From NCBI GenBank assembly GCA_902605445.1, contig CACLCL010000009.1, forward strand, positions 1-36,298: a DNA stretch of 36,298 bases, given 5' to 3'. Numbering within the stretch: position 1 is the stretch's first letter; every line of letters starts with the position of its first letter. Below, in pieces: positions 1 to 36,298 of the stretch. The position numbers and the translations under genes were made by a program. Source of the DNA: an uncultured Bacteroidota bacterium (GTDB taxonomy: Bacteria; Bacteroidota; Bacteroidia; Flavobacteriales; Flavobacteriaceae). A model generated the notes under the pieces. It did not search any database, had not been told where the DNA came from, and saw nothing but the letters and a program-made list of their open reading frames with translations.

Positions 1-2718
1 TTGAGTTAAATCAAATACGCCAAAACCATCAGCATCGGCATCACAATAAATTAAATCTTGAGGTAAATTTGCTGAAGGAGCTGTAATTACTTCTAATGCA
101 AGAGATGTAGTTGTAAAACATGATGTATTAATATTTGTAACTCTTGCAAATACCGTTTGTGGGTTGGTGACATTGGAATAGGGAGTAGAAAGTATATTAA
201 TATCATCGATTGCATCCTGCTCAGTTAGGAAATAACTAACACTGTAATTTGGATTACCATTTGTTATCTCAATATTTTTTAATGTCAAATCAATTTCTGT
301 TAAACCATCTGCTATATTATCATCACAAACCTCAAGAGGAGTTGGCTCAGTAATGTCAGGTGGACTATTGACAACCACTGTCTGAGTTGTTGTTGTTGGA
401 CATTCTCCAGTTGTAGTATAGCTTAATTCATATGAATCACCCGGAATTGCATTTGAAATTGTTCCTGTAGCAGAGTCTAACAATGAACCATCGACAGGAT
501 CCACTACAAATTGAAATATTCCGCCTGTAACTCCAAGAACAGTAGCTGTCGCACCATCACAGGTTGGAGTTAATTCAAACGATGAATCGTCCGCTGGTAG
601 ACTATTTACAGAAATAAGAGTTGTTGTAGAACATTGAATGTTAGTTCCATTCGTAGTATAGTTCACTAGATAGTTAGTATTGAACGATCCTCCAGTAATC
701 GTACCAGTAGATGGATCAATCACTGCACCATCTGTTGGTGCCTGGTCAAAACTAAAGGTACCTCCACCAACACCAAGAACAGTAGCTGTAGCACCATCAC
801 AGGTTGGAGTTAATTCAAATGATGAATCGTCAATATTTCCGTAACTTATACTGATTTCATCAGAAACAATACAATCTTGATCGTTAACAAAAACAGTGTA
901 TATTCCAGAGTTTGGTGAACTTACAACCAACTGGGAACTTATTTCTCCATTGATAATATTTCCATCTAAAGCCCACTCATAAGTTGCACTATCAGTTCCA
1001 ATATCTGCATCAATCGTTACATCATCTGAATCACTACAAAGTATTAAATCATCGCCAAGATTAACATCAAAGGGAGGCTCCTCAACAGTTACAGTAATTT
1101 GATCTTCAACAATAATCGGAATTCCTGTACAAGTTGTGTAGGTTACCCTTGCTGTGAAAGTTTCCGTTTCACTAACATTTGTTTCGAAATTTGGATCTGT
1201 TGAAATTATATTACCATTACTATCTAACCACTCAAATACAATTATGCTATCACCAGATGGTGTAAATCTCCATGCCTCTTCAGTTGTGGACCAAGGTGCA
1301 TCAGAACTATTTCTTCCTGGTGGCACATAGCCTTGATTTCCTGCATTATTTTGAATACCCAAAGCTGCAGTACCCTGATTAAAATTTGTACAAGCATTTT
1401 TTTCAGCAATATATATATCAATTACATTTGTAGTTTCATATAAGACGGCCATGTGAGTTGCTTTCAATTCATTGCAACTATACATTGGAACATTGTAAAA
1501 ACTTACAGCTAATACCCGATTAGGATACTGTCCAATTATTTCCCAAGCAATTTCTTCATCATCCCAAAGAGGTGAAGGATATATATCGTGAACGGGAGTG
1601 AAAATATTTCCTTCTGCAATTGCAGGTTGACTGTTGTTAGGTATGTCATATGTTGCATTGTTTTGCAAAAAATAGTCATTACCCATATCATTAGGATCAA
1701 CCTCAAATCTAATTAGTCCATTTGAACCAACCTGAAATTGCTGTTCTAAATTCCCAAAAAAACAAAAGTCAAAAGGAAGATTTTGTGGGCTATCCCAAGC
1801 ATCATCAATGTTAGTATTTAGAGAATTGGATAAACCACTAAATGGAAATGGTGGTACGAAGGGGATTTCTTGAAAAGTGTAGGAATCTGTCTCACCAATT
1901 TCTAAAAAGTCAGCACTAAGCTGAACAGTAGTTTCACAAACAAGAGTTACATCATCTCCGGCACTAACATAAGGATTTCCAGGGGTGGATGCCCCAACAA
2001 TTATTTGAACTTCAGAAACCTCTGAAGAGCAATTATTATAATCCGTGACAACTAGAGTAACATTATACAATCCAGCATTTGAGAAAGAATATTGAATATT
2101 TTCACCTAAGCCAGTGTTACCATCCCCAAAATTCCATTGATATGTGGCATTTTCACTTATTCCATTTGAAAATTGACCTATCCCTGTAAAATCGATAGTT
2201 TCATCTACATCAACTTCAATCGAACCATTATTAACACCTGGGGCAGATGTTATAGATGAGGCAACATCTTGACATGGCTCAAAACAACTTATTATAGCTT
2301 CCCATCCACTGGCCTGTGCTGCTCCATTGCTGAAAAATTGAATGGTTAGACAACCCGTTGGGTTGTCTGCTTGAATAAAACCTGGACTTGATGTAGCTGT
2401 TGTCCCAGAAAATACACCAAATTGGGTTGCTGATGTATCGTCTCCATTGTAGATTATTAAACCATCACCATTTCCATTTTGAACAGGCTGGGTAGTAAAA
2501 GATTGAAAATCTAACTGAATAGTTTGGGTTGGGCTTTCTGGACATATAGTAATTGTATAATCTTCGTTCGCTGAATATACACCATTTGGTCCTCCAGAAT
2601 CATAGAATGTGCCATTACAAATATTGATAGTACCTCCATCACTTATTAAAACGTCTTGAGAAAAGACAAGATATGGAAAAAAAATTATCCAAATTAATAT
2701 TTTTAAATCTTTACTCAT
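1..2718 (-). CDS. Large secreted CUB/PKD repeat surface protein, C-terminus beyond window (partial)
   Basis: The frame is open from the ATG at 2718 to the left edge (906 codons, no stop), so the C-terminus is missing. Residues 1-20 form a signal peptide ending near FSQ. Residues about 22-147 look like a CUB domain. A PKD domain follows, with WNFGDG at 195-200. Residues about 255-485 resemble the nidogen-like region of flavobacterial surface proteins. Ig/PKD-like segments come next, then two 80-residue repeats beginning with DDSSFELTPTCDG (about 630 and 710), then a segment with LEVCDDN. This architecture is known from giant gliding-motility-associated or adhesin proteins exported by the type IX secretion system in Flavobacteriia. 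The sorting domain that would prove this would lie off the window. The start overlaps the stop of the upstream small secreted protein by 4 bases, suggesting translational coupling. The exact ligand or role cannot be told. Confidence 0.85.
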   Translation of the reverse strand, partial: MSKDLKILIWIIFFPYLVFSQDVLISDGGTINICNGTFYDSGGPNGVYSANEDYTITICPESPTQTIQLDFQSFTTQPVQNGNGDGLIIYNGDDTSATQFGVFSGTTATSSPGFIQADNPTGCLTIQFFSNGAAQASGWEAIISCFEPCQDVASSITSAPGVNNGSIEVDVDETIDFTGIGQFSNGISENATYQWNFGDGNTGLGENIQYSFSNAGLYNVTLVVTDYNNCSSEVSEVQIIVGASTPGNPYVSAGDDVTLVCETTVQLSADFLEIGETDSYTFQEIPFVPPFPFSGLSNSLNTNIDDAWDSPQNLPFDFCFFGNLEQQFQVGSNGLIRFEVDPNDMGNDYFLQNNATYDIPNNSQPAIAEGNIFTPVHDIYPSPLWDDEEIAWEIIGQYPNRVLAVSFYNVPMYSCNELKATHMAVLYETTNVIDIYIAEKNACTNFNQGTAALGIQNNAGNQGYVPPGRNSSDAPWSTTEEAWRFTPSGDSIIVFEWLDSNGNIISTDPNFETNVSETETFTARVTYTTCTGIPIIVEDQITVTVEEPPFDVNLGDDLILCSDSDDVTIDADIGTDSATYEWALDGNIINGEISSQLVVSSPNSGIYTVFVNDQDCIVSDEISISYGNIDDSSFELTPTCDGATATVLGVGGGTFSFDQAPTDGAVIDPSTGTITGGSFNTNYLVNYTTNGTNIQCSTTTLISVNSLPADDSSFELTPTCDGATATVLGVTGGIFQFVVDPVDGSLLDSATGTISNAIPGDSYELSYTTTGECPTTTTQTVVVNSPPDITEPTPLEVCDDNIADGLTEIDLTLKNIEITNGNPNYSVSYFLTEQDAIDDINILSTPYSNVTNPQTVFARVTNINTSCFTTTSLALEVITAPSANLPQDLIYCDADADGFGVFDLTQ
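533..831. repeat. Pair of near-identical 59-bp direct repeats inside the surface-protein gene
   Basis: Bases 533-591 and 773-831 match at 57 of 59 positions by eye. They lie 240 bases apart, which is exactly 80 codons, so they encode the same stretch of two tandem Ig-like repeat modules. Both differences fall within otherwise identical coding sequence. This looks like recent duplication or gene conversion between modules. Confidence 0.85.
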
Positions 2719-3155
2719 TTATATTTTCTAGGTAATATATTAATCAAATAATCTGTGTTATCTACTCTGTAAATTTGGTTTTTCTTCGATTCAAAATCAA
2801 AATCATACAAAAGTGGGTTGAAGTCATTTATATCAAAAATTGGGTTTGAATTTATTTTTTTTACTAAACTCAATTTTTTTATTTCCTCATTTTTATAATA
2901 TTTTTTTTTAAGAATCTCTACCCTGTTCCTGAGTATATCCTTTATATTCAGCAATAAAGGATTTATGTTTAAAATTCTTTTATATGTAGATTCCCCGTAA
3001 GCTTCTAAAATATATTTTATTTCAATATCATTCAATGGACTATGTACATTTTCATTAAATTCAATTGTCCATGAATTGTAATTTTTATTTTGAGACTCAA
3101 TATTATGAATTGAAATCAAAAAAAATAAACTTAAAAGCAAAATGATTCTCCTCAT
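2715..3155 (-). CDS. Small secreted protein of unknown function, coupled to the surface protein
   Basis: This encodes 146 residues. Residues 1-21 are a clear signal peptide (Arg-Arg, then a Leu/Ile/Phe-rich core, ending near NIESQ), so the product is predicted to leave the cytoplasm. The mature part is Asn/Lys/Ile-rich, has no cysteine and no membrane segment, and ends with a conserved-looking segment around YRVDNTDYLINILP. I recall similar short proteins next to large gliding-motility-type surface proteins in Flavobacteriales, but I know no named function. Its TGA overlaps the ATG of the downstream surface-protein gene (ATGA, 2715-2718), so the two are probably cotranscribed and translationally coupled. 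A chaperone, anchor or accessory role for the large protein is only an inference from position. Confidence 0.8.
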   Translation of the reverse strand: MRRIILLLSLFFLISIHNIESQNKNYNSWTIEFNENVHSPLNDIEIKYILEAYGESTYKRILNINPLLLNIKDILRNRVEILKKKYYKNEEIKKLSLVKKINSNPIFDINDFNPLLYDFDFESKKNQIYRVDNTDYLINILPRKYK

Positions 3156-3298
3156 ATTATTATCTGTAAGTAAGCTAATTTAATTTTTTTTTTTTAATTC
3201 CAAGGCTACTCTATTAAAATGATTTATTTCTGATTTGAAAAATTTAACTATATTAGGCATGATAATTGTAAAGTAGTATTCGAATAAAAAATTAAGAT
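3156..3298. other. Divergent intergenic region with a 12-T run
   Basis: These 143 bases separate the minus-strand secreted-protein pair from the plus-strand folE cluster, so promoters for both directions must lie here. It is almost entirely A/T and holds a run of 12 T (3184-3195). A TTTG at 3234-3237 followed by A/T-rich sequence could be a -33 element for folE, but I find no clean TAnnTTTG box at the right distance. No RNA gene is visible. Confidence 0.5.
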
Positions 3299-3991
3299 AT
3301 GAGGATAAATGATAAAGTTCTACTTAGTGATGATGAAATAGGTGATAACCATATTTCAACATCAGATATTACACCATTAAGAAAAGACGCCTTTGATAAA
3401 TCTGATGAAGAGAAAATCGCTATTATTCAAGAACATGTAAAGGAAATAATGGATACTCTAGGATTAGATTTAACAGACGATAGCTTACGAGGTACACCTA
3501 AAAGAATCGCAAAATCTTATGTTAATGAGTTATTTTGTGGTCTAAACCCAAAAAATAAACCTAAAGCATCAACATTTGAAAATAAATATAACTATGAAGA
3601 AATGCTTGTTGAAAAAGACATAACTCTTTATTCTACATGTGAACATCATTTTTTACCTATAGTAGGTAAAGCCCATGTAGCCTACATTTCAAACGGTAAT
3701 GTAATTGGCATTTCAAAGATTAATAGGATTGTTGAATACTATGCCAAAAGACCGCAGGTACAAGAAAGGCTTACAAAACAGATTGTTAAAGAGTTGAAAA
3801 AGGCATTAAATACTGACGATGTAGCATGCGTAATTGATGCTAAACACCTTTGCGTAAATTCAAGAGGAATTAAAGATGTTTCATCAAGTACAGTTACTAG
3901 TGAATTTGGTGGGAAATTCAAATATGACAATACTACCAAAGAAGAATTTTTAAAATATATCCAATTAGATACTTCATTCAATGGAATTTAA
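3299..3991 (+). CDS. folE: GTP cyclohydrolase I
   Basis: FolE converts GTP to 7,8-dihydroneopterin triphosphate, the first step of tetrahydrofolate synthesis and also the entry to queuosine (through QueD/QueE) and tetrahydropterins. The 230-residue protein has the family signature CEHHFLP at 114-120 and HLCVNSRG at 183-190. These supply the zinc ligands Cys114, His117 and Cys185 and catalytic histidines His116 and His183. TSEFGGKF near 200-207 is the usual C-terminal segment. The first 30 residues are variable, as is common. The ATG follows an A-rich leader without a Shine-Dalgarno sequence. It heads a plus-strand run folE-cysS-yidD-lgt with short gaps. Elsewhere in the window queE, phhB and folD use connected pterin or folate chemistry. 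Confidence 0.97.
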   Translation: MRINDKVLLSDDEIGDNHISTSDITPLRKDAFDKSDEEKIAIIQEHVKEIMDTLGLDLTDDSLRGTPKRIAKSYVNELFCGLNPKNKPKASTFENKYNYEEMLVEKDITLYSTCEHHFLPIVGKAHVAYISNGNVIGISKINRIVEYYAKRPQVQERLTKQIVKELKKALNTDDVACVIDAKHLCVNSRGIKDVSSSTVTSEFGGKFKYDNTTKEEFLKYIQLDTSFNGI

Positions 3992-4007
3992 AATGTAATT
4001 TTATTAC

Positions 4008-5492
4008 ATGGAATCCGTTGCGAGCCAAAAAATAAAAATTTATAACAGCCTTACTGGTAAAAAAGAAATATTCAACCCGGTTTCTAAAAACCGGGTTGGA
4101 ATGTATGTATGTGGTCCAACTGTTTACAGTAATGTTCATTTGGGTAACCTAAGGACCTTCACCTCCTTTGATATAATGTTTCGATACTTATCTCATATTG
4201 GATATAAAGTGAGATATGTTAGAAATATTACTGACGTTGGTCATCTTGAAAATGATGAAGATTTTGGAGAAGATAGAATCGATAAAAAAGCAAGAAGTGA
4301 GAATATTGAGCCAATGGAGGTTGTTCAAAAATACACTTGTGATTTTCACGGGGTTTTAAGAAGATTCAATTTACTTCCTCCAAGCATTGAGCCTACTGCC
4401 ACTGGACATATTATTGAGCAAATAAACTTAATTAAGATTTTAGTTGATAAAAATCTTGCATATGTAAAAAATGGTTCTGTATATTTTGATGTTTTTGAGT
4501 ATAATAAAAAGTATAAGTATGGAATATTAAGTAAAAGAGATTTAGGTGACTTAATCCATAATACTAGAAACACTAAAGGACAGAGTGATAAAAAAAACCC
4601 TCAAGATTTTGCCTTGTGGAAAAAAGCAAAATCAAATCACATAATGAAGTGGGGTTCACCATGGAGTGTTGGCTTCCCAGGATGGCATATTGAATGTACA
4701 GCTATGAGTAACAAATACCTGGGAGACCTATTTGATATTCACGGCGGTGGGATTGACCTTAAATTTCCTCATCATGAATGCGAAATTGCACAAGCAAATG
4801 CATGCTTTGGTACCAATGCAGCCAACTTTTGGGTTCATGCTAATATGCTTACACTAAATGGAGCTAAAATGTCAAAATCAACAGGAAATAATATTCTTCC
4901 AAATGAAATTTTTTCATTAGGCTCTCCTTTTTTAACTAAAACATTTAGCGAATCCTCGGTTAAGTTTTTTATGTTACAAGCGCATTACAGAAATGTTCTT
5001 GACATTGGTAACGATGCTTTAATTGCTTCAGAAAGGGGTTTCCAAAGAATAAAAGATGCTATTGATATTTTAAAGAATATTAAGACTTTCTCTAAAAAAA
5101 CATCATTTAATGTAAAGAATTGGATTAGTGATTGTTACGATGCAATGAATGATGACTTTAATACTCCGATTCTAATATCACATTTATTTGAAGTTGTAAA
5201 ATTTATTAATAAACTTAATATTGGTCAAGCCAAGATTACTAAAGCTGATTATAATAAATTGCAAAACACGATTAAATTATTTATGACTGATATTATGGGC
5301 TTAGATATTGCTAATAAATCATCTTTCAAAAATGATAAATTTGATCAAATAATCAATGTTTTATTAGAACTTAGAAAAGATGCTAGAAAAAATAAGGATT
5401 ATAAAATGAGTGATAGGATTAGAGATATGCTGAAGGAAAAAGGTATTTCCATTAACGACTCTGATGATAACTCTTCATACACTATTGATTAA
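4008..5492 (+). CDS. cysS: Cysteinyl-tRNA synthetase
   Basis: This class I synthetase charges tRNA-Cys in the cytoplasm. The 494-residue protein shows [16 protein letters not shown] at 35-50, which contains the HIGH-type motif HLGN (44-47), and KMSKS at 287-291. The cysteine-selecting zinc site is intact: Cys35, Cys230, His255 and Glu259, with the same spacing as the E. coli enzyme. The C-terminal helical region (about 360-490) is the usual anticodon-recognition part. There are 16 bases between folE and this start and 5 bases between its stop and yidD, so it is probably in one transcript with both. The ATG at 4008 is the only reasonable start ahead of the conserved [10 protein letters not shown] segment. 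Confidence 0.97.
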
Positions 5493-5497
5493 TTAAA

Positions 5498-5734
5498 ATG
5501 AAAAAATTAGCATATCCACTTATTTTGATAATTAAATTTTATCAAATGGCCATATCTCCATACTTTCCTGCAAGATGCAGATATAATCCAACCTGTTCAC
5601 ACTACTCAATTGAAGCTCTCAAAAAACATGGTCTATTTTTTGGCTCGTATTTAATGGTAAAAAGAATATTAAGTTGCCATCCGTGGGGTAAATCTGGATA
5701 TGATCCTGTTCCTGAAAAATTTAAAAGAAAATAG
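5498..5734 (+). CDS. yidD: Membrane protein insertion efficiency factor YidD
   Basis: YidD is a small peripheral inner-membrane protein that aids insertion of membrane proteins together with YidC. This one has 78 residues, the normal family size. It carries the family hallmarks: an amphipathic N-terminal helix, [20 protein letters not shown] in the middle with two cysteines, a third cysteine in the [14 protein letters not shown] segment, and a basic tail. It lies 5 bases after cysS and 2 bases before lgt, so the three are almost certainly cotranscribed. In many bacteria yidD sits by rnpA-yidC; the placement beside lgt still fits an envelope-biogenesis role. Confidence 0.95.
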
Positions 5735-5736
5735 TT

Positions 5737-6558
5737 ATGGAAATATTACAATTTATTTGGGACCCCTCAGAATCAATTTCAATTTTTGGAAAATTTAATT
5801 TATACTACTATAGTTTAATGTGGATGCTTGCATTTGGTCTTGGTTTTTATATAATGCAAATAATATATAAGAAAGAAGGCTTATCTATGGAAAAGCTTGA
5901 TTCACTTTTTGTTTATACAATTTTAGGTACTATGATTGGAGCACGCCTCGGTCATGTAATATTTTATCAGATTGAACTATTTGAACAAGATTTTTTTAGT
6001 GTTTTCCTGCCCTTTAGATTTAATCCTACATTTGAATTTACAGGGTTTCGTGGATTGGCAAGTCATGGAGCTACAATTGGGATAATTACGGCTATGTACT
6101 TATATAATTCAAGAGTATTAAAAAAATCAGTGCTTTGGATTCTTGATAGAATTTTAATTCCAGTAGCAATTGGGGGAGCTTTTATCAGAATAGGTAATTT
6201 TTTTAATTCTGAAATTGTGGGAAAAGAAACTTACAGTGAATTTGGAGTAGTTTTTAAAAAGTTAGGAGAGGATTTTGCTAGACATCCAGCCCAATTGTAT
6301 GAAGCTTTAAGTTATTTCATAATTTTTTTCATTGTAGCACATATTTACTGGCGAACAGATAAAGTTAAAAACAACGGTTATCTATTAGGATTTTTCTTTA
6401 TACTACTTTGGGCTAGTAGATTTATCATTGAATTTTTCAAAGAAGCGCAAGTTGATGGTAGAGAAGATTGGATTTTTGGAATGAATACTGGTCAAGTACT
6501 AAGTATACCATTTATACTAATAGGATTTTATCTAATGTTTAGAAAAAAATTTAAGTAA
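5737..6558 (+). CDS. lgt: Prolipoprotein diacylglyceryl transferase
   Basis: Lgt transfers a diacylglyceryl group from phosphatidylglycerol to the lipobox cysteine of prolipoproteins in the inner membrane. The 273-residue sequence has about seven hydrophobic segments. It contains GARLGHV (68-74), GLASHGATIG with His110 (106-115), the Lgt signature RIGNFFNSEIVGKET with Arg151, Asn154 and Glu159 (151-165), and HPAQLYEA (183-190). These match the residues known to be essential in the family. It is the last gene of the folE-cysS-yidD-lgt run. Its stop is one base from the stop of the convergent secDF gene, so there is no separate terminator region. Confidence 0.97.
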   Translation: MEILQFIWDPSESISIFGKFNLYYYSLMWMLAFGLGFYIMQIIYKKEGLSMEKLDSLFVYTILGTMIGARLGHVIFYQIELFEQDFFSVFLPFRFNPTFEFTGFRGLASHGATIGIITAMYLYNSRVLKKSVLWILDRILIPVAIGGAFIRIGNFFNSEIVGKETYSEFGVVFKKLGEDFARHPAQLYEALSYFIIFFIVAHIYWRTDKVKNNGYLLGFFFILLWASRFIIEFFKEAQVDGREDWIFGMNTGQVLSIPFILIGFYLMFRKKFK

Positions 6559-6559
6559 A

Positions 6560-9514
6560 TTATTTGTCCCTGAATTTTTTTAAAGTGTCCTTCATAATGG
6601 GAGTAGCAACAAAAACCGACGAATAAGTTCCTACTACAACACCTACAATTAAGGCAAACAATAATCCCCTAAGTGAATCAGCTCCAAAAATAAACATTGC
6701 CAATAATACAAAAAGTGTTGTAAAAGATGTATTAAGTGTTCTTGAAAGCGTACTATTAAGTGCCGAATTTACAGTTTTTTCAAAATCCCAAGATGTATAC
6801 TCAGATAAAAACTCTCTTATTCTATCAAATACAACAACAGTATCATTTAAAGAATAGCCAATAACTGTTAAAATTGCAGCTATGAATGCTTGATCGATTT
6901 CCATGCTAAATGGCATGAACTTATATGTTAATGAAAATATACCAAGAACAATTAAGACATCATGGAATACAGCAGCAACTGCTCCAAGGGAAAATTGCCA
7001 TCGTTTAAACCTAAACAGAATATATAAGAATACAACAACAAGAGAACCAATAACAGCTAAAAAGGATGATTGCTTAATATCATCAGCAATCGTGGGACTA
7101 ACTTTACCGGACATCATTTTACCTACATCATTTTCAGCTTCCAAAAACTGACTATAACTATAATTTTCTGGAAGGAAGTTCTGCAAAGACTCAAATAACT
7201 TTTTTTGAACTTCTTCATCCGCATCTGCTGAGTTTTGATCAACATTGTACTTGGTTGAAATTTTGAGTTGATTTGGGCTTCCAATTGTTTTAATTTCTGA
7301 GCTTCCAAAAACTAAATCTGTAGATTTTTTTACCTCTTCGATGTTTACATCATTTGCAAATCTTACTGTATATGTTCTACCGCCCAGAAAATCGATTCCT
7401 TGATCTAAACCACTTGTAAAAAGTGAAAAAATCCCAGATGATATAATTACACCCGAGATAAAGTAAGTAATTTTTCGCTGCTTTAAAAAATCAAATTTCA
7501 AATTCCTAAATAGACCTTTAGTAACTGGCGTTGAAAATGACAACCTGGAACCTCTATTTAAATCCCAACTTACAAGTAGTCTTGTAATAAAAATTGCTGT
7601 AAATAAAGAGGTTATAATTCCGATTAATAGCGTTGTAGCAAAACCTTTGATTGGTCCAGTACCAAAAGTGTAAAGAATTAGGGCTGTTAATCCAGTTGTA
7701 ATATTTGCATCTAATATTGATGAAAGTGCATTTTGATAACCATCAATAATTGCTATTTTTTCCTTTTTACCTTTATACAATTCCTCTCTGACTCTTTCAT
7801 AGATCAGAACATTAGCATCAACAGCTATACCAATGGTTAAAACAATACCTGCTATTCCAGGAAGCGTTAAAACGGCACCTAAGCCAGAAAGAATACCAAA
7901 AATTAATAGGATATTCAATATCAGGGCTATATTGGAATATATACCAACTTTACCATAGTAAAATATCATCCATAATAGAACTAATACAAGAGCAATAAGA
8001 AAAGAATTTGTACCAGATTTTATAGCCTCAATACCTAATGAAGGTCCAACTTCATCAGCTTGAATAATATCAGCTGAAGCTGGCAATTTTCCAGCTCTCA
8101 GTACATTGGCAAGGTCAATGGCTTCGTTTAGTGTAAATGAGCCTGAAATTTCACTGTTACCCCCTGAAATTGCTCCACTGGTTACTCCAGGAGCGGAATA
8201 AACTGTATTATCTAGAACAATAGCAATTTGAGATCTATTCTCATATGCCTCACCTGTCATTTGTTCCCATATTTTTGCTCCTTTTGTATTCATTTGCATA
8301 CTAACAGTAGGAGTGATTCCATCAACTGAATAGGACTGGCGGGCATCTGTAATTACTGATCCACTTAATTTTGGTGTATCATCAATATTTCCCCTTATGG
8401 CATATAAGTCAACAATCTCTTCTCCATCATCCAATAATTGAGGAATTCCCCAAATTAATTTCGCATACCTAAATTGTTGACCAAGTTCTTGTTGAACCTC
8501 AGTGTAGGACAAGTACTCGTTAATTTTTGGAATATCCTTTGAATTAAATGAATATATAATAGGACCATTTGGATATCCAACACCTTTTACAAGATCTAAG
8601 ATTGGATTCTCTTCAATAGCAAGGGAATCAGAACTGGAACCAAGTAATTCTTCAACTTCAGAAACTTCAGTTTGTTCAACTTCTGAGCTTTTATCCTTAT
8701 TTATCCTCTTTATAATTTCATTTGCCCTGCTTAAAAATGGTCTTAAATTTTCTCCTTTAAATGTATCCCAAAACTCAAGTTGCGCAGTACTCTGAAGTAA
8801 TGATTTTACTCTTTCAACGTCCTTAGCACCAGGCAATTCAACTAAGATTCTAGCAGAGTTTCCTAATCTTTGAATATTTGGCTGAGTAACACCAAATTTA
8901 TCAATTCTCTTTCTTAAAACTTCAAATGCTGAAGTAATAGACTCATCGATTTTTGTTTTTAAAATTGATTGAACTTCAGAATCCGACATATTAAAATTAA
9001 TCTCCTCACTAAGAGTTCTATTTGCAAATATTTCAGGAGAGGCTAAAATTTTATCACCTTTAATTTGGTCAAATGCTAAGAAAAAATCTTCTAAATAGGT
9101 GTTTTGACTATTTTTTTGCATTTGCTCTGCATTTAAAAGAGCCTGATTAAATGTAAGATCTTTACTGTTATTTGAAAGATTTTGTAAAATATCTTTTACT
9201 GAGATTTGTAAAATTACATTTATTCCGCCTTTTAAATCAAGACCTAAATTTATAGCTCTTTCTTTTACTTCATCATATGTGTAATCAGCAATACCTATAT
9301 CAAATACTGAAATGTTTGATAATGAGTCCAGAAAATTTAGTTTTTCCTGAATTCTTTTTTTATCAAAATCAACTTCTTGTTCGCTGATTCTGTTATTTGC
9401 AAAATTTATAGCATTATTTTCAACCTGATTAGATTTGAAAGTAAACGAAAGTTGGAATACACTAACAATTCCAAAAATCAGCGCAAATAATTTTACCAAA
9501 CCTTTGTTTTGCAT
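6560..9514 (-). CDS. secDF: Protein translocase SecDF, fused SecD-SecF
   Basis: SecDF uses the proton gradient to help pull exported proteins through SecYEG on the periplasmic side. This 984-residue protein is the SecD-SecF fusion usual in Bacteroidota. The SecD half has one N-terminal membrane segment (about 8-26), the GLDLKGG motif at 91-97, a large periplasmic part with the P1 head, and a membrane block containing GIAVDANVLIYERVREEL near 560-580. The SecF half starts with a membrane segment, has GIDFLGGRTYTV near 703-714, and has GYSLNDTVVVFDRIRE near 880-900. An acidic, Ser-rich stretch near 280-300 is lineage-specific. A full TTG/TATATTTG promoter lies directly upstream. Fusion rather than separate secD and secF is a family trait, not an anomaly. 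Confidence 0.97.
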   Translation of the reverse strand: MQNKGLVKLFALIFGIVSVFQLSFTFKSNQVENNAINFANNRISEQEVDFDKKRIQEKLNFLDSLSNISVFDIGIADYTYDEVKERAINLGLDLKGGINVILQISVKDILQNLSNNSKDLTFNQALLNAEQMQKNSQNTYLEDFFLAFDQIKGDKILASPEIFANRTLSEEINFNMSDSEVQSILKTKIDESITSAFEVLRKRIDKFGVTQPNIQRLGNSARILVELPGAKDVERVKSLLQSTAQLEFWDTFKGENLRPFLSRANEIIKRINKDKSSEVEQTEVSEVEELLGSSSDSLAIEENPILDLVKGVGYPNGPIIYSFNSKDIPKINEYLSYTEVQQELGQQFRYAKLIWGIPQLLDDGEEIVDLYAIRGNIDDTPKLSGSVITDARQSYSVDGITPTVSMQMNTKGAKIWEQMTGEAYENRSQIAIVLDNTVYSAPGVTSGAISGGNSEISGSFTLNEAIDLANVLRAGKLPASADIIQADEVGPSLGIEAIKSGTNSFLIALVLVLLWMIFYYGKVGIYSNIALILNILLIFGILSGLGAVLTLPGIAGIVLTIGIAVDANVLIYERVREELYKGKKEKIAIIDGYQNALSSILDANITTGLTALILYTFGTGPIKGFATTLLIGIITSLFTAIFITRLLVSWDLNRGSRLSFSTPVTKGLFRNLKFDFLKQRKITYFISGVIISSGIFSLFTSGLDQGIDFLGGRTYTVRFANDVNIEEVKKSTDLVFGSSEIKTIGSPNQLKISTKYNVDQNSADADEEVQKKLFESLQNFLPENYSYSQFLEAENDVGKMMSGKVSPTIADDIKQSSFLAVIGSLVVVFLYILFRFKRWQFSLGAVAAVFHDVLIVLGIFSLTYKFMPFSMEIDQAFIAAILTVIGYSLNDTVVVFDRIREFLSEYTSWDFEKTVNSALNSTLSRTLNTSFTTLFVLLAMFIFGADSLRGLLFALIVGVVVGTYSSVFVATPIMKDTLKKFRDK

Positions 9515-9537
9515 AATTAGTTTTTATGAAAGTGGTG

Positions 9538-9568
9538 CAAATATATAATTTCAGAGGTAAACTGACAA
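9538..9568 (-). promoter_or_regulatory. Bacteroidota-type promoter for secDF
   Basis: Read on the minus strand, a TTG (9568-9566) is followed by 20 bases and then TATATTTG (9545-9538). This matches the known Bacteroidota pattern TTG/TTTG, about 17-23 bases, TAnnTTTG. The box ends 23 bases before the secDF ATG, giving a short leader. It is the only site in the window where I find both boxes at the expected spacing. Confidence 0.6.
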
Positions 9569-9603
9569 TATATTTAGTGTAATAATTAAAGACTGGTATT
9601 GGT

Positions 9604-10530
9604 TTATATATCCAATAATGAGTTTGTCATGCTTACACCCTCAGCACTTTCTCTTAAATTTTTCATTTCGTCAGAATTTAATTTCAATTCTATAATATTT
9701 TCAATACCATTTTTACCTAGAACGATGGGGACACCTATACATAGATCCTTTAAACCATATTCTCCGTCAAGCATTACAGAGCATGGGAAAACTTTTTTGT
9801 GATTACATGCAATAGATTGAACTAAAGAACTTACAGCTGCGCCAGGTGCGTACCATGCGGATGTTCCCAAGAGCTTTGTAAGTGTAGCTCCTCCAATTTT
9901 AGTTTCCTCTGCAACTTGATTTAGCCTTTTTTCAGAAATTAATTCAGAAACCCTGATACCATTTCTTGTGGCCATTGACGTTAGTGGAACCATGCCTTTA
10001 TCGCTATGACCGCCTATCACCATTCCATCAATATCACTTATTGGGGATTCAAGGGCTTCAGCTAATCTATATTTAAACCTAGCAGAATCCAATGCACCAC
10101 CCATTCCAATTATCCTGCTGGAAGGTATTGATGTGGTTTTATGGACGAGATAAGTCATAGTGTCCATTGGATTGCTAACAACTATTAAGATTGAATCAGG
10201 GGATTCTTTTAATAAATTTGATGCTACATCTTTTACTATACCTGCATTTATACCAATCAATTCTTCTCTAGTCATTCCTGGTTTCCTAGGGATTCCAGAT
10301 GTAATTACACAAATTTGACTATTAGATGTCTTTGAGTAGTCATTTGTGGTTCCGACTATTTTAGTATCAAAGTTGTTTAATGACGCGGTTTGCATCAAAT
10401 CCATTGCCTTGCCTTCAGCAAAACCTTCTTTAATATCCAAAATAACAACTTCAGATGCAAAATTTTTGATTGCTATGTATTCAGCACAACTTGCACCCAC
10501 AGCACCAGCACCAACAATAGTAACTTTCAT
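9604..10530 (-). CDS. mdh: Malate dehydrogenase
   Basis: This enzyme oxidises malate to oxaloacetate with NAD in the TCA cycle. The 308-residue protein begins with the Rossmann motif GAGAVG (7-12), and Asp32 is placed for NAD ribose binding. Substrate-binding arginines are Arg82 and Arg88 (RKPGMTR) and Arg151. Asn120 (SNPMD), Asp148 and catalytic His175 (GGHSD) are all present. Arg82 in the loop, where lactate dehydrogenases carry Gln, argues for malate as substrate, although this group is LDH-like in fold. It lies 10 bases downstream of gyrB and 89 bases upstream of the secDF start, so it is probably cotranscribed with gyrB. Citrate synthase is also encoded in the window. Confidence 0.95.
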   Translation of the reverse strand: MKVTIVGAGAVGASCAEYIAIKNFASEVVILDIKEGFAEGKAMDLMQTASLNNFDTKIVGTTNDYSKTSNSQICVITSGIPRKPGMTREELIGINAGIVKDVASNLLKESPDSILIVVSNPMDTMTYLVHKTTSIPSSRIIGMGGALDSARFKYRLAEALESPISDIDGMVIGGHSDKGMVPLTSMATRNGIRVSELISEKRLNQVAEETKIGGATLTKLLGTSAWYAPGAAVSSLVQSIACNHKKVFPCSVMLDGEYGLKDLCIGVPIVLGKNGIENIIELKLNSDEMKNLRESAEGVSMTNSLLDI

Positions 10531-10540
10531 ATTAAATTAT

Positions 10541-12493
<1,953 letters not shown>

Positions 12494-12501
12494 TTAGTTT
12501 A

Positions 12502-12548
12502 AAAAATAGTTTTTTTATTCATACAAAATGACCAAAAAAACTATTTTT
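12502..12548. repeat. Perfect 15-bp inverted repeat in the gyrB leader/promoter
   Basis: Bases 12502-12516 (five A, TAG, seven T) and 12534-12548 (seven A, CTA, five T) are exact reverse complements with a 17-base spacer. The right arm directly touches the TATATTTG box at 12549-12556, so the inferred transcription start falls in or beside that arm. It could be an operator for a dimeric regulator, a cruciform-prone element, or a hairpin in the gyrB mRNA leader. Confidence 0.7.
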
Positions 12549-12556
12549 CAAATATA
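12549..12556 (-). promoter_or_regulatory. Candidate -7 box of the gyrB promoter
   Basis: TATATTTG on the minus strand fits the Bacteroidota TAnnTTTG consensus and is identical to the secDF box. It lies about 73 bases before the gyrB ATG. The only upstream TTG is 15 bases away (12574-12572), shorter than the usual 17-23, so the -33 element is weak. Confidence 0.4.
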
Positions 12557-12613
12557 CAAAAAAAGCACCCTCAACAGATTAAAATAAGTATTATTTGGAA
12601 TATAAGTTATTAA

Positions 12614-12632
12614 CAATTTTTTTTAAAAATTG
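12614..12632. terminator. A/T hairpin just after asnB, possible weak terminator
   Basis: An exact 8-bp inverted repeat (CAATTTTT at 12614-12621 and AAAAATTG at 12625-12632) with a 3-base loop sits 4 bases beyond the asnB stop. It has only one G-C pair and is not followed by a clear U tract in the asnB direction, so termination is a guess. Confidence 0.25.
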
Positions 12633-12636
12633 ACAA

Positions 12637-14295
12637 CTAGTAGGCATCTTTATGAACCTTCGAAATAGCCCTACCTGAAGGTTCATTTAATGACTTGAAA
12701 GCTTCATCCCACTCCAAGGCAATTTTAGTGCTGCACGCAACTGATGGTTCTTGAGGTACAGACATCGCAGCAGTATTAGAAGGAAAGTGATTTGAAAATA
12801 AAGTCCTATAATAATATTCCTCTTTGGATGTTGGTGTTTGTATTGGAAACTTGATCTTTGCATCTTTCATTTGCTGATTTGATATGTTTTTTTCAACATA
12901 TTCTTTTATGGAATCAATCCAACTGTATCCAACACCATCACTAAACTGCTCTTTTTGTCTCCACAATATTTCCGGAGGTAGATATTCTTCAAAAGCTTTT
13001 CTCAATATCCATTTTTCAATTCTTTCAGAGTTAATCATTTTATCATTTGGATTTAGAGACATTGCAACATCAATAAATTCTTTGTCTAAAAATGGTACTC
13101 TACCTTCAACACCCCAAGCTGCTAGACTTTTATTAGCACGCAAACAGTCATACATATGTAATTTTTTATATTTTCTTACTGTCTCATCATGAAACTCTTT
13201 GGGGTTTGGTGCTTTATGAAAATACAAATAACCCCCAAATAATTCATCAGCACCTTCACCTGACAAAACCATTTTAATTCCCATAGATTTTATCACTCTT
13301 GCCATTAAATACATTGGAGTTGAGGCTCTTACAGTCGTAACATCATACGTTTCCAGATTATATATAACATCTCTAATTGCATCCAATCCTTCTTGAACAG
13401 TAAAGACTATTTCGTGATGAATGGTGCCAATAAAATCTGCAACTTTTTTTGCGGCTAATAAATCTGGTGAATCTTTCAAGCCAACAGAAAAAGAATGTAA
13501 TTGAGGCCACCAAGCTGGTTTTTTATTATTTGTTTCAATTCTTTTTTCAGAGAATTTTTTTGCAATTGCAGACGTAATTGATGAATCTAAACCACCTGAA
13601 AGGAGCACGCCATAGGGAACATCACTCATAAGTTGTCTATGTACAGCATTTTCAAGTGATGCTTTGAGTTTAGTAATATTTGATTTTACATTCATTACAT
13701 TTTCGTAAAGCTCCCAGTCTCTTGAATACCACTTTTTAAATCCTTTTTTTGAACTTTGAAGATAATGGCCGGGGGGGAACAATTCAATTTTTCTACAATG
13801 TCCTTCTAGTGCTTTAAGCTCTGATGCTACAAAGAAAACATCATTATCATCCCAACCTATGTACAGAGGAATAATACCCACGTGATCACGGGCTATAAAA
13901 TATTCTCCACTGTAAGAATCATATATTGCAAAGGCAAATATTCCATTCAACATATCCAGGAAATTTGGCCCATATTTTTCATACATTGGAAGAATAACCT
14001 CACAGTCACTTTTGGTTGAAAATTTATAATCAGGAAAATTTTTTCTTAAAACTGCATGATTATAAATTTCTCCATTTGCGGCAAGTATTAATCTTTTGTT
14101 GTGACTATACAAAGGCTGTTGACCGGATGAGGGATCAACGATTGCAAGTCTTTCGTGCGCCATGATAACATCATCAGATGAAAAAATACCACTCCAATCA
14201 GGACCACGATGTCTGACTAATTTAGCCATTTCTAAAACTTTTGATCTTAATTTTTTGTCCTTACCTGTATTAAATGCACAAACAATACCACACAT
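12637..14295 (-). CDS. asnB: Asparagine synthase B, glutamine-hydrolysing
   Basis: AsnB makes asparagine from aspartate using glutamine-derived ammonia and ATP. The 552-residue length is close to E. coli AsnB. The start is fixed by MCGIVCAF, in which Cys2 becomes the N-terminal glutaminase nucleophile. RHRGPDWSG (28-36), HERLAIVDP (47-55), NGE (74-76) and Asp98 complete the glutaminase domain. The synthetase domain has the pyrophosphate loop LSGGLDSS at 232-239 and later GEGADELFGGY and GVEGRVPFLD. Both active sites look intact. It is flanked by A/T-rich gaps of 150 bases upstream and 161 bases downstream and is probably transcribed alone. Similar paralogues in secondary metabolism lack this complete set, so a housekeeping role is favoured. 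Confidence 0.96.
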   Translation of the reverse strand: MCGIVCAFNTGKDKKLRSKVLEMAKLVRHRGPDWSGIFSSDDVIMAHERLAIVDPSSGQQPLYSHNKRLILAANGEIYNHAVLRKNFPDYKFSTKSDCEVILPMYEKYGPNFLDMLNGIFAFAIYDSYSGEYFIARDHVGIIPLYIGWDDNDVFFVASELKALEGHCRKIELFPPGHYLQSSKKGFKKWYSRDWELYENVMNVKSNITKLKASLENAVHRQLMSDVPYGVLLSGGLDSSITSAIAKKFSEKRIETNNKKPAWWPQLHSFSVGLKDSPDLLAAKKVADFIGTIHHEIVFTVQEGLDAIRDVIYNLETYDVTTVRASTPMYLMARVIKSMGIKMVLSGEGADELFGGYLYFHKAPNPKEFHDETVRKYKKLHMYDCLRANKSLAAWGVEGRVPFLDKEFIDVAMSLNPNDKMINSERIEKWILRKAFEEYLPPEILWRQKEQFSDGVGYSWIDSIKEYVEKNISNQQMKDAKIKFPIQTPTSKEEYYYRTLFSNHFPSNTAAMSVPQEPSVACSTKIALEWDEAFKSLNEPSGRAISKVHKDAY

Positions 14296-14357
14296 AATTT
14301 AAATTTTTAACAAAAAAAATAAAAAAACTATTAATATTAAATATATAAAACCATTTT

Positions 14358-14392
14358 AATTAAAAATTATATATATAAACAAATTTTTAATT
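14358..14392. repeat. 11-bp A/T inverted repeat between queE and asnB
   Basis: AATTAAAAATT (14358-14368) and its exact reverse complement (14382-14392) are separated by 13 bases. The element lies after the queE stop and about 60 bases before the asnB start. It contains no G-C pair and lies in very A/T-rich DNA, so chance is possible. It could act as a queE terminator or an asnB leader element. Confidence 0.4.
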
Positions 14393-14445
14393 GAAAAATT
14401 ATATTAAAAATAGTATTTCAGGTGCTTAAAATTGAAAAAATAAAG

Positions 14446-15075
14446 CTATGGTACTTTTAAATATTTATGAGATTGTAATGAAATTTTCCATTTTGGATTT
14501 TGCTTAACGAAATCTACCATTAATGGCATAACAATGTCTCTTTTACTCCATTCAGGCTGTAAATACAAAACAGCTTTACTATTTACCTTTTTTGCTTGTT
14601 CTTCAGCAAATATAAAGTCATGTTTGTTATATATGATAATTTTTAACTCATTGGCATGAAAATATACCTCATCCATTGGTTTTTTAGCTTTTTTTGGAGA
14701 CAAACATATCCAATCCCAATCACCTGTTAAGGGATAAGCTCCAGATGTCTCAATGTGTATTTTTTTATTAGCCTTTTTCAACTCTCTAGTTAATGGATAC
14801 ATATTCCACATCAAAGGCTCACCACCAGTAACAATAACATACTCTGAGAATTCTTTAGACATTTTTACTATCTCATTTACCGAAATAATTGGATGAGCCT
14901 TATGATCCCAGCTTTCTTTTACATCGCACCAATGACAACCAATATCGCAACCGCCAGTTCTAATAAAATAAGAGGCTGTACCTCGGTAATAACCCTCACC
15001 CTGAATTGTATAGAATGATTCCATAATTGGTAACATCTCACCCTTTCCTAAAAGTAACTTTGTCTTTTTATCCAT
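14446..15075 (-). CDS. queE: 7-carboxy-7-deazaguanine synthase (radical SAM)
   Basis: QueE rearranges 6-carboxytetrahydropterin to 7-carboxy-7-deazaguanine, a step to queuosine in tRNA. The 209-residue protein has YTIQGEGYYRGTASYF (22-37), then the radical-SAM cluster CX3CX2C at Cys43, Cys47 and Cys50, followed by the substrate segment DVKESWD. TGGEPLMW supplies the SAM-binding GGE motif, and LSPKKAKKP and YLQPEW are typical of the family. Its length matches other compact QueE enzymes. It is divergent from the RluF-like gene with a 60-base gap, and no other queuosine genes are adjacent. FolE, encoded 11 kb away, provides the dihydroneopterin triphosphate that starts the pathway. Confidence 0.95.
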   Translation of the reverse strand: MDKKTKLLLGKGEMLPIMESFYTIQGEGYYRGTASYFIRTGGCDIGCHWCDVKESWDHKAHPIISVNEIVKMSKEFSEYVIVTGGEPLMWNMYPLTRELKKANKKIHIETSGAYPLTGDWDWICLSPKKAKKPMDEVYFHANELKIIIYNKHDFIFAEEQAKKVNSKAVLYLQPEWSKRDIVMPLMVDFVKQNPKWKISLQSHKYLKVP

Positions 15076-15082
15076 TTCAAAA

Positions 15083-15090
15083 CAAATATA
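15083..15090 (-). promoter_or_regulatory. Candidate -7 box for queE
   Basis: TATATTTG on the minus strand lies 7 bases upstream of the queE ATG, which would give a nearly leaderless mRNA. No TTG is found 17-23 bases upstream, so this is a half match only. It is the third exact copy of this octamer in a short intergenic region of the window. Confidence 0.3.
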
Positions 15091-15135
15091 AAAATCTTAA
15101 TATCTATATTTACTAAGCCAATCAAATATTTATAA

Positions 15136-15840
15136 ATGCTTAAATCAGGTACAAGAATAAATAAATTTTTAAGCGAAGTAGGGTATTGCTCAAGACGACA
15201 AGCAGATTCTCTTATTGAGCAAGGGCGAGTTTATGTTGACAGAAAACCTGCAAAAATGGGAATGAAGGTTTTTGAAGATGATTTGATTGAAGTTGACGGT
15301 GAAAAAATAAATCAAATAAAAAAGAAAAAAATATTCATTGCACTTAATAAACCAAAGGGTATTGTATGTACAACAAATTCGGATGTTGAAGAAAATAATA
15401 TTATCGATTTTGTAAACTATCATGAAAGAATTTTCCCTGTTGGAAGGCTTGATAGATCAACTACAGGTTTAATTCTTTTAACAAATGATGGGGAAACAGC
15501 CAATCAAATATTAAAAACATCAAATAATAACGAAAAAGAATATCTAGTAAAAGTAAATAAACCAATATCAGAGTCTATTCTTAAAAAAATGAGTGAAGGA
15601 ATTCCAATGTTAGGAAAGAAAACAAGAAAATGCTCAATTAAAAAACTAAAAACAAACCAATTTAAAATAATTTTAACCCAAGGTTTAAATAGACAAATTC
15701 GAAGAATGTGCAACTATTTCGATTTTAAGGTGGTTTCACTTGTCAGAACCAGAATAATGAATATAAAATTAGATATTCCTGAAGGGAAATATAGACTACT
15801 AAATGAAAATGAAATTAAAAGCTTAAAGAATAAAATATGA
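15136..15840 (+). CDS. rluF: 23S rRNA pseudouridine synthase, RluF-like
   Basis: This RsuA/RluB/E/F-family enzyme isomerises uridine in large-subunit rRNA. The 234 residues comprise an N-terminal S4 RNA-binding domain (about 7-65, with RINKFLSEVGYCSRRQAD) and a catalytic domain. In the latter, GRLDRSTTG at 103-111 contains the catalytic Asp106. KEYLVKV and GLNRQIRRMCNYF are later family motifs. Overall it resembles Bacteroidota proteins annotated as RluF (position 2604 in E. coli numbering). RluB or RluE specificity cannot be excluded from sequence alone. It opens a plus-strand run and its TGA overlaps the ATG of the pterin dehydratase gene (ATGA), indicating coupled translation. Confidence 0.88.
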   Translation: MLKSGTRINKFLSEVGYCSRRQADSLIEQGRVYVDRKPAKMGMKVFEDDLIEVDGEKINQIKKKKIFIALNKPKGIVCTTNSDVEENNIIDFVNYHERIFPVGRLDRSTTGLILLTNDGETANQILKTSNNNEKEYLVKVNKPISESILKKMSEGIPMLGKKTRKCSIKKLKTNQFKIILTQGLNRQIRRMCNYFDFKVVSLVRTRIMNIKLDIPEGKYRLLNENEIKSLKNKI

Positions 15841-16136
15841 ACGGACTTTTAAGTAAAGTTGACATAATTAAAAATATGAACAATCTTTCTAATCATTGGA
15901 GACTTGAGGATATCTATTTGAAGGCTAATTTTGATTTTAAAAGCTTTTCAGATGCAATAACGTTTATGTCAATAGTCAGCAAAAAATGTGATAAACTTAA
16001 CCATCACCCAAAATGGACAAATGTTTATAATAAAATAGAAATAGAACTTTACACACATGATGCTCGTGGAATAACTATTAAAGACTTTGAACTTTCATCA
16101 TTTATAGATGAGGTATTTAGTAAGAATTTTAAATAA
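15837..16136 (+). CDS. phhB: Pterin-4a-carbinolamine dehydratase
   Basis: The enzyme dehydrates 4a-hydroxytetrahydropterin, recycling the cofactor of aromatic amino acid hydroxylases; some relatives serve molybdopterin or other pterin metabolism. The 99-residue protein fits the family size. The signature is clear: KLNHHPKW at 53-60 with paired His56-His57, then YTHDARGIT (72-80) with the later His and Asp. The annotated ATG overlaps the preceding stop by 4 bases; a second Met at residue 14 is possible, because the conserved region begins near NLSNHWRLED. It is followed after 3 bases by the PepSY protein gene. No phenylalanine hydroxylase is visible in the window, so its substrate source here is unknown. 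Confidence 0.92.
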   Translation: MNGLLSKVDIIKNMNNLSNHWRLEDIYLKANFDFKSFSDAITFMSIVSKKCDKLNHHPKWTNVYNKIEIELYTHDARGITIKDFELSSFIDEVFSKNFK

Positions 16137-16139
16137 AAA

Positions 16140-16835
16140 ATGAAACCTAAAACAAAATTAAGAATTAGAAGAGCTCATAGATATCTTGGAGTTTTTTTGG
16201 GAATACAATTTTTATTTTGGACTGTAAGTGGGCTATATTTTAGTTGGACAAATTTAGATAAAATTCATGGAAACCAATTTAAAAGAAGTCCTATTCCTAA
16301 GAAGTTTTCTAATCTTTTGAGTCCCTCTGAAATTACCCACAACGGTGGAATTAATTCAATTGAAATTAGAGAAATTGCAGGAAATCCATACTATTGGATT
16401 AATAATGAAAAACTATATAATGCATATAGTGGAGAAGTTAAGGAAGGTATTAATAAGCAAGAAGCTTTAGATATTGCATCAAAAAATATGAATGAAGCAC
16501 TTAGATTTAAATCAATAAAAAAAATTAGCAAAGCTGGAAACCATCATGAGTACAGAGAAAAATTATTACCAGCATATGTGATAGCTTACGATTCGAAAGA
16601 AAATATTAAAGCTTATGTTTCAGTTTCAGACGGAAAATTTCAAACCGTCAGACACAGAGATTGGAGATGGTTTGATTTTCTTTGGATGACACATACAATG
16701 GATTATGAAGGAAGAGATGATTTTAATAATAAAATATTGAGGATATTTTCTCTTCTTGGCTTAATTACAGTTTTTAGTGGTTTTTTATTGTATTTTGTGT
16801 CCTCTAAAACACTTCAGAAAATATTTAAAAAATGA
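16140..16835 (+). CDS. PepSY-type membrane protein
   Basis: The 231-residue protein has two membrane segments, about 15-36 (YLGVFLGIQFLFWTVSGLYF) and 203-223, with a soluble region of about 165 residues between them. That region is probably periplasmic, given the basic N-terminus and basic C-terminal tail. The middle contains a PepSY-like stretch (INKQEALDIASKN) and a conserved-looking HRDWRWFDFLWMTHTMDY (about 177-194) just before the second helix. Such proteins resemble the PepSY-associated TM family. Known or suspected roles include protease inhibition and association with membrane redox or metal proteins, but none can be assigned here. It starts 3 bases after phhB, and its TGA overlaps the ATG of the VOC gene. 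Confidence 0.8.
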   Translation: MKPKTKLRIRRAHRYLGVFLGIQFLFWTVSGLYFSWTNLDKIHGNQFKRSPIPKKFSNLLSPSEITHNGGINSIEIREIAGNPYYWINNEKLYNAYSGEVKEGINKQEALDIASKNMNEALRFKSIKKISKAGNHHEYREKLLPAYVIAYDSKENIKAYVSVSDGKFQTVRHRDWRWFDFLWMTHTMDYEGRDDFNNKILRIFSLLGLITVFSGFLLYFVSSKTLQKIFKK

Positions 16836-17251
16836 AACTAATTCCTTTTCATTTAGCAATACCAGTTCACGATATAGAATTATGCAGAAAATTTTATAAA
16901 GATATTTTAGGGTGCATTGAAGGAAGAAGTGATAAAGATTGGGTTGACTTCAATTTTTTTGGACATCAATTAGTTATTCATTATCAGGAAAAATCAAGAA
17001 ATTTAGAAAATGAAAATCAAGTGGATGGCAAAAGTGTTCCAATACCCCACTTTGGATTAATTTTAGAATGGGATACATTCACAAATTTTGCAAAAAACTT
17101 AAAAGCAAAAGGTGTAAAATTTGTAATAGAACCCTACATACGTTTTAAGGGTCAAGCAGGTGAACAGGCCACGATGTTTTTCAAGGATCCCTCCGGCAAT
17201 GCACTTGAATTTAAATCATTTAAAGACCATGATCAAATATTTGCTACTTAA
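16832..17251 (+). CDS. VOC-family (glyoxalase/dioxygenase-like) protein
   Basis: This is a 139-residue vicinal-oxygen-chelate fold protein with two beta-alpha-beta-beta-beta modules. The first starts with PFHLAIPVHDIELCRKFYKD (5-24) and the second with PHFGLILEW (72-80). Likely metal ligands are His7, His73 and Glu126 (GNALEF), the usual pattern of metal-dependent VOC enzymes. FFKDPSGNALEFK is the common C-terminal motif. The sequence does not distinguish a lyase, dioxygenase or binding protein, so I give no substrate. The start overlaps the stop of the PepSY gene (ATGA at 16832-16835). Its stop is immediately adjacent to the folD stop on the opposite strand. Confidence 0.88.
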   Translation: MKLIPFHLAIPVHDIELCRKFYKDILGCIEGRSDKDWVDFNFFGHQLVIHYQEKSRNLENENQVDGKSVPIPHFGLILEWDTFTNFAKNLKAKGVKFVIEPYIRFKGQAGEQATMFFKDPSGNALEFKSFKDHDQIFAT

Positions 17252-18118
17252 TTAACCTTTGTATGCTAACAAAGTATTTTTTAATAGCATAGCTATAGTC
17301 ATAGGACCAACACCTCCTGGAACAGGAGTTATATAACTAGATTTTTTAGATACGTTTTTATAGTCAACATCGCCAACAATTTTATAACCTTTAGCAGAGT
17401 TATCTGAGACTCTTGTTATACCCACATCAATAATAATAGCACCGTCTTTTACCATATCAGCTTTCACAAAATTTGGCACTCCTAAAGCTGAGATTATTAT
17501 ATCAGCATCACGAGTTAGTTTCTCAATATTTTTAGTTCTACTGTGCGCGAGCGTTACAGTAGAGTTTCCAGGATTAGATTTTTGACTCATTAAAATACTA
17601 ATTGGCCTTCCAACTATATCAGATCTACCAATAACAACAGTGTGTTTAGCAGAGGTTTCAACTTTATATCTTTTTAATAACTCCATTATTCCAAAGGGAG
17701 TAGCCGAAATAAAAGTTGGAAGGCTTAAAGCCATTTTTCCAAAATTTGTTGGATGAAAACCGTCTACATCTTTATCAGCATCAACTGCCATTAATATTTT
17801 TTGAGAATCAATATGTTTGGGCAAAGGAAGTTGAACGATATAGCCATCTATATTTTCATCATTGTTCAGGTCTTTAACTTTTTCAAGGAGATCATTTTCA
17901 GAAATTGTTTCAGGAAGTTTTATCAAAGTAGACTCAAAACCAACTCTTTTACAAGCACGAACTTTACTACCAACATATGTTAGACTTGCTCCATCATCAC
18001 CTACAATAACTGCAGCTAAATGTGGAGGCCTTGAACCTTTTTCAACAATCCTTTTTACAGATTCTGCAATTTCAGCTTTAATATCATTACTTGTTTTTTT
18101 GCCGTCTAAAATTATCAT
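17252..18118 (-). CDS. folD: Methylenetetrahydrofolate dehydrogenase/cyclohydrolase
   Basis: FolD interconverts 5,10-methylene-, 5,10-methenyl- and 10-formyltetrahydrofolate with NADP, supplying one-carbon units. The 288-residue protein has the active-site Tyr48 and Lys52 (LTYVGSKVRAC), QLPLPKHI (96-103), DVDGFHP with Asp119 (117-123), the nucleotide-binding segment VVIGRSDIVGRP, and PVPGGVGPMT near the end. All family signatures are present. Its ATG overlaps the ffh TGA by 4 bases, so it is translationally coupled to the signal recognition particle gene. It is the last gene of the long minus-strand run that may begin at gltA. Its stop abuts the stop of the VOC gene on the other strand. Confidence 0.97.
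   Translation of the reverse strand: MIILDGKKTSNDIKAEIAESVKRIVEKGSRPPHLAAVIVGDDGASLTYVGSKVRACKRVGFESTLIKLPETISENDLLEKVKDLNNDENIDGYIVQLPLPKHIDSQKILMAVDADKDVDGFHPTNFGKMALSLPTFISATPFGIMELLKRYKVETSAKHTVVIGRSDIVGRPISILMSQKSNPGNSTVTLAHSRTKNIEKLTRDADIIISALGVPNFVKADMVKDGAIIIDVGITRVSDNSAKGYKIVGDVDYKNVSKKSSYITPVPGGVGPMTIAMLLKNTLLAYKG
17257..17283 (+). terminator. Candidate intrinsic terminator of the rluF-VOC run
   Basis: CTTTGT (17257-17262) and ACAAAG (17269-17274) form an exact 6-bp stem with a 6-base loop, followed by TATTTTTT. It begins 5 bases after the VOC stop and lies inside the 3' end of convergent folD. The U tract suits the plus direction only. Confidence 0.4.
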
Positions 18119-19455
18119 CTACCCTTCATATTTTGCATCATCTGCATCATTTTGTTCTGACCCATACCCTGCATCATCTTCATCATTTTACTCATTTGAT
18201 TGAATTGCTTTAATAATTGATTTATTTCTTCAACAGAGGTGCCTGAGCCTTTACTAATTCGTAATTTTCTTGACTGATTTAAGATTGAGGGGAGAGCCCT
18301 CTCTTTAGGAGTCATTGAGTTAATTATTGCTTCAATAGGCTTAAAAGATTCATTATTAATTTCTTCACCAGATTGCTTCATCATTTTATTGGCACCAGGT
18401 ATCATACCAACTAAATCTTTCATATCACCCATCTTTTTAATCTGCTGAATTTGCTTCATAAAATCATCTAAACCAAACTTATTTTTAGCAATTTTCTTTT
18501 GAATTTTTCTTGCTTCTTCTTGATCAAATTGCTGTTGTGCTCTTTCAACAAGTGAAACAACATCACCCATTCCAAGAATTCTGTCAGCCATTCTGTTAGG
18601 GTGAAATACATCCAGTGCGTCCATTTTCTCACCAGTTCCTATAAACTTGATTGGTTTATCTACTACGCTTTTAATTGACAAGGCAGCGCCACCTCTAGCA
18701 TCACCGTCTAATTTGGTAAGAACTACACCGTCAAAATCTAAAACATCATTAAATGCCATGGCGCTATTCACTGCATCTTGACCGGTCATAGAATCTACAA
18801 CAAATAAAATTTCACTTGGCTTAATAGCATTTTTAATATTTGAAATTTCATTCATCATTTCTTCATCAATTGCAAGTCTTCCTGCCGTGTCAATAATGAT
18901 TAAATTATGTCCTTTTGATTTTCCATGCTTAACCCCTGCCTTGGCAATTGCTACAGGATCTTTATTATCCTCCTCGGAATACACTTCAATGTCTAAGTCT
19001 TTTCCAAGTACATTTAGTTGCTCAATTGCAGCAGGCCTGTAAACATCACAGGCAACCATCAGTGGTTTTAATGATTTTTTCTTTCTTATATCGTTTGCAA
19101 GCTTTGCTGTAAAAGTAGTTTTACCAGAACCTTGCAGTCCAGACATTAAAACGATGGCAGGCTTATCATTTAGATTTATTTCAGAGCTCTCACCACCCAT
19201 CAATTCAGCCAATTCATCCTTTACGATTTTGACCATTAGTTGACCAGGCTTTAGGTTTGTTAAAACATCTTGGCCAATAGCTTTTTCTTTGACTCTTTGG
19301 GTAAAATCTCTAGCTATTTTAAAGTTTACATCAGCATCAAGCAGTGCACGTCTTACTTCTTTCAATGTTTCAGCAACATTAATTTCAGTTATACTTCCAT
19401 GTCCCTTTAAGACTTGTAGAGCCTTATCTAATTTTTCACTAAGATTACTAAACAT
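18115..19455 (-). CDS. ffh: Signal recognition particle protein Ffh
   Basis: Ffh binds 4.5S RNA and signal sequences on the ribosome and delivers membrane proteins to FtsY and SecYEG. The 446-residue protein has the N domain (1-90), the GTPase domain with G1 GLQGSGKT (106-113), DTAGR (189-193) and TKLDGDARGG (247-256), and a methionine-rich M domain. The C-terminal 30 residues are exceptionally Met-rich (QMSKMMKMMQGMGQNKMMQ). The RNA-binding helix-turn-helix lies near RALPSILNQSRKLRISKGSG. The 4.5S RNA gene is not seen nearby. It follows argS by 35 bases and overlaps folD by 4 bases. Confidence 0.97.
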   Translation of the reverse strand: MFSNLSEKLDKALQVLKGHGSITEINVAETLKEVRRALLDADVNFKIARDFTQRVKEKAIGQDVLTNLKPGQLMVKIVKDELAELMGGESSEINLNDKPAIVLMSGLQGSGKTTFTAKLANDIRKKKSLKPLMVACDVYRPAAIEQLNVLGKDLDIEVYSEEDNKDPVAIAKAGVKHGKSKGHNLIIIDTAGRLAIDEEMMNEISNIKNAIKPSEILFVVDSMTGQDAVNSAMAFNDVLDFDGVVLTKLDGDARGGAALSIKSVVDKPIKFIGTGEKMDALDVFHPNRMADRILGMGDVVSLVERAQQQFDQEEARKIQKKIAKNKFGLDDFMKQIQQIKKMGDMKDLVGMIPGANKMMKQSGEEINNESFKPIEAIINSMTPKERALPSILNQSRKLRISKGSGTSVEEINQLLKQFNQMSKMMKMMQGMGQNKMMQMMQNMKGR

Positions 19456-19490
19456 ACTGTAAAATAAAAAATTTAATACTCATATTAAAA

Positions 19491-21263
19491 TTACATTCTA
19501 TCAACAACACCAATACCCAAGAGTGAAAGTGCATTTTTTATGGTTATTCCAACTAATTTTGAAAGCTCTACTCTAAATGTTTTCTTGTCCTCAAAAGCAG
19601 ATTTTAAAATTGGTAATGACTGATAAAATGAATTGAAAATCTTTACCAAATCGTAAACATAATTAGCGATTAGAGCGGGGTTATGAGAGCTAGCAGCTCC
19701 ACCAATAACAGAGGGAAATAAATCAATTTGTTTGATTAAATCTTTTTCCTTGTCCTCTAATTTTCTGTCATATTTATCATTTGATAACTCAAAATTAATC
19801 CCTTTAAGAATCGATTGAATTCTTGCATAAGAATATTGAATAAACGATGCAGTATTGCCCTGAAAATCTACTGATTCTTTTGGATTAAAAAGAATTCTTT
19901 TTTTTGGATCAACCTTGAGAATATAATATTTTAGAGCTCCTAGTCCAACTGTCTTATATATATTATTTTTTTCATTTTCGGAAAGACCATCAAGTTTTCC
20001 TAAATTTTTAGAAATCTCTTTTGCAGTACGGGTCATTTCCAACATTAAATCATCAGCATCAACAACAGTACCTTCTCTACTTTTCATTTTACCAGTAGGT
20101 AAATCAACCATAGCATAACTTAAATGAAATAAATTTTTAGACCATGAGAACCCTAACTTTTTAAGTATTAAAAAAAGGACTTTAAAATGATAATCCTGTT
20201 CATTACCTACGGTATAAACCATAGAATTGATTTCTGGATAATCTTCAACTCTCTGCACTGCAGTACCAATATCTTGAGTCATATAAACAGCTGTTCCATC
20301 AGCACGCAGGACAATCTTTTCATCTAGTCCATCTTCAGTTAGATCACACCAAACTGAACCATCATCTTTTTTGTAAAAAACTCCTAATTTTAATCCGCTA
20401 GAAATAAATTTTTTTCCTAACAAGTACGTGTCACTTTCATAATAATAATTATCAAAATCAACTCCTAAATTTTTGTAGGTTTCCTCAAAACCTTCATACA
20501 CCCAACCATTCATTTTTTTCCAAAGCCCTACAACTTCTTTATCACCAGACTCCCATTTAATTAGCATTTCCTTTGCCCTTAAAAAAATAGGGGCATTTTG
20601 CTTTGCCTTATCTTTGGCAGCTCCGCCTTTTATAAGTTCTTCAACCTCTTTTTTATAAATCTCATCAAATTTGATATAGTAATCTCCTACAAATTTATCT
20701 CCTTTTATATTTGTACTTAAGGGGGTCTCATCGTCACCATAATCCAACCATGCAATCATACTTTTACAAATATGAATACCTCTGTCATTTATTATTTGAG
20801 TTTTGTAAACTTTTTTTCCTAATGCTTTATAAATTTCAGCCATACTATGTCCCAAAAGATTATTTCTAATATGACCTAAGTGTAAGGGCTTGTTAGTGTT
20901 TGGAGATGAATATTCAATCATTATAGCATCATTAGAAATACTATTAATATATCCATAATCCAAATTGTCTTTTACGGAATTAAAAAAATCTAAATAGTGT
21001 CTATCTGCAATTGAAAGATTTAAGAATCCTGAAACAATATTATATGATTTAACAGAGCTACTTTGAACCAAATAATCACCTATTTTTTCGGCAATTTCTT
21101 TGGGGTTCATTTTTAACTCTTTTACGAGAGAAAAAACCACAAGTGTAACGTCGCCTTCAAATTCTTTTTTAGTTTGCTGAAGCTCAATATTATTAGGCTT
21201 AGTTTGAAAGATATTTTCAAAAGCATCTGTAATACTATTCTTAATGATTTCTTGTATATACAT
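19491..21263 (-). CDS. argS: Arginyl-tRNA synthetase
   Basis: This class I synthetase charges tRNA-Arg. The 590 residues include the N-terminal additional domain (about 1-100), SSPNTNKPLHLGHIRNN with HLGH at 128-131, and the catalytic core. KMKSREGT serves as the KMSKS loop, as is normal for some ArgS. The C-terminal DALR anticodon domain begins near FIQYSYARIQSI. The protein looks full length. It follows the ctlX gene by 30 bases and precedes ffh by 35 bases. Its place directly downstream of two arginine- or citrulline-type hydrolase genes is common in flavobacteria as I recall, and may reflect shared arginine supply. Confidence 0.97.
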   Translation of the reverse strand: MYIQEIIKNSITDAFENIFQTKPNNIELQQTKKEFEGDVTLVVFSLVKELKMNPKEIAEKIGDYLVQSSSVKSYNIVSGFLNLSIADRHYLDFFNSVKDNLDYGYINSISNDAIMIEYSSPNTNKPLHLGHIRNNLLGHSMAEIYKALGKKVYKTQIINDRGIHICKSMIAWLDYGDDETPLSTNIKGDKFVGDYYIKFDEIYKKEVEELIKGGAAKDKAKQNAPIFLRAKEMLIKWESGDKEVVGLWKKMNGWVYEGFEETYKNLGVDFDNYYYESDTYLLGKKFISSGLKLGVFYKKDDGSVWCDLTEDGLDEKIVLRADGTAVYMTQDIGTAVQRVEDYPEINSMVYTVGNEQDYHFKVLFLILKKLGFSWSKNLFHLSYAMVDLPTGKMKSREGTVVDADDLMLEMTRTAKEISKNLGKLDGLSENEKNNIYKTVGLGALKYYILKVDPKKRILFNPKESVDFQGNTASFIQYSYARIQSILKGINFELSNDKYDRKLEDKEKDLIKQIDLFPSVIGGAASSHNPALIANYVYDLVKIFNSFYQSLPILKSAFEDKKTFRVELSKLVGITIKNALSLLGIGVVDRM

Positions 21264-21293
21264 TATTGGAGGTAAAGATACTATTTAATAATA

Positions 21294-22214
21294 TTATTTT
21301 TTTGGTAAAAATATTTCTGCCATCATACATCTAGCACTTCCACCTCCACACATCTCAATGGTATTGATATCACAAGAAATAATTTTTGAATATTTATATA
21401 TCAATTTTTTTTGATGTTCGGTTAACGAATCTTCAGCTGATTTACTCATTACCAAAACACTTTCTCCTTCATTATTCTCTAACTCAAGCATATTTCCTGC
21501 AAAATTTTCAACTTGTTTTTCAGAAATATTTATTAATTCCTTGCCTGAATTTTTTATGCAATCAGAGATATTTTTTTTCTCATCATTATTATCAATTGAA
21601 TCCAAGCATATTATAACATAATCAACTGCAATACACATCATCACGTTAGTATGATATATTGGTACTCTTTTGTTATTATATGTTTGAAAAGAAGAAAATG
21701 TAATTGGCTTAAATTTAAAATCTTTACAAAATTGATTAAATAACTTTTGATTTGATCTTTTTGACAATGAACAATAAGCTATTTTATTTTTTCTATCTAA
21801 AACCATACTTCCAGTTCCTTCTAAAAAGATATTTTCTAATTCATGATGAGAATAATCGATAATATTATCAATTTTAAATCCGTTTAAATTTAGAAAAGAA
21901 AATACTTCAGACTTCCTCTCTAATCGTCTGTTTCTTGCAAGCATGGGATATAAGCAAACATATCCACTTTGATGTAACGAAATCCAATTATTTGGGAAAA
22001 CTGAATCAGGGGTGTGATTTATGTTATCATCTAAAAAAACATGTGTATTTATACTATTACTTCTAAGCTTATCAACCATTTGATCAAATTCTCTCAAAGC
22101 CTGAAGACTAGTATTAGGAATTAATTTTTGGTAATAATTATCCTGTGCAGTCTCTTCATTATAACCAAAATCATAAGGTCTTATCATTAAAACAGAATTA
22201 GTTCTTTCTATCAT
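21294..22214 (-). CDS. ctlX: CtlX-type amidinotransferase-fold hydrolase (citrulline utilisation)
   Basis: This 306-residue protein belongs to the guanidino-group-modifying fold (arginine deiminase / amidinotransferase). The best match I recognise is the CtlX family, linked to citrulline use. Near the N-terminus HTPDSVFPNNW (about 66-76) carries the substrate-binding Asp. FLEGTGSMVLDR supplies the Glu-Gly segment, YHTNVMM (about 187-193) the catalytic His, and CGGGSARCMMAEI the nucleophilic Cys296. The active site therefore appears complete. The gene lies 4 bases after the DDAH-like gene and 30 bases before argS. The true substrate (citrulline, arginine or a modified arginine) is not settled by sequence. 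Confidence 0.85.
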   Translation of the reverse strand: MIERTNSVLMIRPYDFGYNEETAQDNYYQKLIPNTSLQALREFDQMVDKLRSNSINTHVFLDDNINHTPDSVFPNNWISLHQSGYVCLYPMLARNRRLERKSEVFSFLNLNGFKIDNIIDYSHHELENIFLEGTGSMVLDRKNKIAYCSLSKRSNQKLFNQFCKDFKFKPITFSSFQTYNNKRVPIYHTNVMMCIAVDYVIICLDSIDNNDEKKNISDCIKNSGKELINISEKQVENFAGNMLELENNEGESVLVMSKSAEDSLTEHQKKLIYKYSKIISCDINTIEMCGGGSARCMMAEIFLPKK

Positions 22215-22218
22215 AGTG

Positions 22219-23133
22219 CTATGCTCTTTTCAAAGGTAAGGTTGAACATCTTAAAAGGCCGCCCTGCTTAGAAATTTCTTTATAGTTTATTTCTTCAACT
22301 GCAATATCAAAACTTCTTAACCACGAATTTAACCTAGTAAATGATTTTTCACTTACTACAACATTGGTATCAATTGAAAAGAAATTACAATTCATTTCAC
22401 TCATTTCACTTAAAGAAATTTCTAAAATATTTTCCTCTCCAAAATAATCTATCAGCCATTGATACTGATCTATTTTCAAAAACGCGTCTGGACAAGCTAC
22501 CAACTTACCATTACCCACTGGCTGTAAGCAACAATCCAAATGTAATGCGTTTTTTTTTGGCTCCAAATCAGATTTGATTAGGTCAAATGAAATAATCTTT
22601 TTTTCTGTAAATTTTTCTTTTAAAAATTTGACAGCCTTATAATTTGTTCTCGCTGTTTTAAGACTAGAATAATTATCCCCATCATAAGTGCCAATAAAAA
22701 TGTAATCATTGTGAAGAACTATATCACCACCCTCAATATGACATTCATCTGGTAATTGAATTATTTTATTTTTTGGAATTTGAACTAATACTTTATCAAT
22801 CGCTAATATTTCCTTAGACCTTTGAGGTAAGATGTTTGAAATGATAAAATAATCATCAATAACAAAACCTATATCTCTCGAAAAAATCTGATTATAATCA
22901 TCAATAATGCTTGGTCTAATAATATCAATATTATATTTATATAAAACTTGCTTAAACTGATTCATTTCATCGATCATATCATCTTCACTCGGGTATGTTT
23001 GATTTAAGACATTTTGTCGGCTCGAAGGGTCATAGCAATCATCAATTTTAGGGGTTATGCCGTTACTTTTTGCAGTACCTAAAACTACTACTGAAAGCCT
23101 TGATGTTTCGTTATTTACATTTAGCTTTAGCAT
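22219..23133 (-). CDS. DDAH/arginine-deiminase-family hydrolase
   Basis: This 304-residue protein is a second enzyme with the guanidine-modifying fold, only distantly similar to CtlX next to it. Visible catalytic elements are SRDIGFVID, CHIEGGDIVL (the EGGD motif), ALHLDCCLQPVGNGK with the His-Leu-Asp triad segment, and GGLLRCSTLPL with nucleophile Cys296. Proteins like this are commonly named dimethylarginine dimethylaminohydrolase or arginine deiminase family. An arginine- or methylarginine-hydrolysing role is likely but unproven. It starts 21 bases after gltA and ends 4 bases before ctlX, so all three may be cotranscribed. No complete arginine deiminase pathway (arcB, arcC) is visible in the window. 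Confidence 0.82.
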   Translation of the reverse strand: MLKLNVNNETSRLSVVVLGTAKSNGITPKIDDCYDPSSRQNVLNQTYPSEDDMIDEMNQFKQVLYKYNIDIIRPSIIDDYNQIFSRDIGFVIDDYFIISNILPQRSKEILAIDKVLVQIPKNKIIQLPDECHIEGGDIVLHNDYIFIGTYDGDNYSSLKTARTNYKAVKFLKEKFTEKKIISFDLIKSDLEPKKNALHLDCCLQPVGNGKLVACPDAFLKIDQYQWLIDYFGEENILEISLSEMSEMNCNFFSIDTNVVVSEKSFTRLNSWLRSFDIAVEEINYKEISKQGGLLRCSTLPLKRA

Positions 23134-23154
23134 TTAAAATGAATATGTAATAAA

Positions 23155-24447
23155 TTATTTTTTGGATTTAAATTTTCTTGCTGTAGGACCAGTGTAAAGT
23201 TGCCTAGGTCTACCTATAGGCTCATTCATTAATCTCATCTCTCTCCATTGTGCAATCCAACCGGGCAGTCTACCAAGAACAAACATAACGGTATACATAT
23301 CGGAAGGGATTCCCATCGCACGATATATAACACCTGAGTAAAAATCAACATTAGGAAATAATTTTCTATCGATAAAGTATTTATCCTTTAATGCATTTTC
23401 TTCTAGCTCCTTGGCTATGTGAAGTAGTGGATCATCAATTCCTTTAGACTTTAAAAATTTATGTGCAGCATCTTTGATTATCCTAGCTCTTGGGTCATAA
23501 TTTTTATAAACTCTATGTCCAAAACCCATTAATCTAAAAGGATCACTTTTGTCTTTTGCTTTTCTGATATATTTTTTTGTATTTCCGTTGTCTTCCTTAA
23601 TTGACATTAGCATCTCTAATACTGCTTGATTAGCACCTCCATGTAATGGACCCCATAAAGCGGAAATGCCTGCTGAAATTGAAGGAAATAAGCCAGCATG
23701 TGCTGAACCAACGATACGCACAGTTGAAGTTGAACAATTTTGTTCATGATCTGCATGTAATATTAAAAGCTTATTGAAAACATTTATCAAAGCTTTTTCA
23801 GGACGATACTCCTCATTAGGCTTTTTAAATAATAAATGAAGAATCATGTCAGTATAGTCAAGATTTCTTAGTTTCATTGAGTATTGAAGAGGAAGGCCAT
23901 TTTTCTTTCTAAAAGACCAACCAACTAATATTGGTATTTTTCCTAACACCTTAACGATTGTATTGTACATTCCTTCTCTACTTCTATCATAATCTAATGA
24001 AATATCATCAGGATTAAATGCAGTCAATGCACTGGTTAAACTGGATAATACTCCCATTGGATGTGCAGAGCTTGGAAAGGCATCAACAATTTTTTTCACA
24101 TCATCATTTACTATACTATTATCAACTATGTCATCATGAAATTTATCTAATTCTGATTTTGTTGGTAATTCGCCAAAAATAAGTAAGTAAGCAACTTCTA
24201 AAAATGAGGCTTTTTTTGCCAACTCATCAAGATCATATCCCCTGTACCTCAAAATACCTTTTTCACCATCAAGATAAGTGATTTTACTTTCACATGACGC
24301 TGTATTTTTAAAGCCACGATCAATAGTGGTTACACCTGAGGCGCCTCTGAGTGCTTTAATATCGATACATATATCGTCTTCAACTCCTCTGTATACTGGA
24401 AACTCATAGCTTTCACCATCAATATTTATAGTTGCTTTGTCAGACAC
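23155..24447 (-). CDS. gltA: Citrate synthase
   Basis: This enzyme condenses oxaloacetate and acetyl-CoA to citrate at the TCA cycle entry. The 430-residue length and the N-terminal beta-sheet extension (INIDGESYEFPVY) mark the long hexameric type found in Gram-negatives. Active-site elements are present: HADHEQNCSTST (231-242), GPLHGGANQA with His269 (266-275), MGFGHRVYKNYDPR with His311 (307-320), and NVDFYSG with Asp368. The 92-base gap upstream of its start, after eno, is the largest gap between carA and folD, and I see no convincing promoter there. A readthrough transcript from carA-eno is possible. The oxaloacetate-forming Mdh is also encoded in the window. Confidence 0.97.
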   Translation of the reverse strand: MSDKATINIDGESYEFPVYRGVEDDICIDIKALRGASGVTTIDRGFKNTASCESKITYLDGEKGILRYRGYDLDELAKKASFLEVAYLLIFGELPTKSELDKFHDDIVDNSIVNDDVKKIVDAFPSSAHPMGVLSSLTSALTAFNPDDISLDYDRSREGMYNTIVKVLGKIPILVGWSFRKKNGLPLQYSMKLRNLDYTDMILHLLFKKPNEEYRPEKALINVFNKLLILHADHEQNCSTSTVRIVGSAHAGLFPSISAGISALWGPLHGGANQAVLEMLMSIKEDNGNTKKYIRKAKDKSDPFRLMGFGHRVYKNYDPRARIIKDAAHKFLKSKGIDDPLLHIAKELEENALKDKYFIDRKLFPNVDFYSGVIYRAMGIPSDMYTVMFVLGRLPGWIAQWREMRLMNEPIGRPRQLYTGPTARKFKSKK

Positions 24448-24539
24448 GATAAAATAGTTTGAAGTTGTTTTTAAACTTTATAAAATTACAAAATATCTGG
24501 CAAACATTAAAGTTATAGCCGCAGAGATTTCATTTATAC

Positions 24540-25829
24540 CTAAAGGTTAATATTAAAAGCTTTTGCCTGTGGGAAAGTAGCGACTTCAGCCAATTCTTCC
24601 TCTATTCTTAATAATTGATTATATTTTGCAATTCTATCAGATCTGGAAATTGAGCCTGTTTTTATTTGACCGCAATTCAATGCTACAGATAAATCAGCTA
24701 TAGTGTTATCCTCGGTTTCACCAGATCTATGTGACATTACAGTTGTATATCCAGCTTTGTGAGCCATGTTAACGGCATTTATTGTTTCGGTCAATGAGCC
24801 AATCTGATTAACTTTTATCAAAATTGAATTTGCAATATTTTCATCAATTCCTTTTTTTAATCTTTTTGTATTTGTAACGAATAAATCATCACCTACCAAT
24901 TGAACTTTCTTCCCAAGAATTTCTGTCAAATATTTCCAACCATCCCAATCATTTTCATCCATTCCATCCTCTATTGAAATTATTGGATATTTTTTTGAAA
25001 GTTCAGCAAGGTAGTCAGCTTGCTGCTTACTATTTCTCAACTCTCCATTTGGGCCTTCAAAAATTCTATAATCATAAAATCCGTCTTTATAAAACTCAGC
25101 GGAAGCACAATCTAATGCAATCATTATATCTTCTCCAAATTTGTAACCAGATTCCGTTACAGCTTTTTGAATTGTTTCAAGGGCGTCCTCTGTTCCATTT
25201 AATTTTGGAGCAAAACCACCCTCATCTCCGACACTTGTACTTAAACCTCTTGATTTTAATACTTTTTTCAAAGAGTGAAATATCTCGCTACCCATTTTCA
25301 TTGCATGTGAAAAGCTTTTTGCTAAAACAGGCATAATCATGAATTCCTGGAAAGCTATAGGTGCATCACTATGAGAGCCACCATTAATAATATTCATCAT
25401 CGGAATGGGTAATTGGTGAGAATTAGGTCCTAAATATTTGAAAAGTGACATGTTTTTTTCTTTAGCAGCTGCCTTTGAGATGGCAAGAGAAATACCTAAA
25501 ATAGCATTAGCTCCTAATCTTGATTTGTTTTCAGTACCGTCAATTTTTATCATTAAGTTATCATTTGAAATTTGATCAAAAACAGACTTACCAACTAATT
25601 CTTTAGAAATGATATTATTGATATTTGATACTGCCTTTAACACCCCTTTTCCATGAAAATCTGCACCTCCGTCTCTTAACTCAACTGCTTCATGTTCACC
25701 AGTGGAAGCTCCTGATGGTACCGCAGCTCTTCCAACAATTAAATTTTCTGTTATAACATCAACTTCAACAGTGGGATTACCTCTTGAATCAAATATTTGC
25801 CTTGCGATAATCTCTTTAATTTTAGCCAT
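24540..25829 (-). CDS. eno: Enolase
   Basis: Enolase interconverts 2-phosphoglycerate and phosphoenolpyruvate in glycolysis and gluconeogenesis. The 429-residue protein shows [10 protein letters not shown] (39-48), the catalytic-acid segment [10 protein letters not shown], metal-binding [22 protein letters not shown] and VGDDLFVTN, the family signature [14 protein letters not shown] containing the catalytic lysine, and [15 protein letters not shown]. All metal and catalytic positions appear intact. It starts 4 bases after carA, so the two are probably one operon. The order rplQ, then carA, eno, gltA, is one I recall from flavobacterial genomes. Confidence 0.98.
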
Positions 25830-25833
25830 GTAC

Positions 25834-26940
25834 TTACTTTGTTTTTGAAATATTTTCTATAAACTGATCAAATAAATATGAAGCGTCATGCGGACCAGGG
25901 CTTGCTTCAGGGTGATACTGAACTGAAAAACAATTTTTACTATTCATTTCAATTCCAGCAACTGTATTGTCATTTAAGTGAATATGTGTTATTTTAATGT
26001 CCTTGTGGGCTTCTGTTTCTTCTCTATTAATAGCGAAGCCATGATTTTGAGATGTAATCTCACCCTTACCTGTAATTAGATTTTTAACTGGATGATTTAT
26101 TCCGCGATGGCCATTATGCATTTTAAATGTTGAAATGCCATTGGCTAAAGCAATTATTTGATGACCTAAACAAATACCAAATAACGGAAAATTATTATCA
26201 ATAACTTCCTTAGCAACCCTTTGCGCACTTTTCAATGGTTCTGGATCACCAGGACCATTGGAAATAAAATATGCATCGGGGTTCCATGACTTCATTTCCT
26301 TAAAGGAGGTGTCATATGGGAAAACCTTTATATAACAATCTCTTTTAGCAAGATTTCTTAATATATTTTTTTTGATCCCTAAATCTAAAGCAGCTATTTT
26401 ATACTTAGAGTTCTCATCACCACAAAAATATGGCTGTTTAGTTGAAACTTTAGAAGCCAATTCTAAGCCATCCATACTTGGAATTTTTGAAAGTTGTTTT
26501 TTTAAGCCATCTATATTTTCAATGTCTGTTGATATTACGGCATTCATTGCACCGTTATCTCTTATGTATGAAACTAAAGCTCTTGTATCAACATCGGAAA
26601 TGGCTAATAAATTATTTTTTTCAAAGAAATTATACAAAGAGTCGGTTTCACCATATCTTGAAAAATTATAAGTGAAGTTTCTACAAATTAAACCAGCAAT
26701 TTTAACGCTGTTTGACTCAACTTCATTTTCTTTAACTCCGTAATTTCCAATATATGCATTAGTTGTAATCATTAATTGCCCAAAATATGAAGGATCAGTA
26801 AAAATTTCTTGATATCCAGTCATACCTGTATTAAAACAAACCTCACCAAATGCAGAACCTTCCCTTCCAACAGATTTTCCGTAAAAAATGGTTCCGTCTT
26901 CTAAAAGTAAAATTGCTTTTTTCTTCTGATTATAGTGCAT
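25834..26940 (-). CDS. carA: Carbamoyl-phosphate synthase small subunit
   Basis: CarA hydrolyses glutamine and passes ammonia to CarB for carbamoyl phosphate, the precursor of pyrimidines and arginine. The 368-residue protein has the N-terminal domain with [10 protein letters not shown] and [14 protein letters not shown], and a C-terminal class I glutamine amidotransferase domain. That domain has [15 protein letters not shown] carrying the nucleophile Cys near 255, and [12 protein letters not shown] with the catalytic His and Glu. carB is not in the window. Separation of the two subunits is common in Bacteroidota. A TATTTTTG at 26963-26956 fits the -7 consensus 16 bases before the ATG, but it has no -33 partner and lies in A/T-rich DNA. 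Confidence 0.97.
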
Positions 26941-27002
26941 TTATAAAAAACTAATCAAAAATAATTTTTTAATTAAATAAATAAAATTTTAAAACAAAAT
27001 AT

Positions 27003-27689
27003 TTAATTACTGAATGCAAATTTTAGTAATTGAATAACATCCTCCTCGTCTTTAAAGGAAATTCTTTTTGAACTAGAAAATCTTTCAATTCTTTCTAAAT
27101 CTAAATCTTTATTTGAAAATAATTTACTAAAAGATCTCTTATTAAGTTTGAATTTCTGAATAGATTTATCCTCTGCATCTCTGATAAAATATGATTCTTT
27201 TTTCACATATTTATCATTTGACCTATTTACCATGGGATTTCCTGAGCCAGTAACCAGTTTAACAGAAAAACCTTTAAGAATAGAAAATTTTTCATTTGAG
27301 TATATAAGCTCATATACTCTATTTTCTTCGTTGAAATAATAGTTTTTATAAGACTTTCCGTTAATCACTATTTGTTTTATGTTATTAAAGTTAAATGAGA
27401 AAATAGAATCATTATCATTTACTTTGGCTTCAAAAGCATTTCTACTTAGATTAAGATTTATATTTCTCACTAAAAACCTCTCTCCGGTTACTGTTTGAAT
27501 TTCTCCGTCATTATTCCACTCATCAAAAAGATAAGTTGATCCAAGGATAACTTTATTAGGTTGGTTATAAAAAAAAGATGATCCAAAATTGGCACTTTTA
27601 CCGGTTAAGGCCGACCTAAAGTCAGTTTGCGAATTTGATTGACTTAAAGATAAATTGATCGAAAATAATATTATTAAAAAAAATCTCAT
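27003..27689 (-). CDS. Secreted protein of unknown function between rplQ and carA
   Basis: The 228-residue protein starts with a signal peptide (hydrophobic residues 3-15, likely end near LSLSQSNSQ), with no lipobox cysteine and no further membrane segment. The middle (about 40-150) reads as beta-rich, with INGKSYKNYYF followed by YELIYSNEKF. The C-terminal 70 residues are basic and helical, with SIQKFKLNKRSFSKLFSNK and a final DVIQLLKFAF. I recall flavobacterial secreted proteins of about 200-240 residues with this same layout (beta core with ING, then a Lys-rich helical end), but they have no assigned function. It lies 26 bases after the rplQ stop and 62 bases before the carA start, in the same direction, so it may be read through from the ribosomal block. 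Confidence 0.75.
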   Translation of the reverse strand: MRFFLIILFSINLSLSQSNSQTDFRSALTGKSANFGSSFFYNQPNKVILGSTYLFDEWNNDGEIQTVTGERFLVRNINLNLSRNAFEAKVNDNDSIFSFNFNNIKQIVINGKSYKNYYFNEENRVYELIYSNEKFSILKGFSVKLVTGSGNPMVNRSNDKYVKKESYFIRDAEDKSIQKFKLNKRSFSKLFSNKDLDLERIERFSSSKRISFKDEEDVIQLLKFAFSN

Positions 27690-27715
27690 AAAAAAGTTTT
27701 GAATATAAATTAAAT

Positions 27716-28492
27716 TTATTTTTTTTCCTTTTTATCCTTATCGGAAGGAGCTTCTTCAGCAGGAGCTTCTTCCGCAGGAGCTTCTTCAGCAGGAGCTTCT
27801 TCAGCAGGAGCTTCTTCCGCAGGAGCTTCTTCCGCAGGAGCTTCTTCAACTGGAGCTTCTTCAACTGGAGCTTCTTCCGCTGGAGCCTCTTCAGCTGGAG
27901 CTTCTTCAGCTGGAGCTTCTTCCGCAGGAGCTTCTTCAACTGGAGACTCTTCAGCAGGAGCTTCTTCCGCAGGAGCTTCTTCAACTGGAGACTCTTTTGA
28001 AGGGACTTCATCCTTCGTAGATTCTACAATATCATTTTTAGCCTTATCATTATCTTTGTTATCCGTTAGTTTTTCTTTTTTGTTACCTCTTCTACTTCTT
28101 CGGGTTGTTTTCTTTTTTGTAGATACATATAATTCATTGTAATCAACAAGTTCAATCATTGCCATTTCAGCATTGTCACCTAGTCTATTTCCAAGTCGAA
28201 TTATTCTTGTGTAACCACCCGGCCTATCACCAACTTTCACAGCAATATTTCTGAAAAGTTCTGAGATAGCATTTTTTTGTTTGATTCTTGAAAAAACGAT
28301 TCTCCTGTTGTGAGTAGTATCAGATTTTGATTTTGTAATTAAAGGCTCAATAAATCTTTTTAAAGCTTTTGCCTTGGCAAGTGTTGTATTAATTCTCTTA
28401 TGTATTATGAGCGATGATGACATATTAGCCAACATTGACATTCTGTGTCCTTTTTTTCTGCCTAAGTGATTAAACTTCTTTCTATGTCTCAT
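27716..28492 (-). CDS. rplQ: Ribosomal protein L17 with long acidic repeat tail
   Basis: L17 is a large-subunit protein near the peptide exit. The core (about 1-125) is standard: [20 protein letters not shown] at the start, [20 protein letters not shown], and [21 protein letters not shown] basic linker (about 128-145) follows. Then comes a tail of 16 five-residue units of the form PAEEA or PVEEA (about residues 169-248) and a Lys-rich end. Total length is 258, against about 120-130 for typical L17. Tails of Ala, Pro and Glu are known on L17 of Bacteroidota, but they are usually shorter as I recall. It follows rpoA with a 27-base gap at the end of the ribosomal block. Confidence 0.97.
27749..27988. 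repeat. 15-bp tandem repeat, 16 units, encoding the L17 tail
   Basis: Sixteen in-frame 15-base units encode PAEEA with PVEEA and PAEES variants. Differences are mostly synonymous or Ala/Val changes (gcttcttcagcagga versus gcttcttccgcagga on the plus strand). The period and in-frame purity suggest growth by slippage or unequal exchange. Confidence 0.95.
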
Positions 28493-28519
28493 TTTTGATT
28501 AATTAATTTGGTAAATTAT

Positions 28520-29512
28520 TTATTCTCTTTCAAGTTTATATTTTGATAAATCCATTCCAAAACTTAAACCTTTAAGTAATACCAACTCCTCAAGTTCAGT
28601 TAATGATTTTTTTCCAAAATTTCTAAACTTCATTAGGTCATTCTTATTAAATGAAACTAAATCACCTAAGGTTTCAACTTCAGCCGCCTTTAAACAATTT
28701 AATGCCCTTACAGAAAGATCCATATCAGTAAGTTTGGTTTTTAATAATTGACGCATGTGTAGTGACTCTTCGTCATAGGTTTCAGTTTTGGCTATTTCAT
28801 CAGCTTCAAGAGTAATTCTTTCGTCTGAAAATAACATAAAGTGGTGAATTAAAATCCTTGCAGCATCTGTAAGTGCGTCCTGTGGTGAAATGGAACCGTC
28901 TGTAATAATATCAAAGACTAGCTTTTCATAATCAGTCTTTTGTTCAACTCTAAAATCTTCAACATGGTATTTTACATTTTTAATTGGTGTAAAAATAGAG
29001 TCCATAAAAATTGTTCCCAATTGCGCAGTCTGATTTTTATTTTCTTCAGAAGTTACATAACCTCGTCCCTTTTCTATTGTTAACTCAATTTGCAACTTAA
29101 CTTTTGAGTCAAGATTGCATATAATTTGGTCGGAATTAAGAATCTGAAATCCTGAAATAAATTTTTGAAAATCACCAGCCACAATTTTATCTTGACCTGA
29201 AATTGAAATAGAAACCAATTCATTGTCAACTTCCTCTATTTGTCTTTTAAATCTGATCTGTTTTAAATTCAGAATAATTTCTGTTACATCCTCAAGAATT
29301 CCCGGGATTGTTGAAAATTCATGTTCAACCCCCTCTATCTTGACCGATGTTATTGCAAATCCTTCTAGAGAAGATAATAAAACTCTTCTTAATGCATTTC
29401 CTACTGTCAAACCATATCCTGGTTCTAAAGGTCTAAACTCAAATCGTCCCTCAAAGTCTGAGGAATCAATCATTATAACTTTATCTGGTTTTTGAAAATT
29501 TAATATTGCCAT
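28520..29512 (-). CDS. rpoA: RNA polymerase alpha subunit
   Basis: This subunit nucleates RNA polymerase assembly, and its C-terminal domain contacts upstream DNA and activators. The 330-residue protein has the N-terminal dimerisation domain with [20 protein letters not shown] and [15 protein letters not shown] linker follows, then the alpha-CTD (about 258-325) with [20 protein letters not shown] and [14 protein letters not shown], the helix-hairpin-helix signature. Length is normal. It starts 7 bases after the rpsD stop and precedes rplQ, the standard alpha-operon order, so it is expected to be cotranscribed with the ribosomal genes. Confidence 0.98.
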
Positions 29513-29519
29513 ATCTTTA

Positions 29520-30125
29520 TTATTTTGAATATAATTCTACTATATATTGTTCGTTAATATTTTCTGGAATCTGTAATCTTTCAGGAATTGAAACAAAAGT
29601 TCCTTCCATCTTATCAGTATTCCAAACTATCCATTCATATACGTTTTGTGCACTTTTTAGTGCGTTATTAATTGAATCTAATGATTTTGATTTCTCTCTT
29701 ACAGCAACAACATCACCAGCCTTAAGATTGTATGATGGAATATTTACTATTTTGCCATTTACTAAAATGTGTCTATGTGAAACAAGCTGCCTAGCTCCTC
29801 TTCTAGAATTTGATAAAGACATTCTAAAAACGACATTATCCAATCTAGATTCACAAAGCTGAAGTAAAACTTCACCGGTTATTCCCTTTGAGGCAGTTGC
29901 CTTTTTAAAAAGATTTCTAAATTGTCTTTCTAAAATACCGTATGTGTACTTAGCTTTTTGCTTTTCCATAAGCTGAATTGCATATTCAGATTTTTTTGAT
30001 CTTCGTTTGTTATTTCCGTGTTGCCCAGGTGGATAGTTTCTTTTTTCAAAAGATTTATCTTCACCAAAAATTGGTTCACCAAATTTTCTTGCAATTTTGG
30101 ATTTTGGACCAGTATATCTTGCCAT
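29520..30125 (-). CDS. rpsD: Ribosomal protein S4
   Basis: S4 is a primary 16S-binding protein that starts assembly of the 30S body. It is also a known translational autoregulator in Enterobacteria and Firmicutes. The 201-residue protein has the N-terminal segment [27 protein letters not shown], the helical RNA-binding region, and an S4 domain with [25 protein letters not shown] and [11 protein letters not shown]. The N-terminal zinc cysteines of some S4 proteins are absent (zinc-free form). A structured 77-base gap precedes it, the only large gap in the ribosomal block, which suggests it has its own translational control. Confidence 0.97.
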
Positions 30126-30138
30126 ATTTTAAATTTTT

Positions 30139-30189
30139 TGAGGATAATTGTGAATTAAGGTCTTTCCTTCGACAACTTATTAATCCTCA
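30139..30189 (-). promoter_or_regulatory. Candidate structured mRNA leader upstream of rpsD (possible S4 autoregulatory site)
   Basis: In the minus-strand transcript three nested helices can form. The outer is 7 bp, UGAGGAU with AUCCUCA (30189-30183 with 30145-30139). The middle is 6 bp, AGUUGU with ACAAUU including one G-U (30177-30172 with 30151-30146). The inner is 4 bp, AAGG with CCUU (30169-30166 with 30160-30157), closing a 5-base loop. The right strands of the outer and middle helices are adjacent, with a 5-base bulge on the left. No U tract follows, so this is not a terminator. The outer helix ends 13 bases before the rpsD ATG. An 11-codon frame, MRINKLSKERP (30190-30155), lies inside it. 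Confidence 0.5.
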
Positions 30190-30202
30190 TGTTATACTAT
30201 AT

Positions 30203-30586
30203 TTAAACTCTTCTCCTTTTTGGAGGTCTACAACCATTGTGAGGAGTAGGTGTAACGTCAACAATTTCAGTTACTTCAATACCTCCATTGTGAATTGATC
30301 TAATAGCAGATTCTCTGCCATTTCCAGGACCTTTCACAAATACCTTAACTTTTTTCAAACCCGCATCCTTAGCAATAGTAATCGCATCTTCAGCAGCCAT
30401 TTGAGCAGCATAAGGTGTATTTTTTTTTGTTCCCCTAAATCCCATTTTTCCTGCAGATGACCATGAAATTACATCTCCATTTTTATTGGTTAAGGAAATA
30501 ATTATATTATTAAATGAAGCAACAATATGTGCTTCACCGTGTGATTCTACTAATACTTTTCTTTTTTTACTGCCTGATTTAGCCAT
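30203..30586 (-). CDS. rpsK: Ribosomal protein S11
   Basis: S11 lies on the 30S platform near the mRNA exit and contacts S7 and the Shine-Dalgarno helix region. The 127-residue protein has [20 protein letters not shown] near the start, [20 protein letters not shown] and the invariant C-terminal [18 protein letters not shown]. Length and all signature regions are normal. It is 9 bases from the rpsM stop, in the usual alpha-operon position, and is followed by the 77-base structured gap before rpsD. Confidence 0.98.
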
Positions 30587-30595
30587 AGCTTAATA

Positions 30596-30970
30596 TTATT
30601 TAGTTACTTTTTTCTTATTTGCAACAGTTTTTCTTTTACCCTTTCGAGTCCTTGAATTATTTTTTGTTCTTTGTCCTCTGAGTGGTAATCCAGACCTATG
30701 TCTAATTCCTCTGTAGCTTCCAATATCCATTAATCTTTTTATATTCAATTGATTCTCAGATCTAAGCTCTCCTTCAATTGTGAAATCTGCAATTGCTGAC
30801 CTTACTTTAGCTATTTCCTCATCGGACCAATTTGCCACTTTTTTGCTTTCATCAACACCAGCTGAATCTAAAATCTTAGATGCTCTACTTCTTCCTATTC
30901 CGAAGATATAGGTTAAAGAAATAACACCTCTCTTATTTTTTGGTATATCTATACCTGCTATTCTTGCCAT
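30596..30970 (-). CDS. rpsM: Ribosomal protein S13
   Basis: S13 sits in the 30S head and forms bridges to the 50S subunit and contacts P-site tRNA. The 124-residue protein opens with [20 protein letters not shown], carries the helix-two-turn-helix region with [14 protein letters not shown], the family signature [13 protein letters not shown], and a Lys/Arg-rich C-terminal extension that reaches tRNA. It starts 4 bases after rpmJ. The start ATG is preceded by A/T-rich sequence without a Shine-Dalgarno. Confidence 0.98.
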
Positions 30971-30974
30971 AATA

Positions 30975-31091
30975 TTATCCTTGTCTTTGTTTAAACCTTG
31001 GATTCTTTTTGTTAATTACATAAAGTCTCCCTTTCCTTCGTACGATTTTACAATCTGCACTTCTTTTCTTTACTGATGCTCTTACTTTCAT
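30975..31091 (-). CDS. rpmJ: Ribosomal protein L36, zinc-free form
   Basis: This is a 38-codon gene: ATG at 31091, TAA at 30975-30977. The protein begins [20 protein letters not shown] and ends [11 protein letters not shown], the standard L36 frame. L36 binds 23S rRNA at the base of the L7/L12 stalk region. Of the four zinc ligands in the CCCH form (Cys11, Cys14, Cys27 and His33 in E. coli) only Cys14 remains, so this is a zinc-independent variant, usual in Bacteroidota as I recall. It sits 3 bases after infA and 4 bases before rpsM, the expected order. Confidence 0.96.
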
Positions 31092-31094
31092 AAT

Positions 31095-31310
31095 TTAAAA
31101 TCTATAAGTTATTCTAGCCTTCGTTAAATCATAAGGGCTCATTTCTAATTTCACTTTATCTCCAGGCAATAGCTTGATATAATGTAAACGCATTTTGCCA
31201 GAAATATGCGCAGTAACTACATGGCCGTTTTCTAACTCTACTCTAAACATAGCATTAGATAATGATTCAATTATTGTTCCTTCTTGTTCTATTGGTGCCT
31301 GTTTTGCCAT
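31095..31310 (-). CDS. infA: Translation initiation factor IF-1
   Basis: IF-1 occupies the A site of the 30S subunit during initiation and supports IF-2 and IF-3. The 71-residue protein is a single OB-fold (S1-like) domain with [20 protein letters not shown], the conserved [19 protein letters not shown] and the C-terminal [14 protein letters not shown]. Size is normal. The gene lies 11 bases after secY and 3 bases before rpmJ. An infA gene inside the spc-alpha block is common outside the gammaproteobacteria. Confidence 0.98.
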
Positions 31311-31321
31311 ATTTATATTAT

Positions 31322-32665
31322 TTATATTGCTGGTTTTCTATCGTTGCCTGCTTTCATTAAACCATCATAATGCTTATTCAATAAAAATGAATTTACCTGC
31401 TGCATTGTATCAATTGCAACACCAACCATAATTAGCAATGATGTTCCACCGAAAAATAATGCCCAACCAGCTTGTACATCCATAAACTTCACAACAACAG
31501 CAGGAAATACTGCTACTAATGCAAGAAATATCGAACCAGGTAATGTAATTTGGGACATAATTGAATCTAATAAATTAGATGTTTCGGTTCCTGGTCTAAT
31601 TCCAGGAATAAAACCACCGCTTCTTTTTAAATCATCTGCAATTTTATTTGTAGGAACTGTAATTGCAGTGTAAAAGTATGTAAATACAACAATTAAAAGT
31701 CCAAATAAAATATTGTACCAAAGGCCGAAAATATCAGAGAATTGAATAACTATCCATTGCCCGATTTGGGTATCTTTAAATAAACCTAAACCGCCGATCC
31801 AACTGGGAACAAACATTATTGCCTGAGCAAAGATTATAGGCATTACACCCGAAGCATTTAAACGAAGCGGAATGTATTGTCTGGATCCAACAATATTTCT
31901 ATCAAATCCACCTGATGAATTACGTCTTGCATATTGAACTGCAATTTTTCTAACTGCCATAACGAGCATAACAGATGCTAGTATGATAGCTGTCCATATA
32001 ACAAGTTCAATCGATATCATTATCAAGCCTCCATTAGATTCAGAAACACGGGAAACCCACTCCTGAACGAAGGATTGAGGCATGGTAGCTATAATACCAA
32101 CCATAATTAGTAAAGAAATACCATTACCAATTCCTTTGTCAGTAATTTTTTCTCCTAACCACATAGCAAAAACACATCCAGTGACAAGTATGATCACAGA
32201 AGAAAAATAAAATAAACCTCCTTGCCCTAATAAAAAAGCATCTTGTGGTATACCAAGAGCCGGTAATGCTGTCAAATAAGCCGGTGCTTGAACTAAACAA
32301 ATTCCAATTGTTAACCATCTTGTAATTTGCGTAATTTTTTTCTGACCACTTGCACCCTCCTTTTGTAGTTTTTGTAAATATGGAATCGCTATTCCCATAA
32401 GCTGCACAACAATTGATGCTGAAATGTACGGCATAATTCCAAGTGCAAAAACAGAAGCATTAGCAAATGCACCTCCGGTAAAAGCATTGAGAAGTCCCAA
32501 GATACCCTGTTCAGTATTTTCAGCAATTTGGCCCAACTTACTTGCATCAATCCCTGGTAAAACTACTTGTGCTCCAAACCTGTAGACCAAAAGCATACTA
32601 AGCGTTAAAAGAATTCTATCTTTTAACTCAGTTATTTTCCATATATTTTTTAAAACATCAATCAT
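31322..32665 (-). CDS. secY: Protein translocase channel SecY
   Basis: SecY forms the central channel of the SecYEG translocon in the inner membrane. The 447-residue protein has ten hydrophobic segments. The first follows [18 protein letters not shown], and the plug region is near [20 protein letters not shown]. The cytoplasmic loop contains ALVAVFPAV-type hydrophobic helices, and [10 protein letters not shown] is the conserved C5 loop involved in ribosome and SecA contact. It follows rplO by 8 bases and precedes infA. The same window encodes its partners SecDF, YidD and Ffh. Confidence 0.98.
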
Positions 32666-32673
32666 AAATAATA

Positions 32674-33126
32674 TTATAAACTAATTGCTTCTCCGCCCAA
32701 GGATTCAATAGCATTTTTTGCGGAATCTGAAAACTTGTGCGCAGATATTTTTAACTTTGCCTTAAGTTTTCCCCTACCTAGAATTTTTACCAGTTCATTT
32801 TTTCTCACAAGTCTAAGCTTGACCATTGATTCAAAGTCTAGCTTTGATTTAATCTTTTTATTATCGATTAAAGTTTGAATAGTGTCTAAGTTAATGCCTT
32901 GATACTCAACTCTGTTTATATTTTTGAATCCAAATTTTGGAATTCTCCTTTGCAGCGGCATTTGCCCGCCTTCAAAACCAAGTTTTTTAGAATATCCAGA
33001 TCTTGACTTAGCTCCTTTATGACCTCTTGTTGAAGTCCCTCCTTTTCCAGAGCCTTGACCTCTTCCAATTCTTTTACTGTTTTTATTAATCGAACCTTTT
33101 GCAGGCTTTAAATTACTTAAATCCAT
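32674..33126 (-). CDS. rplO: Ribosomal protein L15
   Basis: L15 is a late-assembly 50S protein that reaches into the subunit interior by a long basic extension. The 150-residue protein has the glycine-rich, basic N-terminal region RIGRGQGSGKGGTSTRGHKG (22-41), then GFEGGQMPLQRRIPKFGF, and the globular C-terminal part with LKISAHKFSDSAKNAIESLG. Length is normal. The gene starts 2 bases after the rpmD stop and ends 8 bases before secY, in the standard spc order. Confidence 0.98.
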   Translation of the reverse strand: MDLSNLKPAKGSINKNSKRIGRGQGSGKGGTSTRGHKGAKSRSGYSKKLGFEGGQMPLQRRIPKFGFKNINRVEYQGINLDTIQTLIDNKKIKSKLDFESMVKLRLVRKNELVKILGRGKLKAKLKISAHKFSDSAKNAIESLGGEAISL

Positions 33127-33128
33127 TT

Positions 33129-33308
33129 TTATTGTTTTTCTACAGTTACTAAGTGACTCACTTTATTTAACATACCTAAAATGTTAGGAGTATTATTATG
33201 TTCAACTGTCATACCTAGCCTTCTTAGGCCGAGGGCAGCTAATGTTTGCTTTTGCTTTTTGGTTCTATTAATTGAACTCCTTGTTTGAGTAATCTTTATT
33301 TTTGCCAT
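33129..33308 (-). CDS. rpmD: Ribosomal protein L30
   Basis: This is a 59-codon gene from ATG at 33308 to TAA at 33129-33131. The protein begins [20 protein letters not shown] and continues [20 protein letters not shown], matching the L30 ferredoxin-like fold signature (R-S-x-I-x-R, then GLRR, then a His-N-x-P segment). L30 binds 23S rRNA domain II. It lies 6 bases after rpsE and 2 bases before rplO, its usual place. Typical length is 58-60 residues, so it is complete. Confidence 0.96.
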
Positions 33309-33314
33309 TTTATT

Positions 33315-33839
33315 CTAACCTTTAAATAACTTTTCTAGGGTAATACCTCTATTATTAGCTATTGTATTAGCATTTTTTAATCTTAACAAAGCATCAAAAG
33401 TAGCTTTGACCACATTATGAGGATTTGATGATCCTTGTGATTTAGATAAAACATCACTAATTCCAACTGCTTCAAGTACAGTCCTAACAGCACCTCCAGC
33501 AATAACCCCAGTTCCTGGTGCTGCTGGTATGATATTTACCCTCGCACCACCAAATTTACCTTTTTGTTCGTGGGGTAGTGTTCCCTTGACAACAGGAATT
33601 CTAACAAGATTTTTTTTAGCATCCTCAACAGCCTTAGCAATTGCACTTGAAACATCTTTAGATTTTCCAAGACCATGTCCTACAACGCCATTTTCATCCC
33701 CAACAACAACAATTGCAGAAAATCCAAAAGTTCTTCCACCTTTTGTTACCTTAGTTACTCTTTGGACACCTACTAGACTATCTTTCAACTCAAGACCACC
33801 TGGCTTTACTCTCTCAACGCTTTTATAGTTTTGATACAT
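33315..33839 (-). CDS. rpsE: Ribosomal protein S5
   Basis: S5 helps decoding fidelity and mRNA unwinding at the entry side of the 30S subunit. The 174-residue protein has the double-stranded RNA-binding-like N-terminal domain with [20 protein letters not shown] and [20 protein letters not shown]. The C-terminal domain has [20 protein letters not shown] and [19 protein letters not shown]. The start ATG is 3 bases downstream of the rplR stop codon. No unusual features are seen. Confidence 0.98.
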
Positions 33840-33842
33840 ATA

Positions 33843-34199
33843 TTAAAATTTAAGTCCACCCTCTCTTGCACCATCAGCTAATGATTTCACTCTTCCGTGA
33901 TATAAATAACCTGATCTGTCAAAAGAAACCTGTTTAATTCCCTTAGAAAAAGCTTTTTCTGCCAACTTTTTACCCACGACAGATGCTGTTTCAGTTTTAT
34001 TTCCTTTTACTTTTGAAATTTCCTTTTCAGTTGAAGATGATGATACAATTGTATTACCAGTTACATCGTCAATTAACTGAGCATAAATTTCTTTGTTACT
34101 TCTAAAAACAGATAGCCTTGGCTGAGATTCAGTCCCAGATATAATCTTTCTAACTCTGTTTTTAATCCTTTGTCTTCTTTTAATCTTTGTTAATCTCAT
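33843..34199 (-). CDS. rplR: Ribosomal protein L18
   Basis: L18 binds 5S rRNA in the central protuberance together with L5. The 118-residue protein has a basic N-terminus ([18 protein letters not shown]), the core segment [20 protein letters not shown], and the C-terminal [20 protein letters not shown], which is the most conserved L18 motif. Length is normal. It is 10 bases after rplF and 3 bases before rpsE. Its partner L5 is encoded at the right end of the window with an unusual tail. Confidence 0.98.
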
Positions 34200-34209
34200 A
34201 ATTATAAAA

Positions 34210-34752
34210 TTAAGCTTGTTTTCCTGCTTTTCTTCTTATTTGTTCTCCAACAAATCTAATTCCTTTTCCTTTGTAAGGTTCTGGCTTTCTGAATGATCTA
34301 ATTTTTGCTGCAACTTGACCAACTAGCTGCTTGTCAAAAGAAGTTAATTTAATTATTGGGTTTGCACCTTTTTCAGAAACAGTTTCTACCTTTACTTCAT
34401 TTGCTAAATTCATTACAATACTATGCGAAAAACCTAAAGCTAGTTCAAGTTTTTGTCCCTGCGCAGATGCACGATATCCAACTCCAACAAGTTCGAGCTC
34501 TTTTGTCCAACCTTGGGAGACACCAATTACCATATTATTAATGAGAGATCTGTATAAACCATGTTTTGACCTGTGAGCTTTTTCATCAGAATTTCTTTCA
34601 ATATTTAAAATACCGTCATTCATTTTGAGCGATACATCAAAAAATTCTTGCTCAATCTCACCTAATTTTCCTTTCACAAGAATTTTATTTGCAGAAATTT
34701 CAATTGAAACTCCATCTGGTATTGTAATCGGACTATTTCCTATTCTTGACAT
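34210..34752 (-). CDS. rplF: Ribosomal protein L6
   Basis: L6 lies near the factor-binding site and sarcin-ricin loop of the 50S subunit. The 180-residue protein begins [20 protein letters not shown] and has two repeated alpha-beta domains. It has the conserved [19 protein letters not shown] in the first-to-second domain region and [20 protein letters not shown] close to the C-terminus. Length is standard. It starts 14 bases after the rpsH stop. Confidence 0.98.
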
Positions 34753-34766
34753 TTTTTTAATTTTTT

Positions 34767-35165
34767 CTAATTAACAAAACAAATTACTTCGCCACCTACA
34801 TTTTCATGTTTAGCTTGCTTAGCAGTCATAACACCCTTTGATGTTGAAACTATAGCAATTCCTAACCCATTTAGTACTCTGGGTAAATCTGATGAAGCAG
34901 AATATTTTCTTAAACCAGGCTTACTAATTCTTGAAATTCTTGTTATTACTGATTCATTGTTATCTTTTGTGTACTTCAAAGCAATTTTTATTTCACCCTG
35001 AGCAGAATCTTGCTCAAATTTATAGCTTAGTATAAATCCTTGATTAAATAGAATTTTAGTTATTTCTTTCTTCAAATTTGAAGAAGGAATAGAAACAACT
35101 TTATGATTTGCTCTTATCGCATTTCTAATTCTCGTCAAATAGTCAGCTATTGGATCTGTATTCAT
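34767..35165 (-). CDS. rpsH: Ribosomal protein S8
   Basis: S8 is a primary binder of the 16S central domain. In E. coli it also represses the spc operon by binding rplE mRNA. The 132-residue protein begins [20 protein letters not shown], has [20 protein letters not shown], and ends with [20 protein letters not shown] followed by GGEVICFVN, the S8 signature. The gene lies 14 bases after rpsN. No S8 regulatory stem could be checked because the start of rplE lies outside the window. Confidence 0.98.
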
Positions 35166-35179
35166 TTTTCTTTATTTTT

Positions 35180-35449
35180 TTACCAACTGGCTTTTTTAAC
35201 ACCAGGAATTAAACCTTTATTTGCCATTTCTCTAAAAAGCACCCTTGAAATACCAAAGTTTCTCATGTAGCCCTTTGGCCTCCCAGTAAGTTTACATCTA
35301 TTATGCATTCTGATTGGGGAAGCATTCTTAGGAAGCTTTTGTAAACCTTCATAATCACCTGCCTGCTTAAGTGCCTTTCTTTTTTCAGCATATTTAGCGA
35401 CGGTTTTTGCTCTTTTGACTTCACGAGCTTTCATTGATTCTTTAGCCAT
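35180..35449 (-). CDS. rpsN: Ribosomal protein S14, zinc-free form
   Basis: S14 is a late-binding 30S head protein. The 89-residue length is that of the class without a zinc ribbon. It carries [40 protein letters not shown] and [23 protein letters not shown]-type C-terminal sequence. Only one cysteine is present (in NRCKLTGR), so zinc cannot be bound in the CX2C-CX2C manner. It lies 13 bases after the rplE stop and 14 bases before rpsH, the standard position. Confidence 0.98.
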
Positions 35450-35462
35450 AGTGTATTAATTT

Positions 35463-36298
35463 TTAATTTTTTTCATTTTTTTCGTCATCATTATTATCTG
35501 ACAATTTATTTTCATCAGAATCTGCTGTATCTTCTGCTGCAGGTGATTCCTCAGCGGCAGGTGCTTCCTCAGCTACAGGTGCTTCCTCAGCTACAGGTGC
35601 TTCCTCAGCTACAGGTGCTTCCTCAGCTGCAGGTACTTCCTCTGCTGCAGGTACTTCCTCTGCTGCAGGTGCTTCCTCTGCTGCAGGTGCTTCCTCTGCT
35701 GCAGGTGCTTCCTCTGCTGCAGGTACTTCCTCTGCTGTAGGTGCTTCCTCTACTACAGGTACTTCTTGTTTGTTTTCTGATTTTTCTTTTTTCTTAAATG
35801 GTAAGCCAAGCTCACTTAATAAGTGTAGGGCTTCACTGTCAGAGGCAGCACTGGTTACAAAAGTTATGTCCATTCCAGAAATTTTGTTGATTTTATCAAT
35901 ATTAATTTCTGGAAAAATAATTTGTTCAGTTATGCCTAAATTATAGTTTCCCCTTCCATCAAATCCTGAGCTTTTTACTCCATTAAAGTCTCTTACTCGA
36001 GGTAGTGCAGTTGTTACAAACCTATCAAGAAACTCATACATTCTTTCCCCGCGTAATGTAACCTTGGCTCCTATAGGCATACCCTTTCTTAGTTTAAATG
36101 ATGCCACATCCTTTTTAGAAATTGTTGCAATTGCCTTTTGTCCAGAAATTTCAGTGATTTCATTTATTGCATGTTCAACAAGTTTTTTGTCATTAACCGC
36201 AGCTCCAACGCCTTTTGATATGACTATTTTCAATAGCTTGGGAACCTGCATAACATTATCATAGCTGAAATGATCAATTAATTTTGAGATAACAACTT
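35463..36298 (-). CDS. rplE: Ribosomal protein L5 with long acidic repeat tail (5' end beyond window)
   Basis: L5 anchors 5S rRNA in the central protuberance and contacts P-site tRNA. The visible frame starts at the right edge with [15 protein letters not shown] before [19 protein letters not shown], which matches the interior of the L5 N-terminus. The true start is therefore outside the window and the Met at 36251 is internal. The core continues through [25 protein letters not shown] and [12 protein letters not shown] to [12 protein letters not shown], where L5 normally ends. About 108 further residues follow: a short basic linker, 13 six-residue units of the PAAEEA type, and a hydrophilic D/N/E/K end. 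The core looks functional; the tail is far beyond the usual length of about 180 residues. Confidence 0.96.
35526..35759. repeat. 18-bp tandem repeat, 13 units, encoding the L5 tail
   Basis: Thirteen in-frame 18-base units encode PAAEEA with [30 protein letters not shown] and PAAEDT variants. Neighbouring units are near identical at DNA level: three PVAEEA units in a row (plus-strand ggtgcttcctcagctaca), with PAAEEA or PAAEEV units to either side. This indicates growth by unit duplication. Confidence 0.95.

Follow-up and report, generated by a model that had tools for sequence, protein, structure and literature searches.

The closest described relative of the element analyzed here is the S4-Flavobacteria ribosomal protein leader (Rfam family RF03141), which was published in 2020 by Eckert and Weinberg (PMC7247131). 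In Table 1 of that paper the leader is given as regulating rpsD, rpoA, and rplQ, with S4 as the most likely ligand, and the motif is rated there as a likely candidate on the basis of covariation. The paper terms its leaders candidates; S4 was assigned since other leaders have S4 as ligand, and its authors caution that ligand assignments of such a kind may be wrong. A second hairpin, the S4-Bacteroidia leader (RF03139), is entered in the same table for the same genes in a related lineage. The account of these motifs in PMC7247131 reports no meaningful similarity between RF03139 and RF03141 except that both are hairpins, none between the flavobacterial motif and earlier published S4 leaders, and no mimicry of rRNA. 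For the gammaproteobacterial (alpha-operon) and Firmicutes rpsD leaders, S4 is described there as the experimentally confirmed target, whereas for the leader considered here S4 is the predicted ligand.

The window, that is, the whole stretch of 36,298 nucleotides that was analyzed, comes from an uncultured member of the Flavobacteriaceae and carries a run of ribosomal protein genes on its minus strand. In this run rpsK (uS11, 30203..30586) is followed by rpsD (uS4, 29520..30125), the first gene under the proposed control, and then by rpoA (28520..29512) and rplQ (bL17, 27716..28492); rpsD was identified as an open reading frame (ORF) and by a homolog search, and the other three are ORFs named by sequence and gene order. 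Subtraction of ORF coordinates (rpsK end 30203, rpsD start 30125) confirmed that the rpsK-rpsD gap is 77 nt, against 2 to 27 nt for the remaining intergenic gaps from rplE to rplQ. With the curated cutoffs, RF03141 was the sole Rfam match in the whole 36-kb window, located directly 5' of rpsD at 30146..30177 on the minus strand (41.0 bits, cutoff 35.2; E value of 5.5e-5 for the whole window). The alignment spanned model positions 1 to 33, and no nonstandard pair was marked. A permissive Rfam search of 30050 to 30280 (up to an E value of 5) returned five other families, all far under their own cutoffs, and neither the gammaproteobacterial nor the Firmicutes S4 leader was among the six matches listed for this interval. 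RF03139 matched 0 of 39 genomes, the own genome included, while a Bacteroides ihuae control did match.

The element shares with RF03141 the core sequence, the middle and inner helices, and the position before rpsD-rpoA-rplQ, and it is the known, catalogued S4 leader. The initial annotation had proposed an S4-type leader of rpsD, and perhaps of rpoA and rplQ, in Bacteroidota and knew of no described example. The score above the RF03141 cutoff and the entry in Table 1 of PMC7247131 support the proposal itself; since the family had already been published in 2020, the biological guess was right and the claim of novelty was wrong. We consider it highly probable that this is a cis-acting S4 leader lying inside the large ribosomal operon, S4 binding being predicted. 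The additions made here beyond the Rfam model, namely, an outer helix and a wider range among related bacteria, may both already be published.

The whole leader (30139..30189, minus strand) consists of outer, middle, and inner helices, and reading of the minus-strand sequence confirmed the 17 pairs in three nested helices that had been annotated. It was matched at 30138 to 30190 with 57.9 bits by our own model, R1, a score that includes the window sequence among the 43 training rows of R1. The outer helix pairs UGAGGAU (30183..30189) with AUCCUCA (30139..30145) in 7 bp, 30189-30183 against 30145-30139; it lies outside the 33-position RF03141 model, which ends at the middle helix. The middle helix, seen in the sequence and in the Rfam alignment, pairs AGUUGU (30172..30177) with ACAAUU (30146..30151) in 6 bp, 30177-30172 against 30151-30146, with one G-U. 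In the inner helix AAGG pairs with CCUU in 4 bp (30169-30166 with 30160-30157). An extra pair, G30170-C30152, was absent from the initial annotation and is present in the Rfam structure; it lengthens the middle helix toward the inner helix past the bulged C30171. The core, CGAAGG-loop-CCUUAAUUC (30152..30171, minus strand), was delimited by conservation counts and comprises the bulged C, the inner helix, a 5-nt loop, and a 3' bulge; it is presumed to be the S4 contact region. The apical loop is AAAGA in the window and AUUGA in 11 same-genus leaders. The minimum free energy of 30113 to 30202 was -13.2 kcal/mol (z score of -1.74), and 15 of 200 shuffled sequences were at least as stable. On its own, then, the fold of the window is unexceptional and of modest stability, and it is because of the RF03141 match and the covariation in relatives that the hairpin is taken to be more than chance.

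For the comparison with relatives, 209 loci were assembled, of which L187 and L223 were left out, rpsK being off the locus. The remaining 207 gaps comprised 37 leaderless ones of 1 to 42 nt and 170 with a leader, the latter reduced by collapsing of identical sequences to 160 distinct leaders in gaps of 62 to 251 nt. The ratio of 170 to 207 is not a prevalence because the loci were selected: L119 to L159 were picked by their RF03141 match, L160 to L239 were the best 80 rpsD relatives listed, and some genomes were repeated. A stable hairpin between two genes might also be a transcription attenuator or terminator. Runs of at least four consecutive U residues within 8 nt past the outer helix were found in only 11 of the 160 leaders and not in the window, which upholds the earlier statement that no U tract follows and that the hairpin is not an intrinsic terminator; termination as its role appears highly improbable.

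Of the 160 distinct leaders, 149 had an outer helix of 5 bp or more and 154 had one of 4 bp or more, and 75 different combinations of arms were represented. The outer helix was found to be shorter than 4 bp in 6 leaders, a count in which at least one row (L222) had its core misplaced and was scored as a failure. When the 3' arms were exchanged between genomes, helices of at least 5 bp were formed in a mean of 36.6% and a maximum of 43.9% over 100 permutations. Pairing was then examined in alignment A1, which holds 43 of the 160 leaders, picked for diversity, and uses one fixed register for the outer helix. Changes on both sides were observed in 6/6 outer pairs and 7/7 middle pairs, the latter in agreement with the covariation support by which RF03141 is characterized. 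The observed value exceeded all 500 shuffles on all five measures, and every slid version scored lower. The inner helix is uninformative on covariation because three of its four pairs are constant and the fourth shows no change on both sides.

Model R1, built from A1, matched each of the 40 other-family loci searched with E values of 3.6e-4 or better and gave no match up to an E value of 10 on 19 control loci. Alignment A2, the 40 distinct rows of the other-family set, had the window as its sole training row and was fitted to R1, so that it is biased toward the model; it exhibited changes on both sides in 6/6 outer and 6/7 middle pairs. Four measures lay above all 500 shuffles, and the number of pairs changed on both sides (12) was equaled in 7 of 500. 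Across A2, 92.2% of cells were paired, compared with 27 to 61% in slid versions; for the outer helix in its one register, the paired share was 70.0% in A1 and 79.8% in A2. RNAalifold on A1 drew 11 pairs, all in the middle and inner helices, and missed the outer helix, a result that speaks against this helix provided that the automatic prediction is relied on. We read this miss as a shift of the outer-helix register between groups within A1, and in our view the arm-exchange control and the second family set outweigh it. The alignments thus indicate that the outer helix, outside the Rfam model, covaries. The initial annotation had named a lack of compensatory changes, or of the stem, in close relatives as evidence against a leader; both-side changes were found in the outer and middle helices of A1 and A2, and this check did not refute the proposal.

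The core is nearly invariant. Its 5' side was CGAAGG in 138 of the 160 leaders, and its 3' side was CCUUAAUUC in 120 and CCUGAAUUC in 27, counts to be read with the fact that the search pattern itself fixes parts of the core. The conservation is not due to dropped rows because no gap of at least 55 nt failed the pattern. One locus from another family, L293, departs from the core pattern yet matches RF03141. The pair adjoining the bulged C was G-C in 147 and A-U in 9 of the 160 leaders, and column 47 (A1 numbering) held U in 133 and G in 27. RNAalifold paired A25, the first A of AAGG, with U51, just before C52, whereas the Rfam model uses column 47. In A1, columns 25 and 51 gave 42 A-U pairs and one G-U, compared with 34 A-U and 9 unpaired for columns 25 and 47, which suggests that A25 may pair with U51 rather than with the U47 of the Rfam drawing. 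The conservation of A/G25 and U51 throughout the 160 leaders is uninformative on this point because the search pattern requires both. In two leaders, L058 (genome G047) and L239, the apical loop has grown to 39 and 37 nt, respectively, with an extra small inverted repeat inside (GGCAGGAUGUAUUCUGCC in L058), an enlargement that looks like an insertion within the leader.

Within a 100-genome sample, RF03141 was found in 46 genomes (own included) at an E value of 0.001 or lower, 45 of them over the cutoff and each with one match; in searches of more than 40 genomes, such as this one and those of the order, phylum, f20, f20-order, and class samples below, stricter filters applied and weak matches were lost. 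A search of these 100 genomes found rpsD in 89. In the own genus, rpsD was present in 12 of 21 genomes (own included), and RF03141 in 12 of those 12; neither was found in the remaining 9, which are incomplete assemblies. In the own family, rpsD was found in 51 of 61 genomes, of which 45 matched RF03141 at an E value of 0.001 and 44 over the cutoff. Five more (G024, G029, G032, G047, and G059) carried a divergent leader that was found by pattern, and one 1.6-Mb assembly, G055 (loci L310 and L093), had no leader and an rpsK-rpsD gap of 16 nt. For the rest of the order in this sample, rpsD was found in 38 of 39 genomes and the upstream gap was readable in 37; 36 of these gaps were short, and one, in G062, contained a leader. 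The rpsD gene of G083 is truncated by a contig end. A larger sample of the order gave RF03141 matches in 74 of 395 genomes, with no match in G299, G378, and G410 of the own family. A second match in G234 (31.3 bits) was under the cutoff, with no rpsD on its 2-kb locus, and was dismissed as chance.

Beyond the order, 41 of 395 genomes in a sample of the phylum matched RF03141, one of them from outside the order. In the family of that genome, f20, the match was present in 74 of 100 genomes. In the order of f20, 97 of 249 genomes matched, all from families f20 and f71, and a sample of the class (19 of 295) added families f84 and f109. Loci were fetched from f3, f20, f71, f84, and f109. The next gene was rpsD in 41 of 41, the gap was 54 to 98 nt in the 40 with rpsK on the locus, and the core pattern fitted 40 of the 41. 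A local RF03141 scan of 20 loci matched 16 of 18 from these other families and 0 of 2 leaderless ones. The leader is not confined to the order of the window but also stands before rpsD in families that belong to at least one further order of the class. These loci also bear on the identity of the ligand. Since the published ligand was assigned by analogy, in a paper that itself warns of error in such assignments (PMC7247131), and since rpoA and rplQ come after rpsD in the window, the leader might respond to a different protein encoded in the operon (S11, S13, L17, or RpoA) instead of S4. The constant placement immediately before rpsD in all 41 other-family loci argues against this, and we regard a ligand other than S4 as unlikely.

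In a tree of concatenated RpsK and RpsD from 58 loci, the own family contributed 11 rows with a leader, of which 10 formed one group (98/66), and the 28 rows of f20, f71, f84, and f109 formed another (98/89). Given these separate groups, there is no sign in the protein sequences of a transfer of rpsD out of the family of the window. Leader presence requires four changes on this tree, in which many forks are weak, and a single origin with loss or independent gain may each account for its history, both being compatible with the tree. On balance we favor, with some reserve, a functional RNA that is larger and older than RF03141: a three-helix S4 leader, its outer helix set against an A-rich initiation region, found upstream of rpsD in six or more families of the class, with at least one further order represented, either behind a promoter of its own or inside the large operon. 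If this is true, RF03141 is a truncated model that was named too narrowly, and there is a case for a longer one.

The position of the hairpin relative to the start codon is also conserved. The 3' end of the outer helix, 13 nt from the rpsD AUG in the window as had been annotated, was 11 to 23 nt from the AUG in 160/160 leaders and 13 to 17 nt in 141. A gap varying freely in length and sequence had been named in the initial annotation as evidence against a leader. Its length does vary (62 to 251 nt among the 160 leaders), but this variation falls before the hairpin, and the hairpin itself keeps an almost constant spacing to the AUG. The spacer between helix and AUG was on average 64% A, with A at -11 in 82%, at -12 in 82%, and at -3 in 72% of the 160 leaders. 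Bacteroidetes mRNAs are described as being without Shine-Dalgarno sequences, and in Flavobacterium johnsoniae, according to the same account, A residues at -3 and -12/-13 increase initiation, mRNA structure modulates it, and structure around the start codon accompanies lower initiation (PMC6847099). In the same species the initiation region of rpsD is likewise described as lacking a Shine-Dalgarno sequence, and an rpsD'-gfp reporter has been employed (PMC9976891). The A-rich spacer is in line with these F. johnsoniae determinants as reported.

We suggest that the leader probably limits S4 production in flavobacteria, repression proceeding by the predicted S4-RNA binding. S4 in surplus over free 16S rRNA would bind the near-invariant core (CGAAGG...CCUUAAUUC) and stabilize the hairpin. 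With its outer helix stopping 13 nt short of the rpsD AUG, the hairpin adjoins the A-rich -12/-13 positions, which in Bacteroidetes favor initiation independent of Shine-Dalgarno sequences. Initiation would thereby be blocked and ribosome loading on rpsD reduced, and expression of rpoA and rplQ may go down too through translational coupling. The outer helix, the near-fixed distance to the AUG, and the wider spread provide a sharper construct for testing translational repression by S4, of relevance to bacteria that hardly use Shine-Dalgarno sequences.

In the phylum Bacteroidetes, the TAnnTTTG box is a promoter element. No such box was found in the window, either within the gap or in the 400 nt upstream of the rpsK stop codon; the leader is therefore probably internal to a long transcript and would act on translation. 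Among the 160 leaders, 64 begin at least 60 nt past the rpsK stop, and in 51 of these a TAnnTTTG box precedes the leader (8% in shuffles), with 48 of 53 boxes starting 34 to 45 nt before the outer helix. The other 96, the window included, lie less than 60 nt past the stop; a box was found in the gap of 0/96 and, with the final 300 nt of rpsK included, in 1/96. Of the 64 long gaps, 20 contained a perfect inverted repeat with T's after it, as did 2 of the 96 short gaps. In L043, L046, and other long gaps, the stretch between rpsK and the leader contains an inverted repeat with its T's and, after them, a TAAATTTGC-type box; rpsD-rpoA-rplQ thus seems to be transcribed independently at these loci, in contrast to the window. 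These two settings bear on a further explanation, that the hairpin is a processing or stability element, e.g., an RNase III-type site at which the mRNA of rpsD-rpoA-rplQ would be cut off from the preceding transcript. The leader of the window, within one gene run and with no TAnnTTTG box near, would suit such a role. However, 51 of the 64 leaders in long gaps are kept behind a promoter-like box, which makes a cut unnecessary, and the near-invariant core and nearly constant AUG distance point to protein binding and initiation; we consider processing quite unlikely and retain translational control by S4 as the preferred reading.

Mimicry of rRNA was considered as well. Visual inspection suggested a similarity between the leaders with long loops (UAAGAUUAAGACC) and UAAGAAUAAGGACC, a piece of the 16S sequence immediately ahead of helix 18, which we take to be the S4 site. 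Eight pairs of leader and 16S rRNA, each from the same genome, were compared with 500 dinucleotide shuffles each; the pairs come from other genomes, 16S rRNA not having been found in the own genome. The P values were 0.09 to 0.81 for the whole 16S stretch and 0.03 to 0.76 for the S4 region, where two of the eight reached 0.05 or less without correction, each at a different place. The resemblance was left as no evidence of mimicry because it is not significant for eight tests and the loop is unconserved.

The leader region of the window also contains the 11-codon frame MRINKLSKERP (30155..30190 on the minus strand, stop included), to which the initial annotation had drawn attention. That the frame is indeed present would suit regulation of rpsD by an upstream peptide through its own translation. 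In 10/10 distinct same-genus leaders, however, the AUG of the frame is missing and stops lie in frame, and closed frames of at least 5 codons starting with AUG were found on the 5' side in 16 of 160 leaders, compared with 49.5 expected from mononucleotide shuffling. The frame stands as an observation, and a role for it is not supported; absent in the closest relatives, it is judged from these comparisons to be a chance frame, and a regulatory peptide is scarcely credible. The roughly threefold rarity of 5'-side AUG frames relative to shuffled sequences fits the underrepresentation of AUG near Bacteroidetes start codons described in PMC6847099.

Two ribosomal proteins encoded in the same operon, bL17 (rplQ, a 258-amino-acid frame) and uL5 (rplE, a 262-amino-acid frame), carry long acidic repeats of the PAEEA type at their C termini (about 27716 to 28012 and 35463 to 35702, minus strand). 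Their low-complexity tails are of the same kind.
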